From assembly GCA_963965975.1 (NCBI GenBank), contig OZ014414.1, positions 3,137,501 through 3,201,500 on the forward strand: a stretch of 64,000 nt of DNA, given 5' to 3'. The DNA comes from Xestospongia bergquistia (taxonomy: Eukaryota; Porifera; Demospongiae; Haplosclerida; Petrosiidae). The notes beneath the pieces are model-generated. The model was not told the DNA's origin. It saw only the letters and a list, made by a program, of their open reading frames with translations, and ran no database searches. Of this stretch, positions 1 to 64,000 are shown piece by piece. Within the stretch, counting starts at the first letter, position 1, and every line of letters starts with the position of its first letter. The position numbers and the translations under genes were made by a program.

Positions 1-66
1 GATAATGCGACCTACCTATTGAGAGATTATAAACATATGTTAATCAAATAAATACATAAATGCTTA

Positions 67-163
67 CTATTTTCTCCAAAAACATGTATAAAATACCAGA
101 AAAACAGTGCAATTAAGGTCAGTGCACATCCAAGGGTGATTATCAACAGCAATTGCCTAAAAT
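67..163 (-). CDS. Transmembrane exon, gene A (last in window)
   Basis: A 97-nt exon with a TTTTACAG acceptor at its 5' side and a GTAAGC donor after GGAGAAAATA. Both ends are phase 1. It encodes about 32 residues: a polar start (DFRQLL), a hydrophobic stretch (IITLGCALTLIALFFWYFI), and the ending HVFGEN. The same pattern (xWQLL, then LG, then a hydrophobic stretch, then FGEN) recurs in exons near 0.7, 18.7, 18.8 and 20.1 kb, so this is one member of a repeated TM-exon family. Membrane anchoring is inferred from hydrophobicity. The gene continues beyond the left edge. Confidence 0.55.
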
Positions 164-680
164 CTGTAAAAATAATATTATAAATTACATTCCTTTTAAC
201 TTTAACCACATATATTAATCTTAGCCTATCTTAAAGATAATGATGATCAATTAAGAGCTGAATGTGTTATCTCACATACCTAAGAAATGTCAAATTATAT
301 AGAGTATCGCCAACCTTTTATGAGTGCTGGATATATGCCAAAATAATATTCATATTTGCAAGGGCTCTATCTTTGATATTATCAACATCGTTTTGAAGGA
401 ATATATAATGTACCTTTGTGGGCAATGCTCTATACATATTACTTTATTACAGTTATTGTCAATTGTGACTTATAAGTCACCACAATCTGTCATGTCGAAA
501 TTTTGAGATCTTTTACAATGTCAACCATAGTTTCAATATATTAATGGTCAAACAATACAAATGTAGTTTGTATGAAATTTACTATATTGTGTTCCTTTGA
601 TGCATCAAAGTTTAAATGAGGTATGACAAAGTTGGAAAAATTTAACCTGTAGATAAAATACATTAATTAAACATGCTTAC

Positions 681-773
681 TATTTTCTTCAACAGCAAGT
701 AGTAAGTACAGGGATAGTGAAGCTAAGATCACTCCTAATCCAAGGATAATTAACTTCAGCAGTTGCCAACAAC
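681..773 (-). CDS. Transmembrane exon, gene A
   Basis: A 93-nt exon, phase 1 at both ends, with acceptor AATACAG and donor GTAAGC. It encodes GCWQLLKLIILGLGVIL followed by more hydrophobic residues and ends VEEN. It aligns with the exon at 67-163, which lies immediately downstream on the minus strand. Either could be skipped without a frameshift, so they may be alternatives or tandem TM passes. Confidence 0.55.
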
Positions 774-1980
774 CTGTATTAAAAAAAAGTCAGTGCATGT
801 ACAAAAGATAGCCTTTTTAGATTCAACATTAAAATTGCAGTTGCTTAAGATAGCATTTAAGATCATGTTTTATTAAATATATATTGCTATATAAATACTC
901 TTCCATCCTGAAACAAAGTTACGGCTGGTTGATTGGCAAGATCATGTAAGTTTTGTTCTTATATACGAACAGGTTGCATATTATAGTCATTACTTATAAT
1001 GACACATATTCTATGCCAAACAAAGTAGTACAGTCTCCCAGAAGGGTAGGAATGAAGTTTAAGTTGAAGTAGCTGACCTTATATTTAGTTGCATTATTAT
1101 TATTAAACATCAAAAATGACCAAAAAATTAATTCATCTGTCGTTAAAGGAAACAAAGTCTTTAGCTATTTCTAATAAGTTTATGTTATCAATACGGTCCT
1201 TATGTGCATGTAACAGCATGACATAGTTTATTCATTCTTGGGTCATAGTACTTCATAGGTAATTTTTTAGTCAGTGTAAGGTTGAAAATGTTTGTTCCGT
1301 TCTATTAATACTTTTGCTATAGCAATTAATTTTACAGAAGCTAACACAATAATGTGGTGATTGATTGTTAATGTACACAAATTAACACAATAACAACTTC
1401 AGTCAAGAGGTTATTGTGTACATAGTCTCGATTGCAAATCAAGGGGGCTTAGCCCCCTGATTTGAAGTTGGGAGGCTTCAGCCCCCCATGCTCCGCCCTT
1501 TCCTACGCCTATGCAGTCTCCATTACTTTACAAAATTAAGGTGGCAAAATTACAATCAAGAAAAATGTATGGACATACTGATAAAGCAGTAAACACATGT
1601 CTGAAAACAATCTTAGGACCAGGTAATAGATAAAAGGACATTTGCCAGGTACAAGAACAGTATAACATACTTTGTCTACCCTGTTGAGTCATTCCATGAT
1701 CTTCAACAGTAGATCCAGACAAGTATAGCACATGCTGTCATGTTATGTCTGATAATAACTAAAACAAAGTCATCTATTTTATTTTGAAAGTAATCATAAT
1801 ATTATAAGCAAATCAACGAACTTTCCAACAATAGCTTTTGTCAGTTTTGAAGTTACTACCATGTCATGCCTGACTCCTTTGAATGTCAATGTTACAATTA
1901 ATGTACAATATTCTTTGTGCTTTATATAGAATAAGTTACACTACAGACTAATAAAGTAGAAGAAATGTTCATTGACATAC
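774..1980 (-). other. Intronic stretch of gene A, no convincing exon
   Basis: AT-rich sequence between the TM exon and the linker exon. A GC-richer patch near 1440-1505 (repeated AGCCCCC) looks like part of a dispersed repeat. An open minus frame at 1528-1731 has no recognisable domain and no clear splice sites, so I do not call it. Confidence 0.4.
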
Positions 1981-2031
1981 CAACTGGTTTAGGATCTTGA
2001 CTAGTGGAATGAGAAGGTGAAGGAAGTGTAA
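1981..2031 (-). CDS. Pro/Ser linker exon (QDPKPVG type), gene A
   Basis: A 51-nt exon between a CTGTAG acceptor and a GTATGT donor, phase 1 to phase 1, encoding a short Pro/Ser-rich peptide ending SQDPKPVG. Equivalent exons with the same QDPxP core occur at 19335-19370, 57523-57567 and 60695-60748, each next to COR/P-loop or TM exons. It is a modular hinge between the Cys-rich exon and the TM exons. Confidence 0.6.
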
Positions 2032-2358
2032 CTACAGAATGAGAAAGGATAAAATTAAAAGATAAAAAGGTATAAAATAATACTTATGATGTAATACAAT
2101 CAAGTAAGTGATAATGACATAATAACACAAACAATTTTATAAACCATCTAGCAGAATCCATGAATTCATTTTTTAAGGTGTTATAATGTCAATATTGTAA
2201 CATAAATGTATGAGAAATAGGAAATCCCCATATTATAAATGGTTATATGCAGTATACAATTTAAACTCTTGGTATTTAACGAAAAACTCCTTCCTTTTGT
2301 GTGTACAACAGAAAAAAAAGCTAGATGAATAAATGTACAATAACACTTAATTGCTTAC

Positions 2359-2892
2359 TTTTATGTGTGTTATTGGTGGCCCATAACCTGATTGATGGTG
2401 TTACAGGACAAATTCTACTTTTATTTCTTTCACAAATAAAATAATCGCCTGATGAATGAGGATGCATTAGATGTTTTTCCTCTTTGGAACATTCTTTTCT
2501 TTCACAGTAGAAATAGATGTCAAACTTTCTCTTTCCTTTGGTTAAATCATCCTTAATGGCTTTCATCGTCTCATATACAGTGGCCTCATCTGTCTCCTTG
2601 TCTGGGCAGGAAATATGGCATTCCATCATTTCTATTGACTGTTGACATAAAGCTACTTTTGCAGAAATATCATCTCTATGAATTATACAAACATTACAGA
2701 ATTGATGTTGATTTAAACACAAGTTTCTCCATTTGCAATGCTTTGTTAAATCATGTATGGGGAGAGTAGATGGATCATCGAAGCGAATGATGCAGGATTT
2801 ATAGTTTTTTTCAAGATTCGCTTCAATTATTTCTTGAGTTTTATCAAAAGGAAGAAATTCAAAACCACAGCCACACATGAGAGGTTTCATTT
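2359..2892 (-). CDS. Cys-rich exon of gene A, related to the end of the COR-like region
   Basis: A 534-nt exon with acceptor CCTTGTAG and donor GTAAGC, phase 1 at both ends, encoding about 178 residues rich in Cys and His. Its last third (CERKECSKEEKHLMHPHS, then FICERNKSRICP) has the same Cys and His spacing as the segment after the COR-like region in gene C (57990-58085) and in the fragments at 21.0 and 24.3 kb, which suggests a small metal-binding module. No P-loop is found upstream in gene A, so if the family has one it has been lost here or lies on exons I cannot see. The function is unknown; the family assignment is inferred from spacing and exon order. Confidence 0.5.
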
Positions 2893-4230
2893 CTACAAGG
2901 AAAGAAGAATTCTTATAATATTCTTAAGCAGTAAACCTTAAAAATATGCAACATGTTTTAAATATAACTGTCATATTATCATAATTATCAATTATTTATT
3001 ATTCTTGAATTATCAAACAAACAAGAAACAAGTATGAATTGTACAAAATTAATGATTAATCAAATATTTCTACACTTGAACAATTTAAAGCAACAATAAT
3101 AATCCACCTAATATATATCATTTTTTATAAATTTCTTGATAAGCATAACCAAGATTTTTATGAACAAGAAGTAAGTCTGAATAAGTACTTTTCTTGTAAT
3201 AATAAGGTATACAATTACACTTAAAGTGGTATTTGTCATTACAACTGAGGTATTTGTTGCCTTGGTTTCAGATAAAGATAATACCTGGTTATTATTTTAA
3301 TAATAGTAATTGTTACAATAGAACATCTGTTTATATTGTTAGAACTATAAATTTGAATTGCCACGTGACAGATGGCTGAATTCTAAAGGTGAAAATCGTT
3401 ATATATTAAATCCTCGAAGGTGTGCAGTTTGAAGTAAGTGAAAGATATGCCATTAAAATTGTACGGAGTTTTATAGTTTGGTACTTTTTTCTTAGCGCTA
3501 GATAGCCAGGTGTTATATATAAAATGTGTGTTTGCAAGCTGAATGGATTGATGCATGTCACATGTGGATAGCACGTAAAACGGCAAACGTTATTCACATG
3601 TCTGGGTGGCTCTTTTCAACTCAAATAGAGTATAACTAGATTAGCTCAGTTGAAATAGCATCTGCTTATGAATTCAATTGAAATCATAGGCAAAATATTA
3701 CTTTTTGGCTTCTAGTTGGCTTTATACAATTGAGTTGGACTAGTTTCAGTTTTGTGGTAACTGAGAATTGGGCTTACATTGTATCAATGAAACTATGGTA
3801 AAAAATCTCAGTTAAAATGACAATGTTACTTTAAGTGTGTAGGTAATAAAATTAATTTTTTTCTAAGGGAATAACGTCTCTATCAGCTTCATTCATAAAG
3901 AAAGTCAATGTTTAGGAACACCATAATTTATACACGAAACATTTTATATCAACAAAACATTATTGTTAAGTAAAAAAAGTTACCTTCTTTTTCAATACAG
4001 ATGCATAATTTTACAAAAGCTAACTTAAAAGAAACTTTTGTTACAAATATAAGATTGAGTTTATATATAAAGAATGAAGTTTGCTCACATTTCACTAAAC
4101 TAATGTATAGTATTGTTCACTTATTAAATGTATTAATGCAGGCCAATTCTGTTAACCAGCAGGATTCATGATAAACTGCCTTGACAATCTTTATTAATTC
4201 ATTTAATCATACCATTGTATGTTCTCTTAC
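2893..4230 (-). other. Long intron of gene A, nothing recognised
   Basis: AT-rich sequence without a supported exon. Two overlapping minus frames at 3383-3597 (67 and 63 aa) have no domain or good splice context. A GC-richer patch at 3360-3620 may be an old repeat. In other family members the GTPase/COR exon would be expected at this position. Confidence 0.35.
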
Positions 4231-4305
4231 TTTGTATTATAACTTGTTCCTTCTCAATTTGCGTTTCTTCCACACTACATAGCTGAATTGGCTGTTTATT
4301 TTGGT
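4231..4305 (-). CDS. Acidic linker exon, gene A
   Basis: A 75-nt exon, acceptor CATTAG, donor GTAAGA, phase 1 to phase 1. It encodes DQNKQPIQLCSVEETQIEKE and a few more residues. It has no recognised domain and is probably an unstructured spacer following the coiled-coil exons. Confidence 0.5.
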
Positions 4306-4624
4306 CTAATGAAAAATGTAATATTGTCACATATAATAATTAACTACTTATTCTAAATTGAAATGATGTTAACAGTACATTATAAACATCTAATATAGAG
4401 GTATGTGGATATAGGCAGTGTAATAATATCACTATATTGATTAAAATAAATATTAACGAATATCATCATGCATACATCAAATCAAAGATTAGTTAGCATA
4501 TTGTACACTGAGTATACAACATAATCAATCTATTTGCAATAAGGGCTATCATCTTTATTGTTAGCTTAACTTTCTAATCAATTCTTTTATTTCTAATATA
4601 TAGAAATTTTTGCTGTATTTCTAC

Positions 4625-4690
4625 CTGTAATTTCAAAGAAAGATGGTGTAGATTGTTCTTGACTAGCTTCTTCTTTTATTTCTTTTGTTT
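4625..4690 (-). CDS. Acidic linker exon, gene A
   Basis: A 66-nt exon, acceptor CGTATAG, donor GTAGAA, phase 1 to phase 1, encoding ETKEIKEEASQEQSTPSFFE plus ITG at the boundary. It joins in frame to the coiled-coil exon upstream (4741-4855) and the exon at 4231-4305. It is low complexity and Glu-rich. Confidence 0.5.
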
Positions 4691-4740
4691 CTATACGAGC
4701 ATGAAACTGTGATCAGATATGTAATAGACATTTTCTGTAC

Positions 4741-4855
4741 CTTTATTTTTTCTGATAATTGATGCTATTTCCATGGTCTTTTTTTTACAGATGGTTTGTA
4801 GTATTTCTAATCTACTTCTTAATTCTTTGTTCTTTTCTGCAATAGCTCCAATCTC
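4741..4855 (-). CDS. Coiled-coil exon, gene A
   Basis: A 115-nt exon starting in phase 0 after ATAG and ending in phase 1 before GTACAG. It encodes a charged heptad-like stretch (EIGAIAEKNKELRSRLEILQ) and a basic tail (KKKTMEIASIIRKNK). It joins in frame with the large exon 4914-5539, whose donor is phase 0. It is likely a short oligomerisation helix. Confidence 0.5.
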
Positions 4856-4913
4856 CTATGTATCAATAATCAATACATGTAATAAATGTTGTCTAATGCT
4901 AGTCATCTCTTAC

Positions 4914-5539
4914 CTTATCTCTTTTAGATTTATCATAAATTGTGCAAAATCCAATTTTTAATTGGATTAATCCTCTCATCTTTACTAATTCGAGAGTCTC
5001 ATGAGCTTTGGCAATAAGCGATGTTGTTAAACTGAGTGGAAAAGAACAAGTTACACTGATGTACTGGTCCTTTGTAATTACACAAATCTGCATGTTCTCC
5101 TCAACTGATTTAATAACAATATTTTGTATATCTTGCAATGTCCAGTTAGTAGGATCCCAGTCTAAGACAAAGACAACTGTCTCACATTGGAGAAGACAAA
5201 GGGTTCTTGTTACTTTGAACGTTTTGTCCAGACAGAGAGAAACTTTCGTGTTTTGACAAAATAACTGAATAGCATCTTTGTACTTTTGTATATGTGACTC
5301 TGCATTTTTAATATTAAATCGTTTCACAATGCCCTCCAAACAACTAATATCAATTACTGAACAATGATCTCTCACAACAGTTAGTATTTCATTGATGGAG
5401 TTAGAATCAACTATTTGCGGGTAAAGATAATTATAACTATTTTCAAGGAATCGTTCCAATTCATCAATAGGTGGAGGGTTTGAAATGATAGCTTCTCGAA
5501 TTTTATTGAAGACTATATCAAATGCAGTCTGAGCTCCTC
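4914..5539 (-). CDS. Large N-terminal module exon, gene A
   Basis: A 626-nt exon, acceptor GCTTCAG in phase 1, donor GTAAGA in phase 0, giving about 208 residues. The first part is helical and hydrophilic (GGAQTAFDIVFNKIREAI). The C-terminal part contains VTCSFPLSLTTSLIAKA and then GLIQLKIGFCTIYDK. I believe similar segments occur N-terminal to signalling domains in predicted sponge proteins, but I cannot name the family. The internal WDPTNWTLQDI segment is reminiscent of Death-fold helices. It sits between helical exons and a coiled coil, which would suit an N-terminal sensor or adaptor. No frame breaks are seen. Confidence 0.6.
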
Positions 5540-5693
5540 CTGAAGCATAACATCAATTAAAACTAAATTCTGATATCAATACTAACCTTCTTCTCTAATT
5601 GAACTGTTGATCATATGTACTGTTGATTCATTAGTCAATAATGTACCTATTTTTTAGGATTTCATAATAATAATAATAATTTTAAAACACTAC

Positions 5694-5741
5694 CTTCTTC
5701 AATTCCAAAATGTGGGATAAAATCATCACAAAATACTTTTG
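5694..5741 (-). CDS. Short connecting exon, gene A
   Basis: A 48-nt exon, acceptor ATTTTAG, donor GTAGTG, phase 1 to phase 1. It encodes AKVFCDDFIPHFGIEE and joins the helical exon 5790-6149 to the large exon 4914-5539 without a frame break. Confidence 0.5.
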
Positions 5742-5789
5742 CTAAAATATAATGCAGATTGTAACAAGTCTTATATCTTATATACTTAC

Positions 5790-6149
5790 CACAATCGTTT
5801 AAGATATCCTTAGCACATTGTACATTGCTACTAAATTTTAATAGTACACAGGCAAACAATTTAAGGTTGTGATAGTTGGTATGTACAGCATCACGTACTA
5901 CTTTTAACAGAAGAAATGTTGCCATATCTTCAGAGATAGACTGCACAATGGATTTCAAAATATTTTCTCTTATCTCTGAAATCTCTAGATAGAGTAACTG
6001 AGCAACAATAGCTGGGCAGTGAAGAGACTGAGAGAGAGTGCCATGGTGACAACGTAAAATGTGACTAGCATGATCCTCATGGCTTCTTAAATCTGCTATT
6101 GCTATCTCATAGTCTGGAATGAGAACATCATCATCTGGGAAAAGTTGAG
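5790..6149 (-). CDS. Helical exon of the gene A N-terminal region
   Basis: A 360-nt exon, acceptor TTGTCTAG, donor GTAAGT, phase 1 at both ends, about 120 residues. It starts AQLFPDDDVLIPDYEIAIAD, continues with His/Cys-containing helices, and ends CAKDILNDCG. The composition is helical and non-membrane, with no recognised motif. It joins in frame to the preceding exon (6200-6497) and the following one (5694-5741). Confidence 0.55.
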
Positions 6150-6199
6150 CTAGACAAATATTATACTAATTAGTATTAATTAAAGCAATGTTATCATAC

Positions 6200-6497
6200 C
6201 ATATATATTGATCATTTTTTCTGATAGATCTTTTGTCTTTTTAAACTTGGACAATACAGCAGCTACTTTTTTGAACTTTTTAAAGTCCGAAGATATTTTT
6301 GTACATAGAGAAGTTAACAGACTTGTTTTCTTCTCATCTAATGGACTTTGTAAAGTCACCATCTCATCAAGTGCTCTTTTGCTGATGCATATCTCACTAT
6401 ACAAGAAGTGAGCTACTTTCATTGGAAGGATCAAATTCGAGTCTCTTGTAAAAATAACTTCAACTGCTTCTTCAATAGCTGTAACTAAAGAAGTCAT
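6200..6497 (-). CDS. Probable first coding exon of gene A
   Basis: An open frame from ATG at 6497 to a GTATGA donor (phase 1), about 99 residues, starting MTSLVTAIEEAVEVIF and rich in Lys and Leu helices (KISSDFKKFKKVAAVLSKFK). The join to the exon at 5790-6149 keeps the frame. The start is uncertain because a CACAG sits just upstream of the ATG and could be an acceptor, making this an internal exon. The domain is not recognised. Confidence 0.5.
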
Positions 6498-7326
6498 ATA
6501 AACTGTGCCAATAACCAGACATAATATATAGGTTGGAGACTATAGTATTATAAGTCTCCTATTACAATCAACTAGAGTCAGTTTCACCACTTTAGTGTCA
6601 GTGAATGATGCTTTAATTTGTAAGGAGTGACTACTGAGGCATAAACATTGTACTTCAAGCCTAAGACTACGTTTACACGTATCTGTTTTAGTCACTTGCA
6701 TGGAAAATGAATAAAAATGTTTGACCGTTTACACGTATCTCATGTGTCTGTTTTCAAGCGTTTACACAGCTCACAGCTCTATAGTAAACAGATCATTTTC
6801 TACATTATGATGGCCAAAACTTTCTACATTTTCTTCTTTTCCTCAACTTTCTTCTTAACTGAGGACCACTGAAACCAATAACCTCACACAGTACTATATT
6901 TCTTCGATAATACATCCTAATGTTATGGATTAGCAATAGTAAATTCATTTGATATAACGAAATGGTCATTAAAAGCAGCATAATCACACAAACAACCCTT
7001 CTCTTCATAGTAACTAGTTTCAGCCTTCGCCAGACTGAACTGATTATGAGTAGTAAAAAGAAAACTCTTTCAATAAAGTTAGTAATATTCATTACGAACT
7101 GGATTTACTGGTTAGTATGCCAGAACTGTTTGCGAGTATTACAAGATGTAATATTTAAAGTAAATCTTTATAATAATATATATTCAAGTATCATCAATAT
7201 CAATTCTCACCTAATTGACTTTCCATAATAACCTTTTCTAAGTCTGTCTACCTGGAGGTCTAGTTAGCTATACGATGGGGGCCGGGGAACAACAATTCCG
7301 GGAATACACGTGATAGTCATGACTAG
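6498..7326. other. Upstream region of gene A with repeat-like sequence
   Basis: Contains the motif GTTTACACGTATCT twice (about 6670 and 6730), which looks like an end of a DNA transposon. A minus open frame at 6805-7092 ends in a strongly basic tail (RRKLRKRRKCRKF), resembling the N-terminus of Harbinger-type proteins. Probably transposon debris between gene A and the MITE at 7.33 kb. Confidence 0.35.
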
Positions 7327-7821
7327 TCTGTTCGCGTTCACCTTGCCGCCGAAAATTAGTAGTGGGTGTAAGTAGTATACATAACACATACCAAAGATAT
7401 TAAATTAAATACTTGTGGTGTTCTTTTTAAAGCCCACGTGTCCGTGTGTATAGAGTTGATTTTCTTTTCTGCAAGAACAAATTTATTATCTACAGTAGTA
7501 TAGTACTTTTATCTATATCTATATCATTAAAGTTTTACAGTTAGAATGAATTTCTGACCATACTGTTTTCTCTCTTCAAAAGGAAGTCATTTTATTGATT
7601 AACGAAATTCACGAGATCACATTCTCGTGGTCAGTGGCATCTCCAATACTTTGCTTATGGAAAGTACAATAAATCTTATTCTGGTGGGTCCTATCATATA
7701 AAAATGACGTCAATGAACCGGATGATTATCAGGAAACCACTTGACTTTGAAATTTTGAATTTGGTCGAGTTATTAGAAAGTTACGATGACTTTTTTACCT
7801 GGCAAGGTGAACGCGAACGGA
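7327..7821. mobile_element. MITE-like element with 18-bp perfect terminal inverted repeats
   Basis: GTTCGCGTTCACCTTGCC at 7330-7347 is exactly complementary to 7801-7818; near-matching bases extend it by about three positions. The 495-bp interior has no long open frame and is more G+C-rich than its surroundings near the ends. The size and inverted ends fit a non-autonomous DNA transposon. A target-site duplication is not obvious, and the superfamily is not determined. It lies 220 bp upstream of a decayed Harbinger transposase, but the ends were not shown to belong to that element. Confidence 0.65.
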
Positions 7822-8040
7822 CCTTACTCTTATGAATCACAGGTTCAGGGCAAGGCATATAGTTAATAATAACTGCTAAATTCCTCGAATCATGAATAAC
7901 TAAAAGTATTTCTATACTTAATGCAGTTCAATAAACTAGTTTGTGCACATTAGTAAGTTTTTAACCTATTCAGGAAGTGTTCCGTCGGTACTGCATCACG
8001 TGATGTCACGTTTTCAATAATAATTTCTGGTTAAATATTA

Positions 8041-9067
8041 ATAATGGCTGCACAGTACCAGGCTGGTGTGCTTTTTCTTGGCCTAAAAGCTATTAGACTT
8101 TGCAAGAAAAGAAGCAAGAAGAGTGGAAAGAACACTCAAAAAATTTAAGAAGAGACTCAGAAGAAGGAAGCGTTTAATAATGAGAAAAAAAGATATTTCA
8201 TTACAAGCATTTCTATTATAGTTATTTTTCTTATTAGTTTGATTATTTTGAACACTTTCTACAAGCCTCCCGTTATTCATACTGTATGGTATAAAAACAG
8301 AACAATAGATTACTGGGAAGCAGCCAAAGCAGCCCTTTTTGGAGATGATTGGTGGCCCGAAGATCTCTTTTGATAAATTATGCAAAGATCTGAGGCCTTA
8401 CATACAGAAACAAGGTTCATACATCCTATTCCTCTGGACCAGAGGGTAGCTGTAACCTGTGGAGATTGGTGATCAATGTTGAGTATTGTACCATGGCTGA
8501 ATTGTTTGGATTAGGAGTTTTTACTGTTGGTCAGATATTTGTTGACACTTGTGACATGATTGTACAACATCTCCTTCCAATATATGTAACCATACCTTCA
8601 TGTGAAGATTTTAAGTAAATTGTGAATGGCTTTGGGAAGCTATGGGGATTTCCTCAAGCTGTAGTAGCTGTTGATGGTACACACTTACTTATATTATTAA
8701 GCCAGCTGAAAGGGCATCTGACTGAAAAAGGTTTTATTTGATTATCATGCAGGGTGTAGTAGATTTTCATGGACGTTTTATGGATGTTATCATTTGCTGG
8801 CCAGGTAAAGTCCATGATGCCTTAGTCTTAATGAATTCTTCGTTTTACACAAAAAATAACAATGGTAATACCTTTCCTGACTGCAACAGAAACATTGGTG
8901 AAGTTGATGTACCACTTATAGTTTTAGGTAATGAAACATACCCTGATAGGAGGAGTTTAAGTATAAAAGAGCAACAATTCAATTACCGTCAAAGTGGAGA
9001 ATGCCTATGGATGACTGAAGGGAAGATGGAGATGTCTTCTCAAAAGAATGGACTATTACTCAATTAA
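8041..9067 (+). pseudogene. Decayed PIF/Harbinger (HARBI1-like) transposase
   Basis: The conserved blocks of a Harbinger DDE nuclease appear in order but in shifting frames: RTIDYWEAAKAALFGDDWWP, LCKDLRPYIQK, PIPLDQRVAVT, a helix-turn-helix-like stretch (AELFGLGVFTVGQIFVDTC), LWGFPQAVVAVDGTHLLI with the first catalytic Asp, then an open frame 8738-9067 with GVVDFHGRFMDVI and WPGKVHDALV (second Asp). Only VLGNETYP follows, and the usual final Glu-containing block is not seen. Several stops and frameshifts interrupt it, so it is inactive. Such proteins cut and paste the element in the nucleus. Confidence 0.8.
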
Positions 9068-9427
9068 AAATGTAGTCAATGTAACTGCTGTATGTGTGGT
9101 GTTTTATACAACATGTGTGAATTGTATTCTGACAACTGTGACCCACAGTGGATTAACCAACATCACTTGATGGCAGGGATCAAAACATCAATGATAACAC
9201 AACTGCTAGCACTATTAGAAGTGCTTTGACTGAGTATCTGTACAACAATTCTAGTTCTAGTTTCTCATAAAGTGAAAATGAATTGTTGAATCCTTCTATT
9301 ATCTTTTTCTTTAGCATCACTCATTTTTGAGTCGGGGTACCTCTATTGCATTCTGTTAAGCCAAACATTAACTGTCATTTATAGACAACTATAACATAAT
9401 GTACTGTTTACATGGTACAATAATTAT
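9068..9427. other. Spacer after the Harbinger remnant
   Basis: AT-rich sequence with no gene seen. It may include the decayed 3' part of the Harbinger element; no terminal repeat was located. Confidence 0.3.
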
Positions 9428-9431
9428 TTAA

Positions 9432-10084
9432 CCCTTTACATGCCAAGTTTCTGCGTGGGCGTATACCGTAATTACCAAAATTATTTTGCCCTGAGGTAAT
9501 AAGCACGTTTTTTACTTCGTTTTGAGTTTTATTCCTACTATCTTGATGTTGGAAGTATTTAGAAGTCGAGTTTCTTTCATAAAGTGAATGATAAGATGGT
9601 GAGTTGTTCTTAAACTGTACTTTTAATGTTTTACCTTTTATAAATGATTATTGTTGAATATAGTATCGGCTACAATAGTGACAACGATGAACTCTCTCAG
9701 CTCCACGTATTATAAACAGTGTACTATATACTATTGTTTTATATTTTAATGATTGTTGTTAAATGATAATAATGAATAGTGCATGTTTACTTTGTAGCTT
9801 CACACTTACCTTTGATCGAGTGACGCGCTTGACAATCAAAATGATACAAAGATAAGTTTTCAAGCATAGATGGTCTGAAAGCAAGAGCGAAGAGACAAAG
9901 CAGCTACTTTGGTATTTCTACCTTGCAACCCAGCTACCTGAAGCACGACTAGCTAAAAAAGACGCTTCCACAAAGCAAACCAGAGCGCCAAACTCGGTAT
10001 AAAGCAGACGACGAGTATACTCGTCATTGGGAATTACACCCACTTTTTTAATGACGAGTATACTCGTCAACGGGAAGTAAAGGG
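9432..10084 (+). mobile_element. piggyBac-type MITE, copy 1
   Basis: The element is flanked by TTAA on both sides (9428-9431 and 10085-10088) and begins CCCTTTAC and ends GTAAAGGG, the hallmark of piggyBac-superfamily ends. It is 653 bp long, non-coding, and nearly identical to the inverse complement of 45786-46437. Near its right end it carries two palindromic motifs (GACGAGTATACTCGTC type) about 43 bp apart. Small open frames overlapping the right end (for example 9918-10139 minus) are by-products of the repeat. Confidence 0.9.
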
Positions 10085-10088
10085 TTAA

Positions 10089-10669
10089 GAGTATACTATC
10101 AGTAATAAAATGTTGGATTTGAGTGAAGTAAATTTCCACATAGTCATGACTTATATAACAAGTAACATACCGTTTTCACTGGTTTGAATTGTTTGAGAAT
10201 TAGATAGGTTTGTTTGCTTTATGGTATTGCTTTCACCTATGTAGAATGAACAGTTGCCCAGTGTTAGAAAGTCTAAATATAAGAAGCAATGAGGTACTAT
10301 TTTTAACATATCTATAAATGCCCAAATAAGGTATTGAAATAGGATATTAGGCCCTATCAATATATTTCATAAATGAAAAAAATGACTTCTAATTATACCT
10401 GGAACCCATACCCTAACAAAGCAAAAAAGAGGGTATAACTCTCACTTGAAGCTAGCACAGCTTACCACTATGTGTGTAAGCCTAACATTTTGAAAATAAT
10501 TATCAAAAGTTATAAATTTGATAAATGATAATTATAATGTTTTCATTGTCTAACTAAAAAGGTGGAGTTTGTTGAGAAACATTTAGAAAAGGGGTCGTTT
10601 TTCTCAGTTAGGAGTAAAAAAAGTCATAATCTATAAGCTCAAAATACATGTATATGACAGTATTGTTAA
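10089..10669. other. Intergenic stretch, nothing recognised
   Basis: AT-rich sequence without domains. A minus open frame at 10151-10360 has no recognisable feature. Confidence 0.3.
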
Positions 10670-11340
10670 CCTCGGTGTGCGTGGGCGCATAGCGAGGGTT
10701 ACTGTCAGTGTGTTTGTGTCTGTTACCCTGGCAAATGGCTTTGAACTACTTTAACTCGGCAAACACGGCACTGGTAGCCACCAAACTATAGTGGACTGTA
10801 GCAAAACTTCTGTACTTCTTAAAACTACTGCCAAAAGGAGCGTCAAATGAACAAAAAGCTTTAAAGTCTTTGAAAAAAAGCACAGCTTTCAGTGAAGACT
10901 CGAAAATTCAATAAAAACCTCCTGCATACAACTTATGACATTTTCTAACTTTTTAAAATGAGAATTTTTGCAAAATACTTCTTTGGAAAGTTATGACAGT
11001 TTACTAACTTTTGGCAGTTATCTTTGTGGACACATTGAGCGTGAACTAAAAATACTAGCACCATAGCTGTCATTGGAGAATCACTAACTTTTACTAAGAA
11101 GTTGGAAAGTATTGGACCTTTTGTCAATTAGAGTGCAAAGTACCATTAGACGCACTAAAAGGCAAAGCTTTTTTCCCGTTCGATTGAAGAGAAATGCTGA
11201 GTCATCAATAATCATCTTGCGCATCGCGTGAGATACGTCACTTGAGGAGCTGGATAAGACCGCAGCGTGGTTAAGGACTTTAGTGCATTTTATTAAAGCA
11301 TGATTGATAGGTTGTCTTAAGTATTGGAATGTTTGATATT
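10670..11340. repeat. GC-richer dispersed-repeat-like block
   Basis: Starts with an imperfect hairpin: TAACCTCG, then GTGTGCGTGGGCGCATA, then GCGAGGGTTA. Base composition then stands out from its surroundings to about 11340. Two minus open frames (10945-11127 and 11084-11350) overlap and have no domain. The quasi-palindromic CpG-rich start resembles short interspersed repeats of marine invertebrates; this is an impression, not a match. Confidence 0.4.
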
Positions 11341-11786
11341 TATCTGGCAATACATTTGATAAAGCACTTTAGCAAGTATTAAACTTGAAAATGTTAAAAC
11401 AAATACAAAGTGAGTGATAAGTAAAAATAATACATATTATATAATATATATCACTTTCAATTGTGCTTTAATTTTTTTTTAAAGTAAGAAATTTTATTGT
11501 TGATATTTATCTTGACAATTTAGGATCACCTAATCACATAATATAGTTAGGGAACTCAGACTGTAGTGAATATGCTTGAATTATATAAACTATTCCACAT
11601 TTATTGTACTTATTCAAGAAATATTCTAAGCGCTCTAAAATAGTCTTATTACCAAGGCAAACATATTGTGAACATTAATGGTTTTGATAACAATTAAAAT
11701 GAAAGGTAAGTCCTTATAAAAGTCTATATACTATTGCTATAAGTTAGATTAGAAGCAATAGATGAAATGTCACATTTATAACTATC

Positions 11787-11878
11787 TTAAATAAGATTTG
11801 TCAATTGCTGACTTGAAGTAGTGGTAGATTGCTTTTTTGATGATTGTGTTTCCTCCATCTGGTTGGGTAGCTTATGAA
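11787..11878 (-). CDS. Terminal cassette exon (ex4 type), gene B
   Basis: A 92-nt exon after ACTTAG, entering in phase 1 and ending at TAA. It encodes HKLPNQMEETQSSKKQSTTT followed by SSQQLTNLI. The same exon (PNQMEEM, SSKRKSTTT, SSQQL, stop) occurs on the plus strand at 30807-30898 and on the minus strand at 56275-56335 and 55121-55206. This copy has no internal damage. It looks like a conserved Ser/Thr-rich alternative C-terminus. Upstream in the same strand are ankyrin and TM exons of gene B. Confidence 0.55.
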
Positions 11879-13180
11879 CTAAGTTAAAAAGGACAACATT
11901 AAAAACTAAATTAACAATGGATCAAATTTGAAGTATTTAATAAAAATTATGAAATGTGCTAAAAATCAAACATAAGTTGCACATGTAACAGAGCTTAAAA
12001 CATTGTTAACATGTTATACAATAATCTATTTAATATGATATACATAGAAATTAATTATAACTATTATTACATTACAACAATTACATGTCAATCACTACTA
12101 GCTAACTTAATAAACTTGAGATATACCTGTCTTTTAATTACTTTTTGAATACATTTTTGTAGAAACATAATACACAAAAATGATTGTGAAATATTACATT
12201 TTATAAACTTTCACTAATCAGTATTATAGTAAACAATGATGGCATGCAGTGGTCAGGATAGGAAGATGAATAATTATTTCAAATTAAGGCAATACTTTAT
12301 TTCCATGACTATTGACATGTTTGATTTAGTGATACTTTACAATTTTGACTTAAAATTCATTTGATACAAACTGATTAAAGAAAAAGAAGTACAGAAAGTA
12401 AAGAAGCATTCTTTCAAAAGAAATGAAACCATTTATAGATCAACTTTTATTCCTACATTTTATTGAAACAGAAAACAATAGAGTCAAGAGAATTTCTACA
12501 TTTTATTCAATACACTTAGAACTTATACTACAATATATTATTCTACCTAGCTATTATATTGTAAAGGACATATCAGATGACAAGTAATCACAGCACAATA
12601 GATATGGAAACAAAAAGATAGAATAAACAAAATGTAAACATTGCAAGTAATCTTGACTAAGTGACCTTTCTTCATATTTATCATGTTTTATGTACATGTG
12701 AATAGGGTTAAAACTATTAATTCTTAAGAAATGGCTTCTCACACAGAGGCTACTTCAAAGGTCTGTATAAACTGTAACTGTCATTGAAAAGGCTTAGGTA
12801 GAGAGGTAATAGGTATGATAGGACATTTCAGACTTTATGTTTGTCTGGTTGTACAGACAAACATAAAGTCTGAAATGTTCTACTGTAACTGTCATTGTTA
12901 AAGCACTCAAAATAACACTTTTAAAGACATATACATTACATAAGAATATAACTTTGTATAAAAATGATCATTAAAGCCTTACACTTTTGTTATTATCTTG
13001 GCCAAAACATAATTATAATTAGAATGAAGAATGAAGAAAAAATCCTAGTGTACTTACACCAACGCTACCTCCTACATAATACACAGGTACAATTATCTTG
13101 TATCATTATAATGTTGATCCTATGTCTTGTCTAGATCTAATAGTTATGTCTATTCATTAAAACAGCTTGAAAATTACACT
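11879..13180 (-). other. Intron-like stretch with satellite monomer and a hairpin
   Basis: Holds one isolated monomer of the 14.6-16.6 kb satellite at about 12440-12630 and a long hairpin at 12823-12878, annotated separately. No exon recognised. Confidence 0.45.
12823..12878. repeat. Perfect 25-bp hairpin with 6-nt loop
   Basis: Arm ACATTTCAGACTTTATGTTT continuing to GTCTG (12823-12847) is perfectly complementary to 12854-12878; the loop is GTTGTA. A direct repeat CTGTAACTGTCATTG flanks it (about 12771 and 12884), as if a hairpin-bearing segment was inserted or arose by snap-back copying. Confidence 0.85.
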
Positions 13181-13285
13181 TCACCCATTAGTAACAATAT
13201 TGATATCAGCATTTTGTTTGACTATTACATCTATGATATCTGTATATCCTTTGTCATTTGCATAATGAAGGGCCACCGGTCCACT
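13181..13285 (-). CDS. Last ankyrin-repeat exon, gene B
   Basis: A 105-nt exon after TAATAG, ending at TGA (13181-13183). It encodes one ankyrin repeat: SGPVALHYANDKGYTDIIDV then IVKQNADINIVTNG, matching the TPLHxAxxxGxxxIVxxLLxxGADxN consensus with minor changes. Ankyrin repeats are protein-binding scaffolds. It pairs with the 99-nt ankyrin exon at 14076-14174. Confidence 0.75.
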   Translation of the reverse strand, partial: SGPVALHYANDKGYTDIIDVIVKQNADINIVTNG

Positions 13286-14075
13286 CTATTATAAAAATAC
13301 ATACAAATAATCAATTGTAAAATGATACCATTACCTCTACAATAACAGTACAAACATATAGACCTTGTCTTTTGTCTTATCTCTCCACTTTGTCATTATC
13401 ATTATAACACATTACATTCATGTATTGTGTAGATGTAAGTCACATTGTACATGAAGGACATGACTACATCAATTATTAAGAAGCCTTCATTACTTGAATA
13501 ACTGTTATAACACTAATTTATGCAAGATGGGTTAAACTATATACAGTTGAGTGTGATCTGAGGGACTGGTAAATGAAATGCAAACAGAAAACAATCTCTA
13601 GAATACACTATTAAGTCAATGGTCCAGCTGAACATGGCTATTTATGTTGATTAGTATATCAACTATCATCACCTTTGTTCTTCCACATGGCTCCTTATCA
13701 TATTTTTCATAAGCCTACGATAATAATGAATGTTATCTCTGTCTGACAGTTATTGGATCTGACAAACTATAAATCTTCATCAGTCTGTACACTAAAAAGG
13801 CTGGCTTTTTTTAATTGTGGATTTGTTACAAAAGCAAAAAATACAGTAATTATAACTAGACAATATACTTAACACTTCATTTTTTAAACAATTTAAAATG
13901 AACAGTTCAATATTAAACAACTGATGCTTCAATTCTTGAACTTTACTGCTATTTTGGAGTGAGCACCTAATAAAACTATAGTATAACAACTACTGGCACT
14001 TTTAGGAAAAAGACGTTACATATTAAATTCACTTATAAAGCTTTAATCATATAACATATGTACATGTACACTTAC

Positions 14076-14174
14076 TTTATTGACAATGTCTAAATTGGCT
14101 CCTTTCTGTTTTAAAATCAAAACAACATCTTTGTGTCCATTCTTTTCTGCTAACATGACAGAAGTAGATCCAAC
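14076..14174 (-). CDS. Ankyrin-repeat exon, gene B
   Basis: Exactly 99 nt (33 codons, one ankyrin unit), between an AG acceptor (ACCTAAAT region) and a GTAAGT donor, phase 0 to phase 0. It encodes VGSTSVMLAEKNGHKDVVLI then LKQKGANLDIVNK, with the NGHKDVV and KGANLDI signature blocks. The unit-length exon and the matching phase with 13181-13285 support a real repeat series. Further ankyrin exons upstream may have been replaced by the satellite array. Confidence 0.8.
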
Positions 14175-14599
14175 CTAAATATAATAACTACATTAACATG
14201 AATCAAGAGAGGATATCGTAATATCTGTAAATTATCTATACTGTCAATGCTATACATAAGTGCAGCATAAACATTAAAAACCTAGACAACATTATATATA
14301 GTTAAACAAAATAACTCAAATCACTCTCAACAATTGACAAACATTTTAAATATAAATTTGATGCTGTGACAATAATAAATACTTTTTATAGCATGAGGAT
14401 AAAATTCAAAATTATGGATAACACATGTACAATTATTATTGTTGTCAATAATTCATGTTCTTACAGTAAAACAAATAACACACTTAGGTTAATTACTTGT
14501 ACAAGTTTAAAATAATAATACATCATAAACGCTTATGGCCAATAATATATTGATAATAAAAAATTATTTGCACAAGGTTCAATGATCATATATCATCCT

Positions 14600-16640
14600 T
14601 CATTTTATTCCATACACTTAGAACTTACACTATAGTATGTCACATTTAGCAACTATTGTATTGTAAAGGAGACATTCAGATGACATGTAATCACAGCACA
14701 ATAGACATAGCTACAAAAGAAATTGAGTATAAAAAATTAATGTAAATGTCACATTCAACACTTAGGATTTCTACTACATTATATCACATTTACCAAATAT
14801 TATATTGTAAAGGACACATTCAGATGACAATTGCAAGTAATCACAACACAATAGATGTTAAAAAAGAAACTAACACAGAGTAAAAAATGTTAACATCACA
14901 TTCAATACACTAAGGATTTATAATACATTATATCACACTTCTAAACTATTATATTATAAGGATAAATTTTGGTTACAAGTAATTACAGCATAATAGATAT
15001 AGAAATAGAAAACAATGTCAACATCACATTCAATACTCTTTGGATTTCTACTTCTACTGTATGCCACACTTACCATCTATTTGTTATATTGTAAAGGATA
15101 CATTTAGATGACAAGTAATCACTACACAATAGATGATAAAAAAGAACCAACAGAGTAAAAATTGTTAAGGTCACAATAAATACACTTAGGATTTAGACTA
15201 TATTATATCACACTTACCTCCTATTATATTGTAAAGAACACATTCAGATGACAAGTAATTACAGAACAATAGATGTCGAAATAGACAAAAATAGAGTATA
15301 AAATTGTCTATGTCACATCCAATACATTTAGGATTTCTACTATATTATATCACACTTACCAACTATTATATTGTAAAGGACACATTCAGATCACAAGTAA
15401 TCACAACACAATAGAAGTTAAAAAATAAAATAACAGAGTATAAAATGTTAATGTCACATCCAATACACTTAGGATTTCTACTAAATTATATCACACTTAC
15501 CAACTATTATATTGTAAAGAACACATTCAGATGACAAATAATTGCAGAACAATAGATGTCGAAACAGACAAAAATAGGGTATAAAAATGTTAATGTCACA
15601 TCCAATACACTTAGGATTTATACTAAATTATATCACACTTACCAACTATTATATTGTAAAGGACACATTCAGATCACAAGTAATCACAACACAATAGATG
15701 TGAAAAAGGAAACAAATAGAGTAAAAAAATGTTAAGATAACATTCAATACACTTAGGATTTAGACTATATTATATCATACTTACGTCCTATTATATTGTA
15801 AAGAATATATTTGGGTGACAAGTAATTGCACAGATGTTGAAACAGACAAAATAGAGTCTAAAAATGTCAATGTCACATCCAATATACTTAAAATTTTTAC
15901 TACATTATATCAAATATATAAACTATGATATTGTAAAGATAAATTTTGATTACAAGTAATTACACCATAATAGATGTAGAAATAGAAAACAATGGAGTAG
16001 AAAAATGTCAACATAACATTTAATATTCTTTGCATTTCTACTACATTATATCACACTTACCTCCTATTTATTGTAAGGGACACATTTAGATGACAAGTAA
16101 TTACAGTGCAATAGATGTGAAAAAAGAAAACAATAGAGTAAAAAATATTAACGTCATATTAAATACACTTAGGATTTAGACTATATTATATCACACTTAC
16201 CTCCTCTTATATTGTAAAGGACACATTCAGATGACAAGTAATTGCAGAACAATAGATGTCAAAACAGACAAAAATAGAGGAAAAAAATGTTAATGTCACA
16301 TCCAATACATTTAGGATTTCTGCTATATTATATCACACTTACCAACTATTATATATTAAAGGACAAATTCAGATCACAAGTAATCACAACACAATAGAAT
16401 TTAAAATGAGAAAACAATAGAGCAAAAAATGTTAACGTCACATTCAATACACTTAGGATTTCTACTATATTATATCACACTTACCTTCTATTATATTGTA
16501 AGGGACACATTTAGATGACAAGTAATTACAGTGCAATAGATGTGAAAGAAGAAAACAATAGAGTAAAAAATGTTAAGGTCACATTCAATACACTTATTAT
16601 TTATACTATTTTATATCACACTTACCTTCTATTATTGTAA
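14600..16640. repeat. Tandem satellite, about 14 copies of a ~140-bp unit
   Basis: The block ACACTTAGGATTTCTACTA, TATATCACACTTACC, TATTATATTGTAAAGGACAC, ATTCAGATGACAAGTAAT, CACAATAGATGT repeats at roughly 139-145 bp intervals (starts near 15326, 15465, 15607, 15749, 16165, 16310, 16449, 16588). Copies differ by about 5-15%. An isolated monomer lies at 12440-12630. On the minus strand each monomer carries GGTAAGTGTGATA, a good splice-donor consensus. The array sits within gene B just upstream of its ankyrin exons. Confidence 0.9.
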
Positions 16641-16692
16641 TAGACTTCAAGCTGTCTAAAGTCAATTCCTGTAACCCCTCTGTCCTAATCAG

Positions 16693-17092
16693 TTGGTAAA
16701 ATGTTGTACATATGGCATAGTCACAGGTAAAGGAGTAGGATCAAGTATGAATGTTAAAGGTTATATTTTTTTAAGTGATTTTTCAAATTCGTCATACCAG
16801 TGGAAATCACTTTTTGTTCAGTATTCTTATTTCAACAAAAGTGTTGTTTGCAAAATGAAAAGTGGAAACCAAATAATGTATGAAAAAAGAGTTCAAGTCC
16901 CTAGGTGAAAAAGTGATTTCACAAACTCTAAAAGGCATTATGAGATGTTGAAAGATGCAGAGTATGAACTGAAAATAGTTAAAGTGGAAAGAATCAAAGA
17001 TAAAAGAGATAGAGAAAGGGAATGTGTGATAAGAAGATCAAGATATGAAGAATACATTGTCAGAAGATACCAAGACAAGAAAGTGGACTGAT
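16693..17092 (+). pseudogene. Unrecognised open frame interrupted by one in-frame TGA
   Basis: The frame runs from ATG 16693 (MVKCCTYGIVTGKG) to TGA at 16906-16908, then continues in the same frame (KSDFTNSKRHYEMLKDAEYE) through a very charged helical segment (RIKDKRDRERECVIRRSRYE, YIVRRYQDKK) to TGA at about 17092. That is about 132 codons with one stop. The charged C-terminal helix suggests a nucleic-acid-associated or transposon protein, but I do not recognise it. It lies at the edge of the satellite. Confidence 0.35.
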
Positions 17093-17900
17093 GTGTGTTA
17101 GTGTGTAGGTGGATGCAGTGGTTTTCAATTTTTGTTGTTTGTTTTGAAAGTGATTGATTTAGGACTGGTAGTCTTACTTTTTGATTTTTGCTACCATATA
17201 GTTGACATGGCATGTTGCTGACATCATATACAGGCTGTTTTCAGTATCTTTGCTAATTATCACTGCTACATTCTAATTTATACCACAGTTCATAAAATAA
17301 GAAGTGTTGAGACAAACCTACTTTCTACTTTATATAAAGTTATTGATAAGTTTACAAGCCATGGTTAATTGGCAAACAACAATTTGTGGCTACTCAATGT
17401 GGTAAGGGTTCAGCACTTTTGTACTTCATAACTTTTGGAGACATTACAGTCAGGAAGTGTTGCTTTGTAAAGCCCTCAGTGAAAGTTTCAATGATTACTT
17501 TTGGTTCTATTATATAACTGTCTAGAAATCTAAATTTTTTTAATAATATTCAAAGGATATAATATAATAGTAATTGACATATCAACTAATTTGCTATATT
17601 CATTCTAATCGGACATATTAACAAGTTTACACTTATAATACACTATTTGCTAGTAAAGATAACACTATATACTATATTGTTCATAAACACAAGAAATATT
17701 TTATCATTTCTTTTATTCATTCTATAGGTTTTCAAATGACAAAGATAAGGAATAATTGCACAAGACTTGGATCTTACCAACTTCCAGCCACAAACTAACA
17801 GTAAAGTGCCTAATAAGCCCAATGAAGTACCCTTGATTATTCTTTTGATAAGCTCTACATCACATTCATTGAAATGATAATTTTTAATTTATATACTTAC
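17093..17900. other. Intergenic/intronic stretch, nothing recognised
   Basis: AT-rich sequence with no conserved domain or repeat recognised between the interrupted frame and the TM exon at 17901. Confidence 0.35.
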
Positions 17901-17984
17901 TAGACTTGTCATTACTGGGTATCCAACAATCGATAGCTACTAGTGCAGAAAGGAATATTAGATTTGCAAATAATTGCCACCTGC
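17901..17984 (-). CDS. Transmembrane exon, gene B
   Basis: An 84-nt exon, acceptor ATACAG, donor GTAAGT, phase 1 to phase 1. It encodes GRWQLFANLIFLSALVAIDC then WIPSNDKS. The start (GRWQLF) matches the other TM exons; the ending differs and matches the second half of the fused exon at 19943-20157. Confidence 0.55.
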
Positions 17985-18630
17985 CTGTATATGAATACAA
18001 ACATTTAAGTTTTATATTGAATTGATAGTCTTTTGACAAGCTCTACTTAACATCAGTGAAATAACATTTTTCAATTTGCAAACTTATTAGTTTTATTAAT
18101 ACTAGGTATCTCCTAAAAAACAAAAATTAATAAAGAAATTAATAACAAGTACATTATGAATTGATTTCCACAAATTTACAATAAATGAATGTTAAAACTT
18201 ATTACAAATATTCAATTCATATAGGTATGCTCACCATTATTTCCAAGATGATATAATAAATCACTCCTAGATCAATCAAAATCATTGAAGTATGTTTATG
18301 TCTACTTTAATTCAATGTAATTATAAAATCTGATTGGGTGATTTAATCAATATCATAATTTACAAGTTGCATTAAGCTATTTTATTTGATGCAAAAAGTA
18401 AACATACAATTGATTGTTTGTAAAACTCATAGTTACAATTAGTAATGATTTAAGATACTGATCCAAGAATGTTACTAACGAGTTCATACAATCTAATATG
18501 TTGGAATTTATGTAACCAAACATACAAGAATTTTTAAAACAAATAATCTAGTGTTAAGACACTACCACCATATAACCTACTGAGTAATTAAAAATCTCTT
18601 TTACAGCTAAATCCATACACTATTACTTAC

Positions 18631-18741
18631 TATTATCTCCAAAGGTATGTGTTATACACCAAAAAATGACTGCAGCTACTGTTACTGCAAAGGCAAACCA
18701 TAATATTACAAATAGGTATTCTTTTAGATAATACCACCTAC
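18631..18741 (-). CDS. Transmembrane exon, gene B
   Basis: A 111-nt exon, acceptor CAACAG, donor GTAAGT, phase 1 to phase 1. It encodes GRWYYLKEYLFVILWFAFAV then TVAAVIFW and CITHTFGDN. The FGDN end and the RW start match the exons at 67-163 and 681-773. It is intact. Confidence 0.6.
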
Positions 18742-18794
18742 CTGTTGACAGATTGTAAACATCTGTTACAGTTAAATACATACATAATGCTTAC

Positions 18795-18888
18795 TATTTT
18801 TTCCAAAAGCATAAATTAGATACCAGGAAAAATGCAGTTAAAGTTATTTCGAATCCAAGGGTGATTATCACCAGCAATTGCTTACAAT
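18795..18888 (-). pseudogene. Frameshifted transmembrane exon, gene B
   Basis: The acceptor (CTATAG) and GTAAG donor are kept and the start DCKQLLVIITLGF matches the family. Near the end a 1-nt shift turns the usual FGEN ending into CFWKK followed by TAG just before the donor. It is therefore a decayed copy, most similar to the exon at 67-163. Confidence 0.6.
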
Positions 18889-19334
18889 CTATAGTTTTTA
18901 AAACTTTATATTACATTGTTGTTAACTTCAACATAACCACAAATATTAATTTTAGCCTATCTTAAAGATAATCATGACCATTTTAAGAACTGAATGTGTT
19001 ATCTAACATACATCAACTGATATGTAGTATGGTCAACCAAAATACTAATCATAATTGTTAAGGCTCCATTCTTGAGATTATGAACATCATTCCCATGTAT
19101 ATGCTCTTAATATACTACTTAAATATTGTTGATTGTGACTTACAAGTCAACATCGCCTATTATGTCCAATATTTTGGCATGTTTTACAATGTTGACCATA
19201 GTTCTAATATGTTAATAGATTATACAATACACATGTAGTTTTATAGACTTTACTATACTATGTTTCTATGATCCCTCAATAATATGAGGTATGACAAAAT
19301 TACTGAAATGTGAGTGTATATACTATTGACATAC

Positions 19335-19370
19335 CAACTGGTTTAGGATCTTGATTTCCAAGTGTTGCAT
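19335..19370 (-). CDS. QDPKPVG linker exon, gene B
   Basis: A 36-nt exon, acceptor TTTGTAG, donor GTATGT, phase 1 to phase 1, encoding DATLGNQDPKPVG. Its last 24 nt and the intron start are nearly identical to the gene A linker at 1981-2031. Confidence 0.6.
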
Positions 19371-19942
19371 CTACAAAAGAAAAATGAGTAATATTCTATT
19401 TATTTGAAGGCAAAAAATTAAACATAATAAATATGAAACACATAATCAATAATAATAATGAATCGTGTTGACATAACAAACATACAGCTCATCTATAACA
19501 CCAGCTAACAGTATGTTAGACTGTTGCATATCATGAATAGAAGGCTTTATTAGCTATGAAAATATTTGCTCGTTTGACTTCATGATTTTTGAAACTAAAA
19601 TTGGCATTATTGAATGAAAGCAAAAATGTAATGACAAAATATTGTTATAATATTATAACAACTTACATCTTTAGTTCGTAAGTTTATATAACGCACATAG
19701 ATCAATGAACCATTGCATATCTGATATAACTTATTATAAGATTCACACTAACCAGCCATAATTGCTCCATAATATAGCATGTGGGCATTGAGCAATAGTC
19801 TTTAAATACTGCGGTGGATAGATTTATAATGCTTATAGACTTATCAATATTGACAGAACTGATATATAAAGCTTGTCTAGTTATTTAAGCTGTCAGGTAC
19901 AATACTTTCAATCATTAACCTCTTTTCAATTCCTAAACTTAC

Positions 19943-20157
19943 TAGTTTTGTTATCACTAGGTATCCATCAACAATAATCAGTAAAAAATAGCAAGTACGA
20001 TTGAAAAATAATTTCCACCAACCAGGAGATAAATACAATAATTGAACATAATTGCTATTTTCTCCAAAATGATGTAATAAATGACAAAATAACAGTGCAG
20101 TTAAGGTCATTATGAATCCGAAGATCATTATCATTGATATCAGCAATTGCCAATAAC
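19943..20157 (-). CDS. Fused double transmembrane exon, gene B
   Basis: One open frame covers two TM-exon units: GYWQLLISMIMIFGFIMTLT to HHFGEN, then GWWKLFFNRTCYFLLIIVDG. The donor that normally follows FGEN is changed from GTAAG to GCAAT, so the former short intron is now read through. The second unit aligns with 17901-17984 but lacks one base near GATGGATAC, shifting the frame before its GTAAG donor. Probably decaying. Confidence 0.5.
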
Positions 20158-20220
20158 CTATATTATATAAAGAACTTTAACTTATATTTATAATAACTTT
20201 AACAACAAATATAAATTTTA

Positions 20221-20605
20221 GCTAGCTATGCTTCTCGTCACTTTGATCCTCTCACCTATACCATCCCTTTTACTCACTCATCTGCCTCACAAAACTCATT
20301 TGTCCCTTTCGTTCTCTCTCTGTGGAATTCACTTCCTTATCATGTGAAATCTAGCTCATCTATAACACTTTTAATCTAAAGTAAATATGCTTCTTTACTA
20401 ACCATCAACTCACCATCACTTACCACACTAAAAGTTATCATATACTTGTCAGTCTCTTATTTATCTCAGTGTTATTAATGATACTATATCCTGTACTTTA
20501 ATACTTTCATTCAGTTTTATTTATTTTTGTTCTATTCTGTTTGTGCCCTTCAAACTAGCAGTAGCTATGGGGTATTCATGTTGTCAATAAAAAAAGGTGG
20601 TTCAA
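20221..20605 (+). mobile_element. LINE-like retrotransposon 3' tail
   Basis: The segment reads, with breaks, as the end of a non-LTR reverse transcriptase: RHFDPLTYTIPF, then FVPFVLSLWNSLPYHVKSS, the usual F(L/V)P(L)..LWNSLP block, followed by a 3' tail ending AATAAAAAAAGG. Only the last part of an element is present. Part of this tail (from 20363) is also included in the duplicated block A. Confidence 0.55.
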
Positions 20606-20993
20606 CAACTCATTTATGCTTACTATTAATTAAAAAATATTATTATTTGTAATAATAGAAGTGTTAACAGTACTCATTGCAATTATCTACATATTGTCAC
20701 CTAATGAATATTATTAAAATCTAATTAACAAAACAAGTCAGCTAGTTTGTCTTTATTGTCAGTCTGTTATAAGTGATTTATTAACATGTAGTCACAATGT
20801 ACTATTGATTTACTGATAACAAGAAAGTACTAGTTCCTTTAAGATACATGCAGTTTAGAGAGTATTGCAATCCATTCATCTACTTCAACTATCTATGTGT
20901 CTACTTGTACTATTTGATATATGTCTTTACAGACATTAATTAATTCATTTATACATTTATTTGTCCATTTATCTCCTGTTAATCCTTTCATCT
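20363..20993. repeat. Segmental duplication block A, copy 1
   Basis: This 631-bp block is almost identical to 22223-22856, differing by small indels (for example a run of A near 20595 and TATGTCTTTACAG versus TATGTCTATTTTTACAG). It starts at a TAACACT shared by all junctions of the duplication. A diverged third copy starts at about 49061. Confidence 0.9.
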
Positions 20994-22229
20994 GTTACTA
21001 GTAATATGGTCTAGCAACCTAACCTCTCCTTTTTTTCTTAAGCTGATAGACATAGAATGGTCTAGAAGGGTATTGCCTGCTCATTGGAATGTGTGGAATG
21101 TGGAGCAGTACCACAAAGTTGTCAAGGAACCATGGTTGCTGACGAGTAATAGTTTCGAGACAAGAGAGAGTTTCCTTGTTTTTGTACAAATGGTAAAAAT
21201 GTACTAAAGATTTTGAGGTGCAATCTGGAATTGTACAGTAAAGATATTCCTCAGGAATTTCTTTAGTAGTTATGATTTGCAGGATTCTGTTATGTACAAT
21301 TTCACGTATATAGTAGAGCATCCTTTGAGATCAGAACAATATAATGGTATCCAGCAAACTCCATTGACTAAAAAATATTACCAGAATCAATGCAATCCAA
21401 CTCATTAACTACTAGTTCTACAAAGCTAATGATCTTTTGGTTTCTAAACATCAAATGTTTTAGAATATGCTATTTTAATAGTAAGTAAATGTATGTCTCT
21501 TAGACTAACTATGTGTTGACAAGTGCTGTATTTAATTATTAGACTTCTTTATTACTAGTGTACCAAGAGGATATAGAATTATTATACTTAAATTTCAAAT
21601 TTCATGGAATCACTAATTGATGTGTTACTTTACAGATTAAAGCACCAGTATCAGTTTATAACAGAGGTATGTGATATCTGACATTGTTGTTCCTGATGCT
21701 CTGACTTTATTGGAACTACTGCTCAATTGAAGTGGATATCATCTCATTATAATTCTAGATGGTATGGTTTAATGAAAGTCAATTTCAAAAGACTTAACAT
21801 ATAGTAATGTTGGTGATTGACTAATGTACATTGTATAAACATCAGAGACATATACATCATTGATATCGAATTATAACTTTTCAGTTACTTAATTATTTGT
21901 GTCAAAATTAATCATTTTCTTTGTTAATTTGAAGTATTTGTATACTTATACTATCTACTCCATCTGCCCCTGTAATTTGATACTGTACTCATAGTCCATG
22001 AAACTAAATACTAAACATTTAAACATTATTACATGTAACAGATCATATTGCCTTGGAATCTCTTCCCCCAAAATATTAGAAATATCTAAGAAATAGAATG
22101 AACTAACTCAGTAAATGCATTACAGAAAGGTATCTAGAGGTCTAGCAAGAAGTCTACACATTGATTATATTGTGATGATATTATTACAAATACTATCAGT
22201 AACTAACTTGAGTACAGACATCTAACACT
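20993..22229. repeat. Segmental duplication block B, copy 1
   Basis: This 1.24-kb block is nearly identical to 24303-25535. It contains the COR-like Cys-rich coding fragment (21019-21400 minus). The end CAGACATCTAACACT is shared by both copies. Here B follows A directly; in the second copy 1.45 kb of extra DNA separates A and B. Confidence 0.92.
21019..21400 (-). pseudogene. COR-like/Cys-rich fragment, gene B (copy in block B1)
   Basis: The minus frame 21019-21321 encodes YIREIVHNRILQIITT, YLYCTIPDCTSKSLVHF, YHLYKNKETLSCLE and TRQQPWF, collinear with gene C (IIRDVVHTGICEVIN, the Cys cluster, TRQQPWF). Just upstream, in another frame, LVNGVCWIPLYCSDL matches LLVDGICWIAIYYSD of gene C, so there is a frameshift between them. 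It is only the C-terminal tenth of the COR-like region and is non-functional alone. Confidence 0.65.
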
Positions 22230-22856
22230 TTTAATCTAAAGTAAATATGCTTCTTTACTAACCATCAACTCACCATCACTTACCACACTAAAAGTTATCA
22301 TATACTTGTCAGTCTCTTATTTATCTCAGTGTTATTAATGATACTATATCCTGTACTTTAATACTTTCATTCAGTTTTATTTATTTTTGTTCTATTCTGT
22401 TTGTGCCCTTCAAACTAGCAGTAGCTATGGGGTATTCATGTTGTCAATAAAAAAGGTGGTTCAACAACTCATTTATGCTTACTATTAATTATAAAATATT
22501 ATTATTTGTAATAATAGAAGTGTTAACAGTACTCATTGCAATTATCTACATATTGTCACCTAATGAATATTATTAAAATCTAATTAACAAAACAAGTCAG
22601 CTAGTTTGTCTTTATTGTCAGTCTGTTATAAGTGATTTATTAACATGTAGTCACAATGTACTATTGATTTACTGATAACAAGAAAGTACTAGTTCCTTTA
22701 AGATACATGCAGTTTAGAGAGTATTGCAATCCATTCATCTACTTCAACTATCTATGTGTCTACTTGTACTATTTGATATATGTCTATTTTTACAGACATT
22801 AATTAATTCATTTATACATTTATTTGTCCATTTATCTCCTGTTAATCCTTTCATCT
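22223..22856. repeat. Segmental duplication block A, copy 2
   Basis: Near-identical to 20363-20993. Here it continues into block C (22857-24302) rather than into B. The diverged copy at 49061-50290 also continues from A into C, suggesting A-C is the older arrangement. Confidence 0.9.
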
Positions 22857-24302
22857 ATCCTTTAGGTCCAGTTTAAAGTTAACTCAAGATATAAGTCATG
22901 ACATAATGAAGTACTGAATGTGACATTATGTATAATTACCTGTTCAATTATAGATTCATTCATGCTTATGTTATGATAAACTACACTTATAAGATCAATT
23001 TAATATGTATATATGAAGCTACATTTGTGACTTGACTTGTGATAAGGGACACCTTCTGTAAAACATTTGTAATCTGATGTGTGAAAGGGAAACATTGTTA
23101 AATGCCTCAAAAACAGTTTTGTATACATACATTTGTTATACATACTATATATATAATAAGATGCATACAAAAATGCTTTTAAAGTATTTTAACAGTGGTT
23201 CCCTTTCACAAATAGAGTCACAAATGTTTTACAGAAGTGGTCCCTTATTTCAAGTCAAGTCACATTTATTTACAGTACAATTATTTATTTACATGTTCAT
23301 AGAATAAAAAAATAATAAGACAAAGCACATGTACTATATGTATCAAACATAATAATGATCAATGGGAACATAATTAAGATTTGTCTTTGACCATTAACAG
23401 ATTATCTATACTTTATTTGCAATTTCTACTATGAGGTGGATTCCCATAACCTCTGGGATCTCTTTTACTAATTAACACTAGATGTGATAGTCATAATAGG
23501 ATTGCAATGATGAGAATAGGACTGTTGGTGATATATATAGCTGTTTTGTTGAGGTTAGTAGCTAGAATAACTTGAACATCCTAAGTAAGGAGATTATTAA
23601 GACTGCTAGTAGGAACTGGATGATGATCAGTTGCATCTGTGAAACTAAGACATTACTATAGTAATAGAATTTGATCTATAGATTATGACTAATTATTATG
23701 AGTTGTATTAATTGCATATAAAATTAGTGACAATCTATTCTTACTGCATCCATCAAAAATAAATACCATCTCACAGTAGCTAGTCTACTAGCACTCTATT
23801 GACAACTATAAGTACTAGGCTGATGTAATATATAAGTATGAAATTGCATGCAAAAACAATCTCTGAAGAATACAGAAATAAACTCTATGAACACCTATTA
23901 ATGTACTTGTAGTAAGTAATAAATGTACATGCATGTTTAATGCTTTGTCTTACCATGAAATAATAGTATGATTTCTTTCTCTTAGTGTACTGCTGCTTTG
24001 TCATTCATTGAGTTTATAACTTAAAGGCAGAATGATCCTCTGATAGGAAATCACTTCATAGTAAAGTGATTCTGCACATAATTATTTGCAAATTATTGGT
24101 CTAAAATTTTTTCCCTCCAAGCTTTCCAAAGTAGGACTCATATACAGACCTCCATGAGAAAAATTTACAATTTAACCAAAACTAGAGTGCTGTTAACTTA
24201 TCTTTCAAATAGCTACTTTAATAACAATACTTGATAATCACTATGATAAAAATAAGCTAAGGTCTAATGACTGTATATATTTAAATTCTTAACTGTGCTA
24301 GT
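22857..24302. repeat. Segment C between duplicated blocks A2 and B2
   Basis: A 1.45-kb non-coding stretch. A diverged copy follows the third A copy at about 49460-50290 (for example GGTCCACTTTAAAGTTAACT against GGTCCAGTTTAAAGTTAACT). It contains the foldback repeat at 23028-23263. No gene seen. Confidence 0.75.
23028..23263. repeat. Foldback inverted repeat / small MITE
   Basis: The segment ACTTGACTTGTGATAAGGGA, CACCTTCTGTAAAACATTTG at about 23033-23070, and on to GTGTGAAAGGGAAACA at 23095, is about 85% complementary to 23194-23263. The two arms flank about 100 bp. It may be a foldback-type non-autonomous element. Confidence 0.7.
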
Positions 24303-25535
24303 TGTTACTAGTAATATGGTCTAGCAACCTAACCTCTCCTTTTTTTCTTAAGCTGATAGACATAGAATGGTCTAGAAGGGTATTGCCTGCTCATTGGAAT
24401 GTGTGGAATGTGGAGCAGTACCACAAAGTTGTCAAGGAACCATGGTTGCTGACGAGTAATAGTTTCGAGACAAGAGAGAGTTTCCTTGTTTTTGTACAAA
24501 TGGTAAAATGTACTAAAGATTTTGAGGTGCAATCTGGAATTGTACAGTAAAGATATTCCTCAGGAATTTCTTTAGTAGTTATGATTTGCAGGATTCTGTT
24601 ATGTACAATTTCACGTATATAGTAGAGCATCCTTTGAGATCAGAACAATATAATGGTATCCAGCAAACTCCATTGACTAAAAAATATTACCAGAATCAAT
24701 GCAATCCAACTCATTAACTACTAGTTCTACAAAGCTAATGATCTTTTGGTTTCTAAACATCAAATGTTTTAGAATATGCTATTTTAATAGTAAGTAAATG
24801 TATGTCTCTTAGACTAACTATGTGTTGACAAGTGCTGTATTTAATTATTAGACTTCTTTATTACTAGTGTACCAAGAGGATATAGAATTATTATACTTAA
24901 ATTTCAAATTTCATGGAATCACTAATTGATGTGTTACTTTACAGATTAAAGCACCAGTATCAGTTTATAACAGTGTGTGATATCTGACATTGTTGTTCCT
25001 GATGCTCTGACTTTATTGGAACTACTGCTCAATTGAAGTGGATATCATCTCATTATAATTCTAGATGGTATGGTTTAATGAAAGTCAATTTCAAAAGACT
25101 TAACATATAGTAATGTTGGTGATTGACTAATGTACATTGTATAAACATCAGAGACATATACATCATTGATATCGAATTATAACTTTTCAGTTACTTAATT
25201 ATTTGTGTCAAAATTAATCATTTTCTTTGTTAATTTGAAGTATTTGTATACTTATACTATCTACTCCATCTGCCCCTGTAATTTGATACTGTACTCATAG
25301 TCCATGAAACTAAATACTAAACATTTAAACATTATTACATGTAACAGATCATATTGCCTTGGAATCTCTTCCCCCAAAATATTAGAAATATCTAAGAAAT
25401 AGAATGAACTAACTCAGTAAATGCATTACAGAAAGGTATCTAGAGGTCTAGCAAGAAGTCTACACATTGATTATATTGTGATGATATTATTACAAATACT
25501 ATCAGTAACTAACTTGAGTACAGACATCTAACACT
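24303..25535. repeat. Segmental duplication block B, copy 2
   Basis: Near-identical to 20993-22229. One A is missing at AATGGTAAAATG relative to copy 1, and a few bases differ near 24970. It ends TAACACT and then runs into unique sequence. Confidence 0.92.
24329..24700 (-). pseudogene. COR-like/Cys-rich fragment (copy in block B2)
   Basis: Same fragment as 21019-21400, but a missing A splits the Cys-rich frame into two overlapping minus frames (24391-24630 and 24329-24532). It is therefore more damaged than copy 1. The motifs YIREIVHNRILQIITT and TRQQPWF are still readable. Confidence 0.65.
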
Positions 25536-26227
25536 CTCAAGATATGTAGGTGCTATAATCTGAATACATAATTCCTATGTGATTAATGTGGTATGATGAT
25601 CATAATATATTATATATGACAATTTTAAAAATAAATTTAGTTCACCACAGATGAATGTCAACAGGTTAATGTTTATCTGTTAGTGATTGAGTTCAAGATT
25701 ACAGGAGAAACTTGTAAAAAGCATTGAGGTTACTAAGTACCTACATGCACCAACTTTCAAACTTGCTTAATTAAAATACTGGACTTAGCACGAGATTGCC
25801 ATTGCAGTAATGCCAAAAAAAGACAAATCAGCTATCTATATTGTTATATTTTTGAGCAAATTGTCAGTAATGGTATGACAAATTAGTAATCATTGGAAAT
25901 TTTAGCTACTATACACTATGAAAGTTTAGTATTTTAGTAATTTTCACATTATTCTGGAACATATTCACTAATGAGCTATTGTTTATTACTTCACATCATT
26001 AAACCTTTCATAAGCAAATATTATTAATCATAATAATAGTCTAAATACAATATCCATGCCAAACCCCTTAACTGATAAAACATATGAATAGTTATGAACT
26101 GGTAGACACCAATTATATTTGAAAAATGAAAATTAAGTATATATATTAAGTTATTAACACGTTAGTGGTCACGAAAACAGCAGGTAAGATTCCCTTTCCG
26201 ATGGTCTATTTACCAGACTGATTTTAA
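25536..26227. other. Intergenic stretch before the piggyBac element
   Basis: AT-rich sequence with no gene or repeat recognised, up to the TTAA at 26228. Confidence 0.35.
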
Positions 26228-26504
26228 TTAACCCTTTACCAACCAATGACGCCATATGGCGTTTAGCCGTTTATTATTTAGTAGTGAAAGACCAATGACG
26301 CCATATGGCGTTTTCAACTTTAACAAAATTGACTTTAATAATAATAGCTCGTTCTTGCTACCTTTCTTTCGTATTTAGTATTTATAACAAATAGAAATCG
26401 TAATAATGAAAAATTAAAGCTAATTATTATGGGTGGACTCAAAAAACGGGAGAGTATCAAATGTAGTAACCAGCTGCTGCAATAGAAAATTTTGATAGTA
26501 AACA

Positions 26505-28564
26505 ATGGCTAGAAAGTATACTACAGATGAAGTATGTGAATTAGTAATGAAAGACAGTGATCATAAGATGGAAGAGTATATTTTTTCTGGAAGTGATGAT
26601 GAATTGGATGCTGAAGTGTTGGAAGAACTGGATGCTAGAGAAATGGAAGATATGTTAGTTGGTGCAAATGTTATACTTGGAAATGATACTGATTATAGTA
26701 GTGATAATGATGATGATAGTTATGTTGGTGATTATGCAAGTAAAATAGGTGGAAATGATAGTGATAGAGAAAGCAATACTAGTAGTGATATGAACCTTCA
26801 ATCAAGTGGTAGTCGTGGGAAAAAGGACGTTCTCGTGGTAGAGGTTGTGGTGGTCATAGAAGTAGTCGAGGTGGTAGAGGTCGTGGTAGAGGTCATGGTA
26901 AAGGATGTCATAGAGCTCGTTGTAGAGAGCAGGGCAAACCTGATAGTAGCAGCAATGATGTTGATTTACAATGGAGTGACCAAGCTTCAGATGTCACCAT
27001 TCAACCATTTGATAGTGTACCAGGACCAACAGTAACTCTTTCTCATAGTCCCTTCCAGATTTTTCTACTGTTTTTTACCAGGGCAATTATCGACCTAATT
27101 GTAGTAGAAACCAACAGATATGCTGCTCAGTGTTTAGGAAACAACAGCTGGAAAACCTGTACAGAGGAAATGTTAGCTTACTTTGGTTTTTGTATATTAA
27201 TGGGGATCAACAATCTTCCAGATATATATGATTACTGGTCAACAGATCCATGTCTTCACTATGCTCCAATAGCATCTAGAATATCACGGAAAAAGTTTAT
27301 GGAAATGAAATCATTTTTGCATTTTGTAGACAAGGATACCATTATACCACATGGACAACCTGGGTTCAACAGGCTGGTACGAGTTCGGCCTATTCTTGAC
27401 CTCCTAAAGTTTGATTCTTTGTATTGTCCACACAGAGATGTTTCAGTAGATGAAGCGATAATCAAATTTAAAGGAAAGTCAAAAATAACACAGTACATTC
27501 CATTGAAAACTATAAAACAGGGAATAAAGGTGTGGATTTTAGCTGACTCAGTCAATGGTTATATCACAGACTGTAAAGTTTACATTGGCAAGGAAGGTGA
27601 AAGAGTTGAAAAAATCTAGGCATGAAGATCGTATCAGAACTCACTTCAAAACTACCTAGTGGTCATCATGTGTACTTTGACAACTACTTTACTTCACTAC
27701 CATTACTACAACATTTACTTGATCATGATGACCTTTATTCCTGTGGAACATTTCGTGTAAATCATGCTGGAATACCATATGTTATCAAACAACTAAGAGA
27801 AGGTATGCAATGATAAGTTATACTTTGTATTTAGGTGATCTCAATCAAGGAGAGTTTATTTTTAGACAAGCCAGACATGTAGTTGTCACAGCATGGAAAG
27901 ATGAAAGACTTGTCTGTGTTATGTCCAGAAATTGTAATCCCACCAGCACTGTCAATGTAAAAAGGAAACAAAATACAATAAAACAACCACTTAATATTAT
28001 CTCATATAATAAGTACATGGGAGGTGTAGACAAGGCGGATCAATTATGTTCATATTACCAACTGCACATGAAATCACGGAAATTCTACATGTAAGAAAAG
28101 ATTAAAATACCATTATCACATATTATTTATTATTTAGGTATATATTCAAGTTCCTATTAGATGTAACCATCACCAACTCGTATATTCTTTTCAAGAACTA
28201 TATACCAGCTACTGCACAAGCAAGGTACAGTTATAAACAATTTAGATTAAACTTAGCGATTGAATTGATTGGAGACTATAACAGTCGTCAACGATATAGT
28301 ATGCCCAGACCCACATATGACTTAGCCAAGGCAAAGTCTACAACTCCCACAAAAAGAAGAAGATCGGACAACATAGATGAGGGAAATGGCCATTACCTTA
28401 CAAAATGTAACAAAGCTAGATGTTGGTACTGCTGGAATGTTAATAAAGTGAGACATGAAACCAGACTAAAATGTAAAGCATGTTATGTTCCTCTTTGCAT
28501 TTATACTCACAATGAAGATGATTGCTGCTTTGAAAAGTATCATATAGATCCACAACTGCATTAG
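26505..28564 (+). pseudogene. piggyBac transposase (DDE_Tnp_1_7), two frameshifts
   Basis: N-terminal acidic region (ELDAEVLEELDAREMED), then an Arg-Gly stretch, then the catalytic core. All three catalytic Asp blocks are present: VSVDEAI (about 27445), VYFDNYFTSLPL (about 27675) and YNKYMGGVDKADQL (about 28010). The C-terminal Cys-rich finger (CWYCWNVNK, CKACYVPLC, DDCCFEKYH) is complete, ending at TAG 28562-28564. Two short introns are inferred (GTATGC to TTTAG near 27802-27833; GTAAGA to TTTAG near 28091-28138). Two 1-nt losses, both in A-runs (about 26820 and 27615), break the frame. Otherwise recent-looking; the breaks could be real or sequencing error. Confidence 0.85.
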
Positions 28565-29037
28565 ACAGTACTTATCATTATCATTTCACTTATTATTATT
28601 ATGTTATCACTCATGTTTCTATACCTAAAACTGTGTAATAATAAATAAAAATAATAATAATAATAAAATAGCTTACTTACCGACACAGGTAGTTTACTTT
28701 TGATATAAATACCTTTCACAAACCTAAATAAAACATAATGACTCACTTAGAGTAGTACAAATAAAAAAAAAAGACGAATCAATCTCCTCAGTGGGGAGAC
28801 TGACTTGTGAAACATCGTAAAACGAACAGTTTATACAAAACTAGCGATAACACAGACCAAAAAATCACTAACCTTTCCACTGGAGTACTTCGGGTGAGCT
28901 TATAATCATGTTCTCTTGCTAAAAAACGGAGAAAAAAGCACACACAAACAATGCGTTTTTCAACTAAAATCTTATGGTCAAGAGAATATATTATTTCTCT
29001 TGATTAAATGCGCATGCGCGAACGGTTGGTAAACGAG
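28565..29037. other. piggyBac 3' non-coding region
   Basis: Contains an AAT microsatellite (about 28636-28670) and the subterminal region leading to the duplicated right-end motif. No gene. Confidence 0.5.
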
Positions 29038-29131
29038 CATGCGCGAACGGTTGGTAAAGGGTTTTAAAACAAATTTGAAAAGTTGGTTTAGGGTGAGACT
29101 ACTTTCCGTTACTTCACTGCTTCCATTTGTA

Positions 29132-29354
29132 ATGATTGATATTTCTCAATGGAGAATCAACATTGGATTATGGCATTGTTGTCATGTACTACGTAGTGCT
29201 ACAAAGGGAGCTGTCAACGTTACTGGATGGGTAGAGTCATTGCTGTGTTCTGAAAATGGGGATGTTACAAATCTGGTTTTCTCCCTGATTATGTTCCTTT
29301 TGTTGCTTCTTATATTATCAGGTGATGTTGAACTCAATCCTGGACCTTTAACAG
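29132..29354 (+). CDS. First exon of gene D: hydrophobic leader ending in a 2A motif
   Basis: Starts at ATG 29132 (MIDISQWRINIGLWHCC) with G at -3. It has a strongly hydrophobic stretch LVFSLIMFLLLLLIL directly followed by SGDVELNPGP, a perfect D(V/I)ExNPGP 2A ribosome-skipping consensus, then LT and a GTAAAT donor in phase 1. An upstream in-frame ATG at 29039 lies in the piggyBac end and would add 31 residues. At a 2A site the ribosome skips the Gly-Pro bond; the leader would be released and the downstream protein would start with Pro. If skipping fails, the leader could act as a signal sequence. 2A leaders have been reported on NLR-type proteins of sea urchin. Confidence 0.8.
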
Positions 29355-32300
29355 GTAAATATTTGCCTCTTGACATTCAACTGCAGTGAACTGAACTGAT
29401 TGTTAAATTACCATATTGTGACCATCATACTACATTCACACAGTATAGTGTGTATTCATATTATCGCTCCAGTATATTTTATAACATTCTTTTATTTTTG
29501 ATAGTGATAGAGATCTAACAAGATGTCTGTACTTAATTGTTCAATGACACTTTTATGATGTATTGCTGATTTTGTTCTTTTTATTTCATAGATATTAGAA
29601 ATAATTTAAAAGAGATTCCAAGGCACTATGATATGTTATGTCTATTAGCAGATATGCAAAATAGTTGGAGAGACATTGGTTTTGCCCTTAGAGTTTCTTC
29701 TGATTATTTGGATGGTTTATCACGTAGTCCAGACCACCCTCACACCAAACTATCTAATGTAATTAGTAACTGGATTGATTCTCGATCATCTCCTGTTACT
29801 TGGAGCACAGTGATCTCTGCCATTGAAAGTCTTATTGTTAATAACAAAAGGAAAGCTGATGAGATACGAGACTACCTTGGTAAATTAATAATTATTGTCA
29901 AATTACTAATTATAATGTGTGGTAATATCAGTATGATGTAGTAGCTACTTTATGACCAAATATTCTTGTAGGCATTTGCTAAGATTGTGTGAATTCACAT
30001 TAAGTAATAAGTTTTACATTATCATTGATAGTTAAAGCATTAAAAATAGCTTGTAATTATATTTTGAAAACTTCACAATTGTTAATAATATCATCAAATA
30101 GACATTACATTTATATGCAATTATGCATACATTAAAGTATCCCAAACAATGACTGAAAACATGCTTACACTGATTTTCTTTAACTTTACATGTACTTTCA
30201 AATGTCAGCTTTGCAAAGATTGTCATAGATGCAAGCTAATCTGTATTGTACAAGTAAGAAGAAAAATTACTGATGTTGTTATGACTTCTAACTACTATAA
30301 ATAGTACGTTTTCATCGATTTATTACAGGAAGGAAACAGAAGAGACTGAGATCAAACATATCAGAGTCTGATAAAGATGTACCTCCTAGGAAGCCAAAAT
30401 CTCTTACCTTAACATCTGACAGTGACTCAGAGTCATATGACACTTTAAGTAGTTGGGATAAAGAACCAGCTAGTGGGAGACCTTACAAGAAAAAAAGAAT
30501 GCCTCACATAAAGAAAAGAATAACACATAAACATAAAGGTATAGTCTGATTAGTGACATGTAATGAAGATACTTTATTGATTAATTTTATTGTCATATAA
30601 GGCAGATAATAAATATAAAGTGGTAGACAATAGTTTTAATTAATTTCAATGATTTTTGATTATTGTACAACATTATAATAATTTTTTGACTATGTTACAA
30701 ATACAACTGTATTTAGTTTTTAATGCTAATCCTAGTTTTGATAATTTATATTAATTACTTAATGTGATCCATTATGAATTTTATTCATGTTGTTCATTTT
30801 ATATAGGTTGTAAACGAACTAACCAAATAGAGGAAATGCCATCATCAAAGAGGAAATCTACTACTACTTCAAGTCAGCAATTGATAAAACCAAGTTAAAA
30901 TAAAGTACTACATGTGACACTTTCATATATTGCTTCAAATCAAAAGTGTCGTTAAAGCCAAATTTAGGATCACTTTGTACATAACAGCATTTAAATCCAG
31001 GAGTTCTTACCTTCACTATGGAGGAAGAGTGTGAAAATCCCATTCTCAATGATTAGAAAAACTAGCTCATGATTATCTTAGGAAGCTTACCAATTATGAA
31101 TGTGATTAACTACATTATAAATATAATTAAACAATAATTATTCTTACAAAGTTACAGGTAGACACAGAGCTTGTATTTTAAATGTCTGTTACATTTAGTC
31201 ATTTCCATAATATCATGACATCACATGTGAACACACTTGTCAAGTATAGAAGGATGGGTCATAATTAGAATACTTTGGATATTAATTTTAAGGGTGATTT
31301 CTTAGAGATAAAATCAGAACAAAATTTCAAAATTTATCAATGGCAAAATAAAAACCACTGAATTAGTCTTGTTATAACAGTCCCGTTTATTTAGAGAGGA
31401 AGGCCTCATGAGACTACCACTATAATTTACTATCAGTCTACTCAGCATTCATCAAGTTCAGACTTTGTTTAATGCTTTTAACATCATTGTCTTTTACTTT
31501 CAAAATAGTCTTGAGTTATGTAAATTTTGATATTACTCTCCTATTTATTACTAACCATTCAAAATTTTCCGAATGTTATAAAAAAGTCAATATGTCAATA
31601 CATTAGGTTAACTGTTACACTAACATTTACTGTAGTATTATAATTATAGCTTCTTCTCAGGACTAACTGCTAGTTATATTATTATCATAGTAAACAATGT
31701 TATAATGTCTTCTAACAACTGTAAATAGTAAGTGTTTTTTAATTTATCACAGGAGAAAAACAGAAGAGACTGAGATCAAATATATCAGTGTCTGATAAAG
31801 ATATTTCTCTTAGGAAGCAAACATTTCCTACTGTATCATCTGACAGTGAGTTAGAGTCATATTACAAATCAAGTATACGTATACGTGGTAAAAAACCAGC
31901 TAGTGGGAGATATTACATGAGAAAAGGAACATTTCACAAAATTACATCTTCAAGAATACCACATGAACATAAAGGTATATATATATAATTATGCTTTGAT
32001 TTAGTGATGTGTAATGAAGATACATTATGGAATCATTGTCATGTTAGGTAGGCAAGAGGGAAATAAAAGAGGATAATACTTATAATCAATTTCTATTTAC
32101 ACTGTATTAACTTGATCATTGTTCAGCATATTAACAATTTTTTTAACTCTGTTACAAGTAGTAATTACGTTTAATCATATTACATATAATTTGAACGAGA
32201 TCTCTTTCATATTAAAGCCGACATAAGATAGCAGCACATGTAACACTTTCATATATTGCTTCAAATCAAAAGTGTTTTCAAATCCAATATCCAATTTTAG

Positions 32301-35300
32301 GATCACTTAGAATACAACAGCATGTGCCACACTCAAATAACTAAGAAGAGGACCCCTTACTTCACTACAGAGGAAGAGTATGTAAATCCAATTCAATTCT
32401 AAAGCATTAGAAAAAATAGTTCAGGATCATATTTAGAAGCTTAACAATTATGAATGTTATTAATCATGCTATCAATATAATTAAACATTTGCTTATACAT
32501 TCCTTCATAATTTTTCCGAAAAGAAATACTTATGTGAATTGGGTAAATATAGCACTAGTTACCATTTACAGGAGTTTGGCATTGACTTGCAAGTACAGAG
32601 AGTCAATGGCTTTTTTCACTCACATGGCTTACAATACCAAATTTTCTTAAGGCTTTTAGGAAGTAGTTGTCCCATACACTATAGAGATTGTTTAGTATTT
32701 GTGATATGAACAATCGAAAAACATGCTAATATATGTAAACTGTTAGTTTTGTATGTTAAGTGTCTCTGATAGTCCTGAATATGTGTAAAGTTCACAAAGC
32801 CATCGAATACTCTTAAATAACGGAAAGTAGTCTTTGCAGGTAGCCTTAACCTCAACAACTCCATTTTAGGGTAAGACTTGAAGTAATGAATAATTCTAAT
32901 GTTATTTGATTTACTTTTTGTCGGAATTATTTTTGATGTCATAGTATATTTACATAGATTGTACGTGCATGTGTGGACACTCCTTTTTATTAAAATGTTT
33001 ATGTCTGCTATCAAATAGATTGACGAATAAAATAAGTCATGCATTGACACTTCATAGTATAGTTCAAGTAATCTCATTAGTTAGATGCTGGTACTAATTT
33101 TTCAGTTACCTTTGCTTTTAAAGTTACTATTAAGGTTTCTTAGTTCCAATAAAGCTTGTTGTGTAGTTATGTGTTATGTTGTTTATACTTCATAACAAAT
33201 TGGAACTACTGTATAGATTTAAAGACTATTATATGACTACACTCTTGACTATGTATGCTTGGCATGATAGTTACTATTCTTTAGCTACTCTTAATTTGTA
33301 TATAGTTTCTTTGGTCTAAGACTCTGACATATTTTCAACACTATTGCACAATGCATGTCTACATAAATAGTCAACCGTTTGTGTTCCTAACTTTGTTTTG
33401 TAAGTAACTGTTGTTGTACATATATACATACCTTATATCCTCTTGATTTTTTTATTATTAGGAGGACCAAAAATGATGCAACATAGTAAAACTAAAGATG
33501 TTGATATACAAAAGTTTCAACTAGTAACGAAACATTCAACTCAACTAAAAGAAGGTATTGTCAGTAATGTTATTCTAATAGATGTTATTGTCATAAAAAA
33601 TCTTTTTTATTATGTTGTTAATTACTATTATACTGATCTATTTATAATGCGGAACAATAGTTTTCGGACAAAGAAATTGAAGTAAATGTATCAGAATGCC
33701 TTTTTGCTTGATGCGTCATATGACTATTAAATGATGCATAATAAGATCTTTGTTTAATCAGAGATATATCGTCATTAGACTCTGATTGGCGAGAAGATAG
33801 TATGTTACATTACATTGTCGATGCACTTTGAAATGGGCATTATAAATCTTAATTTTATATGATTTAATACTTCACTCATCAATTTGACTTAATGAATTAT
33901 AAAATCTGTAAAGAGAAACACACTTAGAAATAGTGTACCTTGTATTAGCCTTCCATTAGACACGTGTGCAAGTTGTGTATTGGCAAATATTCTCTCATGC
34001 AGTGTGACATGTGAAATGTCCCTGACCATCCTTGAGTATATAACACATTCCAACAACATATAAATAGTAGTCACTGCAGTCAGCCTCAACTTTAACAATT
34101 TAATAACAGCTTAAGTTTATGGTGAGGCTTGGAGATGGGGGCATTTAATGAAAGTGGTGATGTAAAATTCTAGCTTAAAAATTGACTTCCTCCAGTCTGA
34201 GTTATTTTTTTATAATCAGCACATGTATGTACATTTTATGTTTATGAGTTGACACGCCTTCTTATTATGAAGTTGATAGCTTCTACCAAATAGATCAATG
34301 AAAACACACTTGAAGCTTTAGAGTATATATTTTGGACCTTAAGCAACATCATAATGAGTTGCAGGTAACTACTTTTTTAATTCTCTTGGCTTTCAAATTT
34401 ACTCATTGGCTTTTTTGGTTCTATTTAAACTTCCTGAGTAGCTATTCATAAACAACTGAGGACTACTGACTAGACTTTAAGACTGTTATCCTAATAAGCC
34501 CTTGCCTATCTATGCTTGACTTCATAGTTACTATTCTTAAGAGTATAATTTGTGTATTTCATGAGATGTGTAAGCTGGCAAGACTGATCATGTTTCCTAG
34601 CTTTTTTTATTTCTATATGTTATCATTTATCCTAGAGTTGAGATGTCACTTTGATGACACTAGAACAATGAATTTGAAGTAAATGTACCAGAATGCCTTT
34701 TTGCTTGAAGTGTGACTCTAAGACACTGTTAAATGATCCATAATTAGATCTTTGTTTATTAAGAGGTATATTGTCATCAGAGTTTGATTGACAAGAATGT
34801 AGTTCTTCTTCTCAGCCTCTTTCTTTCCTATGACAAGTATTTAATTTTGACATACATAATGAATGTGCTGTATCTCTAGTATAAGATGCTAGCTGCACAA
34901 GTGTTACAATATGATTTCATTAAGTCAATGTATTACTTGGCTTAATAGGCATTACCACTCTGACTTTATACTTTCTTTAGTCTTAGACTCTAATTTAGTT
35001 TAAATGCTATTGTACATTGGATGAGTTGTGTAAATGGACAAGTTGATGGTTTTTTTCTAGCCTTTTTGCACCTGTATATGTTATCTTTCATCTTCTTAAT
35101 TTGGCATGTTATTAGAAGTAGCAGAAATGATGCAACGTAGTGAAACTAAAGATCTTGAGCTAGAAAGGCTACCACTAGTAAAGGATGAATCAATTCAACT
35201 AAAAGAAGGTATTGTCAGTAATCTTATAATGATATATGTTGTTGTTGTTGGTAAACTATCACTCTCCCTATATGTATAATTATGATTATATATATTGTAT

Positions 35301-37877
35301 ATATCTATTTAAAGGAATGGTGATAGTAGGAGAGAACTATTCTAAGTTTAGTGCTGCTAAAGATCAACAATTATCAGTTGAAGAGTGTGGGCTAAACATT
35401 TTAATACCTGCACAAGTTATTTCACCAGTAGACACTTTATATGAAATTTCTGCTAATGGATTGTGGGGTGAGAAATTTGAGTTTCCTGAAAATAGCACAC
35501 TTATAAGTGGTGTTTGTTATATATCAATATCTAATTCGTCTCAACTCAATAAACCAGTTACAATTCTACTAGAACATTGTGTTAATATTACTGATGACAA
35601 ACAAGCAGAATATCTCAGTTTCGTTGTTGCTAAATCTGGTCCACCTATCAGGTTTGAATACCTATCAGGAGGATCATTTCGTCCTAATTTACAATATGGC
35701 ACTATACATCTCAAAGAATTTTCATACATAGCTATTGTACTTTGTGTTGCATTTGGTGGTGCCACGTTAGGGCTAGTAGGTGGAGTTGTAGGAAGTGTAT
35801 TAAGCAGTGCCATGTTGGATTTAGGAGGAGTAGCTCTAGGAGCTGCAGTTGGTGGTGCCATTGGATATCATTATGCTACTAGTAAGTATATACTGATCAG
35901 TTACACATGCATGGAATTAAATGATTAAAACAATGGTGTAATGTTATGAATAAACTTTGAATTAAAGTGAACATATTAATTATATACAATGCCACTTTAA
36001 ACAGATACTGCTGAACTTCCTGACTGCAAGTATCGAGGTTATATCTTTTATGAATTAGTAAATGTGGAAACATGGAAGATGCGTTTTACAGTTGTTCAAG
36101 ATAATACATATTCTGATGTAATAAGTGCTCATCAGTTTTAATGATGATTGTAATCATCAATGTTTCCTATATAGAAAACTCTAAAATTGAAATCTAAGTT
36201 TGGTAATGAAGAAGACAACTTTCCATTTCGTTTTGCTACTAAGGTATCTGAAGAGAATTTAAAATTATTAGGATTCCCCGATGAAGCAGTTGATGGATGG
36301 GAAATAACACCACTACGTACACCACTTGTAGTAAGTAATCATAAATGTTATGTCTTTTGTGTGTGTGGAGGAGGGGGATGTTTTAACAAAAAATTATATG
36401 TAAATTACATGAACTGTAAGTTATCTGTTTTTACATTTAAATTACTTTGATTTAGATTAACAGGAAAGATGCTGATGACTTTAGTCAGTCAAGGAGTGTT
36501 AATCCTCCTAATATTCCAGTACAAGTAACTGCTAATCCTAGAATGAGTGACTTCAAAAATAATCTAAAACATACTATAACAATTGAAGGTATTGAAGTTA
36601 CTGAGAGTCAAGCATTACCTACAATTGTGATTACTAGATCACTGATGAGTAATTTACAAAGTAAGTGTCTGTTTAATACTTATCTATGTAGTATTCTAAT
36701 TATAACCTTACTCTGAGCATTCCAAATATTGTTATTAATAACTATTTTTAAGCTAAGTGCCAAAGCACAAGTCAGTCAATTATGGTAAATACAGCTTTCA
36801 ATTCTAAGCCAGAATACATATATTATGTACATTACCTTCTGTATATCCAGTAATGTTTATGTTATATAAGTTTTGTGGTTCATTATAATAACAAAAAACA
36901 TGTATAAAGGATCATACGTATAATATACCTCAAAAAGTAACAACAAAGCAACCACAACCAGGCCACCACAATAGCAAAAACAACAAATATAACAAACCAC
37001 AAAAAACCATCAAAGCTTAAAAATGAAGTTAAAGCTAATAAAATCGAATTTATAGTATGTATGTCTGCACTCAGTAATACAATTATCAATATTCAACAAT
37101 GTAATAATAGATGTAGAATGAACAATGCCAGTGAGTGTGGGAAAAGTGGTGACAGACAGAGAAAGACTAAGCATACGAGATGCTTCTAATGTCCGGTCAC
37201 AATGAGACAGTGAGCAAGGAAATGTAAACACAACTACAGCTTTATTCATTATCAATGAGTTAAGAAAGAGTTTCTTAATGATACCTTACATGTAAGGATT
37301 TTACCAAAACTCCCTTATCTTGTTCAAAGGACACTTCTGTTTAAGCCATAACTATGTATTCTACAATTGACTTCCAGTTATAGATACCATCCATAATGAA
37401 TATTGTGTTTGTATTTGTATTTTGAATTGTTGGCTGTTTTTGGAACAGTCTGACTTGGTAAATCGTCTATACATGTGTTAATACCAATAACATGATTTTA
37501 TTTGTTTTATTCTTTAACAAAGCAAACATTGTTTTGTTTGATCAATACTAAAATTGTATATTTACCGTTTCATATTAGGTAATATAGTTAAAGGAGGTGT
37601 ACATGTATCTTCTTTACCAGATCATATCTTGGATCAACAACCTACAATTCAAGAAATAACTACACATGCTAAAACTGAAAAATGGAATGAATTGGGTACA
37701 CAATTACAACTGAACAGTGTCAATCTGGCTGAATGTCATAGTTTAACTAGTATGTATCAGTTATGGATTCAAGAGAAAGCTGATAAAGCAACAAGAAGGA
37801 GTTTGTTAGATGCTTTAAAAACTATTAAACAGAACAATGTAGCTATGGTTTATGAAAATTATTTAAAAAATCAATAG
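29132..37877 (+). CDS. Gene D: 2A-leader, Death, ZU5, Death protein (multi-exon)
   Basis: Best preserved host gene. Proposed exons: 29132-29354, 29592-29879, 30329-30538, 30807-30898 (alternative end), 31753-31974, 33462-33554, 35116-35208, 35315-35881, 36004-36117, 36175-36330, 36456-36660, 37579-37877. Apart from the two joins inside the region after ZU5 (36117/36175 and 36330/36456), junctions are phase 1. Order of modules: hydrophobic leader with a 2A motif, Death domain, basic/acidic linkers, ZU5, Gly-rich membrane-like segment, unidentified exons, Death domain, stop. ZU5 plus Death recalls UNC5/PIDD/ankyrin-like signalling proteins. It probably acts as a Death-fold signalling adaptor or receptor. 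Whether all exons belong to one transcript is inferred from phase and order only; exon 30807-30898 ends in a stop and must be skipped in the long form. Confidence 0.6.
29592..29879 (+). CDS. N-terminal Death-domain exon, gene D
   Basis: A 288-nt exon, acceptor TTTCATAG, donor GTAAAT, phase 1 to phase 1. It encodes about 96 residues with the Death-fold signature: WRDIGFALRVSSDYLDGL, then KLSNVISNWIDSR, and SPVTWSTVISAIESLIV, ending ADEIRDYLG. Death domains form homotypic helical assemblies in apoptotic and immune signalling. It follows the 2A exon directly, so it would lead the processed protein. Confidence 0.8.
30329..30538 (+). CDS. Basic/acidic cassette exon ex3a, gene D
   Basis: A 210-nt exon, acceptor ATTACAG, donor GTATAG, phase 1 to phase 1. 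It encodes GRKQKRLRSNISESDKD, then an Asp/Ser run (SDSDSESYDTLSS), EPASGRPYKKKRM, and ends THKHKG. The basic clusters resemble nuclear localisation signals, and the Ser/Asp runs resemble casein-kinase sites. Homologous cassettes occur at 31753-31974 (plus), 56495-56701 and 55540-55708 (minus). Confidence 0.65.
30807..30898 (+). CDS. Terminal cassette exon ex4a, gene D (alternative end)
   Basis: Acceptor ATATAG, phase 1 entry, encoding CKRTNQIEEMPSSKRKSTTT then SSQQLIKPS and TAA. The intact copy at 11787-11878 also ends in a stop, which suggests a conserved alternative C-terminus giving a short Death-domain form rather than random damage. Confidence 0.55.
31753..31974 (+). CDS. Cassette exon ex3b, gene D
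   Basis: A 222-nt exon, acceptor ATCACAG, donor GTATAT, phase 1 to phase 1, encoding EKQKRLRSNISVSDKDISLR, then SDSELESYYKSS, KKPASGRYYMRKG and PHEHKG. It is a duplicate of 30329-30538. The flanking sequences 30899-31150 and 32219-32490 are also duplicated, so a segment of about 1.3-1.4 kb was tandemly copied and ex4 was lost from the second copy. Confidence 0.6.
33462..33554 (+). CDS. Linker cassette exon ex5a, gene D
   Basis: A 93-nt exon, acceptor ATTATTAG, donor GTATTG, phase 1 to phase 1, encoding GPKMMQHSKTKDVDIQKF then QLVTKHSTQLKEG. A near copy is at 35116-35208. No domain recognised. Confidence 0.55.
35116..35208 (+). CDS. Linker cassette exon ex5b, gene D
   Basis: A 93-nt exon, duplicate of ex5a: EVAEMMQRSETKDLELERL then PLVKDESIQLKEG, with the same donor GTATTGTCAGTAA. 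It directly precedes the ZU5 exon; spacing and phase allow either ex5a, ex5b or both. Confidence 0.55.
35315..35881 (+). CDS. ZU5-domain exon with Gly-rich membrane-like segment, gene D
   Basis: A 567-nt exon, acceptor TTTAAAG, donor GTAAGT, phase 1 to phase 1, 189 residues. ZU5 features: LSVEECGLNILIPAQVISP (the IP-A loop), FEFPENSTLISGVCYISI, NKPVTILLEHCVNI (the kPv.l.l.HC strand), then YLSFVVAKSGPP. After ZU5 comes IAIVLCVAFGGATLGLVGG followed by Gly-Ala-rich GGVALGAAVGGAIGYHYATS, a glycine-zipper-like hydrophobic stretch that could insert in or assemble at membranes. ZU5 domains pack against UPA and Death domains in UNC5 and PIDD to keep signalling inactive; here the downstream Death exon fits that order. 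Confidence 0.8.
36004..36117 (+). CDS. Exon after ZU5 (possible UPA-like region, part 1), gene D
   Basis: Starts after TTTAAACAG in phase 1, encoding DTAELPDCKYRGYIFYEL then VNVETWKMRFTVVQDN and TYSD; donor GTAATA in phase 0. Beta-rich and hydrophilic. By position it could correspond to a UPA module, but I see no diagnostic motif. Confidence 0.5.
36175..36330 (+). CDS. Exon after ZU5 (part 2), gene D
   Basis: Phase 0 start after CTATATAG, 156 nt, encoding KTLKLKSKFGNEEDNFPFRF and later LKLLGFPDEAVDGWEI; donor GTAAGT after CTTGTA. Keeps frame with the exons on both sides. Domain not recognised. Confidence 0.5.
36456..36660 (+). CDS. Exon linking the post-ZU5 region to the C-terminal Death domain, gene D
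   Basis: Acceptor TGATTTAG, donor GTAAGT, phase 0 to phase 1. It encodes NRKDADDFSQSRSVNPPNIP and later HTITIEGIEVTESQALPTIV. Extended, Pro/Ser-containing hinge. Confidence 0.5.
36661..37578 (+). other. Largest 3' intron of gene D
   Basis: Contains a GC-richer stretch at about 36890-37255. On the minus strand 36883-37089 reads as a hydrophobic peptide, but without splice context or family match. No exon called. Confidence 0.4.
37579..37877 (+). CDS. C-terminal Death-domain exon, gene D
   Basis: A 299-nt exon after CATATTAG, phase 1 entry, ending TAG 37875-37877. It encodes NIVKGGVHVSSLPDHILDQQ, WNELGTQLQLNSVNLAECH, SMYQLWIQEKADKATRRSLL and ALKTIKQNNVAMVYENYL: a complete Death fold (W at the first core position, L-W in helix 4, RR-L-AL in helix 5). 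Paralogous exons: 52528-52838 minus (open), 38884-39015 plus and 51080-51250 minus (remnants). Likely the main signalling domain of gene D. Confidence 0.85.
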
Positions 37878-38883
37878 TAAGTTACATTTTGTATATCAAT
37901 GTATATATAATTTATAGAGTGGGTACATAGCTAATCACGTCATTGTTCTATATGTACATTATCTATATACTTGTGGTATCATAAGAGCATAGACTATGAA
38001 AACAATCTTGTGACCATTACTTAATATTACAAACTCATTTCCTAATTTTTGTAGGTAGGAAATAATTAAAGTGCTCAATCTATATAAGTGATGTTATGTA
38101 TATTAAGAAGTACATAGGTAAATGATGTATGATGTGTACATGTAATGACAGTTCATTTGAACTATTAAAAATGTTTGAATGATTTGAGGCCAATTCTTTG
38201 TATTCAAAGATTGTCTCTTTAGACAAAACAGTTTCACTACATGTATAGCAAATTCATAATTACAGAAAAGACAAAAGTTGGGAGAATGTGGATGTCCTTT
38301 CAGTATGTTACAGGCTTAAGTGTATTTTTTATCTGTTGCTGTTTCTATAATAGTCTTGTAATAAAAGCCTTATATCATCTTTGACTTTTATTACTGATAT
38401 CCTACTTGTTGTTATTAAGAGTTATGTAGGATAAGAGTACAGTGAACATGAGCAACAAAGTATAGTTTAATAACCCCTCACTAACACAGTCTTCTTGCTC
38501 TAGCTTGTGTCTAAAAATAATAAAATCGCTAGGATGGGAAATTTTGACATTTTAATCATTTATAAAGGAGCTATACTCTAATTAACATCATTATATTGGT
38601 AGTCGGGTATATTATGTAGTTTCTACATCATTATCTATTAATTTATAATTCCACAGATTCATACCTCAATATTCTAAAAGAGAGATCCTTTTAACTGTTA
38701 TAGACATATTGTTTAAACCAAGAAATGAAGCTGATTACACTACTTTAATTAACTACCTATGATATGTACATCACTACACATCTATAGAATAGTGTTTGTT
38801 ATTTAAAATTCTTTTGTGATATTTATTAATAATAAGTAATAGTGGGCGTTACAGAATAAAGAAATATGCAATTGTGTTCTTCG
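37878..38883. other. Region 3' of gene D
   Basis: AT-rich sequence with no gene recognised; probably 3' UTR and flank. A possible AATAAA signal lies at about 38351. Confidence 0.4.
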
Positions 38884-39015
38884 CTCAGTTCTTAGATCAA
38901 TATCCTCTGTTAAAAGAACTAACTACATGTGTTAGAACTACAAAGTAGTTTGATCTGGGGACACAATTAGAATTAAGCAGTATATATCTACTGAATGTAT
39001 TGACTTGACACATGT
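38884..39015 (+). pseudogene. Death-domain exon remnant
   Basis: Reads FLDQYPLLKELTTCVRTTK, a TAG, then FDLGTQLELSSIYLLNVL, collinear with LDQQPTIQEITTHAKTEKW and LGTQLQLNSVNLAEC of the gene D Death exon. The conserved Trp codon is replaced by the stop. Only the first half survives. Confidence 0.7.
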
Positions 39016-39200
39016 TATAATTGTATTTTTTGGATTAACATCATTTACATGATGAGAGCATATGGATTTACAGCCATTTAATCTAATCATATTTGGTCTA
39101 ACATAATGTACAATTGTCCCACTTTGTCTAAAGTTGAAATTATTCAAATTTCAATGAGTTTTAAGTTAATACTAATTAAATGAAACGCAGTAGCCGTACG

Positions 39201-39267
39201 GACTAAGATAAATATAATATATTTATCTTAGTCTGGATAGTTACAATATATTATATTGTAACTATCC
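39201..39267. repeat. Twin perfect 33-nt palindromes
   Basis: 39201-39233 (arm GACTAAGATAAATATA, one-base centre) and 39235-39267 (arm GGATAGTTACAATATA, one-base centre) are each perfect inverted repeats and are separated by a single T. They could extrude as two adjacent hairpins, or be the joined ends of foldback elements. Confidence 0.9.
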
Positions 39268-39434
39268 AGTTCAGACTTAAGATTGGGCATTTCCTTTCTA
39301 TTTTTGTTTACTGTTTTACTCTATCATCTTGAATCAAGCCAATTTTTTACTGATTCAGACTGTTCCATTTTCATGCTGTTTCAAACATTGATTTTTTTAG
39401 CCATTATAAGTCTGAGTCATAATCTCTCAAAAAA

Positions 39435-39707
39435 TTATGTATCAGTGTATTTAAAGATTGTTGATCCATTCAAGTGATCAAGTCTGAAAGAATACAATGT
39501 GAAGACCTTATAAAAAAAGATGAGGACAATCTGAAAAGTTCCATCCATGTAGAGAACGGGAGTCTCAGCAATAATAGTGAAGTTATTGTTAGTTGAAAAA
39601 AAGAACACATCATCTTTAGAACCCAACATAATGTCTTCACCCTTGAGTGTTTTCAACCGTTCTCCATTGAAGTCATCTATACTCTTTGGGAGGAAGTAGT
39701 CTTTCAT
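39435..39707 (-). pseudogene. MULE-like transposase fragment
   Basis: Minus frame starting MKDYFLPKSIDDFNGERLKT and continuing LKGEDIML, FFFSTNNNFTIIAE, VLYMDGTFQIV and FYKVFTLYSF. The DGTF block followed by a (V/L)(F/Y)T(L/I)Y segment is the start of a MULE transposase core with the first catalytic Asp. Only about 90 residues remain; the rest of the nuclease is absent. Confidence 0.6.
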
Positions 39708-39830
39708 GTCTTTTTATGTAAGGCTAGATAACAGATAAAAAGTTGCCATGATGGACGCAATGTTTACTTAACCTTGAAGGGTAACAGAAATGGTATTCAT
39801 ATTCTGATTAAACTGAAAGACCTTGTAGTA

Positions 39831-40080
39831 GAGTAAATTACACAAGAACGGACGTATCACTTTCGGCCGCATCTAGCAAGATAAACTACCAAGAGAACTG
39901 GCATTTCTAACTTACTGTTGTAAACTACGACCTGATTAATTAATATACCAAGTGCTTTGAAAGTTTTAGGAAGCTTCTGTGAATAGCGACAAGGTTTTGA
40001 AAAAAATTTTTGGAGGCAGCAGTAAGCGGACAAGTATGATGTAAAATCGTTCAATTGCCAAAATTCCTTCAATAACCAAG
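39831..40080 (-). repeat. Dispersed repeat shared with 47020-47285
   Basis: AGAGTAAATTACACAAGAAC, GGAC and CGGCCGCATCTAGCA, GATAAACTAC occur here and, inverted, at 47195-47285; similarity continues, weaker, to about 40080 and 47020. It follows the MULE fragment on the same strand and may be the element's terminal or flanking region. Confidence 0.65.
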
Positions 40081-40099
40081 CAAAGCGAGAAGGCTATGG

Positions 40100-40500
40100 C
40101 TGTTGTTATCAAGTAACAATGGAACTACAACAGTATAATCAAACTTTTTAAATCTGCTAACACATCGTTATTTTTCAGAGGAAATTTTCTAAGTAGGTGG
40201 GGCTATGATTATTCGACCACACTTGCACGTGTTAATAGAAGTCAGTTAAGACTACTAAGCGTCATCACAGATATTCTGAAAGGTACGATAAGATTAGGTA
40301 CTCAATAGATTTATTTGTGGCATGTCACATAGTCTATAATCCTAATACTACTGTTTTATAGTGACTTGAGTAATTGGTTCAAGTATAATTGTACTGATGT
40401 ATGATTGTCACCTTGACGTCTCAAATTGTTGCCTGAGCTTGAGTGACAATTAAAATTAACATTTTTTGCCAAAACACCTATTTGGATGTTCATTGTCTCT
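40100..40500. other. Intergenic stretch, nothing recognised
   Basis: No gene, domain or clear repeat identified. Confidence 0.3.
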
Positions 40501-40503
40501 AGT

Positions 40504-41070
40504 GTTGTTTTAGTTAACTATAACTAATACTAAAATATTTTTAGTAGAGAGTAAAAATTTTAGTTAACTATAACTAAAACTATAACAAATATTTTTTTCA
40601 AATGTTACTATAACTAAACTAAAATTAAAACTTTCCTTTGAACTATAACTAATACTATATTAAATAACCTCAATTATATTAGTTATTAACCACATGGAAT
40701 GTGTAATGCATTTAACATAATTATCATGTTAGGTAGTGCATACCTGAGTTGTTTGTGCATTTAACCTTCCATGCATGAGTGATTTTCTAGTTATTATAGT
40801 TAAGCTTAACTAGAAAGCATGCTTACAGCTAGTATAGCAGCTGGTCCTGGTAGGCCAAGAAAAAGTGAAGTATGCATCTTCCTGAAGAAAACAAAAGTGT
40901 TTTCTTGTTAAATATGACTATAACTAAATTAAATTTCACATTAAAACTATAACTAATACTACTAAATTAAAATTAGTATCAATACTATAACTAAAAATAA
41001 ATTTTACCTTTTGCTATAACAAAACTAAAACTAAAACACCTTATGTCTACTATAACAACACTAATTGTCT
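40504..41070. repeat. Degenerate AACTATAACTAAAACTA low-complexity block
   Basis: Imperfect tandem ACTATAACTAA/ACTAAAACT units in three stretches (about 40515-40680, 40910-41000 and 41000-41060) interrupted by about 230 bp of unrelated sequence. Non-coding. Confidence 0.8.
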
Positions 41071-42120
41071 CCATAAGTATAAAACATGACATAAGACACC
41101 TTGGAGATTTTCCCATCTCTCTTATATCCATATTCAAGATATTCATGCACATACCTTCAAAAGAAATATTTTCCATAATAAAATAATTAACTATGACAAT
41201 ATTCCCATTACTTTAAAGAAAAACTAGAATAGCCATCTTATAGAGTTGAGGCTAATTAACTTACATATTATTGATATCTGCTTTGTTATTTGAGATATAC
41301 CTGATTGAAGGGCTAAAGTTATTGGCAGTGTTCTCAAGTATGGCAAAACAAACTAGTAAACTTTATCAAACTTGTAGTTGTGGAGAAACCATAATTTTTA
41401 TGTTAAGGTCTTTTCACTTTATGTTGCCACTAGAACCAAAAGTGCAATAGCAAGTTACAGCTTTCATATTAATAGCCTAGGGCTTTCCCCATATGACTTT
41501 TTAGTAATATTTTAGCCCAAAAAGGGCTTTTGTTGTGATGGTGACCAGCACTGACAAGATTACAGCAGGATAATACCATACACTGCCAAAATTTTCAAGG
41601 AAGAATATTTGACAAATAGCTTCTTTGGGAGTATTTTGCAAGTGGAAATTTTCAAGAATTTCCTATCGCTCTCATCATAAAATTGTACAATTTATAAGTT
41701 TGCAAAATTCACAAATATTCTTCAAAAATTTTGCAGTGAATGATGGTTTAGCTTATAATAGTTATATATCTAAATCTAAGGCCAAATTATACAAGCATAG
41801 GGACTAGCATATATTATGTCATTGTCATTTGTGGTGTCATTCTATTTGTAAATCCTTAGCAAACCCAATGAGATCTACAAGTGTACATTACTATTTTAAG
41901 AACAAAGTGGATGTACCTAGTCCTTAATGCACTAGTATTGTAATAGCCTCTTGTTAAATAATTTTTGTTGAACTGAAACTTAGTCTACTGCTGCTACACT
42001 TAGATTATTACAATCATTTATGTTTAGATCAGTCTTCAGATGTTTGATCTGGGCAACCAAGTACATATAGAGGTATTCTATAGTGTTACTTATCCTGCAT
42101 CAACCGATATTATCGCTATA
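41071..42120. other. Intergenic stretch before the pogo-like element
   Basis: AT-rich sequence with no recognised gene. A plus frame at 41625-41807 looks like common repeat-derived sequence and is not called. Confidence 0.35.
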
Positions 42121-42350
42121 ATAACTCAAACACATTCTCTATCTGAAAAGGTAACAACCACTGTTAAGTCTCCAACAGATCAGTTTCCTTTGTATTATCC
42201 ATTGATGTTGTTATGCACCTAATGTCTCACTTTAACTCAAGTACTCTCTTTCAAACACATTCTCAATATCTCAAGACAGCTAGTAACAAATCTCTGATAG
42301 GTAGGTTGTGTATGTTATTCATCTATCATTGACATACTTATCTGTAGTCT

Positions 42351-43263
42351 TTGTATTCCATCAAATGGCAAGTAAATCACTTCCTCTTAGTGGACGTGTA
42401 CTCAAAGCCCACCCAATTGTTCAACTGTGATGAAACTGGAATGCCACTAGATCCAAAACCTCCAAAGGGTGTGACTGCTAAAGGTGTCAAACATCCAAAA
42501 GCAATAACAACTGGAAATAACACACAGATTACAGTTCTTGCATCATGTAATACTGCTGGATACTGCATTGATTGTGACTGACCCTTTGTGATTTTGACCG
42601 AAAGTGTCTGAAACAAGCAATGGTTGATGGAGAAGTTCTCGGGACTATGTATGGTCTCTCAGAATCCGGGTGGATCAATAGTGAACTGTTTGATTTATGG
42701 TTTGTCCATCATTTTTTGCCTCATGCCCCAACTGTACGACCAATTCTACTCCTACTCAATGGTCATTCTTCACACTATAATCCTTCAATAGTTAATAAGA
42801 CACCAGAAGAGAAAGTGATCATTTTTTGTCTACCCCCATATTCATCACATGAAAACCAGCCTCTGGGTAAAGGTCATTTGGACCATTAAAGTCTTCATGG
42901 AGGCAGGTATGCCGAAAGTTTTTAGTGGATAATCCGGGCACGGTAGTCACAAGGTTCACCTTTTCAAAACTATTTAGTGAGGCATGGGCATGTACAATGA
43001 AGGTTAAAAGTATTCAAGCTGGATTCTAATACACAGGAATCTACCCCTTGAACAGGGATGCTATTGTTCCATCGAGAAAAGATGCCACAAGCACACTTGC
43101 ACAGTGCACAGGACTGAAATTTATACCACTATATAGCCCTGCACAACTATACAGGCCTCCCATTACTCAAGAAGCTGTATTCACAGAAGAGGAAGAATCA
43201 AGATTTCAAAAAAGGTTTCAAGAAGGTTATGATGTTACTTCTGATGATCGTTATAACAAATAG
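42351..43263 (+). pseudogene. pogo/Tigger-like DDE_1 transposase core, catalytically dead
   Basis: Contains FNCDETGMPLDPKPPKG with the first catalytic Asp, KAITTGNNTQITVLASCNT, then after a frameshift near 42580 FDRKCLKQAMVDGEVLG, SESGWINSELFDLWFVHHFL, LLLNGHSSHY and PPYSSHENQPLG. In active relatives these last two blocks read DGHSSHY and QPLD; here the second Asp is Asn and the third is Gly. A stop and shift follow, then a recognisable TGIYPLNRDAIVPS block to 43263. It is not an active nuclease. No intact CENP-B-type DNA-binding region is seen upstream. Confidence 0.8.
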
Positions 43264-43492
43264 AAAAAAAGCATCAATCAACTAACGATGGTAGTGGATT
43301 CGTTGATCAAGAGCTTGATTTGAGTTCCCAATTGTCCCACAATGACACAGTTTCTAATGATGCCACCACTCATATGTTTTCTCAATACCCATATTATCCA
43401 CCAGATACTAGATACCCATATTACCTACAAGACACTCTTCCATATTTTTCATTTTTCAAAGTTGTCCTTCCACTGCAAGTGCTGAAAGTAAT

Positions 43493-43740
43493 ATGTATCC
43501 TTTTGTCTGTCATCCTCCTGAACAACCTTCACAATCTGCAGTTCTTCAAAAATCATCTATTTTTTTAAAGATTTTAGAAGAAGAAAGATCATTACCCTTT
43601 TGTAAGCTTCCAGTTATACCACAAAAGAAGTCTGGAAAAGTCTTAACAAGTGTAGAGAATCATGTGGCAATTGAAGAAAAAAAGAATAGGAAATTAGAAG
43701 AAATGAGAAGGAAGGAAGAAAAAAAAGAAAAAAGAAGTAA
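43493..43740 (+). CDS. Charged C-terminal region of the pogo-like transposase
   Basis: Open frame with EERSLPFCKLPVIPQKKSGK, VLTSVENHVAIEEKKNRKLE and a Lys/Glu-rich end (MRRKEEKKEKRS) before a GTAAGT donor. A KKSGKVLTS motif followed by a KE-rich helix is usual at the C-terminus of jerky/pogo-type transposases. It continues into the spacer exons and unit array if spliced. Confidence 0.5.
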
Positions 43741-43861
43741 GTATATACATAGATACTGCAACTTACACATTCTTACTTTGATTAGATCAAGCTAGGATAG
43801 CTCAGTTAAAAAAAAGTGAGAATGACATACCCAAATTTTGATTCCTCGATATTGTTATAGA

Positions 43862-44155
43862 AAGTTCTTGCTCTAAAAAGTCCTGTACTGGTTCAGCCCC
43901 TATTAGCAGTTCTCAATCTACATCAAACGATCCCACTGAAGGTAGGTATTTGCATAATTTCATCTTAAGTCTAGCACCTTTTCAACCAGTATCAATGATG
44001 GTACTGTTATATTATACTGTGGTTATAGGTTGCTCATTGTTTACAATGCCTGAAGAACTAGAGAACAGTTTAAATGAAGGTATAGTGTTAATTTATTGAA
44101 TTAGTTTATATACCACACCAGGTGCTGCAGGTATCTCCAAGTCTCCAATAGGTTA
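43862..44155 (+). CDS. Three short spacer exons leading into the unit array
   Basis: Phase-1 exons inferred from splice signals: ESSCSKKSCTGSAPISSS, QSTSNDPTEG (after GTTATAG, before GTAGGT); GCSLFTMPEELENSLNEG (after TTATAG at about 44028, before GTATAG); and GAAGISKSPIG (after CACCAG, before GTTAGT). Ser-rich and disordered. They link the transposase tail to the repeated exon-like units. Confidence 0.4.
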
Positions 44156-44179
44156 GTTTGTCTGTTATCCTCTATATTA

Positions 44180-45465
44180 TCCATTGGTATAATAATCACG
44201 TCTCTAGTATTCAATCTCAGACACATTCTCGGTCTCAAAAGTCAACCACTGTCAAGTCTTCAATAGGTCAGTTTGTCTGTTATCTTTTTTGGTTATTCAT
44301 TGTTATAATAATCTAGCCTCTAGTACTCAATCTCAGACACGTTCTCGGTCTCAAAAGACAACCACTGTCAAGTCTCTTATAGGTCAGTTTGTCTATTTCT
44401 TTTATATTATTCATTGTTATAATAATCTAGCCTCTAATACTCAATCTTGGACATGTTCTCAGTGTCAAAAGGCAACCAGTGTCAAGTCTCCAATAGGTCA
44501 GTTTGTCTGTTATCTTTTCTATTATTCATTGTTATAATAATCTAGCCTTTAGTGCTATGTTAGGGACATGTTCTCAATCTCAAAAGGCAACCACTGTTGA
44601 GTCTCCAATAAGTCAGTTTGTCTGTTATCTTTTATATTATTCGTTGTTATAATAATCTACTCTATGGTACTCAGTCTCAGACACGTTCTCAGTCTCAAAA
44701 GGCAACCTCTGTCAAGTCTCCAATAGGTCAGTTTGTTTGTTTTCTTCTATATTATTCATTGTTATAATGTAGCCTCTGGTACTAAAGTCTTGGACACATT
44801 CTAATAATCTAGCCTCTGGTGCTCAGTCTCTGACATGTTCTCAGTCTCAAAAGCAACCTCTGTCAAGTCTCCAATAGGTCAGTTTGTCTGTTTTCTTCTA
44901 TATTATTCATTGTTATAATCTAGCCTCTGGTACTCAGTCTCGGACACATTCTCATTCTCAAAACACAACCACTGTCAAGTCTCCAATAGGTCAGTTTGTC
45001 TGTTATTATTTGTATTATTGTTGGTATAATAATTTAGCCTCCAGAACTATATTACGGACACGTTGTGGGTCTCAAAAGACAACCACTGTCAAGTCTCCTA
45101 TAGGTCAGTTTGTCTCTTATCTTCTATATTATTTATTGTTATTATTATCTAGCCTCTAGACTCAATCTCAGACACAATCTCGGTCTCAAAAGACAACCAC
45201 TGTCAAATCTCCTATAGGTCAGTTTGTCTATTTCTTTTATATTATTCACTGTTATAATAATATAGGCTCTGGCACTTAGTTTCGGAAACTTTCTCAATCT
45301 CAAAAGGCAACCTCTGTCAAGTCTTCAATAGGTCAGTTTATCTGTTATCTTTTATATTATTTATAGTTATGATAATCTAGCCCCTAGTACTCAGTCTCTG
45401 ACACATTCTCAGTTTCAGACAAGTTCTGAATTTCAAAAGACAACCATTGTTGAGTCTCCAATAGG
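44180..45465 (+). repeat. Tandem array of ~12 exon-like 66-nt units
   Basis: Each unit of about 115-125 bp consists of a 66-nt segment encoding about 22 residues (SSTQSQTRSRSQKTTTVKSP type), preceded by ATAATCTAG and followed by GTCAGTTTGTCTG. These are an acceptor-like CTAG and a donor-like GTCAGT separated by about 50 nt of T-rich sequence, the size of a short sponge intron. Most units keep 66 nt, phase 1 at both ends; a few have indels or truncations (near 44780-44815, 45150, 45385). Confidence 0.75.
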
Positions 45466-45505
45466 TATGTATAACACATATATTGCTCACTTGCAATAAT
45501 ATTTA

Positions 45506-45679
45506 ATGTACTGCATTTGCAGGCAGGGGGAGTTTGGCAGAATGATTTATTGTGACAATGCAAATTGCTCAATTGGCTGGTGGCATTTTGAATGTGCTAA
45601 TCTTAAGAGAAAACCAAGAGGGACTTGGTATTGGTCTACATGTGATATTCTATCTAAACTAGATGAACCAAACTCTTGA
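45506..45679 (+). CDS. ING-type PHD finger, terminal exon of the pogo-like element
   Basis: The frame starting MYCICRQGEFGRMIYCDNA continues NCSIGWWHFECANLKRKPRG, TWYWSTC and ends LDEPNS with TGA 45677-45679. It matches the ING-type PHD pattern (YCxC, MIxCDNxxCxIxWxHFxC, KPxGxWYC). The first Cys of the last pair is Trp (WYWSTC), so one zinc ligand may be lost. PHD fingers read histone H3 tails; in a transposon this could target chromatin. A possible acceptor TTTGCAG lies inside the CxC region, so the exact exon start is uncertain. Confidence 0.7.
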   Translation: MYCICRQGEFGRMIYCDNANCSIGWWHFECANLKRKPRGTWYWSTCDILSKLDEPNS

Positions 45680-45785
45680 ATGTCATTTAACGAAACTTTT
45701 AATTGACCATCTGAAAAACTGAGTACATGTTACCATATATGCTTGCATAATGTAACACCTTGTCAGTTGTCATTGAACCCTTTAA

Positions 45786-46437
45786 CCCTTTACTTCCCGT
45801 TGACGAGAATACTCGTCATTAAAAAAGTGGGCGTAATTCCCAATGACGAGTATACTCGTCGTCTGTTTTATACCGAGTTTGGCGCTCTGGTTTGCTTTGT
45901 GGAAGCGTCTTTTTTAGCTAGTCGTGCTTCAGGTAGCTGGGTTGCAAGGTAGAAAGACCAAAGAAGCTGCTGTGTCTCTTCGTTCTTGCTTTCAGACCAT
46001 CTATGCTTGAAAACTCATCTTTGTATCATTTTGATTGTCAAGCGCGTCACTCGATCAAAGTAAGTGTGAAGCTACAAAGTAAACATGCAACTATTCATTA
46101 TTATCATTTAACAACAATCATTAAAATATAAAACAATAGTATATAGTACACTGTTTATAATACGTGGAGCTGAGAGAGTTCATCGTTGTCACTATTGTAG
46201 ACGATACTATATTCAACAATAATCATTTATAAAAGGTAAAACATTAAAAGTACAGTTTAAGAACAACTCACCATCTTATCATTCACTTTATGAAAGAAAC
46301 TCGACTTCTAAACACTTCTATCATCAAGATAGAAAGAATATAACGCAAAACGAAGTAAAAAACGTGCTTATTACCTCAGGGCAAAATAATTTGGTAATTA
46401 CGGTAAACGCCCACGCAGAAACTTGGCATGTAAAGGG
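45786..46437 (-). mobile_element. piggyBac-type MITE, copy 2 (inverted relative to copy 1)
   Basis: Flanked by TTAA (45782-45785 and 46438-46441). The 652-bp sequence is nearly the exact reverse complement of 9432-10084. Palindromic motifs GACGAGAATACTCGTC (45802-45817) and GACGAGTATACTCGTC (45845-45860) lie next to the end. A plus frame at 45743-45952 is a by-product of this repeat. Non-coding. Confidence 0.9.
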
Positions 46438-46441
46438 TTAA

Positions 46442-47019
46442 CAGCCTTTACTTTATTATAATGTACATTGCCTACCTATATGTGTTAGTGAATAATTATG
46501 GCCACACCTATTCAGCTGATTTCCTGAACAACAACTTGTTTTTAGATAATAAAGTTTTAATTGTATGACTTTTATAGTTCACTCATTATTTGATAAAAAT
46601 AGCCATAGCTTATGACTGTAGACAATATATTTAGATTATGAGACTATTATAAATAGATCAATCAATAATAATAATGGATAAAAAAAACATTACCTTTACG
46701 AGAAAGAGACTTATTAGTAATCAGGTATTATTCAGAATTTGAAAAATTAGTAAATATAATTTCATTATGAATAAAGTGCAGTTACAGATAGTGAAACACA
46801 ATAACTTCTGAACCAATAATTCAGTAATCATTTAAAAGCAATCACATCTAATTAAATGCACAAATAAATGCCCAGAAAAGCACTTTGTAAGCGTGGACGA
46901 TTTTATCAACCACGCCTACTCAGCTAATTTTTGTCGAGAAACTCATCAGTTAACAGAAAATAGAACTTTGAGTATACTGTTGTAGCTCGGTCAGTACATG
47001 ATAGCAACGACCATAGTTC
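46442..47019. other. Intergenic stretch, nothing recognised
   Basis: AT-rich sequence with no domain or repeat identified. Confidence 0.3.
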
Positions 47020-47285
47020 TCTTGCTCAGCTTTGTTCTTCAAGAAATTTGAGGAACTGGATGAATTTACATGATACTCGTCGAGCCACCCATACTTCCGA
47101 TTTTTTTTGGAAAAGACTGTCGCTGCTCAGAGGAGCTTTCTGAATCTTTTATAATTCCTTAAATGTGTTTTGATATCAGCGAAATTCATTTCAGTATTTT
47201 AGAAATGGCAATTCTCTTAGTAGTTTATCCTGCTAGATGCGGCCGAAATTGAAATGTCCGTTCTTGTGTAATTTACTCTACCATG
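47020..47285 (+). repeat. Dispersed repeat, inverted relative to 39831-40080
   Basis: Shares TTTATCCTGCTAGATGCGGC, CGTTCTTGTGTAATTTACTC and more upstream sequence with the complement of 39831-40080. Likely part of the same MULE-associated element family. Confidence 0.6.
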
Positions 47286-47670
47286 TGGATGATAGACAGG
47301 TGGTCCTCTGATAAAGCCAAGGCTGGATACATTAAGGTCTCGGAGGAACCTATAATAAAGGTGTCACATAATCTACATAGTTAGGTTTTGATCTTAAGTT
47401 ATGACTGTCCCACTCTTTGCATCTCTAGATTGATAATAAATTATTATTGTATGTACACAACCAGCACAAACCTCAGTATTATTATTGGATTAATAGGGAT
47501 GTGTGAGGGGGTCAATGTGGTGTGTGATTTGGGAGATGTATTTTCTGTCAGTTGAATGGAATGAATCAGACAGAGTACAAACTCACTGTAGTCAATGTAT
47601 AAAGGAAGTTGACAAGTCAATTATGCTCATTGTTCACAATTGATTAACACATTATCGCATTCATATTATA
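47286..47670. other. Intergenic stretch, nothing recognised
   Basis: No gene or repeat recognised between the dispersed repeat and the dinucleotide tract. Confidence 0.3.
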
Positions 47671-47770
47671 ATATGTATACACACACACGCATATATATAT
47701 ATATAATTATATATACTAAAGTATTTAAGTCTGTTGAAGAGTGCTTGATATCGTTTAGACACAGCAGGTT

Positions 47771-47853
47771 AGACCAGAATTGAAGGACAAAAGAACAGAA
47801 CTTTCGCTTTCGCAAAGCGAAAGTTCTGTTCTTTTGTCCTTCAATTCTGGTCT
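47771..47853. repeat. Perfect 40-bp hairpin with 3-nt loop
   Basis: The arm 47771-47810 starts AGACCAGAATTGAAGGACAA and ends GAACTTTCGCTTT; it is perfectly complementary to 47814-47853 around the loop CGC. It is flanked by CA/TA dinucleotide tracts on the left (about 47677-47715) and a TA tract on the right (47852-47869). Such perfect arms imply recent origin, or an artefact of cloning or assembly. Confidence 0.95.
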
Positions 47854-47869
47854 ATATATATATATATAC

Positions 47870-49060
47870 ACTAATCATAATAATAATAATGCCACTGTAA
47901 CGAAGGAATAGTATATCTAACTAATCCATAGTTATTCAAGTTATATAAATTATAGGATGAGTTATTTATTACAAAGTAGTAAAGATCAGACTGCTACCAT
48001 TAATAAATTACATTAATGGACAGTCATATATAGTTAATTATCAGAGTAATGAAAGTTATCTCATTGGTTGAACAAATGCTGCAAGACTGTCAATATAAGT
48101 ATTCTATATAAGTCAAGTGACTATCAATAGCTAAACAACCAACAAAATTTAACATGATAAAAAGACATTGATAGTAACAAATATCCAGTTGAATTACTAT
48201 TGATATAGAAATTTTGCTGCTGGTAGAACAATTTTGACTAGTCTAGCAAGGTGTGGTACTAGCTCTTCAGTCAGGTCCAGGATGTTATGACTTGATGTTT
48301 GTGTCACACAACTTTATCTTGGACTCCGACTATATCAATCTATTATTGTCTTTTTTGCAGTATTAAACTTATTGTGCAATGTTATAATATTGTTTTCATT
48401 TGCTTTGTTTGTTTTTATCTGAGGTGTTTCAATGGATTTTCTTCTGGTGTAATGTTTTTATTACAGCTAAGGTTTTCCCTCAAGAAATGTTATCTATTGA
48501 AAAGTGACATTTCTCTAAATTCATTTTGATTTCATTAAGATTTGAAAGCTTCAACATACTTGGTTCACTGTATAAACCACCATCTAGAAGTATGAAAGTG
48601 ATTGCTAATCTTGTGGAGTACACAGTTAGTACACTAAAAATAATGAGGTGAGATAAGTAATTGTGATCTATACTTACTATATAGCCTTTATTACACATCC
48701 ATGTGATCTTTATTTTAAACAGGATATGATGCATTCACATCTCTTAGCTCTTAGTGTTATTAGTATAAAACAACCCATAATATAATTTCCTCTAATAAGG
48801 TCACAAGAACAAAGAAAATGCACTTTATGAGCACTAAATAGGAAGTATTCTGTATTTGTCAACATCCTGGAGTTGATTAAATGATACTATGTTTATTACA
48901 TGATGAATGATATTATGTCATATAATTAAGTTATATGTTCTCTATTTTGTTTATATGGTATTCAAAACATTAGATCCTGCTGCCACAGTGACTTTATATG
49001 CATATTATGGTTGCAAGAACATTAATGTATATTTTTATATTTTTTACTCTTTTGACCTGG
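47870..49060. other. Intergenic stretch, nothing recognised
   Basis: AT-rich sequence with short open frames on both strands (48299-48529 plus, 48480-48734 minus) that show no domain or repeat family. Confidence 0.35.
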
Positions 49061-50290
49061 TTCAACAACTCATTCATCCCTACTATTAATAATAAAATTT
49101 TAGTAATAGTGGAATAAATTGTTAACAGTACTCATTACAATTAGCTATACATCGCACCTAATGAAGTCATTGAAAATTAATTAACAGAAGAAGTCAGGTA
49201 CACTATCAAAATATCATATTGCTCTCATCATCATCATCAATTTATTATAAAATGTTTTATTGACTAGAAGTCACAATGTACTATTCATATACTAATACTA
49301 ATGAAATACTAGTGTTTTCAAGATTTATACAGTTTAGAAAGATATTGCAATTCATTTATCTACTTCATCTTGTACTTTTAGTATATGCCTATTTAATTAC
49401 ATTATCTTCATTAATCCATTTATCCATCTATTCATAGATTTATCAGCTGTTTGTCTTGTCTAAATTAGGTCCACTTTAAAGTTAACTCAAGATACAACTC
49501 ATGACATAATGAAGTATTCAATGTCACATTATGTGTAATGACATGTTCAAATTAGTAATCAATACATACTTAAGTTATGATAAACTGGACATTTTAAGAT
49601 CAATTTAAATACATAAGAAGCTACATGTACTTACAGAATAATTATATATATATGTTCATGAAATAATTAGTAAGATAACAAAGTACATGTATTATATGCA
49701 ATATACACAATAATGCTCAATAGGATTGTAAGGTTGTTGTCTTCGCTAATTAAGAGATCATCCATACATTGAGCTCTTGGCTGGTATTTTGTTACTATTA
49801 GATGAATCTACATAACTTGTGAGATCTCTTTTACTAAGTAACTCTTGATATGGTAACCTGAATTTGATCACAATGAGGAAAATAGGACAGTTGGTAATAT
49901 GTTATAACTAGAATAACTTGAAGGTCCTTAGCAAAGAGAATATATAGATATTATTCACAATAGCTAGTTTACTGACACTTTATTGACAACTATATGCATT
50001 AGCATAAAGTAGGTACATACACAATTGTGTAATTACATTCAAAAATAATCAGTGAAGACTACAGAACTAAAAAGCCCTCTGAATACATGTAGTACATAGT
50101 ACATGTACATGTTTACTGCTTTTTCATACCATGATATAATGATAAGATTTTTTTCTCATAGTATAACTGCTGCTTTGACATTAACATGATAATTTAAAGG
50201 TAGATTGATCCTGTTATAGGGAAATCACTTCATAGTAATGTGGATCAAAGAGAATATTTTGAAATATGAAGTGGTCTAATGGTCAAAAAA
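49061..50290. repeat. Third, diverged copy of duplication blocks A and C
   Basis: 49061-49460 aligns with block A (TTCAACAACTCATT, GTTAACAGTACTCATT, CACAATGTACTATT) and 49465-50290 continues directly into block C (AGGTCCACTTTAAAGTTAAC, GACATAATGAAGTATT). The divergence shows that this is an older copy than the A/B pair at 20-25 kb, and that A and C were once adjacent. Confidence 0.75.
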
Positions 50291-51060
50291 CTGTTTGTTC
50301 AAAAATACTTTCCAAAAGTAAATATGCTTTTACAAATAGGGCATAATTTAAAACTAATTATTTAATTATGTGCTAGTAGAATGGTCGGTCTTTTAACACA
50401 ACAGATATGATACAGTCTCTTCCATTACTGCTAGTTCTAAGATTAGGTTTTGTCATTACCTGAACCTCCATTGTCCAATATACTGAAACAAATACTCTAT
50501 ACATATACTATTAGATAGCCTCCATTCTAACTGATGATGAGAATGAAACAAAGAAGACATTTGTGTAGACACAAAGTGTGATAGAGTAGTCAACATTGTA
50601 TATATGATGAGCTGAAGTCATCATATATGCACAAGAGAGTCACCTGACAGCGTAGTAGTTGTAATAGATGATTGCTCACTACTTATAACCTAATAGAACC
50701 TTCTAACATTAACTACAGATACTATTGTCCATTTCCTAAACTACTATAACTTATCTTTATATAAGAGATAATAATACTGATCTTTCTATCATTCTCAGTA
50801 ATCTTGAATTGCATATTAAATTCATTGTGAAAAGTGAAATGTTGATTTAACCAATATATGGTAATATATTATGTGAATGCCATTACACTCAGGCTATCTT
50901 GTCTTTAGGCATATTGATCACAATCGTACTTTTAGGTACATGTGAGGTTTACTACACTGCATACACATTTTTATAAAAACACGTGTATTCCTTTAGTCTG
51001 ATTCCTGGATGTAGGCAGTGTCTCTAAAATCTGATAATTTTTTACAGTATCATAACATTA
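50291..51060. other. Repeat-like stretch shared with 61.8-62.2 kb
   Basis: About 50340-50470 resembles 62035-62160 (AGAATGGTC, GATAC-GTCTCTTC, TTACTGC-AGTTCTAAG). Non-coding in both places. Nothing else recognised to the Death remnant. Confidence 0.5.
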
Positions 51061-51079
51061 TATTCTAATTACTCACCAG

Positions 51080-51250
51080 TAACATTTTCAAATAATCTTC
51101 ATATTTCCTTTACAACATTACTCTGTCTTATAGCTCTTAAAGAATTAATCAAATATCTTTTAACTGGTTGTATTTTCATCTTTTCCATTTATCGATACAT
51201 ATGTATCAATTCAGTATATCCAGCTATACAGATCCACATTGTTCAATTAT
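51080..51250 (-). pseudogene. Death-domain exon remnant
   Basis: The minus strand reads MEKMKIQPVKRYLINSLRAI then RQSNVVKEI, a stop and RLFENV, aligning with MEKGRGATRRSLLNALRAIR and NNVADGYEDYL of the Death exon at 52528-52838. The first half is not readable. It is a decayed tandem copy located downstream of it on the same strand. Confidence 0.65.
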
Positions 51251-51962
51251 AAATGTATGTGTCCCCAATAAAAACTACTTGTAGTTTTAACAATGATAAT
51301 AATTACTGGATTTGTAAAAGCTGGTACAAAAAACGATAACCATTTAGAAAAATGGTGTACTTCCGTATTTTGTTACGCCCACTTAATAGTTATTACAAAA
51401 AGTATACTGGCATACTGTATACTTAATAGTTATTACAAAAAGTATACTGGCATGTTAAAAACAAACAATAGCAAAAGGTATTGAAAACAACAACAGTCAG
51501 TGAGTTAAAGTAATGTTGTAGTAGTAAGAATGTAATTAGCTTGTTTTAACAATAAGTCTGTCATTAGCAGAGCAATTACAAAGATGTCTCTTTTAGGATA
51601 TTGAGATATGTATCTGTGGAAGTAATAGATAATAATTATGTACAATAATTACAGAATATACCAAACTATCAATAGACTTAGCTCCTATGTAAATAGTTAA
51701 ATGTCAAGTTCTCTCATACTAGTCAGATTACTATTTTTAGATACAAGCTTGAGCAAAAAGATTGACTATAAGTGGAACTTACTATAGTTTGTTGTTCAGG
51801 TATATTCACTCTTGTCTTTATAAGTCTTAAGTAACAAAAGTACCTAGTATACTTACTATATTGTACTTGTTAATATACATTACATCACTTATATAGATTG
51901 AACACTCATTATTTCCCACCTACAAAAATGAGTAATTAAGTAATAATAAAAATAATCAAACA

Positions 51963-52238
51963 ATGAATATTATCATATCATTTGATCCTGCCTTAAATGT
52001 GTACAAAGCATACAATACACTATACATATGTTCGAGTTCAAATGTAGTCAGTAATCGAAAGTGGCATCATATCCTGAGAACAAATGCTTTAACAGAGATT
52101 GAAATCTACAATGCCTTGCTATTCAAAGAATATAAGGGCAAGAACAGGTTATCTTTCACTGATGCAGTTAGTATAGACAATTTATGTTTACTTCCAACCT
52201 CAACAGCTTCAATTACAGATCTTAGTGCCTTGTGTTAG
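51963..52238 (+). other. 91-codon open frame, function unknown
   Basis: MNIIISFDPALNVYKAYNTL and later NALTEIEIYNALLFKEYKGK. Soluble composition, ATG to TAG, no recognised domain, lying between two Death-domain exons of the opposite strand. It could be chance or a transposon fragment. Confidence 0.2.
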
Positions 52239-52527
52239 TGGCTAAATATATGACTCAATGTTAAGCCACACTTGCTACTTAGTCTGGTTCACATATTAAA
52301 AAAAAATAATAGCACATAAACTAATGTGAGGAGACTAAAATTTCATTCTTTTAAAATTGACCTTTGTTTTAATTTAATCTAATAGGATATTACATTTAAA
52401 ATCAACCAAGTTGTGATTAGAATTAAAATAGATCAAAGTCAGTTAACAATATTGGGCTATTCATAGCTAAGAGGTCCACTCTATGTACATGTATACATTG
52501 ATGTATGGGGTATACATTGATATATGG

Positions 52528-52838
52528 ACAATGTAACTTACCATAGTTTTTAAATAATCTTCATAACCATCTGCTACATTATTCTGTCTAATTGCTCTTA
52601 AAGCATTTAATAAACTCCTCCTTGTTGCTCCTCTTCCTTTCTCCATAATCCATAACTGATACATACTGGTACAATCATGACATCCAGCTAGAGACACACT
52701 GTTTAGTCCTAGTTTCACACCCAACTTGTTCCACTCTGCAGTTTCAGCATATGTAGTTAATTCTAAAATTTTAGGTTGTTGATCCAAGAGATGATCAGGT
52801 AAAGTAGATACATGAAGACCACCTTCAACTATATTACC
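52528..52838 (-). CDS. Death-domain exon, gene C
   Basis: After ATATTAG, entering in phase 1, it reads NIVEGGLHVSTLPDHLLDQQ, LTTYAETAEWNKLGVKLGLN, SMYQLWIMEKGRGATRRSLL and ALRAIRQNNVADGYEDYLKT: a full Death fold closely related to the gene D C-terminal Death domain. Where gene D ends with a stop, this copy has ACTATGGTAAGTTAC, so the frame either splices at GTAAGT or runs on to 52467. No ZU5 exon was found upstream on this strand. Confidence 0.8.
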
Positions 52839-52839
52839 T

Positions 52840-55120
52840 AATATGAAATAGAAAAATATACAATTTAATATTAATCTATCAAAATGAGTTTTTCTTAGTT
52901 AAACAATATAAGTATAACCATGTATAGATAACTTAATAAGTGAAACTGTTCAAAAAACTTTTGATAATTAAATATGAAATACAAACACAATGTTAATAGT
53001 TGGTATTGTCCATGAACAGGAAGTCCATACATCAATGAGACATTGATACTATTCTTTAGACAATATATACTAAATTTTAGAGCCTAACAGTATTAATTTA
53101 TATTGGAGTATGCACTTCCTGTGCCTTACATTCTCAATTACACTTTTAATATAAACAGTGAAAAAAGCCATTAAAAATATTTATCACAACACCAGAATAA
53201 AGTATAGAGACAGTTAACTTCATCAGATAAATCAGGTTCATGATGTAATCAATGATACAGCACTTGTAGGTTTGGATATATTTTTAGTACACTATAAAGG
53301 TATGGTACTTCCAAAACAAATATAGAATATCATGATAGATAGAACTCATGTGATTTATAGAGAACTAGATATCAGGCAAAGCTCCACTCTCTCTATTTTG
53401 TGAATTATAAAAGTTAATATTACACTGAGATACAAGTGACAGGTAGCTATAAGGTTCAGATAATAGATGACAACAATCTATGACCAAAGAATTAACTGGT
53501 AAAATAATACAAGTTATTTTTTAAAACAAGCTTGTTAGACTCCTTGACTTGATTTATTAATGTGCTATGATGTTATTATGATATCATAATGTTACATACT
53601 AAGTAGAAAAAAGTAACAAAGTGCCCAAAGTAAGTTATATTTGTTTGTTAACAGTGATATTGATCTAGGTAGGTACAACCTGACTTGATGAACATTAGCA
53701 AATCAAACAAATTATAATTACAAACTATTTCTATAATTATTATAATTTCATTCTTTACACAGTTGTAAAGATGGGAGATTTGGTAGCAGTATATACATTA
53801 GGTATGATACATGGTTATACTAATATATGTGGTTGTGTGTATATATATATATATATATATATTGCTATATAAATGTTCAAAGAAAACTACCTTGAAGCTT
53901 CAAGCATTCAAAAATTAATTAGTTAGACAAATGATTATAGCTGTATAAAAACATTTTCATTAAAAATTCGTTTTTGTTTTAATTATCCACACAGTAAACT
54001 GACAATTGATTATGTTCATGTAATTAGTCAAACAGAGTTGGCTAGAATCTGTGGTTTGTGACATGCATCATCTACTGGGAGAATTGTCGATACTTACAAA
54101 TGCATTTACAGTAATTATAATTTCTGAAATGTATAAGAACTGAACTGATTCTTAAAAAATGAATCTTATGAATCTTCAATGAATATTATAGAATGTTAAA
54201 TAAACTTTAATAAGTGTAAATGTCTTGTTGTTATAAAAATGGATACATGCTAATGATTTAGTTTGCTAGAAAATAATCTCTAACTCTCATAAAATGGACA
54301 ATGTACGTGTGACTGGGAAAGCATACAAGATACAAGATTTTCCTTCGTTAATAATGTACTATGCCATCAAAAATAATTCATACAGAACAAAAGCCAATAA
54401 TAAGTTTAATTTATTCATTACCATTTCTTTTATAAACCCTATCTCTTAGCCTTACCCTATAATTTAAGTTGAACTTAAGGCTGTCTGTAATGACTATTGC
54501 TTGTGTTTTGAGTGTTTGATAATTGTATGATTATGTGTATATTCAGGATGACTTTACATGTGAAACTAACTTCTTACATATAATATTATGTTTTGTGATG
54601 ATCATTCATATCAATATTATTAATTAATGTTATAATGTGTGAGACAACTTCTTACTGAAAGCAAAATATACAACAATGAACTTGTTATATTGTAAGTCGT
54701 GTGGCTAAAAAAAACAATAATAGACTGCCTGTGCTTGCTAGCTGCCTGTATCTATGCTTTCACATTGTAAATCGCCAATTGGTCCTATATGGACCCAATT
54801 CACACAACTATTTTTTCGGCAAATTTTTGTCCAAATGACTAAATGTTTAATTATTTCATAGTGTAATTAATTACTTCATAATTGGTAAGCTTCTAAATAT
54901 GATTATAAGCTGGTTTTTCTAATACTTTAGAATTGGACTCATCATCTTTAATGAAGCTAACAGATCCTGCTATTATTTATTTATGAGTTGAAACATGCTA
55001 TCATGTGCATGTTTTAGGTTGTCCTAAGGTTACGTAGGATATTGGCTATGATAATGTTTGATTTGAAGCAATATATGAAATGTCACATTTATTATTATCT
55101 TAAGTTGGCTTTATCAATTA
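52840..55120 (-). other. Long intron-like stretch of gene C
   Basis: No exon recognised. Holds a TA microsatellite at about 53840-53862. In gene D the ZU5 and following exons occupy the comparable position; they are absent here. Confidence 0.45.
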
Positions 55121-55206
55121 CTAACTAAAAGTAGTAGTAGTAGTAGTAGTAGTAGATTTCCTTTTTGATGATAGCATTTCCTCCATCTGGTTGGGTTCTT
55201 TACGAC
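55121..55206 (-). pseudogene. Terminal cassette exon ex4 with expanded ACT tract, gene C
   Basis: Phase 1 entry, GRKEPNQMEEMLSSKRKS followed by nine or so Thr codons (an ACT trinucleotide run) and then FS and TAG. The shared SSQQL ending has been destroyed near the expansion. Homologous to 30807-30898 and 11787-11878. Confidence 0.55.
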
Positions 55207-55539
55207 CTATAACAAAAAAGAACATCATCGTAAACTAAATTCCTGCTAGATGATATTATAATAAAAATTTCAAATACTATGATTTGTGTTAAAGGTATAG
55301 GGTAAGTTGTACTTGTAACAGTGTTATACACATTGTTAACATAGTATACAATAATTAAGTTAATACAATGTACGTAGAAATTGATTATAACTATTGTATA
55401 CCACTATTTCTCTCTTTCTTGGCTAACATGACAATAAATCAGTAAAGTATCTTTATTACATGTCACTAAATTAGACCATATCTTTATGTGTTTGTGGTAT
55501 TCTTTTAGGTAATGAAGGTTTCATTGTGTGAGATGTTTC

Positions 55540-55708
55540 TTTTTTTTCCTGTAAGGTCTCCTACTAGCTGGTTTCTTACCAAATCTACTTGATACATCAT
55601 ATGACTCTAAGTCACTGTCAGATGATACAGAATGAATTATTTCATTCTTAGAAGGTATATCTTCATCAGACTCTGATACATTTGGTTGCGCTCTCTTATA
55701 TTTTTTTC
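55540..55708 (-). CDS. Cassette exon ex3, gene C copy 2
   Basis: After ATTACAG, phase 1, it encodes KKYKRAQPNVSESDEDIPSK, then a Ser/Asp run (SSDSDLESYDVSSRF) and GKKPASRRPYRKK. Related to 30329-30538. The frame meets a stop soon after (near 55520), unless a GTAAGA donor after the Ser run is used. Confidence 0.5.
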
Positions 55709-56274
55709 CTGTAATAATTTTAAGAAACCTTACTATTTAGAATAGTAGAAATCATTATAGCATCAATAATTTATATTTTACTTGTACAATATAGATTAGC
55801 TTGTATACCTGATAATCTTTGCAAACTTGACATTAGGAAGTACATGTAACATTTACGAAAGTTTGTGTATGTATGTACTTAGTCATTGTTTGGGATATGT
55901 ATATATAAATTTAGTGTCTACTTGATCATATCATTGGTTAGCGTTACCATATCAAGATATGATCACAAGCTTTTTTAATGCTGTGCCAACTTTAGAAGGG
56001 GATTCACATACTCCTTATCCTTAGTGAGACTAGGGGCTCTCCCTATTAGTTGTTTATGAGTTGACACATGATATCATTTGCTAAGCAGTCCTAAGGCTAT
56101 GTTATAGGACTTGGAAATACTTAAACATAGTGTTTAAAAACCAGTATTATTGTTACAATTGAGATTGAAAACAATTTATGAAAACAATATGTGTACTACT
56201 ATAATTGGCTTTGATATGAATGAGATACAGTTGAAATTATTAATAATATAGTTAATTTCAATTACTGATTTGAA

Positions 56275-56335
56275 GAAGCAGTATGTTTCCTTTTTGGTGG
56301 TGGCATTTCCTTCATCTGGTAGGGCCATTTATAAC
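56275..56335 (-). CDS. Terminal cassette exon ex4, gene C copy 1
   Basis: After TTGTAG, phase 1, encoding GYKWPYQMKEMPPPKRKHTA then SSNQ and TAA. Same exon type as 11787-11878 and 30807-30898, slightly shortened. Confidence 0.5.
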
Positions 56336-56494
56336 CTACAAAAAATAACATGACAAACTAAATTGCTAATGGATCATATTAAAAATTGTTAATATAAATT
56401 ATCAATAGTAGGATTTGTTTTATAAGTTAATGTAAGTTGCATTTGAAACAGAGTTAAAAACTTTGTGAACATGTTATACAACGATCAAGTTAAT

Positions 56495-56701
56495 ACAATG
56501 TCATTTTTGTGAGATATCCTTTTGTTATGTGAAGTCTCCCATGATCTGGTTCCTTACCATGTCTACTTGATACATCATATGACTCTAAGGCACTGTCAGA
56601 TGATATGTAATGAGGTATTCTTTTCCTAAGAGGTATATCTTCGGCAGACTCTAATTGATCAGAATGCAATTCATCTAATCTCAGTCTCTTCTGTTTCTTT
56701 C
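56495..56701 (-). CDS. Cassette exon ex3, gene C copy 1
   Basis: After TTTACAG, phase 1, open for about 69 codons: KKQKRLRLDELHSDQLESAE, DIPLRKRIPHYISSDSALES, YDVSSRHGKEPDHGR and TKGYLTKMTL. It keeps the KRLR, SDS-LESY and KEP-GR landmarks of the family. The 3' boundary is not certain. Confidence 0.5.
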
Positions 56702-57127
56702 CTGTAAAATATTAAATAAACATTATTCTTTGGACTTAGTGGTTTTAACAAAATATAATATTTGTACTATTCCTAGTATAAGCATATACATATATACATA
56801 GTGTGTAATATCATTTCATCGAGTCTATGCTTTATGAACATTTTAAATATCTATGATATCATTTCTTCGATGTTATATTATCAGTATGTTTTGGTATTAT
56901 ACCTAAACATATATACAAATAATCTATTATAGAAAAACCAAAAAGCAGTTGAAACATGACATTTAGTCATATAGTTTGAACTAGTCATTTTGCTATTTAG
57001 ACATGTAACATTTAGCTTGGGTTGTTTCCAGTAATTACAAAAGTTTATAAGCTCCATGTTTGTTGTTTTGTTCCCAGTCACTTTAGAGCTTGCTATAAAT
57101 ATCATTAATCCAAACATGTAAACTCAC

Positions 57128-57351
57128 TTTTGTTTATCTCCCTTATTTATCTGATTCAATAAACTATATCTATAAATTAGTCCTTTATATATACCACTGT
57201 GATAATATACTTGTTGATATATTAGGTTGATTTCTATGTGTATATATATTGATAGAATTATAGCACAGACTATTATTATGTCTGCTAATAACAAAAAAAG
57301 TTTAGTGGATTTTTTTATATTTTGAAAGCAATTATACAAACAAATTAACAA
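57128..57351 (-). CDS. Possible transmembrane exon, gene C
   Basis: Open frame with a hydrophobic core (KLFLLLADIIIVCAIILSIY) and an ending KGDKQK before GTGAGT. By position (after the linker exon) it corresponds to the TM exons of genes A and B, but the start does not show the xWQLL motif and the donor phase differs, so it may be decayed. Confidence 0.35.
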
Positions 57352-57522
57352 TCATTCCAACCATAGCTTAAGTCAGTTTTTAAGCCATTAATATATAGCG
57401 CCTGACTTCTCAGGATATTGATAATATCAACCATTAATACACCATAATATTATAATAGTGGATGGAAAAATACAAATGTACACTACAGGCTAATTTAGTT
57501 GAAGAAATGTTTATTGACATAC

Positions 57523-57567
57523 CAAATAGATTATGATCTTGGTTAACAGGATGAGGAGGCGAAACAA
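57523..57567 (-). CDS. Linker exon (QDHNLFG variant), gene C
   Basis: A 45-nt exon, acceptor CTGTAG, donor GTATGT, phase 1 to phase 1, encoding VVSPPHPVNQDHNLFG. Related to the QDPKPVG linkers of genes A and B; it follows the COR-like exon as in gene A. Confidence 0.55.
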
Positions 57568-57943
57568 CTACAGAGAGATAAAGGATACAATTTAAAAATA
57601 AAAGATTTAATTAGTCACACAAATCAGTGTACTGTTGGTTGACATATATGTCAGCTGTTCAAGTTGCAATTTTATTTAATTTATCCTTTTATTTTTGCAT
57701 ACAATAATAAAATAAAATGAAAATGTCACTTGATAATATGTCATAGATTAAATTTTAATAACTAAGTGCTCCACTTAGCAATTTATAAATATGGCAAATT
57801 ATCTGATGCTGTTGTTTTTAATTGTGTGGATGTCTTTCACGCAAATGGAATGAAAATGAAGGGCAACATTTATTTTAAAATATTAAATACAATCAATATT
57901 CTTATTCTATTAACATGTATCATTACAATAAATCAAAACTCAC

Positions 57944-59987
57944 CATTCATGGAAAACCAAGGTTGCTGACGAGTTTTATTAATAACATTGGCAGTACTGC
58001 TTTCACAACAAACAAGCGTTTTCTTGTCATTCTTTAACTGACAAAAATGCTCTGTACTTTTATTTGAGCATGAGAAACAGAAAAAAAAATTCTTCAATAT
58101 TTCCTAGGTTAGCCATATATTGAAAGTTATTTATCACCTCACAAATTCCTGTATGTACAACATCACGTATAATACTACATCTTTTGCAAGGATCTGAATA
58201 ATATATTGCAATCCAACAAATGCCATCAACTAAAAGAACATCACCATAATCAGTGTGTAAAGTGATGATATTACGATAACGTGGTGTGGAGTTTAGAGGA
58301 CGTTTAAGATAAAAGGCAAGCTTATTTTCAGGATATAAAAGATTGACAACTAATGCAGGGAAGATACCTCGAGGAAATGGCTGCATATCCCAAGAAAGAA
58401 TTAGAGGATCAACGTGTTGCTTAAAAGCAGGTGGTATGGAGTCATAATTGGTGGAAGGTGTAGTAGGAAGGACAGTTGGAATAAAATATTTTTCCTCCTT
58501 GGGTAGATAGGCTATAATGAGTAAACTGGTCATTAAATGGAGAAAATTGTCTACAGTAAAGTCATGAGAGAATCTATTAAATAGGGGTAAAGACAATAAA
58601 TCTTTTGTAAAACATCCTTCGTCTTTGAGCTCCCTATAAACTCTTGGTACGATGTTCATGTCTTTTATACAATGAAATTTGAAATAATCAACTGTTTCAG
58701 GAAAAGAGAGGCTGATCAAATCAGAGAGTATATCAAATAACGGTTGTGAATGAAGAAACACTACATTAGGTAAGATATCAGGAAAGTAGAGGAAGACAGT
58801 CAAATTATGGTAGTACATTAAAGCTGCTTCAACATCATCACTTTTCATTTCTAAGCTTTTGCCAATATCTTGGCATTTAGATTTTCTCACAATAAATATA
58901 TTGGATTGACAAAACTTCTGGTCTAATTCTAACTGAAACAAAAACCATCGGATAGGAATTTCTGCTTTTAGGGAAAAAGCACATATTTGTGAACGTATCT
59001 CATCAGCAATTTCTTTCTTGTGGTTGTCTCTAGCAATAGCATTGACAGGAAAGATTACTGTATTTCCTTTTTCACCATACAGAATTGCTTGATCTTTTAG
59101 ATTTAATTCTTCTAATTTTTAACAAAAAATAGAATTTTTCATTATCAATGATTCACCAGAATAACCAGGCATCAGCACTTTATCATAATATGTCCCTAGT
59201 ACTATACAGTGTGGCTTTTGAGCATTATTTTCATTATTCGCACTTTCAGAGATTACTGGAGGAATAACTGAAGTTATTGAACGAAATGAAGCTTGAAGAA
59301 GCTGTAGATTTGTAATCTGCCTTTCCATTGGCTCACTAATTTGATTTCCTTGAACACTGAAGAAAAACGTAGCTTTATCATTACGTCATTCATCCAGTTT
59401 GTGTGTATAAATATTGACTGAGTTATATCGTAACAGGGCTGGAGAAATATCTATAAAAGCAGCCTGACCTCCAGTATCAATACCATATATCCAATGAGCT
59501 TTATAAAGCTCTTTTGACTCCTGAACATGAGGTAAAAGTTCAATAATTTGCTGAGATACATTAGACTTTGTTCTATCTTCTATTGTGGCTGTTGGTTTAG
59601 AGTTATTTGTGTCTATGTCTTGTAATGGCTGATGTGACTCAGTTGCCACTGGGTGTTCAATTGATTGCTGACTTTCTAACTCAGGAGATATCTCCATGTG
59701 GTTTTTAATATTTCCAGCAATTATTTCCTTTACTTTGTCAGGCTCCACCTTCATCCATAATAAATTATGATCAACTCCTTTGATGGCTGTTGTGACATGT
59801 GCTGGATGTGGGACAACTACATTAGTACTGTTATGTACATTGTCATTATCACTTGGTTCATCATTATATAGTAACTTTAGAAAAGATGATTTACCAGTTC
59901 TAGGTGCACCAGATATTGAAAACTTGGAGAATTCAGCAATTACAAAACCCATCTTCATAGCTTTGTCCAGTAACACATCATTGCCAT
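57944..59987 (-). pseudogene. P-loop GTPase plus COR-like exon (Roc/COR-like), gene C
   Basis: One 2.04-kb exon from TTGCTAG to GTGAGT. Motifs in order: Walker A GAPRTGKSS (59882-59908), a long acidic insert, switch-type IDTGGQAAFIDIS (about 59464), G4-like LGTYYDK (about 59190), then a COR-like region (QILYGEKGNTVIFPVNA segment, VDYFKFHCIK, LPLFNRFSHDFTVDNFLHLM, FPRGIFPALVVNLL, LLVDGICWIAIYYSD) and a C-terminal Cys cluster (CFSCSNKSTEHFC, LVCCESS) ending TRQQPWFSMNG. The DxxGQ and G4 match Ras/Roc-type GTPases. Frame breaks: TGA at 59386-59388 and TAA at 59119-59121, both strictly in frame, and a T-run frameshift near 58080. The assignment to Roc/COR is by motif order. Confidence 0.65.
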
Positions 59988-60694
59988 CTAGCAAACAAAA
60001 ATTATTTTATTTCCACCATAATTTGATTTTTGGCTTAACTGGCTTTCTTCTTATGTGTGGTTCAAAATATATTATACTACTAAACTTGACAGATTTATTT
60101 CAATAAAGTGATAACATTTAATAAATATTAATAGAATAGATTAGGTAGGATTTTTTGTCAATGACATTGTTAACAAAACCTGTTGTAAAGAGGTTCTAGT
60201 GATAAACATAATAATATATATGGTACATGGGAACAATTAGGCTGCAATATAAACGTAATTTGTAAATCTTATAATAAACTATGCCAATAAATACATGTAC
60301 CTATATATTATTGTCAACTTTATTATCAAAAACTAGTGCTATTGGTATCCAGGAATGTTGTAGACCAGAAATCCAACATAAGTAAAAGGTGTTTTTTTCG
60401 CATTCCACCATGACTGATGTCACACATTTTTGCATATTATTAATGAAATCTAGCACAAATATTCTCCAGCTTCAGCAGAAAAATTCAGAAACTTTCAAAA
60501 ATACCTTTATTGGAAAAAGTAGGCTAGATCAAGAATAGACAGTAACAATAAATCATGAAAACTTCAGTATCACTCCAAAAAAACTTTGAACTATAACACA
60601 ACACCCAAGTTTGGCTGATGACATAGTCATTAAATGGAATTCCACTAAGTCACAGTTATTCTCAATTTGAACAGATAATATTTAGATAACTTAC
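59988..60694 (-). other. Intron between linker and GTPase exons, gene C
   Basis: AT-rich sequence with no other exon recognised. Confidence 0.4.
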
Positions 60695-60748
60695 CTGTTT
60701 GAGACTTTCTAGGATCTTGATCAAGCTCAGAATTAGGTAATATAACAT
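60695..60748 (-). CDS. Linker exon upstream of the GTPase exon, gene C
   Basis: A 54-nt exon, acceptor CATCTAAAT region (TTTAG), donor GTAAGT, phase 1 to phase 1, encoding DVILPNSELDQDPRKSQTG. It shares the QDP core with the other linkers and precedes the P-loop exon. Confidence 0.5.
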
Positions 60749-62299
60749 CTAAATAACGAATTATAACAAACTATAATGATCAATATTACTTAAAATATTT
60801 GGCATGTTCCTATCTAGTACTGTCACATCCATTCCTAGAATACCTCAACTAGAGGATAATTTACATGGAAATAATGGGGATGATTCTAATATCCTTAAAA
60901 GCTCTGGTATGTATATGATGGGATAGTCCTGAAATACTCAACAAAAAGACCTAAAGATAAATCCTAAAAGGAATCCTGGTAGATCCTGTGATTGTCCAAT
61001 ATTATACTTGTCACCATATATATCCTCATACCCTGCAGTTATCCTGATACTTAATATCTTTGGAATCCTTGTACATCCCAAGATTGTCCAACAAACCACT
61101 ACATATGTACATTCATAGAATTGTCCACAGTTTGTCTCATACCCTAACATTTAATATGTGGCACATCGTGAACTCATTCATTATCAATTATACTAAGATA
61201 CCAAAACAATCCATCAATATTGAACCTTCTAGTATCTACCTTTATGACAAAGTCTTCAAATTAATTCCTAACAGGTGTGTGACCAAGGCGACTATATTCT
61301 ATCAAATTTTGTGGTACAATAATATTCAGACATGTTCATTATGACATCTTGTGATTAGGCATAAACATCAAATGAAACAACTTGTAAAATGTCACATGCT
61401 ACCATTGAAATGTTTACAAGGGAGTATGAGAATAATAATAATTATTTGTTAATGATGTTATCGGTGATGGTCCTGGTAGAGTTACTCATACACTAAGCGT
61501 TTGCTCTTAGACTAGTGACAATAGTAAGAATCCAGTAAAACACATGCATTATGAGTGCTCGCTTTTTGTTAAACACACACATTATACCTCTTAGCAGTTA
61601 TAATGATACATAGATATACACACCAATTCTAAGCATATGATTATAGGAATATCTTTTAAGATTATTTTGATTGTTCTTTTACTATACAAGGGACTGACTT
61701 ATAGTTAACTTTTAACACTAGAGAATTGGCAGAGGCTATGCAATTGGTTAAAAACATTCTCAAGTAACTGAACTCAGAAGCATTATTCAGCCAAACTCAA
61801 TTCTAAACGATAGTGGTTGAAGTACTAATATTCAATTTTGCTATGTGCATCAGTTGTTATTGTATGATGATTAATTTTATTGGTCACTCTCCAATTTGCA
61901 AACTACAATACAATAAATTGATGTCGACAAACATACTGGAATAGTTAGCATGTGGTCCAGAATAGTATCAATTCTGTCTGCATTCTCATTGAAACCAGTA
62001 CCATTTATTTCACCCTATCATAAAAAAGTGATTCAAAAACAATAATTTAATTATCTACTAACAGAATGGTCTTTTAATTCAACGGATATTATACGGTCTC
62101 TTCTGTTACTGCAAGTTCTAAGGTTACCTTTTGATGTTACCAGAGCCCTAATTGTCCATCTATTTGGAATGAATGTTCAATAATGTATTGATCACTATCA
62201 TAACAGACCTAGGATAGCTGCTATTAGTAAGTTAATGATCATCAATTAGGCCTACTAGATATGTTAATGATTAGCTATAAGGAAAGACTATCCTAATCA
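60749..62299. other. Upstream region of gene C, nothing recognised
   Basis: AT-rich. The only notable item is the repeat-like segment at about 62035-62160 shared with 50.4 kb. Small open frames (60938-61150 minus, 61060-61344 plus) show no domain. Confidence 0.35.
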
Positions 62300-62494
62300 T
62301 TATGTAACGACAACCTTACCTCCTTTGGTATGGCTTAAGACTAGAAATAGGAACGACTTGTTTAGACCAAGCGCCAGTAGCTGTGGGTAGAATAGCAGGC
62401 AAAGGCCCAGGAATGAGTTAGGTACAGCGTGTGATTGATCTAGCGGAGGACTTGCAATTCTTCCATCACCTAAACTAGATTGCATTTTAATCAA
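62300..62494 (-). other. Possible first exon of gene C
   Basis: A GC-richer minus frame: MQSSLGDGRIASPPLDQSH then NSFLGLCLLFYPQLLALGL, reaching a GGAG-GTAAGG donor near 62312 in phase 1, compatible with the linker exon at 60695-60748. It has a hydrophobic stretch that could be a signal anchor. There is no similarity support, so it is a guess. Confidence 0.25.
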
Positions 62495-64000
62495 TGGAAC
62501 GTATTTTACACTCTACACTGAGTTACAGCCTATACAACTAGTGAAGGGCTAGTTATTAAACTTCCACGCCCAGGAACGTGACTGAACAGGAAATCCAACA
62601 TGCAAGGAAATTTGAGTAACATATAACAATATCTAAAGAATATTAATACCAAAATCTTTAGGAAAAAAACAAGGTTTAGAAGGAATTTAAGGAAAAAGAA
62701 ATAAATAAATTGATGGATGGCTACTTATGTTATTAAATAAATTCTTACATTATAATATATGTTATCATAGGTTTACTTTATATCTGATGGTTGGATCAAA
62801 CGTGCAAAACCAAAATTTACAACATGCGAGAATGATTATGAAATAATATTTAAACATTACACACAGATTAGAGAGGTACGTTTTATTGATGTGAGCATGT
62901 ACACATGTATAATCAATTATTGTAGTGTTTAACATGTAGGATGGTTTGGGAAAATGGCCATTGGAGACTTCAAATCTTACTTTAGACAATTTTATAGGAT
63001 TTATTAATACCTAATTCTTACTTTATAAAAATACTAGATTAATCAGAAAACATCATTAAAGGAAAAAATTGTGAAAAGCCAACAGCAACAATTGTACCTA
63101 GCTATTATGATCAGATTATGATTTCAGAAGGTGTAACTCACCATATTTGATAATATTGTTAAGATTTTGACCACAAAACACACTATATAGCATTTCATCC
63201 CTACATAGGTAGTACATATAGTTTTAACTTGTCCATGAACAAAGATTATCACTTCACTAGGTAGCCTCTATATAGATGCTATTTTCTTAACACTAATGTT
63301 GGGAAATAGTTATTAATACAATATATTTATAGCTACCATTAACTTCTTAAAGAATATTACTGCCATAATGCAATTTTTAAAAATTAAAAATAAAAATAAC
63401 TGTATATATAGTTCATATAATGCTACAATTAGTGACTATACACCATACGACTTTGCTAAATTGAAGTTAGAATGCCTGAATGTGACTCTGCAGAAGTCCT
63501 TAAAAGAGCTTCCAAACTGCTATAATATGTCTCCATTATAGTGTTTATAGCAAGAGATGATTGAATTTTTTGATTACTAAGCCAGTTGGCAGTGACTTAT
63601 TTTTATTCATTGGTTACTTTTAATTGTTGAAAACAACAACATGTTATCTATAAACATGTGATCCTAAGCAACACTATGACTCCTAGTTTTTTTTTGTGTG
63701 CACCACTTAAAACAAAAATCAAAGTAGGTATGACTGACTAAAGCCAAAGAAATATTATTATAATTATTTATGACCACATAACAAATAAAATTACAATATA
63801 TGTTTTAGCAACTGCCAATACATATGACAACAATAGATTTCATTAGCTTCAACTTCAAGCACTTGATGTGACCTTGAAATACTCAAGTCTTCTTGCTAAT
63901 TTGCATGTCTGCCTTTAAGCCTTTTCTTAAACTTTTCATAGTCACCTCAAATGCATTTGCTAGTTTGCCATCAACTACAAATCTGTGTAGCTCTAGTTAA
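62495..64000. other. Right-hand flank, nothing recognised
   Basis: AT-rich sequence without a recognised exon, RNA gene or repeat. A minus frame at 62765-62989 has no domain. Confidence 0.35.

Follow-up and report, generated by a model that had tools for sequence, protein, structure and literature searches.

The window, as we call the whole 64,000-nucleotide stretch analysed here, lies on contig C4 and carries on its forward strand the start of a gene whose first exon (29132..29354) encodes a leader peptide and a 2A/StopGo element. The exon comprises 74 codons plus one base and translates to MIDISQWRINIGLWHCCHVLRSATKGAVNVTGWVESLLCSENGDVTNLVFSLIMFLLLLLILSGDVELNPGPLT, followed by GTAAAT; its 72-residue leader terminates in LLILSG-DVELNPGP, after which comes a phase-1 donor. 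Within it the hydrophobic run LVFSLIMFLLLLLIL (residues 48-62, 29273..29317), recognized from the translation and from hydropathy across 89 leaders, leads directly into the element SGDVELNPG/P (29318..29347, forward strand), for which the 2A break is predicted between Gly 29342-29344 and Pro 29345-29347. Members of the family have the initial Met in common, and the 89 full-length copies can be aligned starting there, such a start having been a requirement for their selection, and the start of the window's leader is taken from these relatives because a second in-frame ATG lies further upstream. A six-frame scan of the window finds a single NPGP, that of exon 1, for an expectation of 0.11 per window in second-order Markov shuffles; D(V/I)ExNPGP has one exact copy in the window and none in 200 shuffles. 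Searched as DNA over the genome, the exact 2A motif occurs at 161 places against 0 for the reversed pattern, and these two controls together rule out a chance origin of the motif.

Intron 1 (29355..29591, forward strand, phase 1) is predicted from the GT at 29355 and the AG before 29592. Exon 2 (29592..29879, forward strand) opens after TTTCATAG, in phase (G/AT, Asp), and ends before a GT. This exon, which we call type A, is a putative Death domain, read as such indirectly through a profile link and a predicted fold. Exon 2 alone gives E = 0.058 against Pfam Death (PF00531), two of nine type-A exons match this model at E up to 1 (best 0.0081), and PDB sequences contain no match to exon 2 at E up to 1. 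The profile of the nine type-A members aligns with L124:4855-5184 (hhalign probability 98.7, E = 2e-16), a region which itself is over the Pfam Death cut-off (E = 8.8e-7), and the AlphaFold model of exon 2 is a confident five-helix bundle (pLDDT 93.3).

Further downstream on the same strand lie a putative basic exon (30329..30538), read from the sequence and having a similar reading frame at ~31755-31976, a ZU5-like segment (35368..35598) in the open frame 35233-35925, and a second Death domain running up to a stop (37542..37874), which is over the Pfam Death cut-off (E = 2.7e-6). The match of the middle segment to ZU5 (PF00791, E = 0.011) is below the Pfam cut-off, with 16.4 versus 21 bits, and its structure model failed (pLDDT 32.6); the ZU5 label is weak and we write "ZU5-like" throughout, the exon being kept in three relatives (L009-L011). 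Compared by hhalign with the second Death domain of the window, neither type A (probability 1.5, E = 0.035) nor type B, the other kind of second exon described below (probability 1.1, E = 0.049), gave anything convincing; types A and B matched each other with E = 2.6e-5 and probability 74.8. An earlier note on this DNA had proposed a canonical 2A at 29132-29354, a hydrophobic leader before it, an in-phase join to a Death-type exon, and a ZU5 and a second Death domain behind. The exact octapeptide, sole copy in the window and absent from the shuffles, bears out the first claim and the run at 29273-29317 the second; the phase-1 donor and the in-phase exon 2 agree with the predicted join, and the second Death domain also stands; the ZU5 assignment is weak.

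Several other features of the locus were observed. A Gly-rich hydrophobic tail follows the ZU5-like segment (~35740-35895) and is longer and repeat-like in L010 and L011. Over 35314-37874 of the window, the ZU5-like exon, the next open reading frame and the second Death exon are identical to those of L009 in the codons compared, and the leader exons of the two genes differ at 7 sites and their second exons at 8; the pair is a recent copy with an apparent recombination or conversion boundary. Transposase frames at 26813-28561, which we take to be of PiggyBac type, end ~0.6 kb upstream of the leader exon (26813-27616 matches Pfam DDE_Tnp_1_7, E = 1.2e-37), and a fragment of a DDE_Tnp_4 transposase lies at 8726-9064 (E = 1e-5). 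On the minus strand, a COR-A-like frame at 58063-59118 stays below cut-off (E = 1.1e-5) and a Death domain at 52470-52898 is over it (E = 3.5e-5); they belong to one or more additional genes of the Death or ROCO kind.

The distribution of the leader was analyzed in a genome of 146 Mb in 21 contigs. With the 74-residue exon as query, at least 150 leader-2A places were found among 186 candidates, some of them partial or broken; most of the listed places span residues 1-74 without a stop, and they often stand in arrays (C14, C10, C4, C3, C11, C8, C1). Counts given below use 149 places, C4:3382817, half of a broken copy, being omitted. Among the 100 exact-motif places listed (of 161), 75 fall within leader matches and 25 outside. 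A set of 101 leaders, 100 loci picked for diversity plus the window, was read, and 89 are full length; L063 and L107 have no motif-like tail and ten more have no usable start. Thirteen places outside the leader matches or at the edge of the family were read as well (L109-L121): L110 and L121 add two leaders to the family, L112 and L120 two more whose start is disrupted, and L118 retains the motif and a KTGN tail only. The leader has a median length of 73 residues, and most of the 89 full-length copies have in common the start MID..QWR..IGLW. No relative of it was found in Pfam or PDB; in viral_contigs 59 stretches fit a pattern, none of which encodes a relative.

Conservation rises steadily toward the 2A motif. 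Pooled over 3906 pairs of the 89 leaders, dN/dS is 0.61 in the N-terminal block, 0.25 in the hydrophobic run, 0.10 in SGD(V/I)ELNPGP and 0.007 in NPGP, figures which are descriptive because the pairs are not independent and because pS in the motif (0.29-0.30) is below that of the rest of the leader (0.48-0.58). With a pS of 0.29, the codons of NPGP do change, and the roughly 150 cellular 2A copies are clearly under purifying selection. E and the P, G and P of NPGP are invariant in all 89 leaders and N in 88, the first Pro by construction, since the sequence reader demanded an xPxx tail with limited letters; motif loss is therefore better judged from a search with the N-terminal block. The exact octapeptide is present in 86 of the 89. 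Two of the others (L090, L094) read GVELNPGP, which falls inside the expanded motif of PMC12846837, and one full-length leader, L036, has KPGP, which counts against an active StopGo element.

A motif-blind search with the N-terminal 48 residues as the only query gave 139 places. On the stretch for which the motif list is complete, an exact motif lies within 200 bp of 65 of 77 such places, and of 63 of the 72 that are stop-free; this comparison used 87 of the 100 listed motif places, C4 8.6-8.9 Mb and C7 5.98-6.00 Mb being omitted. The twelve places without the exact motif include L090 and L094, the frameshifted L052 and L097, and three with stops; five stop-free ones (C4:3246901, C4:3560989, C4:6400528, C4:8323920 and C1:14918880) count against the active StopGo proposed below. 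Copies read that have lost it are damaged otherwise, L052, L063, L097 and L107 being frameshifted or stopped. L108 has NPSP and does not have the leader's start.

The surroundings of the motif are equally regular. Ahead of the octapeptide, 65 of the 89 leaders have the hexapeptide LLILSG and 88 have one that ends in (A/S/C)G; at position x within the octapeptide, 83 have Leu. Every one of the 89 has a 19-residue hydropathy maximum of at least 1.73; this 19-residue segment starts at residue 39-54, and the median distance from its end to the final Pro is 6 residues. In 80 leaders a GT donor occurs exactly 7 nt past the Pro codon. In eight of the remaining nine the GT is a few nt off with the phase unchanged, and in the ninth, L036, the usual site is shifted out of phase and an in-phase GT occurs further on.

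To which genes the leaders belong was examined from the domains downstream, gene membership across introns being deduced from order and strand. Two kinds of second exon follow the leaders, type A as in the window and type B (ELTSNNALRLL...), and both look Death-type. Against Pfam Death, the type-B exons of L019 (E = 3.1e-4) and L123 (E = 7.6e-4) are just below cut-off, and for that of L022 Pfam gives nothing at 0.05; on C7, Death matches over cut-off overlap with two relatives of type B. Of 98 type-B places, 79 have a leader no more than 3 kb upstream (median distance 58 bp); of the best 150 of 893 type-A candidates, 28 have one, so type A frequently stands without a leader too. NACHT domains have a leader within 6 kb upstream in 49 of 95 places when four leader-like places with approximate ends are added to the leader list, and in 47 of 95 with the 149 leaders alone. 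By contig the proportion is 9/9 on C11, 20/22 on C10, 3/3 on C14, 9/14 on C1, 6/10 on C4 and 0/29 on C2; a leader is also found downstream in 21 of the 95 places because the genes stand in arrays. The 29 places on C2 form a separate NACHT array (C2:8.83-9.15 Mb) in which none has a listed leader within 6 kb upstream, and this array is a natural comparison set.

Other receptor types carry the leader too. Long ankyrin exons follow the leaders L019, L022 and L023. GBP GTPases have a leader upstream in 5 of the 16 places examined (27 listed), the five leaders belonging to an array at C3 1.54-1.59 Mb, and are matched by Pfam downstream of L016, L017 and L018. Roc-COR is over cut-off downstream of L124 and below it downstream of L021, and the combination of a ZU5-like segment with Death occurs in the window and in L123 on C8 (ZU5 below, Death over cut-off). 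L122 has a second type-A-like exon and then a 700-residue P-loop-like frame, which no Pfam model matches at 0.05. At 4.8 kb past the L013 leader there is a MATH domain, which is not claimed because a minus-strand Death match lies in between. Altogether, 109 of the 149 leaders are followed by at least one match to type A, type B, NACHT or GBP; the 40 without any of these four count against the reading that we prefer below, and they are so many partly because the type-A list holds the best 150 of 893 candidates. To judge from exon order, one leader-2A exon serves at least five receptor architectures. The earlier note had presented 2A, ZU5 and two Death domains as a single unusual link; with the same leader also before NACHT, ankyrin, GBP and Roc-COR, what survives of its overall reading is the motif, the leader, the join and a parallel with sea urchins, and the one-off architecture and the firm ZU5 label are given up. 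A tree of the leaders, built on few columns and with 51 of 85 inner branches weak and 43 of 89 rows labelled, needs 6 changes for the five architecture groups, where shuffling gives a mean of 12.7 and no value as low in 200 trials; leaders cluster by architecture, a result that says nothing on how often the leader was acquired.

The genome also contains frames in which a Leu run and a 2A stand before a PHD finger (L111, L113, L116 and L117, on C1 and C4). Pfam PHD_5 is over cut-off in L113 and L116 and below it in L111 and L117, and L109 and L114 resemble these frames by eye; L115 and L119 were placed in neither class. Such a layout is, we assume, of the non-LTR retroelement type; the label is likely and unproven, because the short stretches read gave no Pfam match to an endonuclease or a reverse transcriptase. 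These frames are a possible source of the leader 2A. As in non-LTR retrotransposons with 2A, the PHD finger is there in the same frame as the 2A, whereas the leader exon has neither PHD nor retroelement domains in frame after the 2A and is followed by a donor and by Death or other receptor exons.

Taken together, these observations make it probable that StopGo is active in the leaders, yielding a cytosolic Death receptor and a free hydrophobic leader, with a minority of unskipped protein at the membrane. What the sequence establishes is the motif, its copy number, the selection on it and its position ahead of Death exons and several receptor types; that the exons are spliced and the ribosome skips, how much of each product is made, where the two go and what becomes of the leader peptide is what we infer here. 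The leader-2A exon would be the common 5' module of a large repertoire of Death-domain immune genes. During translation the L-rich run and DVELNPG would occupy the ribosome exit tunnel and the Gly-Pro bond would not be made; most ribosomes would continue, to produce a separate cytosolic protein consisting of Pro, a few residues and the Death domain, in the case of the window a Death-(ZU5-like)-Death protein starting at Pro. The released 71-residue leader would be a peptide of its own with a hydrophobic segment on its C-terminal side. Where the bond is formed, the run, at about residues 49-67, could serve as a signal-anchor within the chain, by which a minority of the receptor would reach membranes. 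Geometry suggests that the run is still in the exit tunnel at the time of skipping, so that skipping would be decided before the run is exposed, and this order would favour a receptor that is found mostly in the cytosol, the anchored part being smaller. Certain proteins that are translocated into the ER are on record as inhibitors of the 2A reaction (PMC2978324).

It is conceivable, if clearly less probable, that the 2A is active but that the leader is made for removal, the run being the L-rich part of the 2A with no meaningful membrane form. By analogy with the 2A sequences of PMC12846837, where L-rich hexapeptides with an (A/S/C)G ending are a known class, the run may indeed belong mainly to the 2A itself, as its L-rich upstream part. 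F2A employs an L-rich tunnel cluster, and the distance of six residues from Pro would likewise put the run in the tunnel when skipping is decided. In HeLa cells, moreover, both products of the wild-type sea urchin construct SpNLR2A6 were cytosolic, unskipped fusions going to the exocytic pathway (PMC4981915). The run of 15-16 residues is nevertheless longer than a hexapeptide, its 19-residue hydropathy is at least 1.73 in all 89 copies and its dN/dS is 0.25, and the long N-terminal block is retained too. The freed leader could also be a product in itself, a small membrane peptide made 1:1 with each receptor and having a signalling or defence role. The leader is open and under some constraint, with its common start; the weak constraint on the N-terminal block and the want of a Pfam, PDB or viral-contig relative make such a role unlikely. 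As for a retroelement relic, a 2A exon derived from non-LTR retroelements and kept by descent or gene conversion and not for skipping, the PHD frames of this genome are what speaks for it, yet NPGP has undergone synonymous change with almost no amino-acid change across deeply diverged copies, leaders and PHD frames have by inspection no common block beyond the run and the 2A, and this explanation of the maintenance of the 2A is disfavoured as highly improbable.

Returning to active skipping with a minority membrane form, a bolder proposal can be made, which we regard as speculative: the leader-2A could be a repertoire-wide switch through which a single ribosome-level event decides, jointly for Death receptors of the NACHT, ankyrin, GBP, Roc-COR and ZU5-like types, how much protein stays in the cytosol and how much goes to the membrane, globally tunable and perhaps derived from retroelements in parallel with sea urchins. 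If so, global tuning would be possible, for example by an infection that alters release factors or ribosome pausing. Most of what is known of 2A comes from viruses and from its use as a laboratory tool. The present genome has it in about 150 cellular gene copies and at least five architectures, and with so many selected copies it becomes directly testable what purpose ribosome skipping serves in cells.

The nearest known system is SpNLR2A of Strongylocentrotus purpuratus (Roulston 2016, PMC4981915), cited here from the part of the article at hand. Its introduction gives 2A-like N-termini for ~35% of sea urchin NLRs (85/241) and its results 14 of 87 NCBI entries with a 26-residue leader; a leader of this type skips and targets in reporters. 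Both systems have an N-terminal 2A on Death-type receptors including NACHT, a hydrophobic lead-in and many members, and S. purpuratus too has 2A in non-LTR retrotransposons. Because sea urchin NLRs already have N-terminal 2A leaders, the mechanism itself is not a novelty. What looks new is the long leader exon and the fact that at least five architectures use it: our searches brought up no account of 2A in immune genes of sponges or of one leader on several receptor types, prior notice being possible in the survey of eukaryotic and viral 2A cited by PMC12846837, and the available part of the Dysidea avara NLR paper contains none of "2A-like", "signal peptide" and "ribosome skipping".

The present leader agrees with SpNLR2A in placing a 2A at, or close to, the N-terminal end of an immune receptor, and it differs from the 26-residue N-terminal signal found there. 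It has a median of 73 residues, an exon of its own and an N-terminal block, and its hydrophobic segment starts at residue 39-54 and not at the N-terminus; for these reasons of length and position it is not filed as an SpNLR2A-type member. Unlike SpNLR2A as reported on NLRs in that part of the article, it is also found on ankyrin, GBP, Roc-COR and ZU5-like genes. With the 2A of picornaviruses and other RNA viruses it has in common the octapeptide and an L-rich (A/S/C)G hexapeptide. Its LLILSG falls in the LLLLSG-like class (motifs 2 and 6), a favourable 2A context, motif 6 having supported StopGo in reticulocyte lysate (PMC12846837). In the same source viral L-rich motifs go with Ser at position x, whereas Leu is found there in 83 of our 89 leaders, which counts against active StopGo, and the 2A of the leaders is cellular and N-terminal. 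The sea urchin case would extend to another genome, which raises the question of repeated capture from retroelements.
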